This document shows, piece after piece, positions 1 through 64,000 of a DNA stretch of 64,000 nucleotides. Position 1 is the first letter of the stretch, and each line of letters begins with the position of its first letter. The stretch spans positions 1 to 64,000 of the forward strand of contig JAHRWZ010000059.1 in the NCBI GenBank assembly GCA_019104865.1. The letters are read 5' to 3'. Position numbers and translations under genes: made by a program. The stretch is from Castellaniella sp. (lineage in GTDB: Bacteria; Pseudomonadota; Gammaproteobacteria; Burkholderiales; Burkholderiaceae_B). The notes beneath the pieces are model-generated. The model was not told the origin of the DNA. It searched no databases and saw nothing but the letters and a program-made list of their open reading frames with translations.

Positions 1-200
1 ACGCCTGCACATACAGACTGCCCAGCATTTCCGCATACACGCTCATCTCGGCACCAATGGCTGCCGCTATGGCTTTCGCTTCATCGTTCATGATCATGTC
101 ATCCCGGCGGCGCATGAGGCGGGCGTTGTACAGCGCGCCCACCAATATCGCCACCAATCCAATTGCGCTACCCAGCGCATCTCCAAACCAATTCGGCATG
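1..200 (-). CDS. Phage membrane-anchored protein, partial
   Basis: The coding region starts at the ATG at 200 and runs off the left edge, so only the first 66 residues are visible. A clear ribosome binding site (GGAGGA) lies just upstream. Residues about 9-24 (ALGSAIGLVAILVGAL) form a hydrophobic segment followed by a basic stretch (RLMRRRDD), as in a single-pass membrane protein with the charged side in the cytoplasm. It follows the tail genes in the same direction. No family is recognised; a role near tail assembly, exclusion or lysis is only positional inference. Confidence 0.55.
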
Positions 201-226
201 GCATCCTCCCTTGTGAGGGATTCAGC

Positions 227-580
227 TTACCGCCCCAGGGTTTCGATCTGGCAGGTGGCCGTCCAGAGCTGCCCCTTGGGCTCCCCCCAACGCAGTTTCC
301 CGCCCACGAGCCGGGCCTGCAGGGTCTGGCCGGCGGCGCAGTCGAAGAAGTCGAACCATGCCGCGCCGCCGTTCAAGTCCGTACCGAGGTAAGTATCCAG
401 CGCTCTCTTGTTCACCAGGCCCATGACACAGACAGTCGCGTCTCGCGTGACGATGGGCGTAGAGAACCGTGCCCGCTGGCGAGCAATGCCGTTGTCCATC
501 TCGGTACGCAGGACGCCAAAATCGGCTTCCTCGCCATAGCCGGCGGTGATGATCTTCGCGTAGGCGGGCCATGCCGGCAT
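227..580 (-). CDS. Phage minor tail protein (gpM-like position)
   Basis: A 117-residue protein directly downstream of the tape-measure gene; its ATG overlaps that gene's stop (TGATG). The sequence (start MPAWPAYAKI, end TCQIETLGR) has the mixed hydrophilic, beta-rich look of small tail-tip proteins. Lambda-type phages carry gene M in this position, encoding a tail-tip protein of about the same length. The assignment rests on synteny and length, not on a motif I can name. A GTG at 583 is an alternative start. Confidence 0.55.
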   Translation of the reverse strand: MPAWPAYAKIITAGYGEEADFGVLRTEMDNGIARQRARFSTPIVTRDATVCVMGLVNKRALDTYLGTDLNGGAAWFDFFDCAAGQTLQARLVGGKLRWGEPKGQLWTATCQIETLGR

Positions 581-2862
581 CACAAACCTCGCCGCAAAGT
601 TTGGCCCAGTCGGCCGTTCTTCTGGATGTCGCCCAGCACGATGTCGATCACAGCCCGCCCCATTTCATCCGTACGGATCCGCGGCTGGCCTTGGGCAGCC
701 TGCGGTGTGCCGGTATTGGTGATATTGACGATAGGCGCGGACACTGCTCCTGCTCCAGCCGCGCCACCACCCACCAGCCCGCCGTTCGCGTAGCCCTTGT
801 TCATCCGGTCCAGCACGCCCACGCCAATCCGGCTGGTCGCCTCTTTCGTCAGAACGTACTCGCCCTTGTGGACGATGCCGGCGGGCTCGTACTTGCCGCC
901 CGCGCCGGTAAATCCGCCGCCGTCGAACAGCCTGGGATCGACGTTGTTCTGCATTAGGTTGGTCGCCTGTGCATCAGTGATCGGGCCACCAAACATCCCA
1001 GCCAGTCCGCTGCCAAGCGCCCCGGCCAACGGCCCGGTGATGGACTGCTGGATGGCGATCCGGATCATGTCCTTGATGATCGAGTCGGCAAGGTCTGAGA
1101 AATTCGCTTTGCCGGTCGTGACGAAATCGGCCAGCGCGTCATCCATGCCCTTGAAGCTGTCTTGCACGACGCCACCCAGGGACTCGTACACGTTGGCAGC
1201 ATGATCGCTGTAGTTAATCAGCGCGTCCTGAGCACCAAGAATCCAGTCCCCCTGGATCTGCTTGAGATCGTCATAGTGCTGGATCACCATCTCCTTCTCG
1301 CGCTCCATTGCTTCACGGAACGCGGTTTCGTCGCGGTCTGATAACCCGGCAGGCGAGTTGCGGCGCTGCTCCATCAGGTTCTGGTATTGATCCTCGATGG
1401 CGTGTAGCTGCTCATTTATCTGGCGCGCCCAGTCCCCCTGGCCCATGGCCTGAAGCTCTCGGTTGTAATTGGCCTGAGCGTTGGTCAGCCGTCCGCCGAT
1501 CAGCTCGTCCAGCTGGTCATACGTCTTGCGCACGTCTTCAAGCCGAGACATGCCATCAGCAGAGCCAAGCCAATCGTCGATGCTGTCGTACAGGATGTTG
1601 CGCTTGGGGCCTTTCTTCCCGGCCGCCGGTTTTACCGCAATGGGCGCCATGGAGGTCGGTGCACCAAGATTCGTCAGGTCCACGTCAAACGGGTTGCCGA
1701 TGCGCGCTCGGGCCTGCGTCATTGCCATTTCCCAAGCGTTCGCAAACTTCGCGCCGTCGAAGTTCCAGACATCGGACCATTTTTTATTGGCGTCTTCTAA
1801 AATCTGGTCGCGTTCGCGGGTCAGCCGCTCGTACTCCGCTTTTTGTTGTTTGGCCTTTTCCGGGTCAAACATCTCAGTCAGCCCAGTGTGGTCTTGCGCC
1901 ACCCACGCCGAAAACTTCGCCGTATCGGCGAACACAACATCGAAGCTTCCCTTGACTGCCTGAACGAGCTTCGCCAGGCCGACCAAAACATCCGTCAGAT
2001 GAGCAAGGCCGGCACCGACAACATTGATCCAGTCCAGCAATGCTTGATCGCGAGCAAATGATTGCACGGATCCGGCCAGGGTTGTTACGCTGTTGTCGGA
2101 CTCAAACAGGGCCTCCGTGAAGTCACTCAGAATCGGGATGGTCTGCACGCTCGCCGCCATCCAGAACCCGTCCATGCGTTTTTTCAGGTCGAACAGGCTG
2201 TCGTTTAGCCGCGCCGCCGCACTGGCAGCCTCGCCATCAAACACGATGCCCAGTTCGCGCGCCTTCGCGGCGGCCGCATCCAGTCCTGCCGACCCCTCGT
2301 TGAGAATCGGCGTCAGTGCGGTGACCTGGGTTCCAAAGAGCTTGTAGCCCACACCAGCCTTGTACGAGCTGTCCTCGGTTTTCGCGAACCAATCGGCCAC
2401 GTCCCGCCACAGGGATTCGGTGGAGCGCAAATTGCCAGCCGTATCGGTGACGGCGATCCCCATGGTCTTGAAGACATCGACGGCCGCATCGTTGCCTCTC
2501 GCGGCATCGTAGGCGGTGCGAGACACGCGACGAAGGCCAACATCAAGCTCGTTGAGACCCAATCCGGCCTTCTCCGCCTGGTAGGAAATCTCCGTGAGCG
2601 GAGCGACGGCAACGCCAAGTCCTTGTGCGCGCTTTCCCATAGCATCCATGGCTTCGGATGCCTTGAGGATTTCACGAGCAGCCAAGGCTCCTACGGCAAC
2701 GCCGATACCGGATAGCGCAACGGCTGCAACATTGGCCTGCTTGGCGATCTTGTCCAACGAGTTGCGAGCCTGATATTCGGCCTTGTTCATGCCGCTCGTG
2801 AACTCAGCGGAATCCAAACCCAAGATGACGTTTAGTCGCCCTAGTGCGCCACCAGAAGCCAT
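580..2862 (-). CDS. Phage tail tape measure protein
   Basis: A protein of about 760 residues that sets tail length and is ejected with the DNA. The N-terminal region is helical and alanine-rich with a hydrophobic stretch around residues 45-65. The middle has long charged helices (for example the KAKQQKAEYERLTRERDQ region). The C-terminal part carries the motif GGFTGAGGKYEPAGIVHKGE near residue 660, typical of lambda gpH-type tape measures. It follows the tail chaperone genes, as expected. I chose the ATG at 2862, preceded by GGTGAAAG, over a GTG at 2871. Two terminators lie between it and the cargo gene upstream. Confidence 0.9.
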   Translation of the reverse strand: MASGGALGRLNVILGLDSAEFTSGMNKAEYQARNSLDKIAKQANVAAVALSGIGVAVGALAAREILKASEAMDAMGKRAQGLGVAVAPLTEISYQAEKAGLGLNELDVGLRRVSRTAYDAARGNDAAVDVFKTMGIAVTDTAGNLRSTESLWRDVADWFAKTEDSSYKAGVGYKLFGTQVTALTPILNEGSAGLDAAAAKARELGIVFDGEAASAAARLNDSLFDLKKRMDGFWMAASVQTIPILSDFTEALFESDNSVTTLAGSVQSFARDQALLDWINVVGAGLAHLTDVLVGLAKLVQAVKGSFDVVFADTAKFSAWVAQDHTGLTEMFDPEKAKQQKAEYERLTRERDQILEDANKKWSDVWNFDGAKFANAWEMAMTQARARIGNPFDVDLTNLGAPTSMAPIAVKPAAGKKGPKRNILYDSIDDWLGSADGMSRLEDVRKTYDQLDELIGGRLTNAQANYNRELQAMGQGDWARQINEQLHAIEDQYQNLMEQRRNSPAGLSDRDETAFREAMEREKEMVIQHYDDLKQIQGDWILGAQDALINYSDHAANVYESLGGVVQDSFKGMDDALADFVTTGKANFSDLADSIIKDMIRIAIQQSITGPLAGALGSGLAGMFGGPITDAQATNLMQNNVDPRLFDGGGFTGAGGKYEPAGIVHKGEYVLTKEATSRIGVGVLDRMNKGYANGGLVGGGAAGAGAVSAPIVNITNTGTPQAAQGQPRIRTDEMGRAVIDIVLGDIQKNGRLGQTLRRGL

Positions 2863-2875
2863 ATCTTTCACCCAT

Positions 2876-2930
2876 AAAAAAGGCCCCGCCTAAGCAGGAC
2901 CCAAAAAAATAGCCGCCCGTAGGCGACCTA
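2876..2930 (-). terminator. Two tandem intrinsic terminators
   Basis: Reading leftward, a stem-loop at 2910-2930 is followed by seven T (2903-2909). A second stem-loop at 2882-2901 is followed by six T (2876-2881). They lie between the exported-protein gene and the tape-measure gene, so they would end transcripts of the small gene. They would also block late transcription unless the polymerase is modified. Confidence 0.75.
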
Positions 2931-2948
2931 TAAATTTCGCTCTGCAGG

Positions 2949-3266
2949 CTATTGCATGATCGCTCCGGCGCACTCCACATACATCCGATTTCCAAATTCG
3001 ACGGCTTGGGCTTTCTTTGATTCTTCGGTCAGAAACTTGGGAGATTTGTACGCTTGAATAACCATCCTTCGGACGATCTCCGAATCTCCTGCAACGTCCA
3101 TAGCGTCCGCAGCTGGAAATCCAGACTGGCGCGCCAGCATGATCTTCTCCGCTAGCTCCGAAGCGTGCTTGCACGTCTCTTGCGGCGTATGTTTCTGCGC
3201 ATCGTTTGCGGCCACAGCAGAAATAGCAAACCCGGACAGCGCGACAAGCATGATCTGATGAAACAT
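2949..3266 (-). CDS. Small exported prophage protein (probable cargo gene)
   Basis: A 105-residue protein starting MFHQIMLVALSGFAISAVAA, a clear Sec signal peptide with probable cleavage after AVAA; the mature part is about 85 residues. Two cysteines remain after cleavage (in QETCKHA and YVECAGA), which could form a disulphide in the periplasm. I chose the ATG at 3266 because GGAGG sits six bases before it; the ATG at 3272 is too close to that site. The gene interrupts the tail operon between the chaperone and tape-measure genes and has its own candidate promoter and two terminators. No family is recognised. An envelope role in the lysogen is inferred. Confidence 0.7.
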   Translation of the reverse strand: MFHQIMLVALSGFAISAVAANDAQKHTPQETCKHASELAEKIMLARQSGFPAADAMDVAGDSEIVRRMVIQAYKSPKFLTEESKKAQAVEFGNRMYVECAGAIMQ

Positions 3267-3297
3267 GAGCATCCTCCGAAATCAATAATCCCGCCCC

Positions 3298-3325
3298 ATT
3301 ATCACACCGCAACCGCCCCAGCAAA
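3298..3325 (-). promoter_or_regulatory. Candidate promoter for the exported cargo gene
   Basis: On the minus strand a TTTGCT box (3325-3320) is 16 bases from GATAAT (3303-3298), with an extended -10 TG (TGTGATAAT). It overlaps the end of the gpT-like reading frame and lies about 30 bases upstream of the signal-peptide gene. It was found by inspection only. Confidence 0.4.
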
Positions 3326-3586
3326 CAGATCCTCGAACGCCTCGTTCGCCGCCTCGTCTGGATCGGCCTCAAACCAGAACGGCATCAGGTCTTGCAGCTT
3401 GCCGCCGGCCATCGCCTGAGCCACACGCGCCGCGTTGTAATCCTGGCGCCATTGTCCGAATGGCTGCTTGGCGTAATACTGGCGGTACAGATCGAAATCC
3501 GACGCGGACATGCCCCGCAATTCATCAAGCGTTTTCCCCAGCGCGAGACTCAGTTCAATGAGAAACTCGCGCTGGGGCGTCAGTTT
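3302..3586 (-). CDS. Tail assembly chaperone extension (gpT-like, made by -1 frameshift)
   Basis: This reading frame continues the gpG-like gene after a -1 slip at the GGGAAAA heptamer. It adds about 94 residues, giving a fusion of about 191. The joined reading runs without a stop from KLTPQREFLIELSLALGKTL through SASDFDLYRQYYAKQPFG to the end, which is typical of T-type chaperones that bind the tape measure. No convincing independent start with a ribosome binding site is seen upstream of the conserved part, which supports expression only by frameshifting as in lambda G-GT. Confidence 0.8.
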   Translation of the reverse strand, partial: KLTPQREFLIELSLALGKTLDELRGMSASDFDLYRQYYAKQPFGQWRQDYNAARVAQAMAGGKLQDLMPFWFEADPDEAANEAFEDLFAGAVAV

Positions 3587-3876
3587 TTTCCCTCAAGCGC
3601 CGCCGTCAGCCGGTTCAACGTGCGGGCGCCCAGGCGTTTGATGATCTCGATGTCAGCCTGACTGCCGGGATCGAATACTCGTTCGCTTCCGTCCTCGGTA
3701 TAGAGCGACAGCGCGACGTTCTTGGCTCGGGCGTCCGCCGTGCTGTCGTAGTCCACCTGATCCAGGTCGCCCACAGTGAGTTCGCGGATCATGACCCGGC
3801 CGACGCCCGGGATATCCACGATGGCCGATTGCAGGGGCGTGGCGGCGAATGCCTCTTTCAGTTGCTTTGCGTTCAT
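3580..3876 (-). CDS. Tail assembly chaperone (gpG-like)
   Basis: A 98-residue protein (MNAKQLKEAFAATPLQSAIV..., ending TAALEGKN) between the tail tube and tape-measure genes. This is the place of the lambda G gene, whose product coats the tape measure during tail polymerisation. Its last codons GAG GGA AAA AAC TGA contain the slippery heptamer that feeds the T-like frame. No catalytic motifs are expected in this family. The assignment rests on position, size and the frameshift arrangement. Confidence 0.8.
   Translation of the reverse strand: MNAKQLKEAFAATPLQSAIVDIPGVGRVMIRELTVGDLDQVDYDSTADARAKNVALSLYTEDGSERVFDPGSQADIEIIKRLGARTLNRLTAALEGKN
3586..3592 (-). promoter_or_regulatory. Programmed -1 ribosomal frameshift site
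   Basis: The heptamer GGGAAAA is read as G GGA AAA in the gpG frame, fitting the X-XXY-YYZ rule. The zero frame ends five bases later (AAC TGA). A slip of one base back opens 95 codons in the gpT frame. Lambda uses the closely similar GGGAAAG at the same place. Confidence 0.8.
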
Positions 3877-3885
3877 GCTGGCTCC

Positions 3886-4539
3886 TTACACGGCCTTGAC
3901 GTGGAAATAGTCGCCGGACAACTGGATCGTGACGCCCGACGTGTAGTTGCCGTTCACCGCGCCGTCCATGTTCATGCCGGTCTGGATCGAGCCGTAATAC
4001 AGCATCGTGCCCTGGCTGCGCGGCAGGACCAGCTTGGCCCAGAACTTCTCGGCCGAGACCTCGTAGGCCAGCAGCTTTTGCTGGAGGTCCGTGGCCGGCG
4101 CGAAGTTGAAATTCACCTGCAACGTGCCGGCGTCGGCCAGTCCCGGCTCGTACTCTTTGCGCACGCTGCAAATGGTGGAAACCTCGGTCTGGTCAATCGT
4201 GCCGCCAGTCTTGCTGATGCCGGTGACCTCGCACCAGTTGGCCGAGAAGGTGGCGGCAGAGGCCAGGGCGCCGACGTAGCTGGCCGGCACCTCCAGACCA
4301 CTCCAGTCGGCACCCGCCAGAGTCACGGTACCAGCCGAAACGGCAGCCACAACGTAGGCCCCATCAAACCCAGGCAGGCCGGCGATGACCAGGACATCGC
4401 CCTTGGCGACCGCCGCACCGGTCTCGACCGTGCCAGGGCTGGTCGCCGTGACGGCCGTGATTGCTTCGCCCGGCGACTCGACGCCGGTCTGGATAAAGAG
4501 TTTCGACCCCTTGAACGGGGTCACTTGGCCTTTGCTCAT
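3886..4539 (-). CDS. Major tail tube protein
   Basis: A 217-residue structural protein (MSKGQVTPFKGSKLFIQTGV... to SGDYFHVKAV), rich in beta-forming, Gly, Thr and Ala residues, as in lambda gpV-type tail tubes. No extra C-terminal Ig-like domain is present at this length. It lies upstream of the tail chaperone genes and downstream (in the direction of transcription) of the tail terminator gene, the expected order for a siphovirus. A Rha-like cassette has been inserted between it and the tail terminator gene. Confidence 0.8.
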   Translation of the reverse strand: MSKGQVTPFKGSKLFIQTGVESPGEAITAVTATSPGTVETGAAVAKGDVLVIAGLPGFDGAYVVAAVSAGTVTLAGADWSGLEVPASYVGALASAATFSANWCEVTGISKTGGTIDQTEVSTICSVRKEYEPGLADAGTLQVNFNFAPATDLQQKLLAYEVSAEKFWAKLVLPRSQGTMLYYGSIQTGMNMDGAVNGNYTSGVTIQLSGDYFHVKAV

Positions 4540-4554
4540 GATGCTGGCTCCAAT

Positions 4555-4606
4555 AAAAAACCGCGTGAGCGGCGCTAGAAAGAAGAAACCCGGCGCAAGG
4601 CCGGGT
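4555..4606 (-). terminator. Two intrinsic terminators after the Rha-like gene
   Basis: Reading leftward, ACCCGGC/GCCGGGT (4606-4588) is followed by TTCTTCTTT, and CCGC/GCGG (4572-4561) is followed by six T. Both lie between the Rha-like gene and the tail tube gene. Confidence 0.7.
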
Positions 4607-5115
4607 CAGTGAATGAAAAGGGATGGTTGAAGTTGAGACTCCAGCGCTTCGCGCCGTCGCCTGAAATCGGGAATGGCGTACTTACGCTCCAGCATCAGGC
4701 GCGATCCGAAGGACGCTTTGACCTGGGTGGAGACCTCCTCTGCCACCAGCGCCTGAAGTTGCTGATACAGGTTCTGCGTGCGCTGGCTTAGTGCATCACG
4801 CATGCGGTAGAACTCGCGGATCAACCGGACCTTGAATGCCACAACCTCGTCTGTGTTGCGCATCATCGAAATCAGCAGAGCGGCCTGCTGCTCGTTCAAC
4901 ATGGCGTATTCGGTCGGGGCGCCGCCGCCCTGTGGGCGTTTCACCACCCGCATTTCAAATGCCAGTGGGCCGAACTCCTGGAGGATGGCCGCATGCTGCC
5001 GGATCAACTGGATGACGCTCTTGTGCCTGGCCTTCATGCCGCGCGCGATCACGAGGCTGGATGCCAGGGGTTCACCGCCGATGACGGAGACCAGTGGCTC
5101 GAATGGTGTTTGCAT
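4606..5115 (-). CDS. Rha-family phage regulatory protein
   Basis: A 169-residue protein. The N-terminal ~90 residues match the Rha regulator pattern (SSLVIARGMKARHKSVIQLI, then LAFEMRVVKRPQGGGAPTEY and LNEQQAALLISMMRNTDEVV). The C-terminal half is helical and charged. Rha proteins are encoded by temperate phages and interfere with lytic growth in hosts lacking IHF; the biochemical mode is not settled. The start at 5115 follows GGGAGTG. The gene sits inside the tail operon but is bracketed by terminators (5201-5230 upstream, 4555-4606 downstream), so it is probably an independent cassette. A second Rha-like gene lies at 23114-23806. Confidence 0.8.
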   Translation of the reverse strand: MQTPFEPLVSVIGGEPLASSLVIARGMKARHKSVIQLIRQHAAILQEFGPLAFEMRVVKRPQGGGAPTEYAMLNEQQAALLISMMRNTDEVVAFKVRLIREFYRMRDALSQRTQNLYQQLQALVAEEVSTQVKASFGSRLMLERKYAIPDFRRRREALESQLQPSLFIH

Positions 5116-5200
5116 GTTCACTCCCTGCAATGCCCTGGAAATGAGGATGGCCGCAGCAGCGCCCCAGGGAAGGCGATTTCGGATGCCTCCTAGCTGCGAC

Positions 5201-5230
5201 CAAAACAAAGGCCGCCCAACCGGACGGCCT
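5201..5230 (-). terminator. Intrinsic terminator after the tail terminator gene
   Basis: On the minus strand AGGCCG (5230-5225) pairs with CGGCCT (5214-5209) and is followed by TTGTTTTG. It separates the structural gene at 5250-5624 from the Rha-like cassette. Confidence 0.65.
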
Positions 5231-5249
5231 GAAATTGATTGTTGAGCGC

Positions 5250-5624
5250 CTATTCAGCAGGAATGGCTACCTCGATGATCCTGCGATGCAGCTTCAGATC
5301 GGCGTCGTAATCGGCCAGATCGTTGAGCCGCACAGACAGCGGGAATTGTGTTTCGATGGCCGCAAACACCTGGGCCCGCAGCGTGAGAACAGCCCCGAAG
5401 GATGGGCTGTACAAATCGATCTGAACGCGGTGATCTTCCAAGTCGGACGCCCCGCAGATCGTGTTGTCAGGCGTCGTAATGTCGGCCGGGATCACGATGG
5501 CCGACCATCCGGCACGATCCGGGCTATCCAGAACCGGCGGCGCATCCAGCGGCAGGACGGCGAAGTGCACGCCACCAGTCACCACAGGCAGCAGGCAGGC
5601 GCGCAGGTCGGATTGCATGGTCAT
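5250..5624 (-). CDS. Tail terminator/completion protein (gpU/DUF3168-like)
   Basis: A 124-residue protein (MTMQSDLRACLLPVV... to IIEVAIPAE) placed after the HK97 gp10-like gene with an ATGA overlap. The start MQSDLRACLLPVV and the central VQIDLYSPSFGAVLTLRAQV fit the DUF3168/gpU type that caps the finished tail tube. The place in the operon is the usual one, between gp10 and the tube protein. The family call rests on general sequence character plus synteny. Confidence 0.7.
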   Translation of the reverse strand: MTMQSDLRACLLPVVTGGVHFAVLPLDAPPVLDSPDRAGWSAIVIPADITTPDNTICGASDLEDHRVQIDLYSPSFGAVLTLRAQVFAAIETQFPLSVRLNDLADYDADLKLHRRIIEVAIPAE

Positions 5625-6064
5625 CGTGCTTTACCTATCGTCTGGCCGATCTTGGCGGCCTCAGCATCGATCCGCTTTTGCAACTGTTCTTTCATACGCT
5701 CCGCCGCCTCTTGCTTCTTGGCCTCGAACGCAGGGCGGATAAACGGCTTGGCCGGCATTTTCGCGGTTCCGAATTCCAGAAAGGTCCAATAGAAAGCGGA
5801 ATCCTTCGTCTTGCCCTTCACGCGCACGCCGACCGCAGATTCTTGCAGGCCTGGCTGTGTGGGCTTGAGGTTCGCTGTGCGGATATTCTTTTTCACGTTC
5901 CCGGTATCGACCGGCACGCGGCGCTTGGCCTCGTTGGCAATCACACGGGCTCCCGCCGCTGTTGCGGACCTGGCGATGCGCTTCTGGACTCGGCTATCCA
6001 ACTCCTTGAGCGCCAAGCCCAACTCGCGCAGGCCTTCGATCTTGACCGTGGCTTTCGTAGCCAT
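5621..6064 (-). CDS. HK97 gp10-like tail completion protein
   Basis: A 147-residue protein. The N-terminus (VKIEGLRELGLALKEL), the central RRVPVDTGNVKKNIR and the late YWTFLEFGTAKMPAKPFIRP are the recognisable blocks of the HK97 gp10 family of head-tail joining proteins. The C-terminus is a charged helix. It follows the head-closure gene after a three-base gap and overlaps the next gene by four bases (ATGA), so the four connector genes form one translationally coupled block. Confidence 0.88.
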   Translation of the reverse strand: MATKATVKIEGLRELGLALKELDSRVQKRIARSATAAGARVIANEAKRRVPVDTGNVKKNIRTANLKPTQPGLQESAVGVRVKGKTKDSAFYWTFLEFGTAKMPAKPFIRPAFEAKKQEAAERMKEQLQKRIDAEAAKIGQTIGKAR

Positions 6065-6067
6065 GGC

Positions 6068-6397
6068 TCACCCCTGGTTCTGTCCGGACTCGCACACCAA
6101 GTCCAGATATTCGCGCTTGGATACGTCCGGCAGCACGGCCCGGATGTCGAACACACGGCCCTGGTAGATGACACGCATGGCGGCAGTGACTCCACCGCGG
6201 TAGCGGATACGCATGCTGGCTTTCACCACAGACACGTCCACGCCTTCCTTGATCGTCTGCAGGCCGGACAGGATCTTCACGTCCGCCCACACTTTCGCCA
6301 CTTCCACCCATGCGGCCGGGAGCGGTTCGCCGTATTCGTCCAAGACGGACTGGTTCGCCTGAATGCTGACGCGTCGGTTGAGGGTTCCAGTTTTCAT
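6068..6397 (-). CDS. Head closure protein (SPP1 gp16-like head-tail adaptor)
   Basis: A 109-residue protein starting MKTGTLNRRVSIQ, with the typical later blocks WVEVAKVWADVKILSG, MRIRYRGGVTAAMRVIY and VSKREYLDLVCE. This pattern is that of phage head closure proteins, which seal the portal vertex after packaging and receive the tail. Its ATG overlaps the stop of the connector gene at 6394. Confidence 0.88.
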   Translation of the reverse strand: MKTGTLNRRVSIQANQSVLDEYGEPLPAAWVEVAKVWADVKILSGLQTIKEGVDVSVVKASMRIRYRGGVTAAMRVIYQGRVFDIRAVLPDVSKREYLDLVCESGQNQG

Positions 6398-6699
6398 GCG
6401 AGACTCGGGGTGCGCAACGGATACAGCAAGGCAATCACGCCGACCGGAAGGTATCCATATCCGTAACTGTTCTGGCCGGACATTTCGCCATCACGTTCGC
6501 GATACATTTCGCCGATCAGATTCAACGTAGCTGCTTTCACGACGGCAGGCACGTCAGCAGGGACTTCGGTCCAGTCCAGATATTGCATAACCGCTTGACT
6601 GGCGGCTTCGATCTTCAGCGTCAGGTCGGCGTCGTCGCCATCATCAGCATCGCGACGCAGGTGATCCGAGGCCTCTTGCATACTGACGAGCGACGTCAT
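6394..6699 (-). CDS. Head-tail connector (HK97 gp6-like)
   Basis: A 101-residue protein beginning MTSLVSMQEASDHLRRD, with LKIEAASQAVMQYLDW in the middle. Both blocks are characteristic of the gp6/DnaB-like head-tail connector family, which forms the ring under the portal. It overlaps both neighbours by four bases, which implies coupled translation with the collagen-like gene upstream and the closure protein gene downstream. Confidence 0.88.
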   Translation of the reverse strand: MTSLVSMQEASDHLRRDADDGDDADLTLKIEAASQAVMQYLDWTEVPADVPAVVKAATLNLIGEMYRERDGEMSGQNSYGYGYLPVGVIALLYPLRTPSLA

Positions 6700-7466
6700 A
6701 CCTTCACTCCTTCATCCTTGTCATGCAGGCTCGCGCTGTCGCGCAGATCGCGACCATCGCGGCCCTTCTTCACCGCCAGGCGCCATGCCTTGCTGGCGCC
6801 GGGAGCGTCCGTGGTGTCTTGTTGGGCAATCCACAGGCTGCCACCATAGGTCACGGCATCGCCCTTTTCGTATTGTTTTTGTTCCCACACACCGCGATCC
6901 AGAATGGTGTCCAGCTTGATCGTGCGCTCCACGCTGCCCAGCTTGATCGTCACGGAGCGTTCTGTCTGCGTGATCTCCAGCGACTCAATGGGTGCCGCAT
7001 CCTTGCCGTCGCGGCCGTCTTTCGGGGCCGGCATCCTGTCGATCGCGCGCTGGAATTCGTCGCGGGCCTGCCGTTCCCAACTCAAGGCCATGTCAGAAAA
7101 GCGGCGCTCAAATTTTGCGGCAACGGCGTCAGCAATCGCGGCCTCAGAAACCGGCTCGGCATCCTTGCCGTCGACGCCGTCACGCCCGTCCTTGCCGTCC
7201 AGTCCGTCCTTGCCCGGCGCCCCCTCCTTGCCATCCTTGCCATCCTCGGGGGCAGGCAAGGAAGCGATTGCAGCGCGCACCTGATCCTCGATCAATGGCC
7301 GCACATCATCAACAGTCACGCTCTTTCCGTCGACGCCGTCTTTTCCATCAGCGCCTTTGATCGGCCCGCGATCTTCCAGCGCCTTGATTCGATCCGATAG
7401 CGGCTGGACCGCCGATTTGACGTAGCCAGCCAGGTCGTCGATCAGCATCTTCAGTTCGTCAAGCAT
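6696..7466 (-). CDS. Collagen-like virion protein with C-terminal carbohydrate-binding-like module
   Basis: A 256-residue protein. The N-terminal ~35 residues form a coiled-coil-like helix (LIDDLAGYVKSAVQPLSDRIKALE). Blocks of Gly-X-Y repeats follow at about residues 37-50, 74-102 and 149-158 (for example GKDGLDGKDGRDGVDGKDA), as in short phage collagen-like rods. Residues about 190-235 (GVWEQKQYEKGDAVTYGGSL, then WIAQQDTTDAPGA) resemble the small ChiC/CBM5-like sugar-binding fold found on phage fibres and decoration proteins. The position between portal and connector genes suggests a capsid or neck appendage. The function is inferred. Confidence 0.7.
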   Translation of the reverse strand: MLDELKMLIDDLAGYVKSAVQPLSDRIKALEDRGPIKGADGKDGVDGKSVTVDDVRPLIEDQVRAAIASLPAPEDGKDGKEGAPGKDGLDGKDGRDGVDGKDAEPVSEAAIADAVAAKFERRFSDMALSWERQARDEFQRAIDRMPAPKDGRDGKDAAPIESLEITQTERSVTIKLGSVERTIKLDTILDRGVWEQKQYEKGDAVTYGGSLWIAQQDTTDAPGASKAWRLAVKKGRDGRDLRDSASLHDKDEGVKV

Positions 7467-8787
7467 TTGCAGTTACCTCGAATTTTCGTTTCGCGTAGAT
7501 CCGCGCCTGCTTCAAATCGCTATTTGTCTTGGCGGCATCGCTGGCTGCTTCGCTGCTGGCCTTGCCGCGACTGAAAGGATCATCCTGAGCGTCCCGCTTG
7601 GCCAACGCTTCCAGGCTGTAGTTCTGCTGCTGCATGTAGATGCTGTCGCCGCCGGACAGCGGCTTGAGTCCGACCTTTGCGCGGGCCTCATTGGGCGTGC
7701 TAATGCTGCCATCCACGCTCTTTGCCAGCGTTTCAATGATGGTGGCCGCATCCATGCGCAGCAGGTCATCGGTATCCAACTCAACGATCGTGCCAGCTGG
7801 AAGATCCAGGCCGGCGTCCAGGCAGGCCTCCATCTCTTCGATCAGTACCTGCAGGCAGTCGCTGTAGTAGATGAGGTTTCCTTCCTGGGGTTTCGTGGGA
7901 GCCTGTCCCATGCCGATCTTGAACGGCGGAACATGAAAGCAACTCGCGACGATGTCGGCGGAAAGCTTCAGGTGTTCGACAATCTGGCTGTCAATTCCCT
8001 TGGCGCGCATAGCCTGAAAGCTCAAGCCGTCGCCCACGACAGCCACGCGCCCAGCCTTGGCGCCCGTGAAATTCGTATTCCACTGGTCGGAAAGTGACTT
8101 CGCTGTTTCCTTGCTGATCGCGCCAGGCGCGGACAGCACTCCGGAGAGGCTCGCGCCGTTCTCGATGAATGTGCGGCTGTCCTCTTGAATTTTCTTGCCC
8201 AGGGCGCCTGCCAATGCGGCTGCGTAGACAGGCGACACGCCGACCAGGGGATGAAACTGCGGCTGATAGCGGTCGTGAATGATCTCGGATGCTTCCACCA
8301 CCATCTGGGTTTCGTGAACGCCAGCGAGATTGTCCGTATTCAGTTGGTAATAGACGCTGCCATCGTCGGCCACGAGCGGCATGACCTTTTGCGGATCAAG
8401 CACATACAGCGCCTCGATTTTTCCGCCCACGCCTCGCTGTTTCAGGACATAGGTATTGCCGTTTGCCAGTTTGGAATTGATCCACCACTGACGAAACTGC
8501 ACGCCGTTCTGGTAGCGGTTCGGGCGCGCCAATAGCTTGTGCGTCGAGTCTTCCAGGATCTTCCAGACACGATCGGAGTCACGGCGCCTTACTTGGGCGG
8601 CCATCTTGCTGATGTCGCCCGAAATGAGCGTCGTGCAGGCGTAGATGGCGAAGAAGTCGCGCACGTCAGACAGGCGCACCTCTTTGTTCTGTTGCCATGC
8701 GCCTGTGAACGGCTCGCGGACCCACGGCCACCACCCGCCAACGGGCACGCTATTGAGCGCTTTCCGGCGATTCTTGAACGGCCACAT
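7459..8787 (-). CDS. Phage portal protein (HK97 family)
   Basis: A 442-residue protein that forms the dodecameric portal through which DNA is packaged. Family blocks are visible: an N-terminal KNRRKALNS, AIYACTTLISGDISKMAAQV, PNRYQNGVQFRQWW, LKLSADIVASCFHVPPFKIG and the late STPNEARAKVGLKPL. The length is normal for the family. It overlaps the small gene upstream by 38 bases and the collagen-like gene downstream by eight. Confidence 0.95.
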   Translation of the reverse strand: MWPFKNRRKALNSVPVGGWWPWVREPFTGAWQQNKEVRLSDVRDFFAIYACTTLISGDISKMAAQVRRRDSDRVWKILEDSTHKLLARPNRYQNGVQFRQWWINSKLANGNTYVLKQRGVGGKIEALYVLDPQKVMPLVADDGSVYYQLNTDNLAGVHETQMVVEASEIIHDRYQPQFHPLVGVSPVYAAALAGALGKKIQEDSRTFIENGASLSGVLSAPGAISKETAKSLSDQWNTNFTGAKAGRVAVVGDGLSFQAMRAKGIDSQIVEHLKLSADIVASCFHVPPFKIGMGQAPTKPQEGNLIYYSDCLQVLIEEMEACLDAGLDLPAGTIVELDTDDLLRMDAATIIETLAKSVDGSISTPNEARAKVGLKPLSGGDSIYMQQQNYSLEALAKRDAQDDPFSRGKASSEAASDAAKTNSDLKQARIYAKRKFEVTANA

Positions 8788-8992
8788 CGGCTTTCATGTC
8801 CTTGGTTTGGTACTTCTGGCGCTTGGAAGGCTTGGCGGCGACAATCTCTTTCGAGGCCGGCGATTCTTGAACGGCCACATCGGCGCGTTTGGCCGGCTTC
8901 ACTTCTTCGCACTTGCCCATGCCGATCAGCCACAACGCCTGGCGCTTCGGATAGTCGGTTTCGACTCCGGTGCGGATGTTTCGTACTCGCAT
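8750..8992 (-). CDS. Small phage protein of unknown function with an internal repeat
   Basis: An 80-residue protein. The start MRVRNIRTGVETDYPKRQAL looks folded; the rest is lysine-rich and contains the nonapeptide ADVAVQESP twice, encoded by a repeat with nearly the same bases. Its 3' end overlaps the portal gene by 38 bases. It lies between capsid and portal genes, where several HK97-like phages carry a small gene of unknown role. Confidence 0.6.
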   Translation of the reverse strand: MRVRNIRTGVETDYPKRQALWLIGMGKCEEVKPAKRADVAVQESPASKEIVAAKPSKRQKYQTKDMKADVAVQESPESAQ

Positions 8993-9003
8993 GTGTGCTC
9001 CAC

Positions 9004-9031
9004 GAAAATGGGGCGCCCCGAAGGACGCCCC
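9004..9031 (-). terminator. UUCG-loop intrinsic terminator after the capsid gene
   Basis: On the minus strand GGGGCGTCC and GGGCGCCCC form a nine-pair stem capped by TTCG, followed by ATTTTCG. It starts 18 bases after the stop codon of the protease-capsid gene. Confidence 0.7.
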
Positions 9032-9048
9032 TTGCCTACGCTGGGCGA

Positions 9049-11004
9049 TTAGGCCCAGCTGGAGCCGGACACCGCCTTCACGACGTTGGCCCGGCGCGTT
9101 TGCCAGTTGATGTACCGCTCGGCACGGAAGGCCACGCTGTTCGTTTGGAACATCGAGACCGACTGCGGGGCATACACGGGCGGGGTCGCACCCGGATCGG
9201 CAGCCGCAATCGCAGCTTCCGGATCGCTGTCCATGATGAGGCTGGTTTCGCGGCTGGCGTCCAGCGTCACCACGCCGTCGTCAGCCAGCCAGATTTCACC
9301 AGCGAACGCCAGCATGAAGGCGTTGGTATCCACATAGTTGGACACCAGAACCTGCACGCCATCGATGGTGCCGCCCATCGGCCCCATGTTGGGGAAGCGC
9401 TTGTTGTCGGCTGCCGTCACCAGGCCTGCCAGCTTGCGGGCAATGGCGGGAGTGGTGATGTAGACCGCCGAAGAGGCGTCCAGATTGCCGGAGTCCGCAA
9501 TGCTCCACAGAGCGGCAATGTCGCCCTCGGGTGACGCCGTGCCGGCCGGGATTGTGGTGGCCGTCCCGTTGAAGTGATACGTGATGGAGGCGGGCTTCAC
9601 GTTGGTCAGGCCGGCGTTGGCGATCTGGATGAAGTCCGTATCCATGCGCTCGATCACGGCGTTGGCCAAATCATCGCGGATCAGACGCTCGGCGCTGGGA
9701 TTGGAGAACCGCAGCAGCTCGTCGGTCGCAACCGAGATTGCCGTGATCTTGGCCCAGCCCAGATGCACGTCGGTGTACTTCCCGGAGGTCACGGGCTTGT
9801 GCTTGCCCTCCCCGGTCCAGCCGGCGGTCGAAGCGGCGGATTGCCCCTTGATGTGAACGTTGAAGGGGATGGAACGCAGTGCCGGAACGCCGCCCTGCCC
9901 GAAGCGACCGATGATCGTGCGCGGGCGCAGGTAGTCCACGAAGTCGCTCGTGATCTCGTTGTAGGCCACCAGGTTGCCAGCCCAATCGGCATCGGTCGTG
10001 GTGCCGGCCGAGACAGCCGCTTTCATCACCTCGTTCAGGCGCTCCATTTTCGGGAAGCGCTTCTGGGCGATGAACATGGCCGTATGCAGATCGCCCTTGG
10101 CAGAGCCCAGGCACATGGCGAAGCGGGCGAATTCGATGCCCTTTTCCAGCTTCTCGGGCGCCTGCTTGATAACGATGCCGCTGTACTGCTTGGCTTGGTC
10201 GGGCGCTTGTCCGCCATCCACGGGCTTGGCGGCAGCCTTGTTCTGGGCTTCCAGGTCGCGCAGATCCTTCATTTCCAGATCGATGGCCTTGATTTCGTCG
10301 TTCAGTGTGTCGAAAGCCTCGCGCTCAGCGGCAGTTTTCGTGCGGCCTTCGTCGGAGACAGTCTTTTGCAGGTCATCGCGGGCCTGCTCCTTTTCGCTCT
10401 TGGTCGCTTCCAGACGCTTGAGCATTTCTTGGTAGTTCATGGTCGTACCTCTTTCAGGGTTGGACAACTTCACAGATTTCAGCCCTGACGCGGGCACTTG
10501 ATTTCGAGCATCCTGGCCAGACGCGGCCTGCTCGGAAAATTGCTTGATGTTGGTGATGGACGCCTCGGCATTCGCCGGGATGGTCACAGCCGACAGCTCG
10601 TACCATTCCCATTTGGAGAAACGCACTCCATCAGTGCCGTCGATATAGCTGTATTCGATTGCACGAAAGCCGATCGACAGGCCCCGCACGAGACCGGACT
10701 TGATCGAGGCCCAAGCCTCTTCCAGGCGGGCAGCCAAGCGGGCTGGTGCGTCGATCTTGGCAAGCTTTGCCACGATCTCGATGCCGGCGTCCGTGACTTT
10801 GGCCGACACCACCTGGCCGATCGGCTGATCGTGGTCATGCTGCCAAAGCAACTGAATCGGCAGCTTGAACTGAGCGCCGTGAGGATCCACGACGTCGCCC
10901 ATGCGGTCAGTGCTGGGCGTCGAGGCGATGCCTCGAATCTCTCGGGCATCCTCGTCCACGGCCTTGATGGTCATCGTGGACCAAACCCGGCTCACCGTTT
11001 CCAT
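9049..11004 (-). CDS. Fused prohead protease and major capsid protein
   Basis: A single 651-residue frame joins two proteins that are usually separate. Residues 1 to about 170 are an HK97-type prohead serine protease: MTIKAVDEDAREIRGIASTP, the His block LLWQHDHDQPIGQV and the Ser block LVRGLSIGFRAIE. From residue 189 (MNYQEMLKRLEATKSEKEQA) comes the coiled-coil delta domain, then the HK97-fold major capsid protein (DYLRPRTIIGRFGQGG, LLRFSNPSAERLIRDDLANA, VYITTPAIARKLAGL, TNSVAFRAERYINW). The ATG at 10440, residue 189, follows GAAAGAGGT and could start free capsid protein. The protease would otherwise have to cut itself off, since it normally releases the delta domain. Confidence 0.9.
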   Translation of the reverse strand: METVSRVWSTMTIKAVDEDAREIRGIASTPSTDRMGDVVDPHGAQFKLPIQLLWQHDHDQPIGQVVSAKVTDAGIEIVAKLAKIDAPARLAARLEEAWASIKSGLVRGLSIGFRAIEYSYIDGTDGVRFSKWEWYELSAVTIPANAEASITNIKQFSEQAASGQDARNQVPASGLKSVKLSNPERGTTMNYQEMLKRLEATKSEKEQARDDLQKTVSDEGRTKTAAEREAFDTLNDEIKAIDLEMKDLRDLEAQNKAAAKPVDGGQAPDQAKQYSGIVIKQAPEKLEKGIEFARFAMCLGSAKGDLHTAMFIAQKRFPKMERLNEVMKAAVSAGTTTDADWAGNLVAYNEITSDFVDYLRPRTIIGRFGQGGVPALRSIPFNVHIKGQSAASTAGWTGEGKHKPVTSGKYTDVHLGWAKITAISVATDELLRFSNPSAERLIRDDLANAVIERMDTDFIQIANAGLTNVKPASITYHFNGTATTIPAGTASPEGDIAALWSIADSGNLDASSAVYITTPAIARKLAGLVTAADNKRFPNMGPMGGTIDGVQVLVSNYVDTNAFMLAFAGEIWLADDGVVTLDASRETSLIMDSDPEAAIAAADPGATPPVYAPQSVSMFQTNSVAFRAERYINWQTRRANVVKAVSGSSWA

Positions 11005-11017
11005 ATCGATTTCCCAT

Positions 11018-11039
11018 TAAAAAAGGCCCCGAAGGGCCT
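11018..11039 (-). terminator. Intrinsic terminator after the large terminase gene
   Basis: On the minus strand AGGCCC-TTCG-GGGCCT is followed by six T. The stem overlaps the last bases of the large terminase gene and precedes the protease-capsid gene. Confidence 0.8.
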
Positions 11040-12699
11040 ACAAGAAGAACATTTCGTATTTTTTGCCTGTTGGCGCTGGGTTCATCGCCATCAATTGCGC
11101 CGCATCCAGCAGCGCCATCACCGGGTCGATCTTCGCCTTCCCTGATGCTTGCTTGGTGATCAGGATCGAATTGGATCGCTGCTCGACGCGACAGTTGCTG
11201 ACGCACCAGGCCATCATGGGTCGCCCGCCGTGGATAAACGACCCTTCGGCGAGCTTCCTTTCCACAGTCATGATCGTGCCGCCAAGCCGATAACCCTGGG
11301 AGACGCCCACCAGAAGCTCTGGCGGGATCTCCGCGTCGTCGAATATCTCCTCGAAGCTCAAGCCGATCTGGTCAACTCCCACAGCGTTTTTCTCGGGTAG
11401 CAGGCTTCGGTCATAGACCATCTTGATGATGTCGGCCAGGTCGCGTACGTCGTCGCCGACGTTTTTCACGATCATCAGGTCGCCGTCACGCTCGAAATCT
11501 TTCAGACGAGGCGCGATTTCCTTGCGCCGCTCCAGCACGGACTCATGCGCCCAGGCCTTGCCCCAGTGCAGCCAGCGTCCGGTCTCCTTCTCACGACCAA
11601 TGACAGCAGCGCCAAGCAGGTCGTCCAACCCGCCACCGTCAATGCCGATGGTCACAACCTCCGATCGGCTGAGAAGATCGTCCAGCGCCAGCTTTCCGCC
11701 GCGGGCCTCCCAGTGATCAGCGCCGGCCCAACGGTCGGAGCGCAGGTTCATACCGATCTCGACGTTCAGATGCTTCGCCAGGAAACCGCGCAGCGACTCT
11801 TCTCCGGTCGCCCGAGCCTTGGTGAACTCCCGCCCCAGGAACTCCAGATCCACCGAGCGCCCCATGTTGGGATTCACGATGTGGAAATTCTTGGGGTCGA
11901 GATGCCGCTTGGCGTCGATCATTTCCTGAGGAAACTCGTAGATCACCGGTACAAACCGAGGATCCACGATCTTGCCGTCCCGCACATCGCGGGCGTACTG
12001 CAATTTCTGCCTGAAAACGCCTGCCGGCGGATCGTCAGATTGCGTGGTCGCGTAGATCACGAAACCCTCGGGCCTGGAAGCCAGGCCGCCGAACGCCTCA
12101 CGGAACATGTTCTCAGCGTTCGATTGCTTGCCGAACAGCCAAAGCTCGTCGGCGAACGTGCCAACCGACTTTTTGCCGCCCACGGTGTTCGGGTCAGCGG
12201 CGACCACCTTCAGCGTGGCATTGTTGACCTGCTGCGTGATCGTCCTGACGTGGGTTTGCACTTGCATCAGGTCGTCGAGCTCTTCATCCTTGCGCACCAT
12301 GTCGCGCGCCGGGGCGAAGGCGTTCGACGCGACCTCGATGGTGGGCGCCAGGATGGTGAATTCTGCCGACTCGCGCCAATTCAGGATCAGCGCCGTCATC
12401 ATGATTCCGGCGGCGATCGTCGATTTGCTGTTCTTTTTCGGAATCAGAACGAACCATTCTGTGATCAGCCGGCGGCCAGACTCGACGTCATAAGCTCCGA
12501 AAATCGAGCGCACCAGGTCAAACACCCACTGGCCGCAAGACTCACCAAATGTCGGACTGCCCGGGGCGTCCACAATTCGTAGCGCCTTGAAAACCTCCAG
12601 CGCCTGGTCGGCGTAATCCGGAAATATCGGCGGCGGAATGATCGACTCGCCAGCCCGCAGGCGATCCGCCCAGTCCGGGCATGCGGTTGACCACTCCAT
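11038..12699 (-). CDS. Terminase large subunit
   Basis: A 553-residue packaging motor and nuclease. The N-terminal ATPase has the Walker A-like block LIPKKNSKSTIAAG (about residues 85-98) and the Walker B block FADELWLFGKQ (about 183-193). The C-terminal nuclease begins with the acidic block TIGIDGGGLDDLLG near residue 353 and has a second acidic site in NAVGVDQIGL. This is the HK97/P-loop TerL type. The start at 12699 overlaps the small subunit stop (TGATG); a GTG at 12702 is possible. A terminator lies immediately downstream. Confidence 0.95.
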   Translation of the reverse strand: MEWSTACPDWADRLRAGESIIPPPIFPDYADQALEVFKALRIVDAPGSPTFGESCGQWVFDLVRSIFGAYDVESGRRLITEWFVLIPKKNSKSTIAAGIMMTALILNWRESAEFTILAPTIEVASNAFAPARDMVRKDEELDDLMQVQTHVRTITQQVNNATLKVVAADPNTVGGKKSVGTFADELWLFGKQSNAENMFREAFGGLASRPEGFVIYATTQSDDPPAGVFRQKLQYARDVRDGKIVDPRFVPVIYEFPQEMIDAKRHLDPKNFHIVNPNMGRSVDLEFLGREFTKARATGEESLRGFLAKHLNVEIGMNLRSDRWAGADHWEARGGKLALDDLLSRSEVVTIGIDGGGLDDLLGAAVIGREKETGRWLHWGKAWAHESVLERRKEIAPRLKDFERDGDLMIVKNVGDDVRDLADIIKMVYDRSLLPEKNAVGVDQIGLSFEEIFDDAEIPPELLVGVSQGYRLGGTIMTVERKLAEGSFIHGGRPMMAWCVSNCRVEQRSNSILITKQASGKAKIDPVMALLDAAQLMAMNPAPTGKKYEMFFL

Positions 12700-13160
12700 C
12701 ACAACCTCTTGCCGCCAGAGGCCACAAGCTTAGGCGGCGCGGCCGGACCGAACCTGCCGCCGGCTGCCTTCTTGGCCGCGCCCGCTGCGGCATCTTTCTT
12801 GCCGCCTTCGCCCAGCTTCTGATGCACATACGGCATCAGCGCCTTCGCAGCATCGGTGCGCAGCTTCGCATCCTGCTCAGGGTCGTTCATCACCGCTTTC
12901 AAGAAATCCTGCGGATCGCTGTACATTTTGCCAAGGTCCGGCAGCGCAACTTCCCTGCCTTGTGACTTCGCCTCTGCCTTGACCTGCTCGACGGCCTCAG
13001 TGCGCTCGATTGCGGCCAATACATCAGGGTCTTTAGCCATCCGAGAGCCAGCCTGCGCGGCAGTTTTTTCCGGACAGCCCGCTAGAATTGCGGCTTCCTT
13101 GTTGCTCAGGCCCGACCGCTTGGCGGCGGCGAACCGACGCTTCTTTTCAGTCAGTGCCAT
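12699..13160 (-). CDS. Terminase small subunit
   Basis: A 153-residue DNA-recognition subunit. The N-terminal helix-turn-helix region (MALTEKKRRFAAAKRSGLSN, KEAAILAGCPEKTAAQAGSR) is typical of TerS. The central part contains DPQDFLKAVMNDPEQDAKL. The C-terminus is basic and rich in Gly/Ala/Lys. It is coupled to the large subunit by stop/start overlap. Two 11-base direct repeats lie just upstream of its start and may be binding sites. Confidence 0.88.
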   Translation of the reverse strand: MALTEKKRRFAAAKRSGLSNKEAAILAGCPEKTAAQAGSRMAKDPDVLAAIERTEAVEQVKAEAKSQGREVALPDLGKMYSDPQDFLKAVMNDPEQDAKLRTDAAKALMPYVHQKLGEGGKKDAAAGAAKKAAGGRFGPAAPPKLVASGGKRL

Positions 13161-13167
13161 TTAACAT

Positions 13168-13190
13168 GTCCCTGTTAACGTCCTTGTTAA
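13168..13190 (+). repeat. Two direct repeats upstream of the small terminase gene
   Basis: GTCCCTGTTAA (13168-13178) and GTCCTTGTTAA (13180-13190) repeat with a 12-base period. A TTAACA in inverted sense lies at 13161. About 110 bases of non-coding sequence follow up to 13303, with a C-run and short GC palindromes. This is the usual neighbourhood of the packaging site, but no cleavage site can be assigned. Confidence 0.4.
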
Positions 13191-13303
13191 GGGGGATTTT
13201 TTCTCTGCGTGAGAGGGCGGGCGGTTTCCATGCCTCGTGGGCTCCGGACTTCCAGCCACCCCCCCCTGGTCTGAACGCCGTGACGCGGCACGCCGCAGCC
13301 CGT

Positions 13304-13627
13304 CTATGAGCTCGTGCGTGGCGATGACGTGCGGGTGACGGGGAGCATCGCAGAGCCTCGCCTGTGTCCGTCTGGGTCGATCTCACGGTCATCCTGGTAC
13401 AGCGCCTGCAGATCCTCGACTGTGGCGTCCCGCCAGTAGCGCACCAGGTATGGCGGCGTGATCGTGTACATGTTTCCTGGCCTGCACGCTCGATACTCGA
13501 CCTGCAGCACCAGGCGGCCACGCCATCCCAGTCGATACCGCGTCTTGCCCGTCAGCCCTGACCGCTCAGCGCTGCGCTCAGGCGGCGCTATCGGGTTGCG
13601 CAGTGGCGGGATTTGGTTGATGCTCAT
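13304..13627 (-). CDS. Small phage protein of unknown function
   Basis: A 107-residue basic protein (MSINQIPPLRNPIAPPERSA; then RYRLGWRGRLVLQVEYRACR and TPPYLVRYWRDATVEDLQAL). The middle looks like a small beta-sheet domain. Its ATG overlaps the stop of the gene upstream (ATGA), which supports real translation. No family is recognised. Confidence 0.6.
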   Translation of the reverse strand: MSINQIPPLRNPIAPPERSAERSGLTGKTRYRLGWRGRLVLQVEYRACRPGNMYTITPPYLVRYWRDATVEDLQALYQDDREIDPDGHRRGSAMLPVTRTSSPRTSS

Positions 13628-13869
13628 CGATCGTTGTCGTCCAGCAACCGATCAATCACAGCCTGGCGGGCACGATCCGCGAGCTGGCCACGGCGCGCAT
13701 CGATGTAGGCCGAAACCGCGGGCCCCGAGACGGAACGCGCGACGTCCTCAAGCCCGTGGCGGAGGGCCAGCGCGCGCAAGTCGGCCTCGAACCGCACAGC
13801 GTCCTGCCGAGCCTTGATGTCAGCGTCTCGCTGTATCCGGCTCTCGATCATGTCTGCAATGCTGCCCAT
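13624..13869 (-). CDS. Small helical phage protein of unknown function
   Basis: An 81-residue protein (MGSIADMIESRIQRDADIKA...) predicted to be almost wholly helical and charged, with a middle block LRALALRHGLEDVARSVSGP. It overlaps the genes on both sides by stop/start sharing. Its function is unknown. Confidence 0.6.
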   Translation of the reverse strand: MGSIADMIESRIQRDADIKARQDAVRFEADLRALALRHGLEDVARSVSGPAVSAYIDARRGQLADRARQAVIDRLLDDNDR

Positions 13870-14027
13870 CACTCAATCCTCATCCTGATAGACCGTCGCA
13901 CCCAGTACATCACGCGCTCGATGTTGGGCTGACATCCCGTCATGCGGCACATGAGCGTCACGCCGGCCAGATACCAGCGCAGCCACCAGGCCACAGATAC
14001 GCGGATCGCCACCTGTCGCTGTGCCAT
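13869..14027 (-). CDS. Very small phage protein, possibly membrane-associated
   Basis: A 52-residue frame (MAQRQVAIRVSVAWWLRWYL, then AGVTLMCRMTGCQPNIERVM, ending MRIE) whose TGA shares bases with the ATG of the next gene. Tryptophans and a hydrophobic middle suggest membrane contact. It fills an otherwise empty 160-base gap and keeps the chain of coupled genes unbroken, the main reason for calling it. Confidence 0.5.
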   Translation of the reverse strand: MAQRQVAIRVSVAWWLRWYLAGVTLMCRMTGCQPNIERVMYWVRRSIRMRIE

Positions 14028-14029
14028 GT

Positions 14030-14260
14030 CTACCGCGCTCCGTAGCAAGTCAGCAACGCGATATCGAATACCGCCTGCTGAGCCTTGCCCGATCCGTCAT
14101 CCCACCAGCACGTCACCTGGTCGCCGTCTGTGTCCATAACCACCATTGATGGGCCGCCGCTTGCGAGCATGACGCGGTTGCCTTGCCAGACCCTGGCCAG
14201 CATCGGCGGGCGCGGCAATCTCATAAGATCGCTCGTCCTGAACTCGCCTTGTCGCAGCAT
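14030..14260 (-). CDS. YodC/DUF2158-like small phage protein
   Basis: A 76-residue protein. The block VMLASGGPSMVVMDTDGDQV followed by TCWWDDG is close to the pattern of the DUF2158 (YodC) family, small proteins of unknown role that are often phage-borne. I chose the ATG at 14260, which overlaps the stop of the membrane peptide upstream. Confidence 0.6.
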   Translation of the reverse strand: MLRQGEFRTSDLMRLPRPPMLARVWQGNRVMLASGGPSMVVMDTDGDQVTCWWDDGSGKAQQAVFDIALLTCYGAR

Positions 14261-14400
14261 CACCCGGCCACCGCATGCGGCCACGGGCGGATCAGATCCC
14301 ACAGCCACGGCACGATCCAGAACAACAGGCCCATGATTGCGGCACTCGCAATGCCAGCAGCAACAGCCAGCGCCGTAATCGCGCTGCTCAGATCACCCAT
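14260..14400 (-). CDS. 46-residue single-pass membrane peptide
   Basis: The frame starts at an ATG preceded by GGAGG and encodes MGDLSSAITALAVAAGIASA followed by AIMGLLFWIVPWLWDLIRPW and a short tail. One strongly hydrophobic segment of about 25 residues with aromatic ends indicates a membrane helix. Its stop overlaps the next start (TGATG). The good ribosome binding site and coupling support it. Its role is unknown. Confidence 0.6.
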   Translation of the reverse strand: MGDLSSAITALAVAAGIASAAIMGLLFWIVPWLWDLIRPWPHAVAG

Positions 14401-14425
14401 GTCTCAATCCTCCACTGGACAGCCA

Positions 14426-14725
14426 TCATCGTTCCTCGTTCGACTTCTCGACGTGGCAGCCGCGTTTGTTGCCGGCTTCGTCATACCAGATGCACATGAT
14501 CTGGCAGTTCGCGTCTGTGTCCTGGCCGCCCAGGAAGAGCGGCGTCTTGTGGTCCAGCTCGAACCCGTCGGGGAATTGCGTCACGCGGCCGCAGTTCGCG
14601 CAGCGCGGGTCATGGGACCAGAGGCGCAGGCGCCTGTCTTGCAGCCTCCTGCCGGTCATGCGCTCGGATGCAATCGGCTTGCGACGGGCGTCCAACAGAT
14701 TGAGCTTTGGCTTGAGTGTGCGCAT
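14426..14725 (-). CDS. HNH endonuclease
   Basis: A protein of about 99 residues. The zinc-binding and catalytic layout is visible in CANCGRVTQFPDGFELDHKT (two Cys, then Asp-His), followed by an Asn in DTDANCQIMCIW and a final His in RGCHVEKSNEER. HNH proteins beside the terminase genes of HK97-like phages help cut DNA at the packaging site. The start is uncertain: the ATG at 14725 has only a weak ribosome binding site, but longer versions add a poorly conserved leader. Confidence 0.8.
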   Translation of the reverse strand: MRTLKPKLNLLDARRKPIASERMTGRRLQDRRLRLWSHDPRCANCGRVTQFPDGFELDHKTPLFLGGQDTDANCQIMCIWYDEAGNKRGCHVEKSNEER

Positions 14726-14733
14726 AAAGATAA

Positions 14734-14766
14734 GCGCCCCGCGAATCTCTCGACTCAGCGGGGCGC
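14734..14766. other. GC-rich stem-loop upstream of the HNH gene
   Basis: GCGCCCCGC (14734-14742) and GCGGGGCGC (14758-14766) are perfect nine-base inverted repeats around a 15-base loop. There is no T-run on either side. It sits in the leader of the HNH gene, between leftward late genes and the rightward gene at 14873. It could be an RNA processing or protein site. Confidence 0.45.
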
Positions 14767-14872
14767 GAAACGATGCCGAAGCATCGGGAGGCAGCGGCAT
14801 GCTACAAGTGACCTTACTGATCGGCACCCACTAAGCGTGACGAAAGTCCCTGGCCACCATAAGGAATCCATC

Positions 14873-15121
14873 ATGAAGCACACCATCATCATCGGCGGAC
14901 CGCATCATGGGCAACCTATAGAGCTCACCGATCCGCCTATGCCGTCCCTGGTAATGCTCGATGACCCCAAAAACACAGGCTATATGCTCGTACGGCTTCG
15001 GGGTCCGAACGCCGAAACGAAATTGCTGGAAAGCCGCGCTTTTTATGTGGCTGATGGGGTCACTGCCGATGAGGCTACAGCCTTGGCCCTTCCGCATTGG
15101 GAGTCCGGCGCTCTCTTGTAG
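14873..15121 (+). CDS. Small rightward phage protein of unknown function
   Basis: An 82-residue protein (MKHTIIIGGPHHGQPIELTD ... RAFYVADGVTADEATALALP) preceded by AAGGA and followed by a terminator hairpin. The start resembles small phage proteins that begin with a Gly-Gly-Pro-His-His-Gly block; their function is unknown. It points against the surrounding late genes, so it needs its own promoter, which I could not identify with confidence. Confidence 0.7.
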   Translation: MKHTIIIGGPHHGQPIELTDPPMPSLVMLDDPKNTGYMLVRLRGPNAETKLLESRAFYVADGVTADEATALALPHWESGALL

Positions 15122-15130
15122 AAACGCAAA

Positions 15131-15150
15131 ACCCCGCTCAATGGCGGGGT
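15131..15150. terminator. Bidirectional-looking terminator hairpin
   Basis: ACCCCGC and GCGGGGT flank a six-base loop. A T-rich stretch (CTGTTT) follows rightward, and TTTTGCGTTT follows on the other strand. It would end the 14873 transcript and also lies downstream of the leftward gene at 15227. Confidence 0.6.
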
Positions 15151-15226
15151 CTGTTTGCTCTGGGCGAATTACTACACGTGGTAGATACTGCGTATTTTCC
15201 CACTGTTTTTTTCACCAGTCAAGGGC

Positions 15227-15859
15227 TCATTCGATAAACCCTCCGCCTCGCAACACGCCCTCTGCCAGCGCGAACGCTTCGACCTCAATACCCTGGGGCT
15301 GCGCAGGCGTGGTGACACATCCATCTGCGCCCTTGCTTTCAGGCAAAGCCCGGGGTCGCAGCAGCCAGTCGAGGGTTTTGCGCTTACGGCGGCTGCATGT
15401 GGCCGGCGACATGCCCAGATCAGCCCCCACCTCGGTAAGCACGATCTTCTGCCCACCAAACTCGCGCAGCAATACCGCCGCCACAAATCGCTGATCGACC
15501 GGCTCGCGCCCAGGCAGTACCCGATACACGGCCTCACCTGAGACATCAGAGATCGCCTCGCGCCAGGTGGGATTGGTCCGCCAGCCAGAGCAGCAGTCCG
15601 AACGGCACGCGCAGCGCACCTTGCTGGGGGCGTACCGACAGGCCAGCACCGCCAGTTGCAGCGGGGTCAGGCGCTTGCGCAGCATGTCCTCGGCCACGCC
15701 GACCTCGGCGGCACCATCCAGTCCGGCCAGGGGGCCGGGGTCGCCGCGGCGCTTGTCGACCATCCTGGCGGCCGGCGGGCGGTCGCAGGTGGCGCGGTCC
15801 GGGTTGAACAGGAAGCGCAGCGCCTCCACGGCGTGACGGAAAGGCGGGCGCTCAGTCAT
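15227..15859 (-). CDS. Phage DNA-binding regulator, candidate late activator
   Basis: A 210-residue protein. The N-terminus carries PFRHAVEALRFLFNPDR; the middle is cysteine-rich (RCACRSDCCSGW); residues about 140-165 form a plausible helix-turn-helix (LTEVGADLGMSPATCSRRKR) followed by a basic helix. The gene ends the replication module and precedes the late genes, where late activators or antiterminators are encoded. It shares no obvious motif with lambda Q, so the role is inferred from position and the DNA-binding look. It overlaps the upstream gene by four bases. Confidence 0.55.
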   Translation of the reverse strand: MTERPPFRHAVEALRFLFNPDRATCDRPPAARMVDKRRGDPGPLAGLDGAAEVGVAEDMLRKRLTPLQLAVLACRYAPSKVRCACRSDCCSGWRTNPTWREAISDVSGEAVYRVLPGREPVDQRFVAAVLLREFGGQKIVLTEVGADLGMSPATCSRRKRKTLDWLLRPRALPESKGADGCVTTPAQPQGIEVEAFALAEGVLRGGGFIE

Positions 15860-16215
15860 GCACGCTCCTGCAGGTACACAGGCTGCGGCAGATGCTGGCC
15901 TGCCTCAATGGCGACCCAGCGGCGCAGCACCGCCACATCGTTCGCCGTATGCTTGGGGTTCAGCGCCCATTTGCCGAGCCAGTCCTCGCGCTCCTGGTAG
16001 GTCAGGCGCAGCAGGTGGCGACCCAGCGCCCGATCCAGGACTGCCCGCTCATGCACCGACGCGCCGCCACGGCATCGCCAGCAGCGGCATGGCGAGTATC
16101 CGGCATCGTGCGCCTCGGCGGGCCCGGCCTGGTGGTGGGCGGCAGGTGCCGCCACAACGGGGGGCGGCTCGTCTACCTCGTCCCAGATGACGTCGGGGTG
16201 GTCTGCGTAGGTCAT
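15856..16215 (-). CDS. Phage protein of unknown function with a CxCxxC motif
   Basis: A 119-residue protein with a flexible N-terminus (MTYADHPDVIWDEVDEPPPV), a short cysteine cluster CRCWRC near residue 44 and a helical C-terminal half (LRLTYQEREDWLGKWALNPK; VAVLRRWVAIEAGQHL). The cysteines could bind zinc. It is coupled to both neighbours by short overlaps. The function is not recognised. Confidence 0.6.
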   Translation of the reverse strand: MTYADHPDVIWDEVDEPPPVVAAPAAHHQAGPAEAHDAGYSPCRCWRCRGGASVHERAVLDRALGRHLLRLTYQEREDWLGKWALNPKHTANDVAVLRRWVAIEAGQHLPQPVYLQERA

Positions 16216-16439
16216 GCGTTCTCCTTTGTGGCTTCCCGTGCAATCAACGTCGGCCGGACGCTATCGGCCGCCGCGTCCACCTCGTCCCTGGTCCCCACGC
16301 AAATCGGGACCCAGGCCCCAGGTTCGACATCGAGGTGGAACTTCGACAAGTTCACGCCGACCGTGCTGGCCAGCGGCTGGATGTGGATGTTGTTGGAACG
16401 GTGGTGCCATTCCAAGACCCAGAGGTCACCATTGCTCAT
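16212..16439 (-). CDS. Small phage protein of unknown function
   Basis: A 75-residue protein (MSNGDLWVLEWHHRSNNIHI ... REATKENA). The ATG at 16439 is preceded by AGGAG at normal distance. It overlaps the end of the primase-helicase gene by 14 bases and the next gene by four. Its function is unknown. Confidence 0.6.
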   Translation of the reverse strand: MSNGDLWVLEWHHRSNNIHIQPLASTVGVNLSKFHLDVEPGAWVPICVGTRDEVDAAADSVRPTLIAREATKENA

Positions 16440-18231
16440 GGTCATGCTCCTGCGGTTGCTGGGGTTGGTTGGTGCTGAATCCCTTCAGGTAGGTGTACCC
16501 GCGCCGGTTAGGGTCGGACGTGTACTGGTTCGTCTGGCGGTTGAAGAACAGGTGAATCGTCCGCCGGCCCACGTCGTCCCGGTCCTTCAAGATCTCCAGC
16601 TTGGCGTCCGAGGTGTCCATCCCCTCCCCCGGTTCCTTGTTGGCCGACCAGACCGCGAACACGTTGTCGGCGCCGTTCGTGATGTGGCCGCTGCCAGCGA
16701 CATCCAGCTTGCCCGGGGAGTGCTTCTCATCGATCGCCTTGCGGGGGTGGGCCACCAGGTGGACATGGACGTCGGCCGCATGGGCGAAGGCGACTATCCG
16801 CGCCATTGCCTTGCGCTGCGCGGTCATGGCGCCGGGGCCGTCCTCAGGGACATCGGTCATCATCAGACTATCGATTACGAAGTGTTTGATGCCGTAGCGC
16901 TTGGCCCCGTACCCGAACACCTCCAGCAGCCGGTCCAGCGTCGCCACGCCCGTAGTGTTGAAGATCCACATGCGGTCCCGCAGCCATTGCGCAACATAAT
17001 CAAGGAACGCCGGCGCGGCCCGGTCGATCCCAGTGATCTGTTTGGCCAAGCGCTTCAACTGCTTGGGCGGCGGCAGTTCACCGGAGAAGACACAGATCGG
17101 AACGCCGGCCATCATCACCGGGATCAGGGCCTGCATGAGCATGAGCGATTTGCCGTGGCCATTGATCCCGGTCCACACCGAAACCTGTGCGGGCCGCCAC
17201 TCCCAGAAATCGAACGACTTTCCGCAGAAGGAAAGCAGCGGGTATTCCTGGGTGCCTGGCGCGGGGTAGAACAGGGCCTTGGTCTCGGCCATGAAGTCCG
17301 CGGCAGACCGCAGCTCGTCCGGGTCGAGGTAGCGGGCACGCTTGACCCACTCGGCAGGCTCCTCCGTCGCCCCCGACTGGATGTATTCGTTCGCATCCTT
17401 GGCTTCGCCGAAGTAGCAGACGCGGCACCGTTCGATGCCCAGGCGTTGGGCAACCTCGCGCGCCCCTTTGCGGCCCACCTCATCGTTGTCGTAGCACAGC
17501 ACGATGTCGCTGAACTGCTCCAGGCGCTCCCAGTCGCTTTCGATCCACTGGTGATTCCCTGCCCCGGCGTTGACCGACAGCGCCGGCAGGCCGGCCTGGT
17601 GCAGCGTCATGGCATCGATCTCGCCTTCGGCAATGCACACCATCCGGGCATTCGGTGCGATCAGGTCCCAGCCGAACAGGCAGGGCTCGGCGCCGCCCTC
17701 TTGGCGCATGTCCTTTTTATCGTCGATGTTGCGGTACTTGCCGTTCACGTACTTGCCATCACGCAGGTACGGAAACAACGCGTAGACCTTGCCATTGCTG
17801 TCCTGCTCAGACACCTTGAATGCGGCCACCGTGGTGTCCGTGAGGCCCCGGCTGTTCAGCCAGGAAAGCACCCGGCCCTTGGCGCTGCGCACCTTCGGCT
17901 TTGCGGGGGCGGAATACGCCTTGCGCGGCGCCCGCTCTGGCATGTCGTCGCGCACCCCGAGATACGCCTTCGCGTCCCGGATGGCATCGGCCAGCGCGCC
18001 ACCGCGCACGGCAACCCAGAGGTCCAGCAGGTCGCCCGTCTCACCGGTGGAGAAATCGGACCACACGCCCGCCTTTTCCCCGGACACGCACACCGACAAG
18101 GACTGGCCGGCCTCGCCCTTCGTGCTGCCGGCCTTCCACTCCCGGCCCTGCTTCTTGCCCTGGGGCAGCAGGTGCTGGGCGACGTTGGCAGCGGAATCGG
18201 CCAGTCGGCGGGAAAGCTCGTGTGCGTTCAC
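16426..18231 (-). CDS. Bifunctional DNA primase-helicase (Toprim plus DnaB-like)
   Basis: A 601-residue replication protein of the T7 gp4/Twinkle type. The N-terminal primase part has a CHC2-like region that appears to lack a full zinc finger. The Toprim domain shows VCIAEGEIDAMTLHQAGLPA near residue 207 and IVLCYDNDEVGRKGA near residue 247. The helicase domain has Walker A WTGINGHGKSLMLMQ near residue 350 and Walker B KHFVIDSLMMTD near residue 446. The GTG start at 18231 shares bases with the stop of the initiator gene (GTGA) and follows GGGGAGG. Confidence 0.88.
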   Translation of the reverse strand: MNAHELSRRLADSAANVAQHLLPQGKKQGREWKAGSTKGEAGQSLSVCVSGEKAGVWSDFSTGETGDLLDLWVAVRGGALADAIRDAKAYLGVRDDMPERAPRKAYSAPAKPKVRSAKGRVLSWLNSRGLTDTTVAAFKVSEQDSNGKVYALFPYLRDGKYVNGKYRNIDDKKDMRQEGGAEPCLFGWDLIAPNARMVCIAEGEIDAMTLHQAGLPALSVNAGAGNHQWIESDWERLEQFSDIVLCYDNDEVGRKGAREVAQRLGIERCRVCYFGEAKDANEYIQSGATEEPAEWVKRARYLDPDELRSAADFMAETKALFYPAPGTQEYPLLSFCGKSFDFWEWRPAQVSVWTGINGHGKSLMLMQALIPVMMAGVPICVFSGELPPPKQLKRLAKQITGIDRAAPAFLDYVAQWLRDRMWIFNTTGVATLDRLLEVFGYGAKRYGIKHFVIDSLMMTDVPEDGPGAMTAQRKAMARIVAFAHAADVHVHLVAHPRKAIDEKHSPGKLDVAGSGHITNGADNVFAVWSANKEPGEGMDTSDAKLEILKDRDDVGRRTIHLFFNRQTNQYTSDPNRRGYTYLKGFSTNQPQQPQEHDHEQW

Positions 18232-19301
18232 GGCTGTGCCTCCCCTGCCCGCTCGGCTTTGTACGACTGCCAGTCCTCGGGCTGGCGCACCTGCTTGCCG
18301 CCCTCGAACATCCAGGCCTTGCCCTCGGTGCAGCCTTCGTTTTCCGCCTCCCAACGCGCAGAGAAACCTGCCGCCAGCCACCAGGCGGGATCCGGCGACG
18401 ATTCGATGGTGCTGTCTCCGACCCCGTAGGGCTCGCGCCAATGCTCGTCCGGCCCGAAGAATGTGCTGGCCTGCATCACAAACCGCGTGCCGACTTCTCC
18501 CCTCGCCTGGAGATACGCAGCGTACCGGCGTACCCCAGCGCACAGATCCTGAGCGTCCACCCCCTCACGGATGCGAGCCTTCCACGCCTTCCATGCGGTT
18601 TTCCTGGGGTTCCCCCCTTCGCGCGCCGGGTATGCCTGCCACGCCTCCATGAACTCCGGGGAAGGTTCGTCCTCGGAAGGCGTTTTTGCGGGCGTGCTAT
18701 CCGGCAGGATGGCACGAGTGTTTTTTTCTTTTGGTATTGGAGATGGAGATGGAGATGGAGATGGAGATGGAGATGGAGATGGGGCATCGCTAGATCCTGC
18801 TACCGGCATGCTAGTAGCAGGATTTGGCGGTGCATCTTGCGTGCTACTAGCAGAATCTAGCAGTGCCGCATCCTTGCCACTGGCATCCCCAGGCACTACT
18901 TTCGCAATGCTGGCCGCATATCCAGGCATGCGTTCAGCAGCGCCTGAGCGACCGTACCGCTTGCAAAGCGCTGCCCATCGAGCCTTCTCGCTGCGCGCCT
19001 CAGAATCCGCAACCCATGGGTTATGTTCTGCCCAGTCGTGAATCGAGGATGAACGCTCAGCACCGTCGATGAACCCAACGTCGCGCAGAGCGGCGACAAA
19101 CGCGCCCTCCTCCCCGCCCCAGTCGACGGCCAGTTCGATATCCTCGTCCGACATGCCGGTCAAGTCACCATCAGGACGGTTCGCGGCGCACCAAAGGAAC
19201 AGGCACACGAGACGCCAGGCGCCATCGGCACCAAGACGGCGGATCAGCTTCTTGGTCTTGGGGTGAGCAGGCAGGCCAACCGCAATGCGTGCATCAGCCA
19301 T
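18228..19301 (-). CDS. Phage replication initiator or helicase-loader protein
   Basis: A 357-residue protein. The N-terminal ~115 residues (RIAVGLPAHPKTKKLIRRLG; WRLVCLFLWCAANRPDGDLT) resemble the winged-helix domain of phage replisome organisers. Residues about 170-190 are a Ser-Pro dipeptide run encoded by tandem hexamers. The C-terminal half contains EFMEAWQAYPAREGGNPRKT and WKAWKARIREGVDAQDLCAG, blocks common in phage replication proteins that load a helicase. The gene is coupled to the primase-helicase gene, which supports a replication role. The exact class is not certain. Confidence 0.65.
   Translation of the reverse strand: MADARIAVGLPAHPKTKKLIRRLGADGAWRLVCLFLWCAANRPDGDLTGMSDEDIELAVDWGGEEGAFVAALRDVGFIDGAERSSSIHDWAEHNPWVADSEARSEKARWAALCKRYGRSGAAERMPGYAASIAKVVPGDASGKDAALLDSASSTQDAPPNPATSMPVAGSSDAPSPSPSPSPSPSPSPIPKEKNTRAILPDSTPAKTPSEDEPSPEFMEAWQAYPAREGGNPRKTAWKAWKARIREGVDAQDLCAGVRRYAAYLQARGEVGTRFVMQASTFFGPDEHWREPYGVGDSTIESSPDPAWWLAAGFSARWEAENEGCTEGKAWMFEGGKQVRQPEDWQSYKAERAGEAQP
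18739..18780 (+). repeat. Tandem hexamer (GGAGAT)x7 inside the replication gene
   Basis: Seven perfect copies of GGAGAT (ATCTCC on the coding strand) encode a Ser-Pro linker. Unit changes keep the reading frame, so copy number would vary linker length rather than switch the gene off. Confidence 0.9.
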
Positions 19302-19624
19302 CAGAACTCCCCTTCGAGCTTGACGACAAAGGCGGAGTCGTTCAGCAGCCGGTGGCGCTCCTTCGGATCATCAGGCAGGCCCTCAGCAGGGCCGGCATAT
19401 GTCACCACGGCCTCAGTGAAGTACGTCGTCTCTGCGCTGTTGAGGTTCTTCTTGATGCTCTCTTGCGCCCAGCCATCGCCGGGGCGTTTCTGCTTGGCCA
19501 GCATCTTCGCTCCGTACGCCGAGCGCGCGATCACACGCACCGTACGGGTCTCTCTGACGATGCGCTCGCGCTCCACCGTGACCATGTAGACGCCGATTTC
19601 CGGCTTACCTGCTCGATCTGTCAT
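19301..19624 (-). CDS. Phage protein of unknown function upstream of replication genes
   Basis: A 107-residue protein (MTDRAGKPEIGVYMVTVERE ... ALLNDSAFVV-like end, then KLEGEF). The start at 19624 follows GAGGAAGG. The middle RTVRVIARSAYGAKMLAKQK suggests a small alpha/beta fold. It shares stop/start bases with the replication gene downstream (TGATG). No family is recognised. Confidence 0.65.
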   Translation of the reverse strand: MTDRAGKPEIGVYMVTVERERIVRETRTVRVIARSAYGAKMLAKQKRPGDGWAQESIKKNLNSAETTYFTEAVVTYAGPAEGLPDDPKERHRLLNDSAFVVKLEGEF

Positions 19625-19706
19625 ACCTTCCTCTTCCGACACCGGGCTTCCGCCCGCGCTTTGGGGAGACAACACCCCTAGCCGTGTACAACCTTGCACG
19701 GCTCAT
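19605..19706 (-). CDS. Possible 33-residue peptide, or conserved RNA
   Basis: A short frame encoding a very basic peptide (MSRARLYTARGVVSPKRGRK ...). It begins with an ATGA overlap with the frame upstream and ends inside the start of the next gene. Peptides of this wording are frequent beside phage replication genes, but the same bases form three consecutive hairpins, so the conservation may reflect an RNA rather than a protein. Confidence 0.3.
   Translation of the reverse strand: MSRARLYTARGVVSPKRGRKPGVGRGRYDRSSR
19642..19703 (-). ncRNA. Candidate C4-like structured antisense RNA
   Basis: On the minus strand three hairpins follow one another closely: AGCCGTG/CACGGCT with a ten-base loop (19703-19680), GGGG/CCCC with loop TGTTGTCT (19678-19663), and CGGGC-GGAA-GCCCG (19656-19643). 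Compact hairpin series upstream of phage replication or antirepressor genes are the mark of C4-type antisense RNAs of P1/P4-like phages. I recognise the arrangement and wording but cannot run a covariance search. Confidence 0.4.
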
Positions 19707-19831
19707 TGCCGATGCAACCTGAAGACCGTAAACGCCGCCCGGACCATCCAGACCGGCAGGCATCCACGGCAATACCAATTCATCACTGCCCTCTTCAACC
19801 GCGTGCGGGGGGGGGGCGTGCAGGCGCTCAT
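19703..19831 (-). CDS. Possible 42-residue peptide carrying a C10 tract
   Basis: The frame starts at an ATGA overlap with the membrane protein gene and encodes MSACTPPPRTRLKRAVMNWY then CRGCLPVWMVRAAFTVFRLH. It includes the ten-C run (19807-19816 on the plus strand as G10). Coupling on both sides favours translation. However, the same segment leads into the hairpin series, so coding status is uncertain. Slippage in the tract would change the frame. Confidence 0.35.
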   Translation of the reverse strand: MSACTPPPRTRLKRAVMNWYCRGCLPVWMVRAAFTVFRLHRQ

Positions 19832-20082
19832 CTGCGCCCCCGAAACAGCCTGGGGTCATAGCGGCAGTCCTGGGCCGCTCCTGCAGCACCTGCAGCACCT
19901 GCATGTTTTCGGCGCTCCTGCATGTCCTGCACCTTTGCGCGCCACCGACTGCGGCCGCGCCACTGCTGGATGAACACCAGCAGCCCGCCGAAGAACAGGA
20001 GCAAAGCGACCGCAGCCAGCACCAGCAGGATGATGACCGTAGGGGTGGCCAGCACCGCCAGGAAGAAGGTCGAGGCGGTCAT
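19828..20082 (-). CDS. Small phage membrane protein
   Basis: An 84-residue protein with one long hydrophobic segment (FLAVLATPTVIILLVLAAVA and LLLFFGGLLVFI, about residues 6-38), then a basic region (RGRSRWRAKVQDMQERRKHA) and a GAAGAAGAA run encoded by short tandem repeats. It looks like one or two membrane helices with a cytoplasmic tail. It is the first gene of the coupled chain leading to the replication genes. The function is unknown. Confidence 0.6.
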   Translation of the reverse strand: MTASTFFLAVLATPTVIILLVLAAVALLLFFGGLLVFIQQWRGRSRWRAKVQDMQERRKHAGAAGAAGAAQDCRYDPRLFRGRR

Positions 20083-20169
20083 TGGTGGATCCCCCGCATA
20101 TGGGCGGCCCGCCCCAGCCCGATAGAATGGCTGCTCTCACACGAACCATTGATCAGGAAGGGGCCGGCC

Positions 20170-20538
20170 ATGAAACGAGACATGGACTTGATTCGGCGCA
20201 TCGCGCTCGAAACAGCGGAACTGCCGTTCGGAGACACGCTCCGCGGAATGGCGGACGTCGAGCATGACGTCTTCGCGCAGCACGTGATTTGGATGCAAGA
20301 GGCAGGCTTGGTCGCCGCCATCGTTGAGGAAACCCTGGGCGACGAGCCGTTCGTCGAGGTACACCGCCTCACATGGGACGGGTGTGAATTTGCGGATGCC
20401 GTCCGAAGCGACACGCTATGGGCCAAGGCCAAAACATCGGTCATCAAGCCTGCCACGTCATTCACCTTTTCCGTCTTGCGTGAGTGGCTTAAGGCCGAGA
20501 TCCAGCAGGGCCTGCCGACCCTCCGGGGTGGCGTATAG
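20170..20538 (+). CDS. DUF2513 family protein
   Basis: A 122-residue protein. The start MKRDMDLIRRIALETAELPF and the later LTWDGCEFADAVRSDTLWAK are the signature blocks of DUF2513, a helical family of unknown role common in mobile elements. The start follows AGGAAGG. It points rightward, against the Cro-side operon, and its end overlaps the leftward gene at 20458 by 81 bases, so it must have its own promoter. Confidence 0.85.
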   Translation: MKRDMDLIRRIALETAELPFGDTLRGMADVEHDVFAQHVIWMQEAGLVAAIVEETLGDEPFVEVHRLTWDGCEFADAVRSDTLWAKAKTSVIKPATSFTFSVLREWLKAEIQQGLPTLRGGV

Positions 20539-20712
20539 GACGTCGTGCAGATCGCAGGCAGCCGCCCGCAGGACGCGTTCCTCCGTAGACATGCCGGCGT
20601 TACCGACGGCTGCATCAACAGCGCGTAGCCGGTCACGCACTTTCAGCGATGAGCCGGACCGTCGCATCCATGCGTTTGCCAGCTTGGCGACCGAATTGGC
20701 GAGATCACGCAT
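20458..20712 (-). CDS. Small phage early protein of unknown function
   Basis: An 84-residue helical protein (MRDLANSVAKLANAWMRRSG ... DVLYATPEGRQALLDLGL). The ATG at 20712 overlaps the end of the regulator gene upstream by eight bases. It belongs to the Cro-side leftward transcript. No family is recognised. Confidence 0.6.
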   Translation of the reverse strand: MRDLANSVAKLANAWMRRSGSSLKVRDRLRAVDAAVGNAGMSTEERVLRAAACDLHDVLYATPEGRQALLDLGLKPLTQDGKGE

Positions 20713-21409
20713 CACCGCCCTCCCCGCCGCAGACTTCGCGGTGAAGCTGCATGAGCCGCACGCCGTTCGCGTAGGTCGGCATCCAGGGGCGATCCGAGGG
20801 CCTCGACGCATCAGTGATGGTGGCGCGCTCAACGCCGAGACGGCGCGCCACGTCGGCCTTGCGGATGCCCGTGCGCAGGATCTCGTTCAGGATCGGGCGC
20901 AGGTCATCCAGGACAGGGAAGGCTCGATTTGAAATCTGGGCATCGGCCTTGCCCGGTCGATCGGAATCCCGGCTGCGCACATACGCCCAATCAGCGTCCG
21001 GACACAGATCCTCGAACGGCACCCTGCCGGCCGACTCCCGGTCAATGGCAATGGCCAGGGAAGCACTGCATTGGCGGTTCCCATAGGCGACTTGCCGCAA
21101 GTAGCCCACGGTCGTATCGCAGGCTGCAGCGAAGGCTTCCTGGCGCTCGACAGACCGGCCGTTGAGGAAGGCCAACAGCGCGCCCGCGCCGCTTTGTTGC
21201 GTCCTATCGTTGGACATAACAAAGCCCGATACCGGCTCACCGGGCCGGACGAGGCCTCGAAGTGACAACCCATGAATTCCGATATACCCACCACCGATGG
21301 CAGACGTCCGTGCTGCGGCACTTCCGGATTTGAGATCGGAATGTTCCGCCGAAATGACCGTATCCCCGATGGTGATGGACTCGCCGGGACGGAGTGTGAT
21401 GCTACGCAT
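20705..21409 (-). CDS. Early regulator with Cro/YdaS-like helix-turn-helix (CII position)
   Basis: A 234-residue frame. From residue 65 (MSNDRTQQSGAGALLAFLNG) it resembles Cro/YdaS-type DNA-binding proteins (AFAAACDTTVGYLRQVAYGN; SASLAIAIDRESAGRVPFED). A second helix-turn-helix-like block is at about residues 178-200 (TGIRKADVARRLGVERATIT). Residues 1-64 begin MRSITLRPGESITIGDTVIS, which recalls the first strands of CsrA but lacks the rest of that fold. The gene follows the Cro-like gene with an eight-base overlap, the place of lambda cII. Either one two-part protein is made or a second start at 21217 is used. Confidence 0.6.
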   Translation of the reverse strand: MRSITLRPGESITIGDTVISAEHSDLKSGSAAARTSAIGGGYIGIHGLSLRGLVRPGEPVSGFVMSNDRTQQSGAGALLAFLNGRSVERQEAFAAACDTTVGYLRQVAYGNRQCSASLAIAIDRESAGRVPFEDLCPDADWAYVRSRDSDRPGKADAQISNRAFPVLDDLRPILNEILRTGIRKADVARRLGVERATITDASRPSDRPWMPTYANGVRLMQLHREVCGGEGGDA

Positions 21410-21602
21410 GGGCGGCTCCTTTCGGCTCCACGCCGGAGAACAAGTCCGGACGGGCCAGGCGCAAGAACATCATGCGCGAATTCGGTATCCCTGTTCGGCG
21501 CCACTCCGACACGGAAGGCGATTTGATGTCGAACATTCGGGCGACCTCCATCGTCCCGCCGAGCCGATCGATGAGTGCCGAGTGCGGATGTGGTGTTTTC
21601 AT
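21402..21602 (-). CDS. Cro-like repressor
   Basis: A 66-residue DNA-binding protein: MKTPHPHSALIDRLGGTMEV then ARMFDIKSPSVSEWRRTGIP, a compact helix-turn-helix of the Cro/YdaS type with recognition helix near SPSVSEWRRTG. It is transcribed leftward, divergent from the CI-like repressor, and its promoter contains the shared operators. It should commit the phage to lytic growth by repressing the repressor promoter. I chose the ATG at 21602 over 21611 because it gives the usual start. Confidence 0.82.
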   Translation of the reverse strand: MKTPHPHSALIDRLGGTMEVARMFDIKSPSVSEWRRTGIPNSRMMFLRLARPDLFSGVEPKGAAHA

Positions 21603-21609
21603 GGATAGC

Positions 21610-21638
21610 ATTATTAGGCATGCCTATTATTATGTCAA
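21610..21638 (-). promoter_or_regulatory. Leftward early promoter (PR-like) of the Cro operon
   Basis: On the minus strand TTGACA (21638-21633) is 17 bases from AATAAT (21615-21610). Operator 21615-21626 lies in the spacer and reaches the -10, and operator 21637-21648 touches the -35. The start of the Cro-like gene is about eight bases beyond the -10 box, so the leader is very short. Confidence 0.75.
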
Positions 21639-21673
21639 GGCACACCTAACCAATAGTCTATTAGGATGGCCTA
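21615..21673. promoter_or_regulatory. Immunity operators O1-O3
   Basis: Three related 12-base sites lie between the divergent regulators: TAGGCATGCCTA (21615-21626, perfect palindrome), AAGGCACACCTA (21637-21648) and TAGGATGGCCTA (21662-21673). Their starts are 22 and 25 bases apart, as in a lambda-like right operator. Exact copies of the first type and a close match to the second recur at 23804-23840. Confidence 0.8.
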
Positions 21674-21676
21674 ATC

Positions 21677-22057
21677 ATGAAGACACTTGCAGAACGACTC
21701 TCAGAAGCCCTTACAAAGACAGGGCACACCAAAGCGGATCTGGCGCGCGCATGCGGGGTGGCGGCACCGTCCGTAAACGACTGGTTTTCGGGAAAAACAA
21801 AGAGCCTCAAAGGGAGCAGTCTGATACGGGCCTCGAACTTCCTTGGGGTCAGGAGCTTGTGGCTTGCCGAAGGCAAAGGACCAAGGACAAACGATGAGGC
21901 GCACTCTGCAGTGGTCGAGCCGACGGCCGACTCAGCCGACCTATGGCCGTTCAGACTCGTGTCCAAGCAGGACTACGACCGCCTGACGACGGATGAGCAG
22001 CGCGACCTCGACAAGACTGTGGCGAGGTTTATTGCGGGGTGTTTGGCGGGGCGGTAG
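21677..22057 (+). CDS. CI-like prophage repressor without peptidase domain
   Basis: A 126-residue repressor. Residues 1-65 are a helix-turn-helix domain (TLAERLSEALTKTGHTKADL, ARACGVAAPSVNDWFSGKTK, LIRASNFLGVRSLWLAEG). The C-terminal part (LWPFRLVSKQDYDRLTTDEQ) is a short dimerisation-like tail. There is no S24/LexA-type protease domain, so RecA-driven self-cleavage cannot be the induction switch; an antirepressor is more likely. It diverges from the Cro-like gene across the three operators, and its start is very close to the probable transcription start. Confidence 0.85.
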   Translation: MKTLAERLSEALTKTGHTKADLARACGVAAPSVNDWFSGKTKSLKGSSLIRASNFLGVRSLWLAEGKGPRTNDEAHSAVVEPTADSADLWPFRLVSKQDYDRLTTDEQRDLDKTVARFIAGCLAGR

Positions 22058-22082
22058 CGGCCCGCCTGGCCTTGGGGTAACG

Positions 22083-23003
22083 ATGTCCGTACCACGCGAA
22101 CAAGAATTCATATCGTCGATGCGATACCTGGCGGAAATCATGCCAGAGGAAATTGCAGAAAAATTTTCCCTGCGCTCTATACGTCGAGGAAACCCCAAGG
22201 ATGTTTCGGTCTCTGTGTCTGAATTTGCCTCATGGAATGACCGGAGATTTAAAGACGCATCCACTTTAGGGGCGCTGGGCTGGGTCAATAAAGACAGAAT
22301 GGCAGAGCGGGCAATCAAATCAGCAAGCCCCAGGAAAAAAGAGAGGAAGAGCAGAGCAGAAATACTCGATAAAATATGCTCTAAGGTGTTGTCTTATGCG
22401 GAGAGCGCCACCGCAGACGATTTTGCTGTGATCAATTACCTGACATCGGTTGCCGACCGATCAGTGGTTTACCCTCTAGCAATAATATGTGCGCTGCATG
22501 AGTACCACCACAACAACGCGGCTGTTATCTCGGCAAATAATAAAGAACGCCAGATAAATGCCCTGAAAGAAAAGGCATTGGCAGGGCTTGAGGCGATCAA
22601 TGAGATTCAGAAGCTAAGCGCAGCCAATCTTTACTCCAGCTCATCTCTTGGAAAAATAGATGCTTTGCATAAAAGACGGCTGCATGAGCTTGAGCGGCAT
22701 TGGAGTTTCGCTGTGCGCACACTTCATCCGATACGTAGAAATGACGCAACGGCCCGGGAACGCCTGTTTATCTATCGAATCTGGCAGGCCAACATGGGGA
22801 TATTCAGGAATTCCAAGACCAGAGCCATCCAATACTTTCTCTTAATGGAAGGAATAGAGAATCAAATGGATGAGAGAAATATCAGCAAGGCGTGCGCCGC
22901 CTTCGCCGAGAAATACAAGGATTTTTCCCATAGTTACCACTGGCGCTTGTTCAAACATATAAGGCGCAACAACTGCCAGGGATTTGATGAAAGCTATGGC
23001 TAG
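22083..23003 (+). CDS. A/T-rich prophage gene of unknown function behind the repressor
   Basis: A 306-residue protein (MSVPREQEFISSMRYLAEIM ... CQGFDESYG) starting 25 bases after the repressor stop and probably made from the same transcript in the lysogen. Base use differs from the rest of the phage: 22621-22680 has 25 G/C of 60, while 23401-23460 has 39 of 60. It looks mainly helical, with a basic stretch near residue 80 (KSASPRKKERKSRAE), a moderately hydrophobic segment near residue 125 (SVVYPLAIICALHEYHHNN) and aromatic and His-rich motifs late (FSHSYHWRLFKHIRRNN). I recognise no family. The location and foreign composition are typical of prophage defence or exclusion genes; this is inference. 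Confidence 0.8.
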   Translation: MSVPREQEFISSMRYLAEIMPEEIAEKFSLRSIRRGNPKDVSVSVSEFASWNDRRFKDASTLGALGWVNKDRMAERAIKSASPRKKERKSRAEILDKICSKVLSYAESATADDFAVINYLTSVADRSVVYPLAIICALHEYHHNNAAVISANNKERQINALKEKALAGLEAINEIQKLSAANLYSSSSLGKIDALHKRRLHELERHWSFAVRTLHPIRRNDATARERLFIYRIWQANMGIFRNSKTRAIQYFLLMEGIENQMDERNISKACAAFAEKYKDFSHSYHWRLFKHIRRNNCQGFDESYG

Positions 23004-23113
23004 ACAGTAATGCCGGTCACGCGTAATCGAATCGCAGCCGCATCAACCGCCATTACCATCCAACTCCGAGACAGGCAACATACAGCCATGTTCACTTCCC
23101 GCAAGGGTTCGAC

Positions 23114-23806
23114 ATGGCAACGCAAACCAAGGCCGGCATCTGCCCGGCCATCGAAACCGACGACACGCCCATCCAGCTCACCCGGGGCGACGATCCCAGG
23201 GCCGATAGCCGCAATCTCGCGGCACGCCTGGGCGTCAAACACAAAAACACCTACGCGCTGATCAAAACCTACGCGGCTGACTTCAAACGGCTGGGGATAC
23301 TTCTGTTTGAAACGGAAGAAATATCTGGTCCCGGCCAGCCGGAGAAGTTCGCCCTGCTCAACGAAGACCAGGCGTATCTGCTCCTGACCTATTCCAAGAA
23401 CACCAAGCGGGTCCGGGAAATCAAGATCGCCCTCGTCATGGCCTTCCGCAAGGCCCGCCTGGCCGCCGACATCACGAAGGCGGAATATCTCCCCACCTAC
23501 CACGACCTGCACGGCCGGATCGGCCTGCTTGCAGCCGGCTCCCGCAACGCGCGCTTCGTCCACATGAACATGAACCGGCTGCTCAACCAGGCCGTGGGCA
23601 TTGGTGCCGGGGAACGAGGACGGCTCGACCTGCCCCACCGATCTCTGATGGTGGTGGCGCAGTCCGTGGCTGCTTCGGCAATGCGTGGGGCGGCGGACCA
23701 CCACGACGGCTACCGGGCGGCGAAGGATGCGCTGCGTGCACTCGGCAGAATCCCTCTGAAAGACGCGGACACCCATCGGGCTTGTCAGTCAGTCAAAAAT
23801 AAGTAG
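23114..23806 (+). CDS. Rha-family phage regulatory protein
   Basis: A 230-residue protein. Its first ~110 residues match the Rha pattern: DDPRADSRNLAARLGVKHKN, ALIKTYAADFKRLGILLFET and ALLNEDQAYLLLTYSKNTKR, followed by VREIKIALVMAFRKAR. The C-terminal half is helical and of unknown role. The start follows AAGGG. Its TAG stop codon is the first three bases of an immunity operator, so its end and the early promoter are interlocked. It lies downstream of the repressor and the A/T-rich gene, and may be read in the lysogen or from its own promoter. Confidence 0.82.
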   Translation: MATQTKAGICPAIETDDTPIQLTRGDDPRADSRNLAARLGVKHKNTYALIKTYAADFKRLGILLFETEEISGPGQPEKFALLNEDQAYLLLTYSKNTKRVREIKIALVMAFRKARLAADITKAEYLPTYHDLHGRIGLLAAGSRNARFVHMNMNRLLNQAVGIGAGERGRLDLPHRSLMVVAQSVAASAMRGAADHHDGYRAAKDALRALGRIPLKDADTHRACQSVKNK

Positions 23807-23844
23807 GCATGCCTATTGACAATCAAATTAGGCACACCTATCAT
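23804..23844 (+). promoter_or_regulatory. Rightward early promoter (PL-like) with two immunity operators
   Basis: TTGACA (23816-23821), 17 bases, then TATCAT (23839-23844): a near-consensus promoter. TAGGCATGCCTA (23804-23815) abuts the -35 and TAGGCACACCTA (23829-23840) lies in the spacer and touches the -10. A repressor bound here would block the early operon that starts at 24035. Confidence 0.85.
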
Positions 23845-23904
23845 TAGATTTGCAGCAGCCAACCTCGATTTGCTAGGCTGTTCTCAGCGAATAGGAAATA
23901 CACC

Positions 23905-23977
23905 ATGCAACGCAATCTCACGCCGCCCGCCCAGGCCGGATAAAACAAAACCCTCGGCAGCATTAGCTGAACGAGGG
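23905..23977 (+). promoter_or_regulatory. Early leader: 12-codon ORF and hairpin
   Basis: Within the ~190-base leader of the early operon a frame preceded by AGGAAA encodes MQRNLTPPAQAG and stops at 23943. Eight bases later CCCTCG (23951-23956) pairs with CGAGGG (23972-23977), enclosing a smaller AGC/GCT stem. No T-run follows. The layout suggests control of readthrough or translation in the leader, but no known antitermination site was identified. Confidence 0.4.
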
Positions 23978-24034
23978 CCTTGCAAGACCGGCTGTTGACG
24001 CAGCCGACCTTTAATCGGACCAAGGGAGATAACC

Positions 24035-24403
24035 ATGTCCAAGAAGATCGCCCCTACACGGGGTGAGGGGATTTCTACGCCTCAAATCATAGCAGCAAAC
24101 CCCAAATTGGGGAATACCCAAGCCTTTTCCGTGGCTGCGTTCGCCGAAACACTCGACGCCACGATCCAGGATCGCGCCATCGAGCCCATGCAGACAGCCG
24201 CCGAAGTGTTCGGGTGGATCGAAACTCTGGCATCGCTTGCGAAAGAAAAAAATACCTCTCGCACCAAGATCGATGACCTGGTCAAAATCATCCACCACCT
24301 CGCTGGCGATTTCTGCAATCACATCGACTGCGAGCGCGAAATGCTGCGCGACGAACACCTCCCCCGCCTGCTGGCGGCCCTGCCGAATGGGGGCGAAGCA
24401 TGA
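24035..24403 (+). CDS. First protein of the early operon, unknown function
   Basis: A 122-residue protein (MSKKIAPTRGEGISTPQIIA ... LLAALPNGGEA) preceded by AAGGGAGA. It looks helical, with one Cys-His cluster (GDFCNHIDCERE) that could bind a metal. Its stop overlaps the next start (ATGA). No family is recognised. As first gene of the strongest early promoter it is a candidate host-takeover protein, by position only. Confidence 0.65.
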   Translation: MSKKIAPTRGEGISTPQIIAANPKLGNTQAFSVAAFAETLDATIQDRAIEPMQTAAEVFGWIETLASLAKEKNTSRTKIDDLVKIIHHLAGDFCNHIDCEREMLRDEHLPRLLAALPNGGEA

Positions 24404-24942
24404 TCCCCCAAGAAATCACTCAAATCGCGACGCTGTTCCAAGCCATCCAGAACATCGCTGAACAGCACGACGACGAACACCGCTCGATCATCGCGGGATT
24501 GGCTAGCACGGGCCACGATCTCGCCTCGTACTTCGGCAATGTCCTCGACGGCGACAACAGCGACCCTGGCCCCCGCGCATCCGCCCACGGCATGCCCCAG
24601 GCAGTGCTGAACGAAGGCTACGAGGCAGCCCAGAAATGGTACGCCGATATGGTCGAGCGCATGGAAGCGCTTTGTCGACAGGAGTCACGCCGTCAAGGGC
24701 GCGAGATCATCGCCGGCTATTGCGTCAATTCCTGGCTCAAAGAGGCGTTCAACGACCTGCCTGCTGGCCAGCACGGTGCCTTTCTGGATGCCGTGGGCGC
24801 GTACCTCGTGACCCACTTGGCGTACGGCGAACCGACCAAGGAATTCCGTGCCACCTCCGACCTCTTGGCGATGTACGCCTCGACGCCGGCGGAGCAGGAT
24901 GCTTGGAGCGACCGCCACAACGATGAAGAGGTGGCGGCATGA
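24400..24942 (+). CDS. Early phage protein, unknown function
   Basis: A 180-residue acidic helical protein (MIPQEITQIATLFQAIQNIA; KWYADMVERMEALCRQESRR; LVTHLAYGEPTKEF). It overlaps both neighbours by four bases. No motif is recognised. Confidence 0.65.
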   Translation: MIPQEITQIATLFQAIQNIAEQHDDEHRSIIAGLASTGHDLASYFGNVLDGDNSDPGPRASAHGMPQAVLNEGYEAAQKWYADMVERMEALCRQESRRQGREIIAGYCVNSWLKEAFNDLPAGQHGAFLDAVGAYLVTHLAYGEPTKEFRATSDLLAMYASTPAEQDAWSDRHNDEEVAA

Positions 24943-25565
24943 GCACTATCACCCTCACCCTCCCCGCTCCCATCGGCGCCGAGCTTGGCGGCGGCATCTA
25001 CGTCGGCCCGCACTTCCAGCCGGACGGATCGGTTCGCCACCTGGTTTCTGCCACCGAATCCCTGGGCGATCACAAATGGGAAGACGCCAAGGACAAGGCC
25101 AGCGAATATCGCGGCGGCGGCTTCAATAGCTGGTTCCTGCCGTCCAAGAACGATCTGACGGTCGCCCTGCTGAACGCTCGGGACAAGTTCGACAAGGCCA
25201 TCCACTGGACCTCCACGCCCTACGGCGAGCGCCACGCCTGGGCCGTCGCTTTCGAGCCCGGCCGCGTGAGCACGGACAGCCGCAGCCTCGAGTTCCGCGT
25301 TCGTCCTTTCCGCGTTCATCAATTCATCCCTTCATCCCTTTCGCAGGTCGAGGTGGACCAACAGGGCCACCGACTCGCCTACGACACGGCCATCGACCAC
25401 AGCGGCCCGGCCCGGGCGATGCTCGATCTGGTCACCAGCACTGGCGGTGATTCCGGGTTCGATTCTTTTGAGCCGGAGCAGCAGCAGGCATACCTGCGCG
25501 CCGTCTATGCCCACGTCGCAGCGGCTGATGATGCGCTGCGCCTCATCGGAGGGTTCAAATCATGA
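24939..25565 (+). CDS. DUF1566-like early phage protein
   Basis: A 208-residue protein. Residues about 15-128 read like a DUF1566/Lcl C-type-lectin-like domain: GGGIYVGPHFQPDG, WEDAKDKASEYRGGGFNSWF, LPSKNDLTVALLNAR, WTSTPYGERHAWAVAFEPGR and FRVRPFRVH. The C-terminal ~80 residues are a separate helical region (LVTSTGGDSGFDSFEPEQQQ). These domains are usually found on exported proteins, but no signal peptide is present here. The function in a phage early operon is unknown. Confidence 0.65.
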   Translation: MSTITLTLPAPIGAELGGGIYVGPHFQPDGSVRHLVSATESLGDHKWEDAKDKASEYRGGGFNSWFLPSKNDLTVALLNARDKFDKAIHWTSTPYGERHAWAVAFEPGRVSTDSRSLEFRVRPFRVHQFIPSSLSQVEVDQQGHRLAYDTAIDHSGPARAMLDLVTSTGGDSGFDSFEPEQQQAYLRAVYAHVAAADDALRLIGGFKS

Positions 25566-25780
25566 GCGCACTCATCGAAGAACGACGCGTCCGCCTTGAG
25601 GATCACAGGGACGACCTGCAAAGCGCCCTCCTCATCCTAGAACTGATTGACGACGAGGAATGCTCCAAAACACCCCGGCTGGAAAACCTCATCGAGCTCG
25701 GGAAAATGGCACTGGGCAGCAAGCTCGAATTGCTGGACGGCATGCTGAGCCGCCACGAAAAAAAGGGGGGCCAGCAATGA
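25562..25780 (+). CDS. Small helical early phage protein
   Basis: A 72-residue charged helical protein (MSALIEERRVRLEDHRDDLQ ... LSRHEKKGGQQ), coupled to its neighbours by ATGA overlaps. The length and heptad-like leucines suggest a coiled coil. Its function is unknown. Confidence 0.6.
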   Translation: MSALIEERRVRLEDHRDDLQSALLILELIDDEECSKTPRLENLIELGKMALGSKLELLDGMLSRHEKKGGQQ

Positions 25781-26070
25781 CCATCGCCAAGCACATCGTT
25801 TTCACGTCCGCAGCCCACGGAGACCACACCATGGCCGGCGTCCTGGACACGCTGACTCGGGCCCGGCATGACGCCCTCGCCATCGCCGCGATGAGCAGCG
25901 TTCTCGGCACGGATGGGTTCGACTCGTTCGCCGAAATGACGGAAGACCGTCAGATGGCGATTTTCAACAACATCACCGAACTCGCCGACAGGGCCGCCGC
26001 GGCACTGCTGCGCTTGGACGACATGCTGAGCATGGCTGATGTGAAGGAAGCGGGGGGCGACCATGATTAA
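25777..26070 (+). CDS. Small early phage protein, unknown function
   Basis: A 97-residue protein (MTIAKHIVFTSAAHGDHTMA ... DMLSMADVKEAGGDHD). The block VLGTDGFDSFAEMTEDRQMA followed by a helical ELADRAAAALLRLDDML resembles the ends of several neighbouring early proteins (compare SGFDSFEPEQQQAYLRAV in the 24939 gene), hinting at a shared small domain. It overlaps the next gene by eight bases. Confidence 0.6.
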   Translation: MTIAKHIVFTSAAHGDHTMAGVLDTLTRARHDALAIAAMSSVLGTDGFDSFAEMTEDRQMAIFNNITELADRAAAALLRLDDMLSMADVKEAGGDHD

Positions 26071-26356
26071 GCCCGCCAAAGCAATTGGCCTCATCGATGT
26101 CGATAGCCTCGGCATGGTGTCGCGCGACGATCTGTGCAACTCCCCCCCCTTGGTCATACCCGAATCAGCGCCCGCGCTCAATGTGCTCGACGCCGGCCTG
26201 GTCAGGGTCTCCCGGGTACAGCTCATCCTTCGGACCCTCGAACGAGAGTGTGATGACGACGACAAATCCGTCTTCTACGGCCACTTGGCCGGCATGCTGT
26301 CCGAGGCGTATCTGATCCTGAACACGGTCGGGATCCGCCTGGGAGGGGAATCATGA
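26063..26356 (+). CDS. Small early phage protein, unknown function
   Basis: A 97-residue protein (MIKPAKAIGLIDVDSLGMVS ... AYLILNTVGIRLGGES) with a helical C-terminal half. It is coupled on both sides. No family is recognised. Confidence 0.6.
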   Translation: MIKPAKAIGLIDVDSLGMVSRDDLCNSPPLVIPESAPALNVLDAGLVRVSRVQLILRTLERECDDDDKSVFYGHLAGMLSEAYLILNTVGIRLGGES

Positions 26357-26742
26357 ACGTCCCCCCTCGAATCGAGCACAGCCATTGGCAGGACATGGTC
26401 AACAGCACCAGCTTCTACGGCGAACGCGAAGCCCTGGAGCGCTCGGATTTCCTGCGCCCCCTCCTTCCGCCGGCGGACCGAAAGTACATCACCCTGCCCC
26501 AGGTTTGCTCAGACGGAAAGGCCGTATCAAACCACGCGGTCTGCGCCAACCTGAAGCACGGCGGCATCCGGATTCGCATCCATTGGGGCCCCTGGTGGCG
26601 GAAGGATGCCAGCGCCCCAACACGCGAGGAAATCATCGACCTCTCCCGCCGCGTCCTGGCGGAAATCCAAGAACACGACCAAGACCGGATCAACGCCGCC
26701 CCGGAGGGCTGGCCGTTCCCTGTCTGGAGGAATGCAGCATGA
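26353..26742 (+). CDS. Small early phage protein, unknown function
   Basis: A 129-residue protein (MNVPPRIEHSHWQDMVNSTS; RKYITLPQVCSDGKAVSNHA; GIRIRIHWGPWWRKDASAPT). It is rich in Trp and His in a possibly beta-rich middle. It is coupled to both neighbours by ATGA overlaps. Its function is unknown. Confidence 0.6.
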   Translation: MNVPPRIEHSHWQDMVNSTSFYGEREALERSDFLRPLLPPADRKYITLPQVCSDGKAVSNHAVCANLKHGGIRIRIHWGPWWRKDASAPTREEIIDLSRRVLAEIQEHDQDRINAAPEGWPFPVWRNAA

Positions 26743-27038
26743 ACACCAAGAACCTTTCCCTCCAGATCGCCATCGCCGAGAAGGCCGTCGATCTGTTCCA
26801 CCTCGAACAGGCCCTGCGCACAGCATCGGCAGACCTGCGTGACGCTTGCGCTGAGTTCCGCCGCAAGCACAACCAGGGCGACTACATCCCGCGAGACAGC
26901 GAACTGCACGAACAGATGCGCGAGGCGACGGGCATGGAGTTCGAGGCCTACAACGACGCCAAACGCAACGTGCGTAATGCCAAGCGGCGCCTGGACACCG
27001 CCATCCGGTCCCTCCTGGGAAAGGAGGGCCAGTCATGA
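26739..27038 (+). CDS. Small coiled-coil-like early phage protein
   Basis: A 99-residue helical protein (MNTKNLSLQIAIAEKAVDLF ... RRLDTAIRSLLGKEGQS), probably a long helical hairpin. It starts at the ATG sharing bases with the stop upstream. No family is recognised. Confidence 0.6.
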   Translation: MNTKNLSLQIAIAEKAVDLFHLEQALRTASADLRDACAEFRRKHNQGDYIPRDSELHEQMREATGMEFEAYNDAKRNVRNAKRRLDTAIRSLLGKEGQS

Positions 27039-27349
27039 CACCCCAGATCAAGGACTACGCCCTGGCTTTGGACTCCCTGGCCTACGTCTGCTTGCATGGC
27101 GATCGGCGGCAACAGATCGACGCCGCGGCGGCCGCCCGGGACGCTCTGAAGGCCGGCGGCCAAACTGTCCGACGTCCTCGCACGAGGCGCTTCGAGGTCC
27201 AGGTGCGCGCCGCCAACGGCCTGCACTGCTGGACCGCCATCGCCCACAACAGCATCGACGCCCTGCTCTCGGCCCTGGAGAAGTTCGAGGGTCAGCAGGT
27301 GGCTGTCACCGTCACGCCGGAACCGGCGAATCGGAGGGCCAAGGCATGA
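27035..27349 (+). CDS. Small early phage protein, unknown function
   Basis: A 104-residue protein: a helical first half (YALALDSLAYVCLHGDRRQQ) and a basic, beta-like second half (TRRFEVQVRAANGLHCWTAI). The second half could be a small nucleic-acid-binding fold, which is speculation. It is coupled by ATGA on both sides. Confidence 0.6.
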   Translation: MTPQIKDYALALDSLAYVCLHGDRRQQIDAAAAARDALKAGGQTVRRPRTRRFEVQVRAANGLHCWTAIAHNSIDALLSALEKFEGQQVAVTVTPEPANRRAKA

Positions 27350-27600
27350 TGACCAACATCGACCTCAACGCACTGGCCGAGCAGCACGAGCCTTTTGTCT
27401 CTGGGCAGTTGCTGCCGCTCATCGTCGGCCACGCCGCCGCAGGGCGACACAATCCGGACCTTCTGGTGTTGGCCGTCATCTGCATGCTGGCTGCCGTACT
27501 GGACGAAACCGGGTCCACCGATGCCCGTGTGACCACCGCCGCCATCCTCGCCGTGTGTGACAAGGGGCCGGCCCTGGGCCAACAGGAGACCGTGCAATGA
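27346..27600 (+). CDS. Small early phage protein, unknown function
   Basis: An 84-residue protein (MMTNIDLNALAEQHEPFVSG ... LGQQETVQ) with a hydrophobic helical middle (LLVLAVICMLAAVLDETGST), possibly membrane-associated. It is coupled to both neighbours. Confidence 0.6.
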   Translation: MMTNIDLNALAEQHEPFVSGQLLPLIVGHAAAGRHNPDLLVLAVICMLAAVLDETGSTDARVTTAAILAVCDKGPALGQQETVQ

Positions 27601-28538
27601 CGCTCCAAGACAATCAGCAACTGCGCGCCCTGCTCTGCCTGCCGCCGATCCAGCCCAGCGCCAGCACCGCCCTGGCCGTCCCCGAAATGCCGCTCCGCGA
27701 AGTCGTGACCGGCGATCAGGAAATTGACGCCGTTCTCTGGCTGCAGAAGGTGATTGATACCGGCAACCGGGGCTTGATCGACAAGGCCCTGGAGGCGGCC
27801 AAGCAGATCAAGACGCCCATGAAGGATCTGGCAAAGCGATACACCGAGCACGTCTCGCGCGCCAGCGGTGGACACTTTGGTGCGGTCCTGGCGACCTTCG
27901 GCTTCGGTGAGCTGGAGGACCAGGCGGAAAAGGCCATCGAGCGCGCAGCCCTCTACCACGAGGCGATGTCTCGCTTCGGTACCGAGGAAGCCTTGTTCGC
28001 TGAACTGCCTGCCGAGCGTGCCTGCCGGCTGGCATTGAAGCGGCTCAAGCGTGACGACTTCGACATGTACGACGATGCCCACGCCCGGGCCCGGTTCGAG
28101 AAGCGCCCGGAACTGGTGCCCGGCACGATCAGCGACTGCCTGTACGCCATCGAGTTCTGGCGTCACTTGTGGTCGCTCCGTCATGCCGCTGTCAGTGACG
28201 ACAGCGATCTCCCGTCGTCCGCCTACGCGCATGAGTGCTATGCGTTCTTCATGCTGGCTGACATCCGGCCGCGCAGCCGAGAGGAAGCCATCGCGGCCTT
28301 CGAGCATGTGCAGAACAGCGACCGGGGAGACTGGGCCGAGGCGGATTCGATCCTGCAGAACCTGGTGATCAGCGGGTGGGAGGCGCCAGCCATTCGAATG
28401 CCGTATACCGACGCGATGATCGAAGAAGCCATGGAGGCGTCGCTACTCGGAAGGCCCAGTCCGGATGACGACACCTATGTGCGCAGCATCCTGGATGCGG
28501 CCGCCCGTGCGCAGGAGGTCAACCATGAAGCGCTCTGA
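27597..28538 (+). CDS. Early phage protein of unknown function
   Basis: A 313-residue soluble helical protein (LREVVTGDQEIDAVLWLQKV; KQIKTPMKDLAKRYTEHVSR; HFGAVLATFGFGELEDQAEK). It is the largest unknown of the early operon. Its end overlaps the next gene by 14 bases. No catalytic motif is seen and no family is recognised. Confidence 0.7.
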   Translation: MTLQDNQQLRALLCLPPIQPSASTALAVPEMPLREVVTGDQEIDAVLWLQKVIDTGNRGLIDKALEAAKQIKTPMKDLAKRYTEHVSRASGGHFGAVLATFGFGELEDQAEKAIERAALYHEAMSRFGTEEALFAELPAERACRLALKRLKRDDFDMYDDAHARARFEKRPELVPGTISDCLYAIEFWRHLWSLRHAAVSDDSDLPSSAYAHECYAFFMLADIRPRSREEAIAAFEHVQNSDRGDWAEADSILQNLVISGWEAPAIRMPYTDAMIEEAMEASLLGRPSPDDDTYVRSILDAAARAQEVNHEAL

Positions 28539-29280
28539 CCTGAACCACCTGCGCCGCCTGGTCTCCTGGGTGCGCTGCGAGATCGGCCAGGATCCAGCCG
28601 AGATGCAGAAGACCATGATCAACATTGCCGACAAACTGTCGGTCGAGTCCCACGAAATCAGCGACGAAGGCAAGGCCCGCATGGTGGAAAGCTACCGCCG
28701 GGCCGCGGCGGTGCCGCAATACGTCCGCGATGCCATCAAGGCTCTGGATCGGTACGCCCGGCCGCCTGGGCAAGACGGTGGGTCGGAGAAGCGGCGCGCC
28801 GCCGTGGAAACCCGCGCCGATGCTGGCTCCGACGGCGGGCATGGACGGGCCTGCGCGCCTACCAGCATCAACCTTCAGTCCATGATCGGCTGGATGCGCC
28901 GCCGCCAGGGCTGGCCGCAGGTCATCGTGTCAGGGCGGATGGCTGGTGACATCGCGGATATGCTGTCCCTCCACGGTGGTGACACTCTCTATCTCGGATG
29001 CGCCCGGATGGGGCTGGCAGGGGCCAGCGATGAGGAAGTGCTGAACTACGTGCGTCTTTCCACGCAGAAGGCAGCCTCTGGACACAACGTCCTGCCTCTG
29101 GACACAGGCTCTGGACATAGCGCCCAGGAGGTAATCCAGCGCGCCGTGAACGCGATCGAGCGTCCCGAAGGCTTGACCGACACGCGATGGGAATACGTGA
29201 AGGCTGGCATTCGGCTGCTGGTGGCCGAGGTGAACCGCGTTGCCTCGGATTCCGCTCTGAAGGAGGTCGGCCATGAATAA
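28525..29280 (+). CDS. Early phage protein of unknown function
   Basis: A 251-residue protein (MKRSDLNHLRRLVSWVRCEI; then a helical DPAEMQKTMINIADKLSVES). A low-complexity linker (RAAVETRADAGSDGGHGRAC) separates it from a C-terminal part (INLQSMIGWMRRRQGWPQVI ... RVASDSALKEVGHE). The two halves look like separate small domains. It overlaps the BRO-like gene by eight bases. The function is not recognised. Confidence 0.65.
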   Translation: MKRSDLNHLRRLVSWVRCEIGQDPAEMQKTMINIADKLSVESHEISDEGKARMVESYRRAAAVPQYVRDAIKALDRYARPPGQDGGSEKRRAAVETRADAGSDGGHGRACAPTSINLQSMIGWMRRRQGWPQVIVSGRMAGDIADMLSLHGGDTLYLGCARMGLAGASDEEVLNYVRLSTQKAASGHNVLPLDTGSGHSAQEVIQRAVNAIERPEGLTDTRWEYVKAGIRLLVAEVNRVASDSALKEVGHE

Positions 29281-30043
29281 CGTCATCCCCTTCAGCAACG
29301 ACGAGTTCAGCATCCGTGTGGTGCTGATCGACGATGAGAAGTGGTTCGTAGGCAAGGATGCGGCCGGGCAACTCGGCTACGCGAACGAAACGGATGCGCT
29401 GAACCGTCACTGCAAGGGGGTCGTGAAACGCTACCCCCTTCCGACGGCTGGCGGCGTTCAGGATCTGCGCGTCATCAACGAGCCTGACCTGTACCGGCTG
29501 ATCGTTGGCAGCACGCTGCCCGCCGCTGAGCGGTTCGAGCGGTGGGTGTTTGAGGAAGTCCTGCCGTCCATTCGCAAGACCGGCAGCTACCAGCGCCCCA
29601 TGAGCCAAGCCGAAATGTTCCTGGCCAGCGCCCAGGCGATGGTGGAGATGGAGCGCAAGCAGGCCGCCCTGGAGCAGGCTACGGCCAGGGTCGAGCAGCA
29701 GATCGACCAACTGGTGGAATACCAGTTGCTGATCAAGCGCCCCAGCAACGCCGAAGCCATCACGCACATCCGCCGGCGGATCTTCCAGGAATACGGCCTG
29801 CCCGAGCATGTCGTGGACCAGGTGATGCGCCAGTTGCCCTACAGCCCGAAGCCGGCCGGCATGGTCAAGAACACTCGGGAGGAAGCCGAGGGCGCCAGCT
29901 ACGCTGTGTACTGGACCAAGGACGTGAACGCGGTGTTCCGGCGATTCGTGGGCGAATGCACCCGCGTGACGCCGGCCTTCGTCACGCACCCGTTCATCGA
30001 GGCACGCTTCCGGCTGGCCCCGACTGTGGAGGTGCGGCCATGA
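29273..30043 (+). CDS. BRO-N family antirepressor-like protein
   Basis: A 256-residue protein. Residues 1-105 are a BRO-N domain: FSIRVVLIDDEKWFVGKDAA, GYANETDALNRHCKGVVKRY, RLIVGSTLPAAERFERWVFE and EVLPSIRKTGSY. A coiled coil follows (MVEMERKQAALEQATARVEQ), then a C-terminal domain (ITHIRRRIFQEYGLPEHVVD; VFRRFVGECTRVTPAFVTHP). Such proteins often act as phage antirepressors. Because the CI-like repressor has no cleavage domain, this gene is a good candidate for the induction factor. Confidence 0.85.
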   Translation: MNNVIPFSNDEFSIRVVLIDDEKWFVGKDAAGQLGYANETDALNRHCKGVVKRYPLPTAGGVQDLRVINEPDLYRLIVGSTLPAAERFERWVFEEVLPSIRKTGSYQRPMSQAEMFLASAQAMVEMERKQAALEQATARVEQQIDQLVEYQLLIKRPSNAEAITHIRRRIFQEYGLPEHVVDQVMRQLPYSPKPAGMVKNTREEAEGASYAVYWTKDVNAVFRRFVGECTRVTPAFVTHPFIEARFRLAPTVEVRP

Positions 30044-30456
30044 CATTGCGCACCAAGACAGGACCCACGTGCATTGCGCGCTTTCTTGCCGTTGTTGCCG
30101 AGTGTGGCCCCCAGCCCACCTCCGTAATCGCCCGCAGGTCAGGCTTAACCCAGAAGCAATGCAACGGCATCGCGGCACGCTTGATCGCCCAAGGCAGAAT
30201 TTCACGGCGAAAGCCGAAACTGTCAGAGGGCGGCGGATACTACCGCTACTTCATGGACGACGACCAGCTATGCCGGGCACGGGGTTCCTCGATCGAAGGT
30301 CTGAAGGGCGTGGGCGCGGTGGAAGCAGTCGACAGGCTGCGATTCTTGCGACGGCTGAAAGAAAGCCCCGCTTACTGCGACAGCGCCGCATTGAACGCCA
30401 TCATCGACGACTATCAGAGGACGCTCAGGCTGGCGGCCGAGGGGGAACAATCATGA
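30040..30456 (+). CDS. Winged-helix-like early phage protein
   Basis: A 138-residue protein. Residues about 12-60 look like a winged helix (CIARFLAVVAECGPQPTSVI, ARRSGLTQKQCNGIAARLIA, QGRISRRKPKL), so DNA binding is likely. The C-terminus is helical. It is coupled by ATGA overlaps to the BRO-like gene and to the next gene. Confidence 0.6.
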   Translation: MTLRTKTGPTCIARFLAVVAECGPQPTSVIARRSGLTQKQCNGIAARLIAQGRISRRKPKLSEGGGYYRYFMDDDQLCRARGSSIEGLKGVGAVEAVDRLRFLRRLKESPAYCDSAALNAIIDDYQRTLRLAAEGEQS

Positions 30457-30890
30457 CCCCCCAAGACCTGACCCGCATCGAAATCACCCTGCTCGACAAG
30501 ATGCTGGCTCACCTGGCGATGCGCTGGCCCAAGGCGGCCACCTACATTCCGTCGGGCACCACCAGGGTGTTGTGCGCCGGCCAACTGCGCGAGGACGAGC
30601 AGGCGAACCTCGATGTCTATGTCCTGGCCTACCAGGACGCCATCCAGGACATCCTGCGCATGCTGGACAAGGACGACGGCCAGCCTGATGCACCCATGGC
30701 GCTGCGCGAAGCCGAGAACTCGGTGTTCCAGGGCGGCTCCCTGCCGCCCAGGCGCGGCTCTGGCCCGGGCGCGGAGGCACGGCAACGCGGCTCTGTAGCC
30801 GGTCGCGCACCGCGTAAGCCTGCGCCGGACCGGGGGGTTCGCCGGAATTCGGAGGCGCGCCGCCGGCTTGAAGACCTGTTCAAGGCGTAG
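30453..30890 (+). CDS. Early phage protein of unknown function
   Basis: A 145-residue protein: the first ~95 residues are helical (MTPQDLTRIEITLLDKMLAH; VYVLAYQDAIQDILRMLDKD); the tail is basic and disordered (PRRGSGPGAEARQRGSVAGR, ARRRLEDLFKA). The function is unknown. It is the last coupled gene before the excisionase-like gene. Confidence 0.6.
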   Translation: MTPQDLTRIEITLLDKMLAHLAMRWPKAATYIPSGTTRVLCAGQLREDEQANLDVYVLAYQDAIQDILRMLDKDDGQPDAPMALREAENSVFQGGSLPPRRGSGPGAEARQRGSVAGRAPRKPAPDRGVRRNSEARRRLEDLFKA

Positions 30891-30899
30891 GGGGCGGTC

Positions 30900-31295
30900 A
30901 TGGCAGAACTACTCCCCCGCCTCATTCGGGCGGGCAAGGCGCCGTCGTACCTAGGGGTCAGCCGCAACACCTTCAATCGCCACGTGCGCCCTCATCTGCG
31001 CGTGGTTGAGATCGGCCCCCAAGGCAAGGCCTTTGACCGTCTGGAACTGGACGCCTGGGTGGAGCGACACCTGGGACAAGAAGGAATTGACAGAGCACAC
31101 CCCCAGGGCGAAGATGGCCCCGGCAACAGCGGATGCGCTCATGGCAACGGAGATCATCAACCATGGCGCAAAACACAATCCCAGGGCTCAAGCTCCGGGG
31201 CGACGTCTGGCACATCGACAAGCAGATCAAAGGGTATGGCCGCCTTTGCGAAAGCACTGGAACGAGCAACCGCCAAGAGGCACAAACCTACCTGA
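30900..31295 (+). CDS. Excisionase-like helix-turn-helix protein
   Basis: A 131-residue protein. The first ~60 residues are a MerR/AlpA-type DNA-binding domain (LIRAGKAPSYLGVSRNTFNR, HVRPHLRVVEIGPQGKAFDR, LELDAWVERHLG). The remainder is low-complexity, ending SRSKGMAAFAKALERATAKR. It lies directly before the integrase gene and overlaps its start by 133 bases, the classical position of an excisionase that steers the integrase toward excision. Confidence 0.65.
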   Translation: MAELLPRLIRAGKAPSYLGVSRNTFNRHVRPHLRVVEIGPQGKAFDRLELDAWVERHLGQEGIDRAHPQGEDGPGNSGCAHGNGDHQPWRKTQSQGSSSGATSGTSTSRSKGMAAFAKALERATAKRHKPT

Positions 31296-32308
31296 TCTAT
31301 CGGCTTGAAAAAATTCGCCAATCCACCGTCTACGGGGTTCGCCAGGACCGCACCTGGCGGCAAGCCGCAACACGTTTTTTGGAGGAGTATTCGCACCAAC
31401 GATCAATATGGCATTCGGCGATTTTCTTGAAGCAGCTTGACCCCTATATTGGGGATATGGCGCTGCGTGAGATTGATGGCGAAGCGCTTGAACCCTACGT
31501 CGAGGACAGGCTTGCGCAAGGGAAGTCCAATCGAACCGTGAACATTGCCCTGCAAAGGGTCGTCAGGGTGCTCAATCTGTGCGCTCGGAAGTGGCGGGAC
31601 GAACACAAGCGGCCGTGGCTGGATTCGGTTCCTATGATCGAAATGCTCAGCGAGAAAAGCAGCCGCCAGCCTTACCCCCTATCCTGGGAAGAGCAGAAAG
31701 CGTTCTTCCTGGAACTGCCAGCGCACCTGAGAACGATGGCGCTCTACAAGGTCAACACGGGATGCCGAGAGCAGGAGGTCTGCAAATTGCGGTGGGAGTG
31801 GGAAATCGCCGTGCCTGAGTTGAAGACCAGCGTTTTCTTGCTACCAGCCGACTTCGGTGGCCGGTTTGAGGATTCTGGGGTGAAGAACGGCGAAGAACGG
31901 CTGGTGATCCTCAACCGTGTGGCCAAGTCCATCATCGACGGTCAGCGCGGCCAACATGCGGAATGGGTATTCCCGTACGAGGACGGCGCACTGAACCGGA
32001 TGAATGACACAGCCTGGCGAAACGCCAGACGGCGGGCGGCGGCGAAATGGGAGAAAGTCCACGGCGCCCCGGCGCATCCTGGTTTTGCGGGGCTGCGAGT
32101 CCACGACCTCAAGCACACTTTCGGGCGAAGGCTGAGAGCCGCAGACGTGCCAGAGGAAGATCGCAAGGCCCTACTGGGGCACACCAACGGCAGCGTGACA
32201 TCCCACTATTCTGCCGCGGAGCTGGGCAAGCTGATCGAGCTCGCAAATAAAGTGGTCGCAACCGGGGGGCACACCCCAGCGCTCACCGTGCTCAAGCGTG
32301 TTGCGTGA
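31163..32308 (+). CDS. Tyrosine-type phage integrase
   Basis: A 381-residue site-specific recombinase. Residues 1-60 form an arm-binding region (MAQNTIPGLKLRGDVWHIDK). A core-binding domain follows (RQAATRFLEEYSHQRSIWHS). The catalytic domain has the first Arg in VNTGCREQEVCKLRW, the box HDLKHTFGRRLRAA (Lys in place of the more usual Arg after HDL), LLGHTNGSVTSHY with the nucleophilic Tyr. The gene ends 73 bases from tRNA-Pro, the likely attachment site. I chose the ATG at 31163 as the conserved start. Confidence 0.92.
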   Translation: MAQNTIPGLKLRGDVWHIDKQIKGYGRLCESTGTSNRQEAQTYLIYRLEKIRQSTVYGVRQDRTWRQAATRFLEEYSHQRSIWHSAIFLKQLDPYIGDMALREIDGEALEPYVEDRLAQGKSNRTVNIALQRVVRVLNLCARKWRDEHKRPWLDSVPMIEMLSEKSSRQPYPLSWEEQKAFFLELPAHLRTMALYKVNTGCREQEVCKLRWEWEIAVPELKTSVFLLPADFGGRFEDSGVKNGEERLVILNRVAKSIIDGQRGQHAEWVFPYEDGALNRMNDTAWRNARRRAAAKWEKVHGAPAHPGFAGLRVHDLKHTFGRRLRAADVPEEDRKALLGHTNGSVTSHYSAAELGKLIELANKVVATGGHTPALTVLKRVA

Positions 32309-32336
32309 TAGGGGGTCACGCAAAACTCACGCAAAA
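32301..32336. repeat. Candidate integrase arm-binding sites
   Basis: TCACGCAAAA occurs at 32316-32325 and again at 32327-32336, one helical turn apart. The inverted copy TTGCGTGA is at 32301-32308, overlapping the integrase stop. Repeats of this kind between integrase and attachment core are usually arm-type sites. Confidence 0.5.
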
Positions 32337-32340
32337 AGAA

Positions 32341-32374
32341 CAAGGGCCTACAGACCGAAATCTGTAAGCCCTTG
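32341..32374. terminator. Hairpin between integrase and tRNA-Pro
   Basis: The arms CAAGGGC-C-TACAGA and TCTGTA-A-GCCCTTG form a long stem with one mismatch around CCGAAA. It would end the integrase transcript and, on the other strand, the tRNA-Pro transcript. No long T-run follows. Confidence 0.55.
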
Positions 32375-32381
32375 ATAATGC

Positions 32382-34320
<1,939 letters not shown>

Positions 34321-34392
34321 TGACACACCAACATCGAAAGAAATACGAGAGCACCGCCGGGGCAGGCAACCGCCCCGGCCGATGGCCATCCG

Positions 34393-34950
34393 TCAAAGCA
34401 GGCCCAGCTGCAGCTTGGCCGGCTCGCTGATCATCTCGCGGCTCCAGGGCGGGTCCCAGACCAGATCCACAGTGGCTTCATCCACGCCGCCGATATTCAG
34501 CAGCTTGTTGCGCGCCTCGTCGGCGATCATCGTGCCCATGCCGCAGCCAGCGGCGGTCAGCGTCATCTTGATCTCGATGCGAAACCGGTCCGGCGTGGCG
34601 GCGGGCATCACCTTGCACTCGTAGACCAGCCCCAGATTGACGATGTCCACGGGGATTTCCGGGTCGTAGCAGGTGGACAGCATGGTCCAGGCGGCGTCTT
34701 CCACGGATTCCACTGTGGCCGGGCCTTCATGGACATGCTTGACCTCTTCGGTGGGCTCGAAGCCCAGGGCATCACCATCGACGCCCTCGATGCGGTACAG
34801 ATTGCCTTCCACCATCACGGTGTAGGTGCCACCCAGCTGCTGGGTAATGACGGCCTCGCAGCCCGCCTCGATGGTCACGGGCGAACCGTAGGGCACGGTG
34901 ACCGCCGGGCAGTCCCGGTTGACGATCACTTCCTGCCGATTGAAACTCAT
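34393..34950 (-). CDS. sufT: SufT, putative Fe-S assembly protein
   Basis: A 185-residue protein. The N-terminal extension (MSFNRQEVIVNRDCPAVTVP; GCEAVITQQLGGTYTVMVEG) and the C-terminal MIP18/DUF59 domain (LSTCYDPEIPVDIVNLGLVY, MTLTAAGCGMGTMIADEARN) match the SufT type, which helps mature Fe-S proteins. The DPEIP block and the Cys in AAGCGMG are conserved features of the domain. It is the last gene of the SUF operon, 23 bases after sufU. Confidence 0.9.
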   Translation of the reverse strand: MSFNRQEVIVNRDCPAVTVPYGSPVTIEAGCEAVITQQLGGTYTVMVEGNLYRIEGVDGDALGFEPTEEVKHVHEGPATVESVEDAAWTMLSTCYDPEIPVDIVNLGLVYECKVMPAATPDRFRIEIKMTLTAAGCGMGTMIADEARNKLLNIGGVDEATVDLVWDPPWSREMISEPAKLQLGLL

Positions 34951-34973
34951 GATGTTACCTCTGGTTCATCGCA

Positions 34974-35426
34974 TTATTCGGTGACGGCCGTATCGCGCGC
35001 CTGCACGATGGCGTTGTGCAGCGTATGCCAGGCCAGCGTGGCGCACTTCACCCGTGAGGGAAATTCGCGCACCCCGGACAGGACTTCGAGCTTGCCCAGA
35101 TCGCAATCCGGGTGGGCTTCGGTCAGCATGGCGTGGATATCGTGAAACAGGGATTCGACCTGATCCACCGACAGGCCGCGCACGGCTTCCGTCATCAGCG
35201 ACGCCGACGCGGTCGAAATCGCGCAGCCATGACCGATGAAGCTGACATCCTGAACGACGCCATCCGCTACCTGGGCATAGACCGTCAGTTGGTCGCCGCA
35301 CAGCGGGTTGTAGCCATCGGCCCGGTTCGAGGCATCGTCCATCGCATGAAAATTGCGTGGGTTGCGGTTGTGATCGAAGATGACTTCCTGGTAGAGCTCT
35401 CGCAGGCCGTCTTCTGTGTCTCTCAT
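34974..35426 (-). CDS. sufU: SufU, Fe-S scaffold or zinc-dependent sulphurtransferase
   Basis: A 150-residue IscU-fold protein. The start LRELYQEVIFDHNRNPRNF and three Cys blocks (YNPLCGDQ, GHGCAISTAS, RVKCATLAW) with the nearby Asp are those of SufU. The spacer between the second and third cysteine is longer than in IscU, as in the SufU type. SufU takes sulphur from SufS, and no sufE gene is present in this operon, so SufU probably replaces SufE. It lies three bases after sufS. Confidence 0.9.
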   Translation of the reverse strand: MRDTEDGLRELYQEVIFDHNRNPRNFHAMDDASNRADGYNPLCGDQLTVYAQVADGVVQDVSFIGHGCAISTASASLMTEAVRGLSVDQVESLFHDIHAMLTEAHPDCDLGKLEVLSGVREFPSRVKCATLAWHTLHNAIVQARDTAVTE

Positions 35427-35429
35427 GCC

Positions 35430-36731
35430 TTACACCCCGAACAGTTTCTGGGCCTTGCGCACGCCCGCCACCAGGGCCTCGACGTCGCGCAGGTCGTTGT
35501 ACAGGGCGAAGGACGCCCGCGCCGTGCCTGGAATACCAAAACGCGTCATGAGCGGCATCGCGCAGTGGTGCCCTGCCCGGATCGCCACGCCTTCGGTGTC
35601 CAGGATCGTGCCCAGGTCGTGCGGATGGATGCCGTCGACCAGGAACGACAGGATCCCCGCCTTGTGCGGCGCGGTGCCGATCAGACGCACACCAGGCAGT
35701 GCCTGCATGGCGGCGGTAGCTTCGGCCAGCAGCGCCGATTCGTGGGCGGCGATGCGGTCCAGCCCGATGCCGCGCACATAGTCGATCGCCGCGCCCAGGA
35801 CGATCGACCCGGCGATGTTCGGTGTGCCGGCCTCGAAGCGCTGCGGGCCCTCGGCCCAGGTGCTGCCGTCGAAACTGACGGTGCGGATCATGTCGCCGCC
35901 ACCCTGCCAGGGCGGCAGGTCCTTCAGGATCGAACCGCGCACATACAGCGCGCCGATCCCGGTCGGACCATAGATCTTGTGCCCGGAAAAGGCGTAGAAA
36001 TCGCAATCCAGAGCCTGGACGTCCACCGTCGCGTGCGCCACGGCCTGGGCGCCGTCGATCAGCACCAGGGCGCCGGCCTCGTGCGCCAGGCGGGTCAGAT
36101 CCTGAACGGGATTGACGGTCCCCAGCGCGTTGGACACGTGGGCGATCCCGACCAGCTTCGTGCGCGCGTTCAGCTGCGCCCGGAAATCGTCCAGGTCGAG
36201 CTCACCTGAATCCGTGATCCGGACATGACGCAACACGGCACCGGTGCGGGCGCACAGCAACTGCCAGGGCACGATGTTGGAATGGTGTTCCATCCCGGTG
36301 ACCAGGATCTCGTCGCCAGCCCGCAGGGTCTGGCCCCAGGTCTGCGCGACCAGGTTAATGGATTCCGTCGTGCCTCGGGTGAAGATGACGTTCTGGCTGT
36401 CGGGCGCGTTCAACAGCTCGCGCACCCGCTCCCGAGCCTGTTCGTACAGGTCGGTGGCATGCTGGGACAGCCAGTGCACGCCTCGGTGGATGTTGGCATT
36501 GGACTGTTCATAAAACTGATCCAGCGCCTGGATCACCGCCCGGGGCTTCTGAGTGGTGGCGCCATTGTCCAGATAGGCCAGCCGGCGCTTGCGCACAGGC
36601 CGCGCAAGGATCGGAAAATCGGCTGCGCAGTCCAGCAGCGCGACGCGGCCGCCGACCGCCGACAATGCATCCCCCGCCTCGTCATCGACGGCGAGGCGGG
36701 CGCTTTCGCGAGAAGTTAGTGGCGCGTTCAT
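35430..36731 (-). CDS. sufS: SufS cysteine desulphurase
   Basis: A 433-residue PLP enzyme that takes sulphur from cysteine. Visible residues: the substrate block LAYLDNGATTQKP, EHHSNIVPW, the PLP lysine in FSGHKIYGPTG and the catalytic cysteine in IRAGHHCAMPLM. This is the class II (SufS/CsdA) layout. The start at 36731 shares bases with the sufD stop (ATGA). The first ~40 residues (ESARLAVDDEAGDALSAVGG) are an extension before the usual start of the fold. Confidence 0.95.
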   Translation of the reverse strand: MNAPLTSRESARLAVDDEAGDALSAVGGRVALLDCAADFPILARPVRKRRLAYLDNGATTQKPRAVIQALDQFYEQSNANIHRGVHWLSQHATDLYEQARERVRELLNAPDSQNVIFTRGTTESINLVAQTWGQTLRAGDEILVTGMEHHSNIVPWQLLCARTGAVLRHVRITDSGELDLDDFRAQLNARTKLVGIAHVSNALGTVNPVQDLTRLAHEAGALVLIDGAQAVAHATVDVQALDCDFYAFSGHKIYGPTGIGALYVRGSILKDLPPWQGGGDMIRTVSFDGSTWAEGPQRFEAGTPNIAGSIVLGAAIDYVRGIGLDRIAAHESALLAEATAAMQALPGVRLIGTAPHKAGILSFLVDGIHPHDLGTILDTEGVAIRAGHHCAMPLMTRFGIPGTARASFALYNDLRDVEALVAGVRKAQKLFGV

Positions 36732-38038
36732 GCGGCCTCCTGGAGGGCCATGCCGCCGGGCAACAGGGCGCGGATGGCCTGCTCGACCCGTTGGCGCAAG
36801 GGTACGAAATCGATGCGCGCAACACTGGCCGCCGCGAAGGCGTAGGTCAGGATATCGCGGGCATGCGCCTCGTCCAGCCCACGCGTACGCAGGTAGAACA
36901 GGCTGTCGGCGTCGATCTGGCCCACGGTCGTGCCATGGGCGCATTTCACGTCGTCGGCGTAAATTTCGAGTTCCGGCCGGGAATCCGATTTCGCCAGACG
37001 CGACAGCAGCAGGCTGTCGTTGCGCTGGATGGCGTCGGTGCCATCGGCACCGGGCGCGACCAGGATACGGCCGCTGAAGACGCCATGCGCGGTATCGGCC
37101 AGGATCCCGCGATAGTTTTCATGGCTGACGCAACGTGGCTTTTCGTGGCCGATCAGGGTGTGGTGATCCACGTGACGGCGCTGGTTCACGTAGTACAGCC
37201 CATTGAAGAGCGTCTCGCAGCGCTCGTCGGCGAAATGCGTGGCGATGTCGTGCCGCGCCAGGCGCGCGCCCAGGGACACCGAATGGGATGCGAAATACGA
37301 CCCCCGCGACTGCACGGCGTCGATTTCCCCCAGGTGCCAGGCCAGGGCCGATTCCTGTTGAAGTTTCAGATGGGTGACGCGCGCGTCGCTGCCCAGCGTC
37401 AGGCGAGTGGCGGCGTGGTGCAGATTGCTGGCGCCCGGCACACCGACGTAATGTTCGACCACGGTCGCCTGCGAATTGGCATCCGCCTGGATCAGGTGGC
37501 GCAGAAAATGCGCCGCCTGCGGCGATGCGGCCACGCACACTAGGTGGATGGGCTGCTCGACGGCCACGCCGCGCGCCAGCCGGATCCAGGCGCCATCGCT
37601 GGCCAGCGCCAGGTTCAAGGCACTGGTGCTGTGGCCGTCCTCGGCCTGGCCATAGGCGGCCTGGATGGCCTCGGCGTGATCCGCCCAGGCCTGCGACAGC
37701 GGCAACAGGGTCGCACCCGCAGGCAGCGACCCGAGGTCGGACAACGCCACGTCGAAAGCGCCATCGACGAACACCAGCCAGTGGCCGGATTCGCCGGCCT
37801 TCAGCGAGGCAACGAGGTCGGCCACCGGCTGCGCGCCACCATCAGCAAACGTTGCTGCCGCCAACGGCGACAGCGACGTGTGACGCCAGGCATCGTTTCG
37901 GGTAGTGGGCCAGCCTTCGCTCATGAAGCGGTCCAGGGCCTGCCGACGCAAATCGGCCAGCCAGGGCAGCCGCGCCCCGGCCAGAGAATCCGCCCGCCGG
38001 CCAAGCACATCGGCCCAGACCTGAAGATCGGTACTCAT
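36728..38038 (-). CDS. sufD: SufD, Fe-S assembly scaffold subunit
   Basis: A 436-residue protein. It begins with a helical region (RRQALDRFMSEGWPTTRNDA, WRHTSLSPLA) and continues as a long beta-helix with late blocks KPRCVSHENYRGILADTAHG, VFSGRILVAPGADGTDAIQR and VKCAHGTTVGQIDADSLFYL. These match SufD, which forms the SufBC2D complex. It overlaps sufC and sufS by four bases each. Confidence 0.94.
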   Translation of the reverse strand: MSTDLQVWADVLGRRADSLAGARLPWLADLRRQALDRFMSEGWPTTRNDAWRHTSLSPLAAATFADGGAQPVADLVASLKAGESGHWLVFVDGAFDVALSDLGSLPAGATLLPLSQAWADHAEAIQAAYGQAEDGHSTSALNLALASDGAWIRLARGVAVEQPIHLVCVAASPQAAHFLRHLIQADANSQATVVEHYVGVPGASNLHHAATRLTLGSDARVTHLKLQQESALAWHLGEIDAVQSRGSYFASHSVSLGARLARHDIATHFADERCETLFNGLYYVNQRRHVDHHTLIGHEKPRCVSHENYRGILADTAHGVFSGRILVAPGADGTDAIQRNDSLLLSRLAKSDSRPELEIYADDVKCAHGTTVGQIDADSLFYLRTRGLDEAHARDILTYAFAAASVARIDFVPLRQRVEQAIRALLPGGMALQEAA

Positions 38039-38856
38039 GCGCGCGCCCCCGGTTTGACGCCGATCTTCTTGCCGTCGTCGGCCTTGGCGCCACGCGCGGC
38101 CGCCGGGGCCTGATTGACCCCTTCGATCCAGCCGTAGCCTTTTTCTTCCAGTTCCAGCGCGAGTTCACGGCCGCCCGAGCGCACGATCCGGCCATGGGCC
38201 AGCACGTGGACGAAATCGGGCACGATGTAGTCCAGCAGCCGCTGATAGTGGGTGATGACGATCATGGCGCGATCGGGCGAACGCAGGCGGTTGACGCCAT
38301 CGGCCACCGTCTTCAGGGCGTCGATGTCCAGGCCGGAATCGGTCTCGTCCAGGATGGCGAGCTTGGGTTCCAGCAAGGCCATCTGCAGGACCTCGTTGCG
38401 TTTTTTCTCGCCGCCCGAAAACCCTTCGTTGACCGAGCGGTACAGGAATTCATCGCGCATGCCGACGAGCTTCATTTCCGCCTTGGCCTTCTTGACGAAA
38501 TCCATGGCGTCCAGTTCGGGCAGGCCGCGATGACGCCGTCCGGCGTTGACGGCGGCGCGCATGAAATAAGCATTCGAGACGCCCGGGACTTCGATCGGGT
38601 ACTGGAACGCCAGGAAAATGCCGGCACGGGCACGCTCTTCCACGGGCAGGGCCAGCAGATCCTGGCCTTCGTACGTGACGGTGCCGCCCGTGACCCGGTA
38701 GTTCTCGCGGCCGGTCAGCACCTGGGACAAGGTGCTTTTCCCGGCGCCGTTGGGGCCCATGATGGCGTGGACTTCGCCCGGATTGACCTCGAGATTGAGG
38801 CCGCGCAGGATTTCCTTGTCCTCGATCGAGGCGTGCAGATCATTGATTTTCAGCAT
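38035..38856 (-). CDS. sufC: SufC, ATPase of the SufBCD complex
   Basis: A 273-residue ABC-type ATPase. Walker A MGPNGAGKSTLSQVL near residue 33, signature NEGFSGGEKKRNEVLQM near residue 148, Walker B LAILDETDSGLDID near residue 170 and the switch His in IVITHYQRLLDY are all present. It drives the conformational change of SufB-SufD during cluster assembly. The C-terminal ~20 residues (ARGAKADDGKKIGVKPGARA) are a basic extension. It lies between sufB and sufD. Confidence 0.96.
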   Translation of the reverse strand: MLKINDLHASIEDKEILRGLNLEVNPGEVHAIMGPNGAGKSTLSQVLTGRENYRVTGGTVTYEGQDLLALPVEERARAGIFLAFQYPIEVPGVSNAYFMRAAVNAGRRHRGLPELDAMDFVKKAKAEMKLVGMRDEFLYRSVNEGFSGGEKKRNEVLQMALLEPKLAILDETDSGLDIDALKTVADGVNRLRSPDRAMIVITHYQRLLDYIVPDFVHVLAHGRIVRSGGRELALELEEKGYGWIEGVNQAPAAARGAKADDGKKIGVKPGARA

Positions 38857-38868
38857 GAGATGGGCTCC

Positions 38869-40317
38869 TTAACCGACGCTGCCTTCCAGGCTCACGCCGA
38901 GCAGATTCTGCGCTTCGACGGCGAATTCCATGGGCAATTCCTTGAAAACTTCCTTGCAGAAGCCGTTGACGATCATCGACACGGCATCCTCGGCCGACAG
39001 GCCGCGCTGCATGGCATAGAACAGTTGATCTTCCGCGATACGCGAGGCCGTGGCCTCGTGTTCGACGCTGGCGCTGGGATTCTGCACCTCGATGGTCGGG
39101 AAGGTGTGCGCGGCGCATTCCTTGCCGATCAGCAGCGAATCGCACTGCGTGTAATTACGGGCGTTTTCCGCCTTGGGCGTCATGCGCACCAGGCCACGGA
39201 ACGTATTGCTGCCGTGACCGGCGGAAATGCCCTTCGAGATGATGGTGCTGCGCGTGTTGCGTCCCATGTGCACCATCTTCGTGCCGGTGTCAGCCTGCTG
39301 ATAATGGTTGGACAGGGCCACCGAATAGAATTCGCCCGTGGAATCGTCGCCGCGCAGGATCACGCTAGGATATTTCCAGGTGATGGCCGATCCGGTTTCC
39401 ACCTGGGTCCAGGAAATCCGCGAACGCGGCCCGCGACAGTCGCCGCGCTTGGTGACGAAATTGTAGATACCGCCCAGGCCGTTCTCGTCGCCCGGATACC
39501 AGTTCTGCACGGTGGAATATTTGATCCGGGCGTCGTCCAGGGCGACCAATTCCACCACGGCGGCGTGCAACTGGTTTTCGTCGCGCATGGGCGCCGTACA
39601 GCCTTCCAGGTAGCTGACGATGGCCCCTTCGTCGGCGATGATCAGGGTGCGTTCGAACTGACCGGTATCGGCACTGTTGATGCGGAAATAGGTGGACAGT
39701 TCCATCGGGCATTTCACGCCCTTCGGGATATAGACGAAAGAACCGTCGGAAAAGACCGCCGAATTCAGCGCCGCGTAGAAATTGTCCCCCGGGGGCACGA
39801 CCGAACCCATATATTTCTGGACCAGTTCGGGGTACGAGCGCACGGCCTCGGAAAACGAACAGAAGATGACGCCGACGTCGGCCAGCTGCTTGCGAAACGT
39901 CGTCGCCACCGACACCGAATCGAACACGGCATCGACCGCCACGCCGGCAAGCTTCGCACGCTCGTGCAGCGGCACGCCCAGCTTTTCGTAGGTTTTCAGC
40001 AGTTCGGGATCGACATCTTCCAGGCTCTTGGGACCGTCCTTCTTCGATTTGGGCGCGGAGTAATAGCTGATGTCCTGGAAGTCGGGTTCCGGGAAATGGA
40101 CCTTGGCCCATTGGGGCTGCGGCATCTTCAGCCATTCGCGGTAGGCGTTCAGGCGCCACTGCAGCATGAACTCGGGTTCGCGCTTGACCGCGGACAAGCG
40201 GCGAATCACATCCTCGTCCAATCCCTTCGGAAAGGTCTCGGCCTCGATCTGCGTGACGAAACCGGCGTCATACTCGCGATCGAGGAAGGAATCGAGCTTG
40301 TCATTGACAGTACTCAT
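38869..40317 (-). CDS. sufB: SufB, Fe-S assembly scaffold
   Basis: A 482-residue protein of normal family length. Recognisable blocks are [96 protein letters not shown] and [20 protein letters not shown]. It accepts sulphur and holds the nascent cluster with SufC and SufD. Its ATG overlaps the stop of the regulator gene. Confidence 0.96.
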
Positions 40318-40802
40318 TTGGACAGACTCCAGTTCGGAATATTCGTAAGGGGCGGGTGCGCACCGGTCACGGCGACCACAGCCGCAGAGATGGGCCGCGT
40401 ATCATCGACCATGTTGGCCAGCGTCACGGATTCCAGCGTGCGACGCACGATCAGGTTGATGCGCTGCCAGTGGGTGCGGATGTGGCAGGCGCCTTCGACG
40501 CTGCAGACGCCCGGCAGGGCCGTGCATTCCGTCAGGCCAAAGGGTTGATCCTCCAGGGCATCGATGATCTGGGCAACGTTGATGCGATCGGGCTCGCGTT
40601 CCAGGCGGTAGCCGCCATGCGCCCCGCGTGTGCTGGCGACCAGACCGTGCTGCGCCAGCAGTTTCAGGACTTTGCTGACCACGGGTTGGCCGAGCCCCAG
40701 AGCCCCGGCCAGCTCGGCGGCGCTGCAGACGTGCGTCGGACGGGTCGCCATGTGCGTCAACACAAGGATTCCGTAATCGACGATCTTGCTGATCCGCAGC
40801 AT
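40314..40802 (-). CDS. Rrf2-family regulator of the SUF operon
   Basis: A 162-residue transcription factor. The winged helix ([54 protein letters not shown]) and three cysteines spaced as CTALPGVC...GAC match the Rrf2 class that senses Fe-S status (the SUF-associated regulator related to IscR). It is the first gene of the operon and its promoter contains a palindrome, so autoregulation is likely. I chose the ATG at 40802. Confidence 0.9.
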
Positions 40803-40838
40803 GGGCTGGTCCAAGGGGGAGGAAATTCGGGAAACAAA

Positions 40839-40868
40839 ATAGTACCGCTTTGGTACAGTATAGGTCAA
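40839..40868 (-). promoter_or_regulatory. SUF operon promoter with palindromic operator
   Basis: On the minus strand TTGACC (40868-40863), 18 bases, then TACTAT (40844-40839). The spacer holds GTACC-AAAGC-GGTAC (40856-40842), a palindrome well placed for the Rrf2 regulator encoded by the first gene. Confidence 0.7.
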
Positions 40869-40931
40869 ACCCTGATGCCGCGGATCACGATTTCAGGCAA
40901 ACGCACCGTTGCGCGCCTGCCGGACGAACTT

Positions 40932-42719
40932 TTACGAGGCCTCGGCGGCGCGGGACTGCTGCAGTTCCCACATCCGCGCATAACGGCCATCGCGTGCCAG
41001 CAGTGCAGCGTGGGTGCCCTGCTCCACCACCCGGCCGCCCTCCAGCACCAGGATGTGATCCGCATGGACGATGGTGGACAGGCGGTGCGCGATGATCAGC
41101 GTCGTACGCCCCTGGGCGATGCGGTCCAACTGATCCTGGATGGCCCGCTCGGTGCGGGTGTCCAGCGCGCTGGTGGCCTCGTCGAAGACCAGGATGGGGG
41201 GTGATTTCAGCAGGGCCCGGGCAATGGCGACCCGCTGCTTTTCACCGCCCGACAGTTTCAGGCCCCGCTCGCCGACAGGCGTGTCGTAGCCCTGTGGCAG
41301 GGACGCCACGAAATCATGGATGTGGGCGGCACGCGCCGCCTCGATGACTTCGTCCTGCGTGGCACCGGGTCGGCCATAGGCTATGTTGTAGCCGATGGTG
41401 TCGTTGAACAGCACCGTATCCTGCGGCACGATGCCGATATGGGCGCGAACGCTATCTTGCGTATAGTCGTGGATGTCGCGGCCGTTGATGCGCACGGCCC
41501 CGGCGGTGGGGTCATAAAAACGGAACAGCAGGCGCGACAGCGTGGATTTCCCCGCGCCGGACGAACCCACCACGGCCAGCGAGCCGCCCGCAGGCACCGA
41601 AAAGCTGACCTGGTGCAGGATTTGTCGGTCCGCCTGGTAGCCGAAATCCACGGCATCGAAGCTCACGCTGGCCTGATCCGCCTGCAAGACCGTGGCGCCC
41701 GGCCGATCGGCAACTTCCTGGTGATGCCCCAGGAGGTCGAACATGCGTTCCATGTCGGCCAGCGCGTGCTTGATTTCCCGATAGACGAAACCCAGGAAAT
41801 TCAAGGGCGCGTACAGCTGCGTCAGGTACGCGGACACCAGCACCACGTCGCCCACCGTCATCCGGCCCAACACCACGCCACGCGCGGACTGCCACAGCAG
41901 TGCCGTCATGCCGATGGTGATGATCAGGCCCTGCCCCATGTTCAACAGATTCAACGAGACCTGGTTGCGCACCGCCGAATCGACCCAGCCGCGCATATCG
42001 TGATCGTAGCGGCGGCTCTCGTAGGTCTCATTGCCGAAATATTTGACGGTTTCGTAATTCAGCAGGGCGTCGATGGCCTTGCCGTTGGCCTGGCTGTCCA
42101 GCGTGTTCATGGTGCGCCGGTACACCATGCGCCGTTCGGTGACCTTCAGGGTGAACAGCACGTAGGCCGCGATCGTGGCGAGCGTCAGCGCGGCAAAGAT
42201 CCAGTCGTAGCGCCACAGCAGCACCCCGGTCACCATGGCGATCTCCAGCAGCGTGGGCAGGACGTTGAAGACCGTGAAATTGAGCAGAAAGCCGATTCCC
42301 TTCGTGCCACGCTCGATGTCGCGCGTCAGTCCGCCCGTGCGCCGCCCCATGTGAAACCGCAGCGACAGCGCCAGCAGATGGCGGAACACTTGGCTGGCGA
42401 CCTGCTGAATGGAGCCCTGGGTGACCCGTGCGAACAGGGCGTCGCGCAGTTCGCCGAAAACCCCGGTCATCAGGCGCGCCAATCCGTAGCCGGCCAGCGC
42501 GGCCAGGGGGACCGTCAACTGCGTGGCGGGCATCCCCAGCCCATCGATCAGATCCTTCAGGTAGATCGGGGTCGAGACATTGGCCAGCTTGGCCACGAGC
42601 AGACAGGCAAAAGCCAGCGTCACACGGCCGCGAAAGGCCCACACATAGGGCCAGAGGGTCTTCAGAGTCTGCCAGTCGTCGCGTCGCGCGGGGGCCGGGC
42701 CAGTATGGGAAAAACGCAT
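40932..42719 (-). CDS. Atm1/HMT1-type ABC exporter
   Basis: A 595-residue half-transporter with transmembrane domain fused to ATPase. Six membrane helices occupy about residues 25-300. The block VKYFGNETYESRRYDHDM is characteristic of the Atm1/ABCB7 group. The ATPase has Walker A VVGSSGAGKSTLSRL, signature LKLSGGEKQRVAIARALL, Walker B ILVFDEATSALD and switch His in IIAHRLSTI. Relatives export glutathione-linked sulphur or metal conjugates, which fits its place beside the SUF operon. It has its own start region, divergent from the sigma gene. Confidence 0.9.
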   Translation of the reverse strand: MRFSHTGPAPARRDDWQTLKTLWPYVWAFRGRVTLAFACLLVAKLANVSTPIYLKDLIDGLGMPATQLTVPLAALAGYGLARLMTGVFGELRDALFARVTQGSIQQVASQVFRHLLALSLRFHMGRRTGGLTRDIERGTKGIGFLLNFTVFNVLPTLLEIAMVTGVLLWRYDWIFAALTLATIAAYVLFTLKVTERRMVYRRTMNTLDSQANGKAIDALLNYETVKYFGNETYESRRYDHDMRGWVDSAVRNQVSLNLLNMGQGLIITIGMTALLWQSARGVVLGRMTVGDVVLVSAYLTQLYAPLNFLGFVYREIKHALADMERMFDLLGHHQEVADRPGATVLQADQASVSFDAVDFGYQADRQILHQVSFSVPAGGSLAVVGSSGAGKSTLSRLLFRFYDPTAGAVRINGRDIHDYTQDSVRAHIGIVPQDTVLFNDTIGYNIAYGRPGATQDEVIEAARAAHIHDFVASLPQGYDTPVGERGLKLSGGEKQRVAIARALLKSPPILVFDEATSALDTRTERAIQDQLDRIAQGRTTLIIAHRLSTIVHADHILVLEGGRVVEQGTHAALLARDGRYARMWELQQSRAAEAS

Positions 42720-42824
42720 GGAAACGTCCGGAAATCTGGAGTGACAAGCTGCGGAGCCGCGACAGCAGCTGCACGGCGGGCTGCGCATACAATAGAGAGC
42801 ATTGAAGGAAGCCCGGCTGATTGT

Positions 42825-43352
42825 ATGACTGTTTCGGTTTTCGATTACGAAGTGGAACTCGGCGCCTGCGCCGCCGGTGACCGGTCCGCTTTTCACGCCC
42901 TGTATCGCCACGAGGCGCCCGCCATGCGTGCCCTGGCGCTGGCCATGCTGGGAGAGCCCGAACATGCCGATGCCGTTCTGCACGAGACCTTCGTGCTGAT
43001 CTGGCGTAACGCGGCTGGCTACAGCCCGACCATCGGCACCGCCCGCGCCTGGATGTACAGCATCCTGCGCTATCGGGCGCGGGCGCATGCGCGGCATCAC
43101 CAAGAAGCGGGGGACTCGTCTCCGGAAAGCCTGCCGCTGCCGACCCTGACACTGCGCACCGACGCCACCGCCGACACGATACCAGGCGCGCTGGCCGCTC
43201 TGCCCGCCCCCCAGCTCGAAGCACTGCTGCAAGCCTACCTGCACGGCGGTGACCCAGCCCGTATCGCCGCCCTGCTGGACCGTTCCGAACCCGACATCCA
43301 GGCATCCATCGAGGCAAGCCTGAGCCATATCGACGAGGCCGTGCGCGCATGA
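42825..43352 (+). CDS. ECF-type sigma factor with divergent region 4
   Basis: A 175-residue protein. Region 2 is recognisable (FHALYRHEAPAMRALALAML; HADAVLHETFVLIWRNAAGY; TARAWMYSILRYRARAH). Region 4 keeps the frame ALAALPAPQLEALLQAYLHG, but the recognition part reads IAALLDRSEPDIQASIEASL, unlike the usual GTVKSRL-type helix. It overlaps the anti-sigma gene by four bases. It may recognise an unusual -35 or have lost part of its activity. Confidence 0.8.
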   Translation: MTVSVFDYEVELGACAAGDRSAFHALYRHEAPAMRALALAMLGEPEHADAVLHETFVLIWRNAAGYSPTIGTARAWMYSILRYRARAHARHHQEAGDSSPESLPLPTLTLRTDATADTIPGALAALPAPQLEALLQAYLHGGDPARIAALLDRSEPDIQASIEASLSHIDEAVRA

Positions 43353-43822
43353 AATCGCACCGTTCCTATTCCGATCACGAAATTGCGTGCTATGTGCTGG
43401 GGCTGGACATGCCCGATCAGTCCCGGGACATCCAGGCGCGCCTGGCACAGGATGACGCGGCCGCCGCGCGGGCCCTGAAGTGGGAAACGTATTTTCTGGG
43501 CATCGTCGATGCGCTGCAACCAGCCCCGCCGCCCGCCACGGTGATCACCCGGATCCAGGCGACCCTGGGAATGGAAGGCATGCCCATGCCGGAAGAGCCC
43601 CGCCCCGCGCCGGTTCACGCGGCCGAACCTGATACACCATCATCCCCGCAGGAATCCTCGGGCCGCCTGAATGGACACCGCTGGCGGATCGGCCGCCACC
43701 GCATCACCGCCATCGCCGCGGCCTGCGTGGTGGCCGGCCTGCTCGCCCTGGTGATCGGGGCCAATCTGCACCACACGACCAGCAAGGTCGTGCAACAACC
43801 GGTACAGCTGGAAAGTCATTAA
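43349..43822 (+). CDS. Membrane anti-sigma factor (RskA-like)
   Basis: A 157-residue protein. The cytoplasmic N-terminus (YSDHEIACYVLGLDMPDQSR, ALKWETYFLGIVDAL) resembles the anti-sigma domain of RskA-type proteins. A proline-rich linker follows, then one membrane helix (ITAIAAACVVAGLLALVIGA) near residue 125 and a short periplasmic tail of about 20 residues. The tail is unusually short, so signal sensing may need a partner. It is coupled to the sigma gene. Confidence 0.75.
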   Translation: MKSHRSYSDHEIACYVLGLDMPDQSRDIQARLAQDDAAAARALKWETYFLGIVDALQPAPPPATVITRIQATLGMEGMPMPEEPRPAPVHAAEPDTPSSPQESSGRLNGHRWRIGRHRITAIAAACVVAGLLALVIGANLHHTTSKVVQQPVQLESH

Positions 43823-43895
43823 AAATGCAGGGCTGCCCCAAGAGCGGCCCCGCATCGGAAAAACGCGCCCGCGGCATCAGCCCGGCGACGCTGGA

Positions 43896-44318
43896 TCAAA
43901 GATCGCGCAAACCCGCCGCCTGATTGGGCACGTCGGCGGCGCCCAACGCCCGGCCCAGGCGCTCGCGGATGCCCTGCAGTTCGGCTCGCAGGGACTGCAA
44001 TTCGGCCCCGGTCAGGCGCACGGCGGCGTCCTGATCATGCGGCACGTCGGCACCCTCGCCCAAGCGGTTGCGGGCGCCGGCGATGGTAAAACCCTGTTCG
44101 TACAACAGATCGCGGATGCGGCGCACCAGCAGCACCTCGTGGTGCTGGTAATACCGCCGATTACCCCGGCGCTTGACGGGCTTGAGCTGCGCGAATTCCT
44201 GTTCCCAGTAGCGCAGGATGTGTGGCTTGACGCCGCACAGTTCGCTGACCTCGCCGATGGTGAAGTAGCGTTTGGCGGGAATGGGCGGCAACGCCGAAGA
44301 AGACGCGGCCGGTGTCAT
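43896..44318 (-). CDS. MerR-family regulator
   Basis: A 140-residue protein. The MerR helix-turn-helix and wing are clear ([60 protein letters not shown]). The C-terminus is a helix without metal-binding cysteines. A MerR gene of this kind commonly follows ihfA in proteobacteria; its ligand is unknown. Its start overlaps the ihfA stop. Confidence 0.88.
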
Positions 44319-44629
44319 GCGGGTTCTCCGGTCGTCACGATGCCATCCTTGAGTTTCTGGCTGGCATGAAAGGTCACCACCCGGCGGGCCGAGATGGGAA
44401 TGACCTCGCCCGTCTTCGGGTTACGCCCGGGGCGCGGCGGTTTATTGCGCACCTGAAAACTGCCGAATCCCGAAAGTTTGACCTCGACCCCCTGAACCAG
44501 GGCATCGCGGACTTCGGAAAAGAACGTATCCACCACGTCCTTGGCTTCCCGTTTGTTCAGACCCACGCGCTCGAACAGCAGTTCGGCCAAGTGGGCTTTG
44601 GTCAGCGTCCGATCCGTATTCACCCGCAA
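44315..44629 (-). CDS. ihfA: Integration host factor alpha subunit
   Basis: A 104-residue DNA-bending protein. The family blocks [60 protein letters not shown] and the DNA-inserting Pro in RPGRNPKTG are all present. It is the gene after pheT, the conserved arrangement. IHF is also relevant here because Rha-type phage proteins are tied to IHF status. Confidence 0.95.
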
Positions 44630-44634
44630 ATCTC

Positions 44635-47040
44635 CTATGTACGCAACCGGGCCCCATGCGCCTGGGACAGAGCCTCGGTCAGACGTTGCATGCAGTATTC
44701 GATCTGGCGCTCGTCGAGCGTCGCATCCTGCCCCTGGAACCAGAAACGCAAGGCCAGGCTACGTTGTTCCGCGGAAGACGCATCGCGCCAAATGTCGAAC
44801 AGTTTAATGTCTTTGACGACCGCGAGTGCGGCATCGGCCGCGATCTGGTGTTCAAGTGTATCAAGCAGGGCCTGCCATGGCAGCCGGGCATCGACCCAGA
44901 TCGCCAGATCGCGCACCACGACCGGCTGCCTGGACAGATCGGCCGACTGCGGAAAGACGCGTTCGGACACGGCGTCGGCATCCAGTTCGAAGACCACCGG
45001 GGCATGCGCCAGATCCAACGCCTGCGCCCAGCGCGGGTGAACTTCGCCCAGCCACCCGATCGGCCGCCCGTCCAGCAGCAGCCGGGCGCTGCGCCCGGGA
45101 TGCAGTGCGGGATGGCTGGCGGCCTCGCAGCGCAACCCGGCGGCGCGGGCCCCCAGCAGGGATTCGAGATCGCGCTTCATGTCGAAGAAATCGACGGGCC
45201 GCACGGCTTCACCCCACTGTTCGGGCAGGGCCGGCCCCCAGGCCGCGGCTGCCAGATGGGTGGGCTGCGCCACACCGGCCACGGACAGATCGCCGTCGGC
45301 TACGGATGCGTCCCGCGCAAAGACACGGCCCAGTTCGAACACGCGGACCCGGGTCTGGCGGTGCTTGGCGTTGTGCGCGATGTTGGCGAGCAGCCCGCCG
45401 ATCAGCCCGGAGCGCATCACCGCCAGTTGGCTGGCGATCGGATTGAGCAGCCGGATCGGCTGTTCATTGCCGCAATAGTCGCGTTCCCAGGCTTCCTCGA
45501 CGAAGGAAAAATTGATGACCTCCTGGTAATCCAGCGCCGCCATGGACGCGCGCATGGCATGCGGACCGTACAGGGTTTCGGGCTGGGCCCGCATGCGGGC
45601 CGGCGCGACTGGCGGCAGGTCGGGGATCCGGTCGAAGCCGTAAATGCGGGCGACCTCCTCGATCAGGTCTTCTTCGAGGTTCAGGTCGAAACGGGCCGCC
45701 GGCGGGGTCACCAGGAAGTCCTCTCCGTGGTGTGCGAATTCGAACCCCAGGCTCGCGAAGATGCCGGTGATCTGCTCGGCCGACAAGTCGATCCCCAGCA
45801 CACGCACGCAGCGCGACAGGCGCATGCGCACGGGGGCGCGGGACGGCAGCCGGAGGATCTGGTCATCCAGGGGGCCCGCCTGCCCGCCGCAGATATCCAG
45901 GATCAGCTGCGTCATGATATCCAGATGCGCAGGAATGGTGGAAAAATCCACGCCCCGCTCGAAGCGGTGTCCGGCTTCGGACGTGAGTTTGAAGCGGCGC
46001 GTCAGGCCCATGATGGCCTCGGGCCACCAGAATGCCGCTTCCAGATAGACGTCCGTGGTGTCCAGCGTAACAGCCGAGGCGTTGCCCCCCATGACGCCGG
46101 CCAGGCTTTCCAGGGCCTGATCGGTGGCGACGACGCCCACATCGGGCGCCAGCGCGACGGTCTGGCCATTGAGCAATTCCAGCTGCTCGCCCTCGCGCGC
46201 CCAGCGCACGGTCAGGCCGCCCTGAATGCGCCGCAGATCGAACACATGGGTCGGCCGGCCCAATTCCAGCATGACGTAGTTGGAAATATCGACCAGCGCC
46301 GACACGCAACGCTGGCCCGCTCGTTCCAGGCGGGATTTCATCCAGTCGGGCGTGGCGGCACGGGCATTCACGCCGCGCACGACCCGGCCCGCGAAGCGGC
46401 CGCACAGGTCCGGCGCCTGAACCTGAACCGGCAGACGGTCCTGGATCGTCACCGGCACGGCGGGGACTTCGGGCGCGCGCAGCGCGCAACCCGTCAGGGC
46501 GGCGACTTCCCGCGCCACGCCCAGGATGGACAGGCAGTCCGCCCGGTTGGGGGTGAGCTTCAGGGTGAAGATCGTATCGTCCAGATCCAGGGCGGCCCGG
46601 ATATCGGTGCCCGGGGTCAGGTCGGCGGGCAATTCCAGCAAACCGGAATGATCCTGGGACAGCCCCAGCTCGCGCGCCGAGCACAGCATGCCGCAGGACT
46701 CGACCCCGCGCATCTTGACCGGCCCGATCTTCATGCCGCCAGGCAGTTCGGCACCGACGCGTGCGAGCGGCACCACGAGGCCAGCAGCGGCGTTGGGCGC
46801 GCCGCAGACGATCTGCAGCGCGGAGCCAGTGCCGTCATCGACCTGGCAAACACGCAGTTTGTCGGCGTTGGGATGGGGTTCGGCGGACACGATGCGCGCC
46901 ACGACCACGCCCGCGAACGGCGGCGCGTAGGGATCGGCGTCCTCGACCTCCAGGCCGGCCATGGTCAGCCGGTGGGACAGGGCTTCGCTGTCGATGTCGG
47001 GATTGGCCCAGGCACGCAGCCATGATTCTGGAAATTGCAT
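44635..47040 (-). CDS. pheT: Phenylalanyl-tRNA synthetase beta subunit
   Basis: An 801-residue protein of normal length. It has an N-terminal tRNA-binding domain ([20 protein letters not shown]), the B3/B4 editing region ([20 protein letters not shown]), a B5 domain, a synthetase-like core ([20 protein letters not shown]) and a C-terminal anticodon-binding FDX-ACB domain ([20 protein letters not shown]). The start at 47040 gives the usual [11 protein letters not shown]. It forms the alpha2-beta2 enzyme with PheS. Confidence 0.96.
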
Positions 47041-47065
47041 GATTCGGATTCCGTATCGCGAGAGC

Positions 47066-48088
47066 CTAGACGTTGAACTGACGCAGGAAGCGCAGGTCGC
47101 CCTCGAAGAACTGGCGCAGGTCGTTGACGCCATAGCGCAGCATGGTCAGGCGCTCGAGACCCGAGCCGAAGGCAAAGCCGATGTAGCGTTCCGGATCCAG
47201 GCCGAAATTGCGCACGACTTGGGGATGGACCTGCCCGGAGCCGGAGATTTCCAGCCAGCGGCCCTGGTTCGGCCCCGAGGTGAACATCATGTCGATCTCG
47301 GCCGACGGTTCCGTGAACGGGAAGAAGGACGGACGAAAGCGCAGCGTCAGGTCATCGGTTTCGAAGAAGGCACGCAGGAAATTGGTGTAGACGCCCTTCA
47401 GGTCGGCAAAGGAGATGTCCTCGGCGATCCAGAGGCCTTCGACCTGATGAAACATGGGCGAATGGGTGGCGTCACTGTCCACGCGGTAAGTGCGCCCCGG
47501 GGCGATCACCTTGATGGGCGGGGTGTTCATGCGCGCGTAGCGCACCTGCATGGGGCTGGTGTGCGTGCGCAGCACCAGCGGCAGCCCGCCTGCATCCTGC
47601 ATGTCCACGTAGAACGTGTCCTGCATGGAACGCGCCGGATGGTTTTCCGGATTGTTCAGGGCGGTGAAGTTGGTCCAATCGTTCTCGATCTCGGGGCCGT
47701 CGGCCACGTCGAAACCGATCGACCGGAAAATCTGCTCGACGCGCTGCCAGGTGCGGATCACCGGGTGGATGCCGCCCGTGCCACGCCCGCGACCCGGCAA
47801 GGTCACGTCGATGGTTTCCGCAGCCAGTCGCTGATTCAGCACGGCCTGCGCCATTTCGGCGCGGCGCGCGTTCAGCAGGGCTTCGACCTGCTGCTTGGCT
47901 TCGTTGATCAGCGCCCCCCGGGTGCGCTTTTCCTCGCCCTGCAGGCCGGCGAGCCCCTTGAGCAGCGCGGTCAGCGACCCCTGCTTGCCCAGGAATGCGG
48001 CTTTTTCATTTTCCAGCGTCGCCGCGTCCCGCGCTTGTGCGAAACGATCCCGGGCCTGGGCGATCAGCTCGTCGAGCGTCGTGTTCAT
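47066..48088 (-). CDS. pheS: Phenylalanyl-tRNA synthetase alpha subunit
   Basis: A 340-residue catalytic subunit. It has an N-terminal coiled coil ([20 protein letters not shown]), then class II motifs: [56 protein letters not shown] and [19 protein letters not shown]. The start at 48088 follows GGAAGAAAC; TTG at 48100 is unlikely. A terminator-like hairpin lies just upstream. Confidence 0.96.
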
Positions 48089-48098
48089 AGTTTCTTCC

Positions 48099-48134
48099 AA
48101 AACGCAAACGGAGCCCGAACGAGCTCCGTTTGCG
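48099..48134 (-). terminator. Terminator or attenuator between rplT and pheS
   Basis: On the minus strand CGCAAACGGAGC (48134-48123) pairs perfectly with GCTCCGTTTGCG (48114-48103) around an eight-base loop and is followed by TTTT. It ends about ten bases before the pheS start, so it must be passed for pheS-pheT expression from the ribosomal-protein promoter. Confidence 0.75.
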
Positions 48135-48166
48135 ATGAAACAGAATCGAAAACGAAACTGGTTCGG

Positions 48167-48526
48167 TCAGACTGCCAGTGCGGATTTCGCCTGGGCCACA
48201 ATGGCGGCAAAGCCGGCCTTGTCGCGCACGGCCATGTCGGCCAGGACCTTGCGATCCAGTTCGATCGAGGCCTTCTTCAGACCGGCGATGAACACGCTGT
48301 AGGTCACGCCGAGTTCACGGCAGCCCGCATTGATGCGGGTGATCCACAGGGCGCGGAAGGTGCGCTTTTTATTGCGGCGATCGCGGTAAGCGTACTGGCC
48401 GGCACGCATGACCGCCTGTTTGGCGACCCGGAAGACATTACCGCGGCGACCACGGTAGCCCTTGGCGGCCTTGATGACTTTTTTATGGCGTGCACGAGCT
48501 GTGACGCCGCGTTTGACGCGAGGCAT
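48167..48526 (-). CDS. rplT: Ribosomal protein L20
   Basis: A 119-residue ribosomal protein of normal length. The blocks [60 protein letters not shown] and [20 protein letters not shown] are diagnostic. L20 also represses translation of its own operon by binding the mRNA leader. It lies 13 bases after rpmI. Confidence 0.98.
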
Positions 48527-48539
48527 GAGAGATCTCCGA

Positions 48540-48737
48540 TCAGGCGAAAGGCAACATCGCCTTCACGGAGGCAACGTTCGTTTCATGGACAGCAGCCGAA
48601 CCACGCAGCTGACGCTTGTTCTTCGTGGTTTTCTTGGTCAGGATATGACGCTTGAAAGCCTGGCCGCGCTTGATGGAACCACTGCCGCGCACCTTAAAGC
48701 GCTTGGAGGCGCCTTTTTTGCTCTTCATCTTGGGCAT
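48540..48737 (-). CDS. rpmI: Ribosomal protein L35
   Basis: A 65-residue basic ribosomal protein ([20 protein letters not shown] ... [17 protein letters not shown]). The start at 48737 gives the universal MPKMK beginning. It is first in the operon here; in most related genomes infC precedes it directly, but infC is about 11 kb away in this window. Confidence 0.97.
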
Positions 48738-48935
48738 GACGATTACTCTGTTGGCTTGGCGAATCCAGGTGGCCCGACAGACCGGACGCTTGGATGACCT
48801 GCAATTCGCAAACATGATGAACCCGACATGCGCAACCAGCATGACCGGGCCTTTTTCCACGACCCCAAAAAATTTCGAACACAAACCCCGATCGGTTGTG
48901 CACGAATTTGATTTGGGTACCCGGAAAAGCCCTTG

Positions 48936-48965
48936 ATTATAGGATGATTTATTCGGTTTTGTCGA
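48936..48965 (-). promoter_or_regulatory. Promoter of the rpmI-rplT-pheST operon
   Basis: On the minus strand TCGACA (48965-48960), 18 bases, then TATAAT (48941-48936). It overlaps the end of ubiK and gives a leader of about 190 bases before rpmI. The leader contains GC-rich palindromes (for example GGGTACCC) and T-rich stretches and could hold the L20 control site. Confidence 0.75.
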
Positions 48966-49197
48966 ACTGTTGTTCCAGTGCGTGTACCCGGGCCTCCAGG
49001 GAATCGACCCGTTCCAGCGCGCGCGCCAGCAGATCGGCCTGCACGTCGAACTCTTCGCGAGTGATCAGATCCATACGGGCAAAGGTCTGCGTCATGAGTG
49101 CCTTCATGTTGCGCTCGATGTCGGCGGCGGGCGTTTTGGCCAGCAAATCCGACATGTTCTTCTGGAAATCCTCGAACCACTGATTGGGGGCGATCAT
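48949..49197 (-). CDS. ubiK: UbiK, ubiquinone biosynthesis accessory factor
   Basis: An 82-residue protein ([20 protein letters not shown] ... [19 protein letters not shown]) with an amphipathic first half and a C-terminal coiled coil, the layout of the BMFP/UbiK (YqiC) family that supports ubiquinone synthesis at the membrane. A strong AGGAGG precedes the start. It follows comM on the same strand. Confidence 0.85.
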
Positions 49198-49225
49198 CGC
49201 AGCCTCCTGAATGGAAAGCTTCATT

Positions 49226-50770
49226 TTACCTGCCTGGACGCGGTGCCCCCGCGTCCGGGCGGAACTGAATCGCCTCCGCCAGCTGCGCCACGCCGATCCC
49301 CGGCGTGCCCTGCAAGTCCGCCAGGGTCCGAGCCACCCGCAGGATGCGCTGCGTGGCACGCGCCGACCACCCCCAGGCCTCGACGGTCCTGGCCAGCAGC
49401 GCCCTCCCTGGCGCATCCAGAGCCCCATGGGCCACCAGCCCTGGCGCATCCAGCCGGGCATTCAGGCTGCCCTGGCGATCCAGCTGGACCCGATGCGCCG
49501 CCTGCACCCGGGTGCGGATCGCCACAGACGATTCGCCCGCCGGCGCTTCATGCCAGGTGCCTTCGATGGCCAAATTCACATGCAGGTCGATGCGGTCCAG
49601 CAACGGCCCGGACACCTGTGCGCGATACCGCGCAATCCGTTCCTGGGGGCAGCGGCAGGACTGGCGGGGATGGCCCAGCCAGCCGCAGGGACAGGGATTC
49701 ATGGCCGCGACCAACTGAAAGCGCGCCGGAAAATGGCAGCTGCCCGCCGCCCGTGCGACGGTGACGGTGCCCGTCTCCAGCGGCTCACGCAGGGCCTCCA
49801 GCGGCTCACGCAGGGCCTCCAGCGCGCGGCGGTCGAATTCGGGCAGCTCATCCAGGAACAGCACACCGTGATGAGCCAGACTGATTTCGCCTGGCCGGGG
49901 ATGCGCGCCGCCTCCCACCAGCGCCGGCATGGACGCGCCATGGTGTGGAGCCCTGAATGGCGGCTGCGCCGGCAAGGCGCGCAGAGGACTCACCAGCCCC
50001 TGCACGGCCGCCACCTCCAGCGCCTGCCACCGCGAGAGCGGCGGCAAAAGCCCCGGCATCCGCTGGGCCAGCATACTCTTGCCCACCCCGGGCGGCCCCG
50101 TCATGATCAGACTGTGGCCGCCGGCGGCGGCGATCTCCAGGGCGCGACGCGCCGCCGCCTGGCCGCGCACGTCGGCCATGCAGGGTACCGGCCCGGAAGC
50201 AGCACCCAGGGTCGCAGGCTCGGCGGGCGGCAAAGGCTCGAGCCCCGCGAAATGCGCCACGACCTGGTCCAGACCGGATGCGGCCAGCACCCGCAGGCCG
50301 GGCACCAGGGCAGCGATGCCCGCTGCGGGCGGCGCCATGATCAGGGTCGCGTCCGGGTCGTCCCGCGCAACCGCCAGCGCGATTGCGAGGGCCGAATCGG
50401 CCGGCACCAGCGCACCCGTCAAGGACAGTTCGCCCGCCAGCACGTAATGCCGCACGTCGGGGCTGCGCCCCTGCGCATCGGCCACCTGCCCCGACGCCAG
50501 CAACACGCCCAGAGCGATCGGCAAGTCGAAACGCCCGGACTCCTTGGGCAGATCAGCAGGCGCGAGGTTCGCCGTGATCCGCCCTGCAGGAAATTCAAAG
50601 CCACAGCTGAGGATCGCGGAACGCACCCGCTCGCGGCTTTCGCGCACCCCCGCGCCGGGCAGACCCACCAGGGAAAACGTCGGCAGTCCGGACCCGACGT
50701 GCACCTCGACCTGGACAGGCCGGGCCTGCAAGCCGAAGAGCGCCCGGCTGGCCAGCACCGCAAGCGACAT
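49226..50770 (-). CDS. comM: ComM (YifB) Mg-chelatase-like AAA+ helicase
   Basis: A 514-residue protein needed for branch migration in natural transformation. It has an N-terminal Lon-like domain (FSLVGLPGAGVRESRERVRS), Walker A MTGPPGVGKSMLAQRM, Walker B LFLDELPEFDRRALEAL, a MNPCPCG block with following cysteines and the C-terminal SARATQRILRVARTLADL. A 21-base tandem duplication (49775-49816) repeats the heptapeptide EALREPL right after the Walker B region, where relatives have one copy. This may alter ATPase activity. The start at 50770 follows GGAGG. Confidence 0.93.
   Translation of the reverse strand: MSLAVLASRALFGLQARPVQVEVHVGSGLPTFSLVGLPGAGVRESRERVRSAILSCGFEFPAGRITANLAPADLPKESGRFDLPIALGVLLASGQVADAQGRSPDVRHYVLAGELSLTGALVPADSALAIALAVARDDPDATLIMAPPAAGIAALVPGLRVLAASGLDQVVAHFAGLEPLPPAEPATLGAASGPVPCMADVRGQAAARRALEIAAAGGHSLIMTGPPGVGKSMLAQRMPGLLPPLSRWQALEVAAVQGLVSPLRALPAQPPFRAPHHGASMPALVGGGAHPRPGEISLAHHGVLFLDELPEFDRRALEALREPLEALREPLETGTVTVARAAGSCHFPARFQLVAAMNPCPCGWLGHPRQSCRCPQERIARYRAQVSGPLLDRIDLHVNLAIEGTWHEAPAGESSVAIRTRVQAAHRVQLDRQGSLNARLDAPGLVAHGALDAPGRALLARTVEAWGWSARATQRILRVARTLADLQGTPGIGVAQLAEAIQFRPDAGAPRPGR
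49775..49816. repeat. 21-base tandem duplication in comM
   Basis: CTCCAGCGGCTCACGCAGGGC occurs twice in direct, abutting copies (49775-49795, 49796-49816) and a partial third copy CTCCAGC follows. The frame is kept and seven residues are added. Confidence 0.9.
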
Positions 50771-50921
50771 GACGCCTCCCCGCATCCAAACCGTTGACGC
50801 ACTATAGGCCGCGCCTGGGACCCTTCGGAGCTCGGAAGGATGAAATTGTCCTGGAAACCAGGCGCCGGCATCCGGCCATGCGAAGCGGGTTGGCTATGGC
50901 GGGCGGCCATGGGGCGGATAC

Positions 50922-50949
50922 GGAAAAGGGCGCCAAAGCGCCCTTTTCC
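50922..50949 (-). terminator. Terminator after the lipoprotein gene
   Basis: GGAAAAGGGCGC and GCGCCCTTTTCC form a perfect 12-pair hairpin with loop CAAA; the T-run is part of the stem, so it works on either strand. It lies between the leftward lipoprotein gene and comM. The rest of 50771-51000 shows nothing else I can name. Confidence 0.8.
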
Positions 50950-51000
50950 TCACGCCTGATCCAGCCAATTCACAAGGAACGGCCGGATCAGGAGCCCGGC

Positions 51001-51393
51001 TTACTTGCTGCCGTTGCCGATCGCGCCCTGGATGGCGGAATCAGCCTTGGCGGCGCCTTCCTTCACGGATTCGCGCGCGCTGTTGGCAGCCTCGCCGGCC
51101 TTTTCAGCCAGTTGCCCCGCCTTGTCGGCGACGGCATGGCCCACTTCAGCGGCCTTGTCCTTGGCTTGTCCGGCCGATTCCTTGATCTTGTCCTGCATGG
51201 ACTGCTGATCGGCCGGCGCGCTTTGCGGCGTTTGAGGGGCGGCCGGCTGGCCTTGCGGCGCGGGTGCCGGCGTCGTCGCAGGCGCGGGCTCTGTGGCGGG
51301 TGCCTTGGGCGACTCGCTCTTGGAGCACGCGGCCAGCAGGCTCAGCGATGCGACCACGGCGGCTAGAGTCAACGTTTTACGCGTCATGTTCAT
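51001..51393 (-). CDS. Proline/alanine-rich lipoprotein with LEA-like repeats
   Basis: A 130-residue lipoprotein. A signal peptide ends in the lipobox LLAAC (Cys near residue 23). A Pro/Ala/Thr-rich linker follows (residues about 30-60). The C-terminal part has repeated 11-mer-like amphipathic segments (ESAGQAKDKAAEVGHAVADK, AGQLAEKAGEAANSARESVK), as in LEA/YtxH-type proteins. It would sit in the outer or inner membrane facing the periplasm. Its role is unknown; stress protection is a guess from the repeat type. Confidence 0.75.
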   Translation of the reverse strand: MNMTRKTLTLAAVVASLSLLAACSKSESPKAPATEPAPATTPAPAPQGQPAAPQTPQSAPADQQSMQDKIKESAGQAKDKAAEVGHAVADKAGQLAEKAGEAANSARESVKEGAAKADSAIQGAIGNGSK

Positions 51394-51700
51394 GATCTTC
51401 CCTATTCAAGATTCCGCTGCCAACGCATGGCGGATCGTTATTGACATGTCCGGCTTGTGTAACGGCCGGGTTGGTTACAATTCTAGCGCCCAGCTGACAA
51501 GGGTAAACCCTGACCTGTAATCACCGATTTCACAGGCAGCGCCCATCACCCACCGCTTCCGATTCGAGCCCCATAGGGGAAATGGCCCGGGTCTTCCGCT
51601 GGGTGTGCCCCAGCCCCATCAACAACTGGATACAAAGCGCCGATTAAACGACACGCTACGCCCGACTGCATGGTATCCACGTCCTGCGACCGATCATCCT

Positions 51701-51749
51701 CGCACCATGTCGGCGCAATCCAGTCGCCCTGACGCACCAAACCAGGGCA
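51701..51749. promoter_or_regulatory. Two NtrC-like binding sites upstream of glnK
   Basis: CGCACC-ATGTC-GGCGCA (51701-51717) and CGCACC-AAACC-AGGGCA (51733-51749) resemble the NtrC consensus TGCACC-N5-GGTGCA. They are 32 bases apart, on the same helix face, and about 60-110 bases before the sigma-54 promoter. The rest of 51394-51862 shows no gene. Confidence 0.5.
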
Positions 51750-51809
51750 TCACACGAGATGACCAGGGGCCCCGGCACCCGGAAAGGCGCCTTTACAGTG
51801 AAATAAACC

Positions 51810-51824
51810 TGGCATGCCCCTTGC
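51810..51824 (+). promoter_or_regulatory. Sigma-54 promoter of glnK-amtB
   Basis: TGGCAT-GCCCC-TTGC keeps GG and GC ten bases apart, the requirement for a -24/-12 promoter. It lies 38 bases before the glnK start, so nitrogen-regulated expression is expected. Confidence 0.8.
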
Positions 51825-51829
51825 TTTGA

Positions 51830-52201
<372 letters not shown>

Positions 52202-52226
52202 CCCACGCCAACAGGAGCATTGAATC

Positions 52227-53456
52227 ATGGACAAGACGGATGTCGTTTGGGTAATGGTTTCGACCTTGCTGGTCTGGCTGATGTGCATGCCCGGACTTGC
52301 GCTTTTCTACGGCGGGCTGGCGCGCGGTCGCCATGTGCTGTCGGTCATGAGCCAGACGCTGGGCGCCTGCGCGCTGGCGACGGTCCTGTGGTTCCTGTAT
52401 GGATATTCGCTGGCCTTCACGACGGGCTTTGGCGGGCTGGGTGGCTTCACGCGGCTGGGCCTGGCCGGTCTCTACCTTCCGGGCGCCAGCACCACTCTGC
52501 CCCTGACAGGCTCGATCCCCGAGTTGCTGTTCTCTCTATTTCAGGCGACCTTTGCCGCCATCACCTGCGGACTGGTGACGGGCAGCATTGCCGAGCGGGC
52601 CCGTTTTGGCGCCGTCCTGTGCTACGTCGGGATCTGGTTCACCCTGGGATATCTACCGATCGCGCACATGGTCTGGGCTGAGGACGGCTGGCTGCATCTG
52701 CTCGGGGCGCTGGACTTCGCGGGTGGCACCGTCGTGCACATCAGCGCCGGGGCGGCGGGTCTGGTGGCCGCACGCTACCTGGGGCCGCGCCGGGGATTCG
52801 GCCGGCAGGCCATGCCCCCGCACAGCCTGCCGCTGAACCTGAGCGGCGCCGCGCTGCTCTGGGTCGGCTGGTTCGGATTCAACGGCGGGTCGGCCCTGGC
52901 AGCCAACGAACAGGCCGTCCTGGCCGTCGCCAATACCCTGTTGGCCGCCGCCGCCGGGGTCCTGGCCTGGGCGCTGGCCGAACGGCTGCTCAAAGGCAAG
53001 GCATCGCTGCTGGGCGCCGCATCAGGCGGGATTGCCGGCCTGGTCGGCATCACGCCGGCTGCGGGATTCGTGGCGCCGGGCGCCGCGCCGGTCATCGGCG
53101 CATTGGCCGCCTGGGCGGCGCTCTATGGCGTCAGCGGCCTCAAACGCCGCCTGGGCATCGATGACTCCTTTGATGTCTTCGGCATCCATGCCGTGGGTGG
53201 AATCGTCGGCGCCATCCTGACCGGCGTGTTCTATTCCCGTATTCTGGGCGGCCCCGGCCCGGAAGGCTTTTTTGCCCTGCTGCACCAGACCTGGCTGCAA
53301 ACGGTAGCCGCGGCCGCCAGCCTGGTCTGGGCGGGACTGAGCTCGGCCATCGCGGTGTTTGCGGCGGATCGTCTGATCGGGATGCGCGCGACAGCCGAAA
53401 ACGAAAGCCAGGGCCTGGACCAGGCGGATCACGGCGAAACCGCCTATCCGGCCTGA
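52227..53456 (+). CDS. amtB: Ammonium transporter AmtB
   Basis: A 409-residue channel with about 11 membrane helices. The twin His of the pore are visible in GTVVHISAGAAGLVAARYL and DVFGIHAVGGIVGAILTGVF. Other family blocks are LALFYGGLARGRHVLSVM, YVGIWFTLGYLPIAHMVW and LLWVGWFGFNGGSALAANEQ. No separate signal peptide is evident. The 3' end overlaps the convergent c-di-GMP gene by 13 bases. GlnK encoded upstream gates it. Confidence 0.95.
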   Translation: MDKTDVVWVMVSTLLVWLMCMPGLALFYGGLARGRHVLSVMSQTLGACALATVLWFLYGYSLAFTTGFGGLGGFTRLGLAGLYLPGASTTLPLTGSIPELLFSLFQATFAAITCGLVTGSIAERARFGAVLCYVGIWFTLGYLPIAHMVWAEDGWLHLLGALDFAGGTVVHISAGAAGLVAARYLGPRRGFGRQAMPPHSLPLNLSGAALLWVGWFGFNGGSALAANEQAVLAVANTLLAAAAGVLAWALAERLLKGKASLLGAASGGIAGLVGITPAAGFVAPGAAPVIGALAAWAALYGVSGLKRRLGIDDSFDVFGIHAVGGIVGAILTGVFYSRILGGPGPEGFFALLHQTWLQTVAAAASLVWAGLSSAIAVFAADRLIGMRATAENESQGLDQADHGETAYPA

Positions 53457-56323
53457 AGCGCCTCTTGAAGCCGGGCTGCGAAGCGCTCGGCGGGCAAGGG
53501 TCTGGAATACCAGAACCCTTGCCCGAAGTCGCAACCGGCCTCCAGCAGCAGCTCATGCTGCTCCTTGGTCTCGATGCCTTCAGCAATGACCTTCATGCCC
53601 AGTTGATGGGCCATCAGGATGATGGCGCGGCACAGCACCATATCCTCGGAATCCCGCGCCAGGTGGCAGACAAAGCTCTGGTCGATCTTCAGGAAGTCCA
53701 CGTCGAAGCGCTTCAGGTAGGACAAAGACGAATACCCCGTGCCGAAGTCGTCCAGCGCCACCTGGATCCCGGCATCCCGGAAGGCAAGCAGCCGGGCGCT
53801 GGAGTCATCCTCGGTATCCATGAGCAGGCGCTCGGTGATCTCGACCGAGACGGCGGATCCTGGCAGCCCCAGCGTCGCCAAGGTCTGGATCCAGGCCTGC
53901 GGATCCAGGCCGCCAGACTGGAACTGCACGGGCGATACATTGATTCCGATCTCGAAATCGGGCTCCAGTTCCTCGCGCCAGATCTTCACCTGGCGGGCCG
54001 CCTCGTGAAAGGCCCAGTTGCCGATCGGCACGATCAGGCCGGCGTCCTCGGCCAGCGGAATGAACTCCGCCGGGCTGACCAGGCCGCGCTCGGGGTGCCG
54101 CCAGCGGATCAGCGCCTCGGCCTTGGCCATGCGCCCTGACCGCAAGTCCACGATGGGCTGGTAATACAGCACGAATTCACCGACGTCCAGTGCGTGCTGC
54201 AGGTCGTGCAGCAGTCTGCGACGCATCTGCGCGGATTCCTGCATGTCGGCCGAAAACACACAATACTGATTACGGCCCTTTTCCTTGGCCGCATACATCG
54301 CCAGATCCGCATGCTTGAGCAGCTCCGTCGCACTGGCGCCATCCCGTGGAAAGAAGGTCACGCCGACGCTGGCGGAAATGTGCACCGTGTTGCTGTCCAA
54401 TGCATAGGGTTGAGCCACCGCCTGCAGCACTTTCTGGCAGATCGGCTGGATATCGTCGAGACGCTTGAGCTCCCGGACGATCAGCGTGAACTCGTCGCCA
54501 CCCAGGCGGGCGACCAGGTCCGACCCCCGCACGCAGCTCAGCAGGCGGCGCGACACCAGGCGCAGCAGTTCGTCGCCCTCATCGTGGCCGAAAGTGTCGT
54601 TGACTTCCTTGAACAGGTCCAGATCCAGGAACACCAGCGCAAAGGGCAAACCGCTCTCTCGCGACTCATCGATGGAGCGGTGCAGGCTCTCGTGGAACAT
54701 CTGGCGATTGGGCAACTGCGTCAGATGATCATAGTGCGCCTGGCGCCAGATCGAGGCCTCGCGGCGACGTTTTTCGGTCACGTCGGAAAACAGGCCGATG
54801 CGGCAGGCCACGCTGCCATCTTCGTTGTAGGAAGTATTGATCGTCAGACGTTCGACGTACTCCTCGCCCGACTTGCGCCGGTTCCAGATGTCCCCGCTCC
54901 AGCGGCCGGTTTCGGTCAGACTCGACCACATGGCCCGATAAAAATCGGGGTCCTGGTGCCCGGAGCTGAGCAGATTCATGCGCTGGCCGATAACCTCGGC
55001 GGCATGGTAGCCCGTGACGGCGGTGAAGGCCGGATTGATGTCCTGGATTAGGCCTTCGCCATCGGTCACCACCATGGCTTCGCTGGTGTGCTCGTAGACC
55101 AGCGCCGCCCGCCGGGCCGAGCTTTCGGCCCGCTTGCGCTCGCTGATGTCCAGCATGATACCGATGGTGGCAGACTCACCACGCAGGGTCATGGCCGATC
55201 CGAAGATCTCGACCTCGAGCGGCGTGCCGTCGCTGCGCACCGCGGCGCATTCGTAGCGAGTGCCCTTATCCTGCCCCTCGAAGCGCCGCCGGATCTGGCT
55301 GGCCACGGCCTCGAAGGTCAGCGGCGGGAACAGACGTGCCAGTCCGAATCCACGGGTCATTTCGGCCCGGTCATACCCCATGATGCGGGCCAGCTGTTCG
55401 TTGGCATAGGTCAGGTTGAAGGCGCCATCGAGCATGTAGATGCCCGCCACCGTGTTGTCCGCCAAGCCATCGAACATGGCCTCGACCTGCTTGAGTTGGA
55501 CGCGTTCGCGATCCACGTCAGCCAGCAACTGCTCGATATGCGCGGCTGAATCGTCCAGCGACCGCCCGAGCTGGCCCAGTTCATCCGTACTTCGAAGGCC
55601 GGACCGCGCACCGTAATTGCCGGCCGCCATTTCGCGGCACTGGCCCATCAGGCGGCGAACAGGGCGCAGCACCAGACCTGACACCATGCCGTACGCAAGC
55701 AACAGGAGCAGCAGGTCCAGTGCAAACAGGGCATAGGTGCTCATCAGGGCGTGTTGCTGCACGTTGCGCGCATGCAGCACGACCTCATCCAGCAATCCCT
55801 CGGCGCTGCCCAGCAACTGGTCGCTCGCCGCCAGCACCCGGGCGGGATCCTGCGCCGGATATCCGGCTGCCGCCCCGGTACCCGCTACGTCAACCGGCTG
55901 ACCGAACTCCTGGATCGTCTTCCGATAGGACTGCCAGTCGCGATCGACGGCGGCAAGACGCACACGCCGCTGTCCATCGACTGCGGGAATCGTCAGGCCG
56001 AAGACAGAACCGCCCGCATTCAAAGCATGGTAGGCCTGCTCGAACAGAATTTCCTGCTGGTGAGGGTCAGGACGCGGAGTATCCGGGGCCAGCCTCTGGG
56101 CCAGCGCATCAAGCGCGATCCGTTGGCTGAGCATGCGCATCTTGCCGGCCACGTTGACTGTGGCCGCAATGCCGTCGGACTCGCGTAGCAGGGAGCGGAC
56201 GATCAGGACGTTGCCGACCGCCAGCAGCGCCGCCAGCGTGAAGGCGGCCAGGATCTTACGCATCAGGGTTCGGGGCCAGGCAATGCTGAATTGCCGAAAA
56301 CCGGCAATGGCGAGAGAAATCAT
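53444..56323 (-). CDS. PilJ-HAMP-PAS-PAS-GGDEF-EAL signalling protein
   Basis: A 959-residue membrane protein. The first helix is near residues 25-48. A periplasmic PilJ/NarX-like sensor follows (VAGKMRMLSQRIALDALAQR). A second helix (STYALFALDLLLLLLAYGMV, about 195-215), a HAMP domain and two PAS domains come next. The GGDEF domain is intact (LDLDLFKEVNDTFGHDEGDE; VARLGGDEFTLIVR) and so is the EAL domain (AEALIRWRHPERGL; GINVSPVQFQS; VALDDFGTGYSSLSYLKRF; VIAEGIETKEQ). The protein could both make and degrade cyclic-di-GMP. The motif RMLSQR resembles the nitrate-binding P-box, but nitrate sensing is not shown. Confidence 0.93.
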   Translation of the reverse strand: MISLAIAGFRQFSIAWPRTLMRKILAAFTLAALLAVGNVLIVRSLLRESDGIAATVNVAGKMRMLSQRIALDALAQRLAPDTPRPDPHQQEILFEQAYHALNAGGSVFGLTIPAVDGQRRVRLAAVDRDWQSYRKTIQEFGQPVDVAGTGAAAGYPAQDPARVLAASDQLLGSAEGLLDEVVLHARNVQQHALMSTYALFALDLLLLLLAYGMVSGLVLRPVRRLMGQCREMAAGNYGARSGLRSTDELGQLGRSLDDSAAHIEQLLADVDRERVQLKQVEAMFDGLADNTVAGIYMLDGAFNLTYANEQLARIMGYDRAEMTRGFGLARLFPPLTFEAVASQIRRRFEGQDKGTRYECAAVRSDGTPLEVEIFGSAMTLRGESATIGIMLDISERKRAESSARRAALVYEHTSEAMVVTDGEGLIQDINPAFTAVTGYHAAEVIGQRMNLLSSGHQDPDFYRAMWSSLTETGRWSGDIWNRRKSGEEYVERLTINTSYNEDGSVACRIGLFSDVTEKRRREASIWRQAHYDHLTQLPNRQMFHESLHRSIDESRESGLPFALVFLDLDLFKEVNDTFGHDEGDELLRLVSRRLLSCVRGSDLVARLGGDEFTLIVRELKRLDDIQPICQKVLQAVAQPYALDSNTVHISASVGVTFFPRDGASATELLKHADLAMYAAKEKGRNQYCVFSADMQESAQMRRRLLHDLQHALDVGEFVLYYQPIVDLRSGRMAKAEALIRWRHPERGLVSPAEFIPLAEDAGLIVPIGNWAFHEAARQVKIWREELEPDFEIGINVSPVQFQSGGLDPQAWIQTLATLGLPGSAVSVEITERLLMDTEDDSSARLLAFRDAGIQVALDDFGTGYSSLSYLKRFDVDFLKIDQSFVCHLARDSEDMVLCRAIILMAHQLGMKVIAEGIETKEQHELLLEAGCDFGQGFWYSRPLPAERFAARLQEALQAG

Positions 56324-56440
56324 CTTGGTCTCGAAAGCGGGCAGCCACCCATCCGGAGCGGTGGGATAACTCAGTGTAATAGACCATGATGAAAGAATGG
56401 GATTTGTTTCCGCCCGACCTGCTTGCGGATTTGATCCGGA

Positions 56441-58195
56441 TCAACCGGAAAGCGCGGCCAGGTCGATACGTTCGGCCCGGTTCAACGCCGAGGCGACCTT
56501 GACGCGCAGCGCATTGGAATGCGCCTTGCGGATCTCTTTTTTGACGTCCAGCAACTGCTGCGGGTGCATGGAAAACCCAGTCAGCCCCAGGCCCAGCAGC
56601 ATGCGGGTCACGCGCACGTCCCCCGCCATTTCGCCGCAGACGGAGACGGGTTTGCCGACCCGCTCGCCGACGTTGATGGTATGCGCGATCAGGCGTAGCA
56701 CCGCCGGGTGCATGGGGTCATACAGCGAGGCCACATCCGTGTCCCCGCGATCGATGGCCAGCACGTACTGGATCAGGTCATTGGTGCCGATCGACAGGAA
56801 GTCGAGCGTCTCGGCGAAGGGCTCGATGGCGATGGCCATGGCCGGGATCTCGACCATGGCGCCGACCTGCACCTGCGCATTGTGGGCAATCCCGGCACTG
56901 CGCAGTTCCTCGGCGGCGCGCGCGAGCGCGCGACGCGTCGCGACGACCTCGTGCATGTGGGACACCATGGGAATCAGCGCGCGGACGGGGCCGTGCGCCG
57001 CCGCCCTGAGCAGAGCCCGCAGTTGGGTATTGAAGAGTTCCGGATTGGCCAGGCAGTACCGGATGGCGCGCAGCCCCAGGGCCGGGTTGGTCGCCACGGT
57101 GGCCTCGCCGTCGAGTGTCTTGTCAGCGCCGATGTCCAGGGTCCGGATCGTCACCGGACGCCCAGCCATGGTGCGCACGACCGAGGCGTAGGCCTCGTAT
57201 TGCTCGTCCTCGCCCGGCAGGTCCGGGCGGCCCATGAACAGAAATTCGCTGCGAAACAGGCCGATGCCCTCGGCGCCGGCGGCCATCGCATCCGCAGCTT
57301 CCTCGGGCAGCTCGATATTGGCTTCCATGCGGATCTGGATGCCGTCGAGCGTGATGGCCGGCGCGAAGCGCAGGGATTTGAGTTCGTCGCGTTCGCGCAG
57401 GAAGGCTGCCTGCCGGTCCTGATACTCGCGCAGGATGGCAGGCGACGGGTTGACCAGCACCACGCCGTTCAGTCCATCGACGATCAGCAGATCGCCATCG
57501 CGCACCAGCGTGCGCACCAACCCCATGCCCACCACGGCCGGCACATTCATGCTGCGCGCAACGATGGCGGTATGCGAGGTGGCACCGCCCAGATCCGTCA
57601 GGAAGGCGCCGAACTTTCCCCCGCGCAGGCGCATCATGTCGGCAGGCGAAATATCGCGCGCCACGACGATCAGGCTGCCGTCCACCTCGACCTCGTCGAG
57701 ATTGGGCAGCCAGAGCGCCGAGCCCGAGAGAACCCGCAACACCCGTTCGATCACCTGGCGCACGTCCGCACTACGCTCGCGCAGATAGGCGTCATCCATC
57801 AGGGAAAACTGTTCGGCCAGGATCTGCCCCTGTGCCGTCAGCGCCCATTCGGCGTTGTACTGGCGTTCTTCGATCAACTGACAGACCGCCTGAACCAGCA
57901 TCGGATCCTGCAGCAGCATGACATGGACCGACAGCAGCACGCCCAGTTCGCGCGGCGCATCGTCCGGCAGAGTTTCGGCTATCTGCTGCAGATCGTGGAC
58001 GGCCTGGTCCATGGCGTGGCGCAGGCGCTGCTTCTCGGCATCGACGTCCTCGGGCGCGATGCGGTAGTGGGCGACCTCCAGCGACGCTGCACTCATGACC
58101 ACGGCGCGGCCGATCGCATAACCGCGTACGACACCTTGGCCATACAGGCACAGGGTCGAAGACAAAGCGGGCTGTGCCGCTTCCAGGGTGTTCAT
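56441..58195 (-). CDS. ptsI: PTS enzyme I
   Basis: A 584-residue phosphotransferase that passes phosphate from PEP to HPr. The active His is in LGGATSHTAIVARSMNVPAV; PEP-binding blocks include GIGLFRSEFLFMGR, DIGADKTLDGEATVATNPAL, LSIGTNDLIQYVLAIDRGD and SVCGEMAGDVRVTRMLLGLG with the conserved Cys. The gene follows ptsH after 40 bases. No sugar-specific EIIB/EIIC is encoded here, so the chain probably has a regulatory task. Confidence 0.96.
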   Translation of the reverse strand: MNTLEAAQPALSSTLCLYGQGVVRGYAIGRAVVMSAASLEVAHYRIAPEDVDAEKQRLRHAMDQAVHDLQQIAETLPDDAPRELGVLLSVHVMLLQDPMLVQAVCQLIEERQYNAEWALTAQGQILAEQFSLMDDAYLRERSADVRQVIERVLRVLSGSALWLPNLDEVEVDGSLIVVARDISPADMMRLRGGKFGAFLTDLGGATSHTAIVARSMNVPAVVGMGLVRTLVRDGDLLIVDGLNGVVLVNPSPAILREYQDRQAAFLRERDELKSLRFAPAITLDGIQIRMEANIELPEEAADAMAAGAEGIGLFRSEFLFMGRPDLPGEDEQYEAYASVVRTMAGRPVTIRTLDIGADKTLDGEATVATNPALGLRAIRYCLANPELFNTQLRALLRAAAHGPVRALIPMVSHMHEVVATRRALARAAEELRSAGIAHNAQVQVGAMVEIPAMAIAIEPFAETLDFLSIGTNDLIQYVLAIDRGDTDVASLYDPMHPAVLRLIAHTINVGERVGKPVSVCGEMAGDVRVTRMLLGLGLTGFSMHPQQLLDVKKEIRKAHSNALRVKVASALNRAERIDLAALSG

Positions 58196-58235
58196 CCCAG
58201 GCTTCCGCGGGGATTTGGACCGACCTTTGGGGGTT

Positions 58236-58505
58236 TCATTCGGATTCCCCGAATTTACCGTCGAACAGGGAACGGATGTCGGTCAAGGCCTGAGTTTCAT
58301 CCGCCCCTTGTGCTTCGATCTTGACGGTGACGCCCAGACCGGCCGCCAACATCATGACGCCCATGATGCTTTTCGCATTGACGCGCTGCGCGCCCCGCGA
58401 AATGAAGACGTCACTCTTGAAGCGTCCGGCCAGCTGGGTCAGTTTGGCCGCCGCGCGCGCATGCAGGCCCAGCTTGTTGGAAATCACCAGATCAATCGAA
58501 GGCAT
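58236..58505 (-). CDS. ptsH: HPr phosphocarrier protein
   Basis: An 89-residue protein. His15 lies in NKLGLHARAAAKLTQLAGRF, and the regulatory serine region reads VNAKSIMGVMMLAAGLGVTV. The start at 58505 gives the usual MPSIDL. It lies between the EIIA gene and ptsI, 16 bases after the former. Confidence 0.96.
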   Translation of the reverse strand: MPSIDLVISNKLGLHARAAAKLTQLAGRFKSDVFISRGAQRVNAKSIMGVMMLAAGLGVTVKIEAQGADETQALTDIRSLFDGKFGESE

Positions 58506-58521
58506 TGGCAAAACTCCTGAA

Positions 58522-58935
58522 CTAGCAGTCGGGAGGGGGTTCCGCATTGACGATTCCGCGCAGCGCCCCCTGTCGCACGCGTTCGCTCAGAGATTCGGGG
58601 TTTTCCTGCTGATCTGTCAATGCCTTCAGCACCATGCAGGCATTGGTCCCCGTCAGCAGGTGGATGATGTAGCCGTCGTCCAGCGCCTGGCGCAGCGCCT
58701 GGGCGGCGATATTGAAGGGTGTTGCACCGTACAGGTCACTCAAAATCAGGATCGGTTCTTCCCGGCGTCCCGCCCGCACCCAATTCAGGATCCGGTCGGT
58801 CTCGGCCTGCGGATCCGCGTCGGGCACGATGTCGAACACTTTGAGATCGGGCTGGCGCCCCAGCACATGCTGTGCACAGTCCAGGAAGGCCGACCCCAAG
58901 GGTTCGTGCATGACCAGCGCCAGCCGCGTATTCAT
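58522..58935 (-). CDS. Mannose-type PTS EIIA protein
   Basis: A 137-residue EIIA of the mannose family. The phosphorylated His is in LALVMHEPLGSAFLDCAQHV, and the block ILILSDLYGATPFNIAAQAL is typical. No partner EIIB/C/D genes are near, the situation of the regulatory PTS of many betaproteobacteria. It overlaps the gshB stop by four bases. Confidence 0.9.
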   Translation of the reverse strand: MNTRLALVMHEPLGSAFLDCAQHVLGRQPDLKVFDIVPDADPQAETDRILNWVRAGRREEPILILSDLYGATPFNIAAQALRQALDDGYIIHLLTGTNACMVLKALTDQQENPESLSERVRQGALRGIVNAEPPPDC

Positions 58936-59891
58936 GTGACCACCGCCAGTTCCAGCGCATCGACGAAGCGGCCCGCCACGTCGAAACCGGTCTGTTCTGT
59001 GATTTCGACGAAACAGGTCGGGCTGGTGACGTTAATCTCGGTGATGTAGTCACCGATCACGTCCAGACCGATCAGCAACAGGCCGCGCCCCGCCAGCCGG
59101 GCACCCACCGCCCGCGCCAGTACCTGGTCGCGCGACGACAGGGGGCGGGCCACGCCACGCCCTCCGGCCGCCAGGTTGCCGCGGGTTTCGCCCGCCAGCG
59201 GGATACGCGCCAGGGCAAAGGGCACAGGTTCGCCACCGATGATGAGGATGCGCTTGTCGCCCTGCGTGATTTCGGGAATATAGCGCTGCGCCATGATGGT
59301 GCGCGTGCCCAGTTCCGTGAGGGTTTCAAGGATCGAGCCCAGATTGGCTTCATCGGGCCGCATCCGGAAAATCCCGCTGCCGCCCATGCCGTCCAGGGGT
59401 TTGACGATGACATCACCGTGCTGCGCGTGAAAGGCGCGCAGGCGCGCCATGTCGCGGCTGACCAGCGTGGGGGCGGTATATTCCGCGAATTCCGTGATTG
59501 CGAGCTTTTCCGGGTGATTGCGGATGGCCGAACCCGCATTGAAGACCCGCGCCCCCTGCGCGGCCGCATAGTCGAACAAGTGTGTGGCGTAGACATATTC
59601 CATGTCGAAGGGCGGATCCTTGCGCATCAGCACCGCATCGAACGCCGACAGATCGCATTCCCGCGCGGACGCGTCCTGGGTCCACCAGTCGTGCCCGTGC
59701 CAGTCGGCATCGGCGCGCAGCCGCATGGCCGTCGCCGCCACCTGGACGCGTCCCTGATCGATGAACAGATCCCCCATCGTAGCGAAACTGAACGCGTGAC
59801 CCCGCGCCGCCAGGCTGCGCATGATCGCCACGGAAGAATCCTTCCAGGCTTTCAGGCCGGGCAGCGGGTCGATGACGAACAGGACATGCAT
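58932..59891 (-). CDS. gshB: Glutathione synthetase
   Basis: A 319-residue ATP-grasp enzyme joining gamma-glutamylcysteine and glycine. Visible blocks are MHVLFVIDPLPGLKAWKDSS, LMRKDPPFDMEYVYATHLFD, VIVKPLDGMGGSGIFRM, RYIPEITQGDKRILIIGGEP and GDYITEINVTSPTCFVEITE. The start at 59891 follows AAGGGG. It is first in the gshB-EIIA-ptsH-ptsI operon, a grouping common in this bacterial class. The gshA gene is not in the window. Confidence 0.96.
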   Translation of the reverse strand: MHVLFVIDPLPGLKAWKDSSVAIMRSLAARGHAFSFATMGDLFIDQGRVQVAATAMRLRADADWHGHDWWTQDASARECDLSAFDAVLMRKDPPFDMEYVYATHLFDYAAAQGARVFNAGSAIRNHPEKLAITEFAEYTAPTLVSRDMARLRAFHAQHGDVIVKPLDGMGGSGIFRMRPDEANLGSILETLTELGTRTIMAQRYIPEITQGDKRILIIGGEPVPFALARIPLAGETRGNLAAGGRGVARPLSSRDQVLARAVGARLAGRGLLLIGLDVIGDYITEINVTSPTCFVEITEQTGFDVAGRFVDALELAVVT

Positions 59892-59948
59892 GAAGACCCC
59901 TTGAATGACGATCGACCTGCCCACCCGGCAATCGATCAGAATCCGTGA

Positions 59949-60491
59949 TTACGCGGCATCGCCCTGTTTGCCGGCTTTCCGGCGTGGGGCCAGGACCATC
60001 ACCATCTGACGGCCTTCGAGCTTCGGCATGGCCTCGACCTGGATGAGTTCACCCAGATCGTCGCGCACCCGCTCGAGCACCCGCATGCCCAGCTCCTGGT
60101 GAGCCATTTCACGGCCGCGAAAACGCAGCGTGACCTTGGCCTTGTCGCCGTCCTCGATGAAACGGCGCAGGTTGCGCAGTTTCACCTGGTAGTCGCCTTC
60201 GTCGGTCCCTGGCCGGAATTTCACTTCCTTGACCTGGATGACCTTCTGGCGCGAGCGCGCTTCGGCCTGGCGCTTCTGTTCCTGGTATTTGAACTTGCCG
60301 TAATCCATCAGCCGGCACACCGGGGGATCGGCTGTGGGCGAGATCTCGACCAGATCGACGTCGTGCTGCTCGGCCAGGGTCAAGGCCTCGGTGGTGCGTA
60401 CGATGCCCAGCTGTTCGCCGTCGACGCCCAGCAGACGGACCTCGGGGATGCGGATTTCACCGTTGATGCGGTGTTTTTTTTCGGTTGCGAT
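59949..60491 (-). CDS. infC: Translation initiation factor IF-3
   Basis: A 180-residue protein whose start codon is ATC at 60491, five bases after AGGAGTCC. Translation from there gives [20 protein letters not shown], the normal IF-3 N-terminus; no ATG, GTG or TTG start can give it. Later blocks are [40 protein letters not shown] and [20 protein letters not shown]. Rare start codons let IF-3 control its own synthesis. thrS lies 35 bases upstream. Confidence 0.95.
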
Positions 60492-60526
60492 GTCTAGGAC
60501 TCCTGTGAGTTGAAGAAGCGGGAACG

Positions 60527-62473
60527 TCAGGCCTGCGCCAGATCGCCCTCTTGGTGACGGGTTTCAATATCCTGCCGCAGACGCGCCGCGAAATCCGCCA
60601 CCGGCATGGTACCCAGATCGAGATTGCCCCGTCCACGGACCGCCACGGCGCCGGAATCGCGTTCCTTGTCGCCTACGACAAGGATATACGGAATCTTTTG
60701 CAGGCTGTGCTCACGGATTTTACGGGTGATTTTTTCACCACGCAAATCCGAGAGCACCCTAAACCCTTGTTTAACAAGGGTTTTTGAGACCTCATCGGCG
60801 TAATCGGCGGAACTGTCGGAAATGCAGCAGACCACAGCATGGTGCGGCGCCAGCCAGGCGGGCATCGCACCAGCATGATTTTCGATCAGCATACCGATGA
60901 AGCGTTCGAACGAGCCCAGAATAGCGCGATGCAGCATGACTGGCGTGCGGCGCTGATCCTGGGCATCGACGTATTCGGCGCCCAGGCGGGCCGGCATGGA
61001 GAAATCGACCTGGATCGTGCCGCACTGCCAATGGCGCCCGATGGCATCCTTCAGGGTGTATTCGATCTTCGGCCCGTAGAAGGCACCCTCGCCTTCAGAG
61101 ACCTGATAGTCGCAGTGCGACAGGTCCAGGCTGTCCATCAGGGCCTTTTCGGCCTTGTCCCAGACATCGTCGGCGCCGATGCGCTTGTCCGGGCGCGTCG
61201 CGACCTTGTACAGAATCTCGGTGAAGCCAAAATCGGCGTAGACCTGCTGCAACAGGCGGGTAAACGCCGCGCATTCTTCCTGCAGCTGTTCCTCGGTGCA
61301 GAAGATATGGCCATCGTCCTGGGTGAATCCGCGCACCCGCATCATGCCGTGCAGCGAACCCGAGGGTTCGTTGCGGTGGCACTGGCCGAACTCGCCGTAA
61401 CGCAGCGGCAGTTCACGGTAGGAATGCAGGCCGGCGTTGAAGATCTGGACATGGCCGGGGCAATTCATGGGTTTTAAGCCGTACACGCGGTTTTCGGATT
61501 CCGTCGTGAACATGTTTTCCTTGTAGTTGTCCCAGTGGCCGGTCTTCTTCCACAGGGACAGGTCGAGGATCTGTGGCGCCTTGACTTCCTGGTAGCCGTT
61601 ATCCTGATAGACCCGGCGCATGTATTGCTCGACCTGCTGCCAGATAGTCCAGCCCTTGGGGTGCCAGAAGATCAGCCCGGGAGCTTCGTCCTGGAAGTGA
61701 AACAGGTCCAGTTCGCGGCCGATGCGGCGGTGATCGCGCAATTCGGCCTGTTCCAGCATGTGCAGATAGGCGTCCTGATCCGCCTGACGCGCCCAGGCCG
61801 TACCGTAGATGCGCTGCAGCATCTCGTTTTTACTGTCGCCGCGCCAGTAGGCGCCAGCGACCTTCATCAGTTTGAAGACCTTCAGACGCCCGGTGGACGG
61901 CACGTGCGGCCCCCGGCACAGATCGACGAAACCGCCTTCGCGGTACAGGCTGATCTTTTCGTTGGCCGGGATCGACGCGATGATTTCCGCCTTGTAGGTC
62001 TCGCCGATGCCGCGGAAGAACTTCACGGCTTCGTCCCGGTCCCATTCCTCGCGCACGACGGTCTCATCACGCTTGGCCAGTTCGGCCATTTTCTTTTCGA
62101 TGGCCTGCAGGTCTTCGGGCGTGAACGGGCGTTTGTACGAGAAATCGTAATAAAACCCGTTGTCGATGACCGGCCCGATCGTGACCTGGGCATCCGGAAA
62201 CAGCGATTTGACCGCGTAGGCCAGCAAATGCGCCGTGGAATGTCGGATCAGGTCCAGACCTTCCGGGTCCTTGTCGGTGATGATGCTGAGCGCCGCATCC
62301 CGATCGATGACGTGGCTGGTATCGACCAGACGGGCCGGCTGGCCGTCCACGGTGATTTTGCCCCCCAGAGCCGCCTTGCCCAACCCGGTCCCGATCGAAT
62401 GCGCAACGTCGTGCACGGTAACGGGATGATCGAACTCACGTTGTGAGCCGTCGGGCAAGGTAATGCGAACCAT
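60527..62473 (-). CDS. thrS: Threonyl-tRNA synthetase
   Basis: A 648-residue class II synthetase of normal length. It has an N-terminal TGS domain ([20 protein letters not shown]), an editing domain ([35 protein letters not shown]), a catalytic core with zinc ligands in [16 protein letters not shown] and later His residues ([20 protein letters not shown]), and an anticodon-binding domain at the C-terminus. It is upstream of infC on the same strand. Confidence 0.97.
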
Positions 62474-62631
62474 GAATGTATGTCCTGAAAATGCGAAACG
62501 CGGCCTGCGCCGCGTCGGTAAAAAGTATGAATTTGCCAGGCAGGAAGGATATTGCTGCAGTTTAGCAACCGGACCGGGAACAATCAATTTGATCAGCCGG
62601 CAAGCGCCTGTCCGCCCAACCAATATCCCAA

Positions 62632-62665
62632 GACAAAACCGCCGGTCTCGTGGAAAGACCGGCGG
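62632..62665 (-). terminator. Terminator after tRNA-Val
   Basis: On the minus strand CCGCCGGTCT (62665-62656) pairs with AGACCGGCGG (62648-62639), followed by TTTTG. It lies just downstream of the tRNA and about 160 bases upstream of thrS. Confidence 0.8.
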
Positions 62666-62675
62666 CTGGAAGTTC

Positions 62676-62752
62676 TGGTAGGCAGTACTGGATTCGAACC
62701 AGCGACCTCTACGATGTCAACGTAGCGCTCTAACCAACTGAGCTAACCGCCT
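62676..62752 (-). tRNA. tRNA-Val (GAC)
   Basis: A 77-base tRNA including CCA. The acceptor AGGCGGT pairs with ACTGCCT; the anticodon arm is CTACG-TTGACAT-CGTAG with anticodon GAC; the D-arm contains AGCTCAGTTGGTTAGAGC and the T-arm GGTTCGAATCC. Confidence 0.96.
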
Positions 62753-62791
62753 GAAGAAAGAACGTGATTATATGGAGGTTTTTTTGCGCTG

Positions 62792-63574
62792 TCAATTTGA
62801 GGCCGACACCCCCGCCAGCAGGGAACGCGCCCAGCGCTGCGCCGGCAGCCCGGTACGTGATTCCAGGGTAGCCGCAGTGTCCAGCAGGTCTCCCGCTGAC
62901 AGATCCAGCGCGGAGCCCTTGAAGGCCAGGACGACCGTGTTGCCCTGGTCGATCTCTGGAAGGCAGAGGACACGCCCGTCGAATGCGGCCCGGATGCCCT
63001 GCAGATTGTGCTCGAAGCTGTCATGCTGGCCAAACAGATTGACGGTCATGATACCCGGCTCGTCCAGGATCCGGTAGCAGTCCCGATAAAACGAGGGCTC
63101 GTCGCACACCGGCCCCTGGGCCTGGCTGTCATACAGATCCACCATCAGCGCCCGGTAAGCCCCTGCCCGGCCGGGTTCGGCCACCCAGTCGCGCGCATCG
63201 GCATGATCGATCGTCGACCGAACGCTGCCCGGCAGCCTGAAAAAGGCCTGGCACATCGCCGTCACGCCAGGATTGCGTTCCACCGTATCCACCTGTGCGC
63301 GCGTGTGGCGCAGGGTGAAACGCAGCAGCGACCCCGCGCCCAGGCCCAGGATGCCGACGCGATCACGCATGCCCGGCCGCAGGAACAGCAGCCAGGCCAT
63401 CATCTGCTGCGTGTAGGCCAGCACCAGATCCGAGGGCCGCGCAACGCGCATCGCCCCCTGAATCCATTCCGAGTTGAAATGCAGGTAGCGCACCCCGTCC
63501 TCTTCGGACAGGGTAGGCACATCGGTGTGGGCGGTTGACTTCCGGCGAGCGGCGGGGTTTCGTGTGCGTGACAT
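62792..63574 (-). CDS. Spermidine-synthase-like methyltransferase-fold protein
   Basis: A 260-residue protein. The Rossmann motif VGILGLGAGSLLRFTLRH, the acidic loop VDTVERNPGVTAMCQAFFRL, the HADARDWV block and LMVDLYDSQ match the spermidine synthase-like fold. The usual substrate-binding residues of true spermidine synthases are not all evident, so the substrate is uncertain. A basic N-terminus (RTRNPAARRKSTAH) is unusual. Confidence 0.8.
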   Translation of the reverse strand: MSRTRNPAARRKSTAHTDVPTLSEEDGVRYLHFNSEWIQGAMRVARPSDLVLAYTQQMMAWLLFLRPGMRDRVGILGLGAGSLLRFTLRHTRAQVDTVERNPGVTAMCQAFFRLPGSVRSTIDHADARDWVAEPGRAGAYRALMVDLYDSQAQGPVCDEPSFYRDCYRILDEPGIMTVNLFGQHDSFEHNLQGIRAAFDGRVLCLPEIDQGNTVVLAFKGSALDLSAGDLLDTAATLESRTGLPAQRWARSLLAGVSASN

Positions 63575-63623
63575 GAGGACAGAAAGATGCCGGCCAGGCC
63601 GTCAGGCATGGCCGGGGTATTGC

Positions 63624-64000
63624 TTACAGGCGCTCGAAGATCGCGGCGATGCCCTGCCCGCCCCCGATGCACATGGTGACCAGCGCATGGCGCCCCTGGA
63701 CGCGCTGCAATTCGTGCAGGGCCTTGACCGTGATCAGGGCACCGGTGGCACCGATCGGATGCCCCAGACCGATGCCGCTGCCATTGGGGTTGACCTTGGC
63801 CGGATCGAAACCCAGCTCGCGCGACACGGCGCAGGCCTGAGCCGCGAAAGCCTCGTTGGCCTCGATCACGTCGATCTGATCCAGGGTGAGCCCGGCGCGC
63901 TGCAGGGCATGACGCGTGGCGGGCACAGGACCCATGCCCATGAACTGCGGATCGACCCCGGCGTGGCCATAGGAAACCAGACGCGCCATCGGCTTGAGGC
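63624..64000 (-). CDS. Acetyl-CoA acetyltransferase (thiolase), C-terminal part
   Basis: Only the last ~125 residues are in the window; the 5' part runs off the right edge. The second thiolase domain is clear: IDVIEANEAFAAQACAVSRE, GSGIGLGHPIGATGALITVK with the catalytic His, and VTMCIGGGQGIAAIFE with the catalytic Cys. It belongs to the degradative or biosynthetic thiolases of fatty acid or polyhydroxybutyrate metabolism; which one cannot be told from this part. Confidence 0.93.
   Translation of the reverse strand, partial: LKPMARLVSYGHAGVDPQFMGMGPVPATRHALQRAGLTLDQIDVIEANEAFAAQACAVSRELGFDPAKVNPNGSGIGLGHPIGATGALITVKALHELQRVQGRHALVTMCIGGGQGIAAIFERL

Follow-up and report, generated by a model that had tools for sequence, protein, structure and literature searches.

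A low-G+C gene behind the CI-like repressor of a Castellaniella prophage has relatives in satellite-like elements and is a tentative candidate for phage exclusion

Introduction

What does a gene of no recognised family do when it lies directly behind the repressor of a prophage? The question is raised by a 64,000-nucleotide stretch of Castellaniella sp. DNA (the window), which holds a tailed prophage whose genes for tape measure, head, terminase and primase/helicase lie to the left, on the minus strand. The gene, here called X, was singled out by an original prediction, made from the DNA letters, as a candidate exclusion system. The kind of gene is already known, namely repressor-linked prophage cargo, and the protein family of X is absent from the four libraries scanned.

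The prophage and its immunity region

The features of the region are as follows.

21405-21611, minus strand: Cro-like DNA-binding protein, divergent from CI (P22_Cro, E 1.6e-4, under the curated cut-off; phrog_8008, DNA binding protein, E 6.8e-17)
21610-21638, minus strand: promoter-like TTGACA-17-AATAAT (11/12), directed towards Cro and overlapping operator-like sites
21614-21627: OR-like site 1, operator-like palindrome TTAGGCATGCCTAT, from pattern counts
21636-21649: OR-like site 2, operator-like CAAGGCACACCTAA, from pattern counts
21661-21674: OR-like site 3, operator-like TTAGGATGGCCTAA, immediately 5' of CI, from pattern counts
21677-22057, plus strand: short CI-like repressor of 126 aa with an N-terminal HTH (Pfam HTH_3, E 1.6e-6; phrog_2328, transcriptional repressor, E 3.8e-13)
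22083-23003, plus strand: gene X, an open reading frame of 306 codons (306 aa), unrecognised family
23114-23806, plus strand: Rha-family regulator, 3' of X and co-directional (PF09669, E 2.3e-12)
23803-23816: OL-like site 1, operator-like GTAGGCATGCCTAT, from pattern counts
23816-23844, plus strand: promoter-like TTGACA-17-TATCAT (11/12) over the OL-like sites, rightward, away from X and Rha
23828-23841: OL-like site 2, operator-like TTAGGCACACCTAT, from pattern counts
31133-32308, plus strand: prophage integrase (phrog_1, integrase, E 6.7e-44), pointing outward to tRNA-Pro
32382-32458, minus strand: tRNA-Pro, the presumed attachment site; a 21-base piece of it is unique in the window

The contig starts at base 1 of the window inside the prophage, with the tape-measure gene at 583-2871, and the left attachment site therefore lies outside the window. 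No peptidase domain was found in the CI-like repressor (21677-22057). X begins 25 bases after the CI-like stop and runs in the same direction, a placement that the original prediction had given and that the open reading frames 21677-22057 and 22083-23003 confirm.

The palindrome TTAGGCNNNCCTAA, with up to two mismatches, occurs at three places before CI/Cro and at two just 3' of Rha; elsewhere in the 64 kb it has two weak places. The operator-like pattern, counted on both strands with up to two mismatches, gave 12 matches against 4.6 expected (0 of 100 shuffles reached 12) and a shorter form gave 8 against 1.8 (one shuffle reached 8), counts that are flattering because the patterns were composed after the sites had been seen. 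The stronger point is the grouping of these sites at both ends of CI-X-Rha. Three promoter-like sites were found in the stretch, where 1.8 would be expected by chance, and the two best of them lie over the operator-like groups. By its anatomy, then, the CI-X-Rha segment is enclosed by two putative operator groups, as in the lambda immunity region. The rightward promoter-like site at the OL-like group should drive the early genes from 24035; further early genes lie between Rha and the integrase, and an antirepressor is found at 29273.

Standing second after the CI promoter region and inside the operator-like bounds, X should be transcribed together with CI. Membership of the repressor transcription unit, which had been predicted from adjacency, is thus upheld by position, since the operator-like sites flank CI-X-Rha. 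We infer from this anatomy that X would be made together with CI in the dormant state. We read X as a moron, or accessory, gene carried by a temperate tailed prophage.

Two other genes of the prophage deserve mention in their own right. The 234-aa protein encoded beside Cro at 20708-21409 (minus strand) has a YdaS-like stretch in its middle (PF15943, E 1.5e-5, below the cut-off; phrog_35, E 4.5e-13), and another weak HTH match lies close to its end; it is an unusual composite regulator. The half of the prophage that encodes structural proteins contains, at 4609-5253 (minus strand), a frame with 33% identity to the Rha protein of the window over 106 aa (E 2.6e-13). An Rfam scan of 20000-25000 gave no match.

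Reading frame and base composition of X

X has a G+C content of 47.4% and a GC3 of 52%, against 57-65% and 64-86% in the 15 other genes measured. The counts on which a foreign origin had been suspected (25 G/C at 22621-22680, 39 at 23401-23460) are correct to the base, and the claim of a sharp contrast with the neighbours holds at the scale of the gene: among the 63,080 equally long (921-base) stretches of the window, 12 are lower in G+C and all of these overlap X. The low G+C is therefore not local noise. The other four genes of the family are also lower in G+C than their own loci (4/4).

The frame is coding, because other genomes encode homologues that are 20-35% identical to X in the alignment and can be aligned with it from a common start. 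X and three of the four homologues begin with M-x-[IVH]-P, and P4 is invariant in all five proteins; the homologue of genome G024 starts four residues upstream of this common start. A GGGG upstream of the ATG at 22083 could be the ribosome-binding site. A longer ORF of 336 aa, from 21993, finds no support: it overlaps CI, and the starts of the homologues match the ATG at 22083.

Homologues of X in prophages and satellite-like elements

Four homologues were found, with BLASTP E values against X of 3e-43, 1e-17, 5e-13 and 4e-12. Among 268 genomes of the taxonomic family to which the host belongs, whole-genome searches detected the gene in 5, that of the window included, and a pattern scan of genome contigs gave three matches, in Paralcaligenes ureilyticus, Eoetvoesiella caeni and Neopusillimonas maritima. 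In an order sample (399 genomes) and a class sample (369 genomes) the window's own copy stood alone. Two further families gave 0/4 and 0/160 genomes, sets that had no positive control and carry little weight. Repeated scans of viral contigs revealed no member, searches of phage and plasmid records none beyond one weak match judged to be chance, and the DNA of the X region matched no phage record. On these searches the family looks rare. Two matches were set aside as chance: one of the G065 homologue to a Rhodococcus phage tailspike (E 0.2, over 31% of the query), the other within a 1636-aa frame of G054 (E 0.009).

One homologue lies in a second prophage, in genome G225 (loci L019 and L075), in which terminase, portal, tape measure, integrase and CI-like repressor were matched by PHROGs and whose replication protein is 47% identical to that of the window over 322 columns. 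Its start overlaps by 4 bases the stop of a short CI-like repressor gene (phrog_4, repressor, E 2e-7), and the protein (L019) is 20% identical to X over the alignment, or 25% over 227 aa by BLASTP. The CI-X pair is flanked on both sides by the inverted repeats CTATTT-n5/n7-AAATAG, a pattern composed after the sites had been seen, which has two matches in 16 kb, both flanking the pair (0 of 200 shuffles). The two repressors have in common a 27-aa BLASTP piece (E 0.006) and nothing else; X therefore keeps its place although the repressor differs.

The other three homologues, in G024, G065 and G086, belong to small satellite-like elements, where they occupy the interval from integrase to AlpA. 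The order in G024 is inward integrase, X, AlpA and rep, with X starting 1 base after the integrase stop; in G086 it is inward integrase, X, AlpA and a DnaB-like helicase, and X overlaps the second of two small ORFs 3' of the integrase. In G065, X follows the integrase sequence, which is divided between two ORFs, by 106 bases; AlpA and Rha are present, and no replication gene was identified in the element. X thus stands directly after a repressor or an integrase in four of the five loci, and two small ORFs intervene in the fifth. Among the three elements, a tRNA gene lies near the integrase in two, and replication genes together with terminase small subunits are present in two. A scan of ten chosen proteins of these elements recovered terminase small subunits and tail-like and lysozyme-like genes, and neither capsid nor portal among the ten. 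The presence of the family behind another repressor and behind the integrase of three satellite-like elements shows that X is mobile cargo, carried as an accessory by dormant elements of more than one kind and in places that are probably active during dormancy.

Variable genes before AlpA and behind CI

AlpA loci that resemble the one in G024 number 17, in 15 of 267 genomes. An integrase lies upstream within the examined flank in 8/17 and Rha lies downstream in 8/17, as detected with profiles that were built from some of the same loci; a ninth integrase, that of G086, is further off than this flank. The gene before AlpA, assigned in 13 of the 17 loci (L056, L059, L061 and L062 being left out), is X in 3/17 and some other gene in 7/17; in a further 3/17 it belongs to a second family, which is marked by a W..W module at the C-terminus. 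When the 13 slot proteins were compared (BLASTP, E <= 0.01), links appeared within the two families alone and the seven others were mutually unlinked. The W..W module is common to the genes before AlpA in L057, L060 and L066. The slot genes of L054, L060, L063, L064, L066, L067 and L069 had no Pfam match above cut-off, and two slot genes other than X had no match in phage or plasmid records. Nine slot genes other than X searched against PADLOC gave 0/9 at E <= 0.001, the best being LmuB at E 0.0039, and PADLOC thus lends no support to the slot as a recognised defence hotspot.

The position behind CI is also variable. CI-like genes matched in 137 of 268 genomes and in two viral contigs, and X was present in 0 of the 30 other loci that were returned from these, a sample in which about 1.5 kb beyond the match was covered for most loci and in which many genes are probably ordinary chromosomal regulators. 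In G299 (L041 633-1171, minus strand) a W..W module, split over two frames and probably a broken copy, lies behind a CI-like gene; the second family is therefore common to prophage and satellite slots. In a viral contig (L022), the third ORF after the repressor (7464-8213, plus strand) encodes a DUF3800 protein (Pfam E 2.8e-14), the one solid Pfam match among the slot and CI-linked genes; the CI of this contig is about 52-55% identical, in the matched part, to that of the window. The immunity regions of phages and the integration zones of satellites seem to recruit genes of the same kinds. With X absent from 30/30 other CI-like loci and 14/17 AlpA loci, X is a repressor-linked accessory gene that is variable among relatives.

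The Rha of the window is 48-59% identical (BLASTP) to the Rha of six AlpA loci and has no BLASTP similarity to the Rha-family protein that accompanies X in G065 (E 0.30). X and Rha therefore did not necessarily move together. A single travelling cassette of X and Rha was considered and found to be unsupported, as the Rha of G065 is dissimilar and AlpA loci that have no X carry a closer one.

The recurrence of X between integrase and AlpA in three elements would fit a protein that assists the integration, excision or replication of its own element. We regard such a role as very unlikely, given that the same gene is absent from most AlpA loci (14/17) and that the two prophage copies lie about 8 kb (window) and about 4 kb (L019) from their integrases, in the repressor operon by position.

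Features of the X protein

Pfam, NCBIfam and PADLOC contain no family that matches X, with nothing in Pfam at E <= 1, and the best PHROG lies at E 0.097, in keeping with the earlier failure to recognise a family by eye. An ordinary replication or structural family, which had been named in advance as one finding that would speak against the idea, was looked for in PHROG and Pfam and not found; X as an ordinary replication or structural gene was rejected on the PHROG result. The anti-phage profiles of PADLOC-DB 2.0.0 gave 0 families up to E 10. Against the sequences of solved structures the best match of X was at E 1.4, and the family profile gave none up to E 10. A Pfam Tube match of one family member (E 0.043) was judged to be chance.

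Twelve residues are invariant in all five proteins, including E140-Y141, P216-I217, R219, R227, R232 and G257, and the family is marked by an invariant E-Y, an invariant P-I-x-R and a TARERL-like stretch. No membrane segment was found in the family, the highest 19-residue hydropathy being 1.46 in X and 1.75 in the family. Structure prediction with Foldseek, which had been proposed as a check, was carried out with limited yield. Two AlphaFold2 runs, both on four-row alignments that left out the G225 homologue, gave models with a mean pLDDT of 47.8 and 44.8, which are too poor for fold matching. Foldseek, applied to the first model only, gave no match at E <= 0.001 in PDB and BFVD, with all listed entries above E 0.1. 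The models weakly predict a mainly helical protein, and the best-predicted part of one of them comprises the helices 224-241, 246-255 and 264-276.

These features bear on the reading of X as an accessory regulator of dormancy, whose C-terminal helices would bind DNA while the remainder of the protein would detect another phage or a partner protein; X would tune the CI circuit or, in satellites, the int-AlpA circuit. In 5/5 loci the family adjoins regulators or an integrase: CI and Rha in the window, CI in L019, and integrase or small genes together with AlpA in the satellite-like elements. Four members have a basic pI of 8.8-10.5, against 6.5 in the remaining one, and the C-terminal helices (224-276) are the part of a poor model that is predicted best. 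Weak C-terminal HTH matches, below curated cut-offs, also occur in two other slot proteins (L063, HTH_Tnp_1, E 0.033; L067, HTH_Tnp_Tc3_2, E 0.0056). However, no HTH family of Pfam matches X itself. When the profile of X was compared with that of the C-terminal module in the second slot family, the match fell in the expected register and scored 13.3, below the maximum of 19.1 among 200 shuffles (mean 10.6); an HTH module common to the two is similar by eye, lies within this control and is kept as a lead only. X is also missing from the inspected loci that have the most similar CI, and is therefore not a constant partner of the window's repressor. On balance, a regulatory role appears rather unlikely, although among the alternatives to exclusion it is the strongest.

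Proposed function

The most likely function of X appears to be the exclusion of competing phages. X would act as a single protein in the cytoplasm: the dormant element would produce it, and competing phages would be blocked in their growth once inside the cell. This assignment is tentative because none of the nine slot genes matches a recognised defence family at E <= 0.001, unlike the situation in published hotspots, and because X itself matches no known defence family and has no assignable fold. A wider proposal, possible and advanced with somewhat less assurance, makes X the type member of a new one-protein exclusion family that would move between the immunity operons of prophages and the slot between integrase and AlpA in satellites. 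Full phages and their parasites would then share one weapon against competitors, located behind the gene that maintains the element in the chromosome.

The arguments from position and composition apply equally to lysogenic-conversion cargo, by which X would alter a host trait other than phage resistance, such as stress response, metabolism or growth, and moron genes with other functions are common. Nevertheless, nothing in X points to enzymatic activity, transport or secretion, as it has neither a family match nor a membrane segment, and its presence in small satellite-like elements would favour roles in conflict between elements. We consider lysogenic conversion unlikely.

If X excludes phages, as we tentatively propose, it would add a new family to prophage-encoded defence, one found in none of the four libraries scanned, and the gene before AlpA in satellite-like elements would be a place to seek more; in the loci examined, this place is occupied by many single genes that are unannotated and unlinked to one another. 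Should X instead be a regulator, phage and satellite switches would have it as a common component. The interest of the family lies in its occurrence in both prophage immunity operons and satellite integration zones.

Comparison with known systems

The anatomy of the locus recalls lambda cI-rexA-rexB. In both, genes follow the repressor in one direction and are enclosed by operator sites, which on the side of X are operator-like by anatomy only. RexA has 279 aa and X has 306. A relationship between the two was rejected on comparison with the lambda immunity region (J02459), in which the best BLASTP match was at E 6.6 and the hhalign probability was 0.2. RexAB also includes a small membrane partner, whereas X has none and is followed by a Rha regulator.

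A precedent for exclusion is offered by genes 43 and 44 of the Gordonia phage CarolAnn, which are described as co-expressed with the repressor and protective (PMC6426606). Like X, they are accessory genes in a repressor transcription unit, X being so by position. The likeness is one of description: the CarolAnn system has two genes and a RexA-like DUF4747 domain (PMC6426606), while X is a single gene with no recognised domain. The e4 gene of the Pseudomonas phage Fc02 is likewise accessory, has no assigned function in the account given there, and lies directly 3' of the repressor, within a region transcribed in the lysogen (PMC9936078). Fc02 is a B3-like (Mu-like) phage, unlike the one that carries X, and it is likened to X by its description (PMC9936078).

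A further precedent is the antiviral hotspots described in P2-like and P4-like elements, together with one that Vibrionaceae prophages have between cI and the integrase gene (PMC9122126). These hotspots resemble the X slots in that variable small cargo occupies fixed places of dormant elements. They differ in that recognised defence systems are reported there among unknown genes (PMC9122126), as against 0/9 at E <= 0.001 in the slots described here.

In the Pseudomonas satellite phiAH14b (KU708005), the order of integrase, 318-aa gene, AlpA, small gene and Rha, as reported, is near that of the X-bearing elements (PMC4936722). Between p02, the protein in its slot, and X no relationship could be detected (hhalign probability 0.1; hmmsearch E 0.059, score -1.3), and the Rha of phiAH14b is 56.5% identical to that of the window over 92 aa. 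Features of the Gram-negative PICIs, as these are described in PMC6092414 and PMC10111431, also occur among the elements that carry X homologues: an inward integrase, AlpA, and, in two of the three, replication genes and terminase small subunits.
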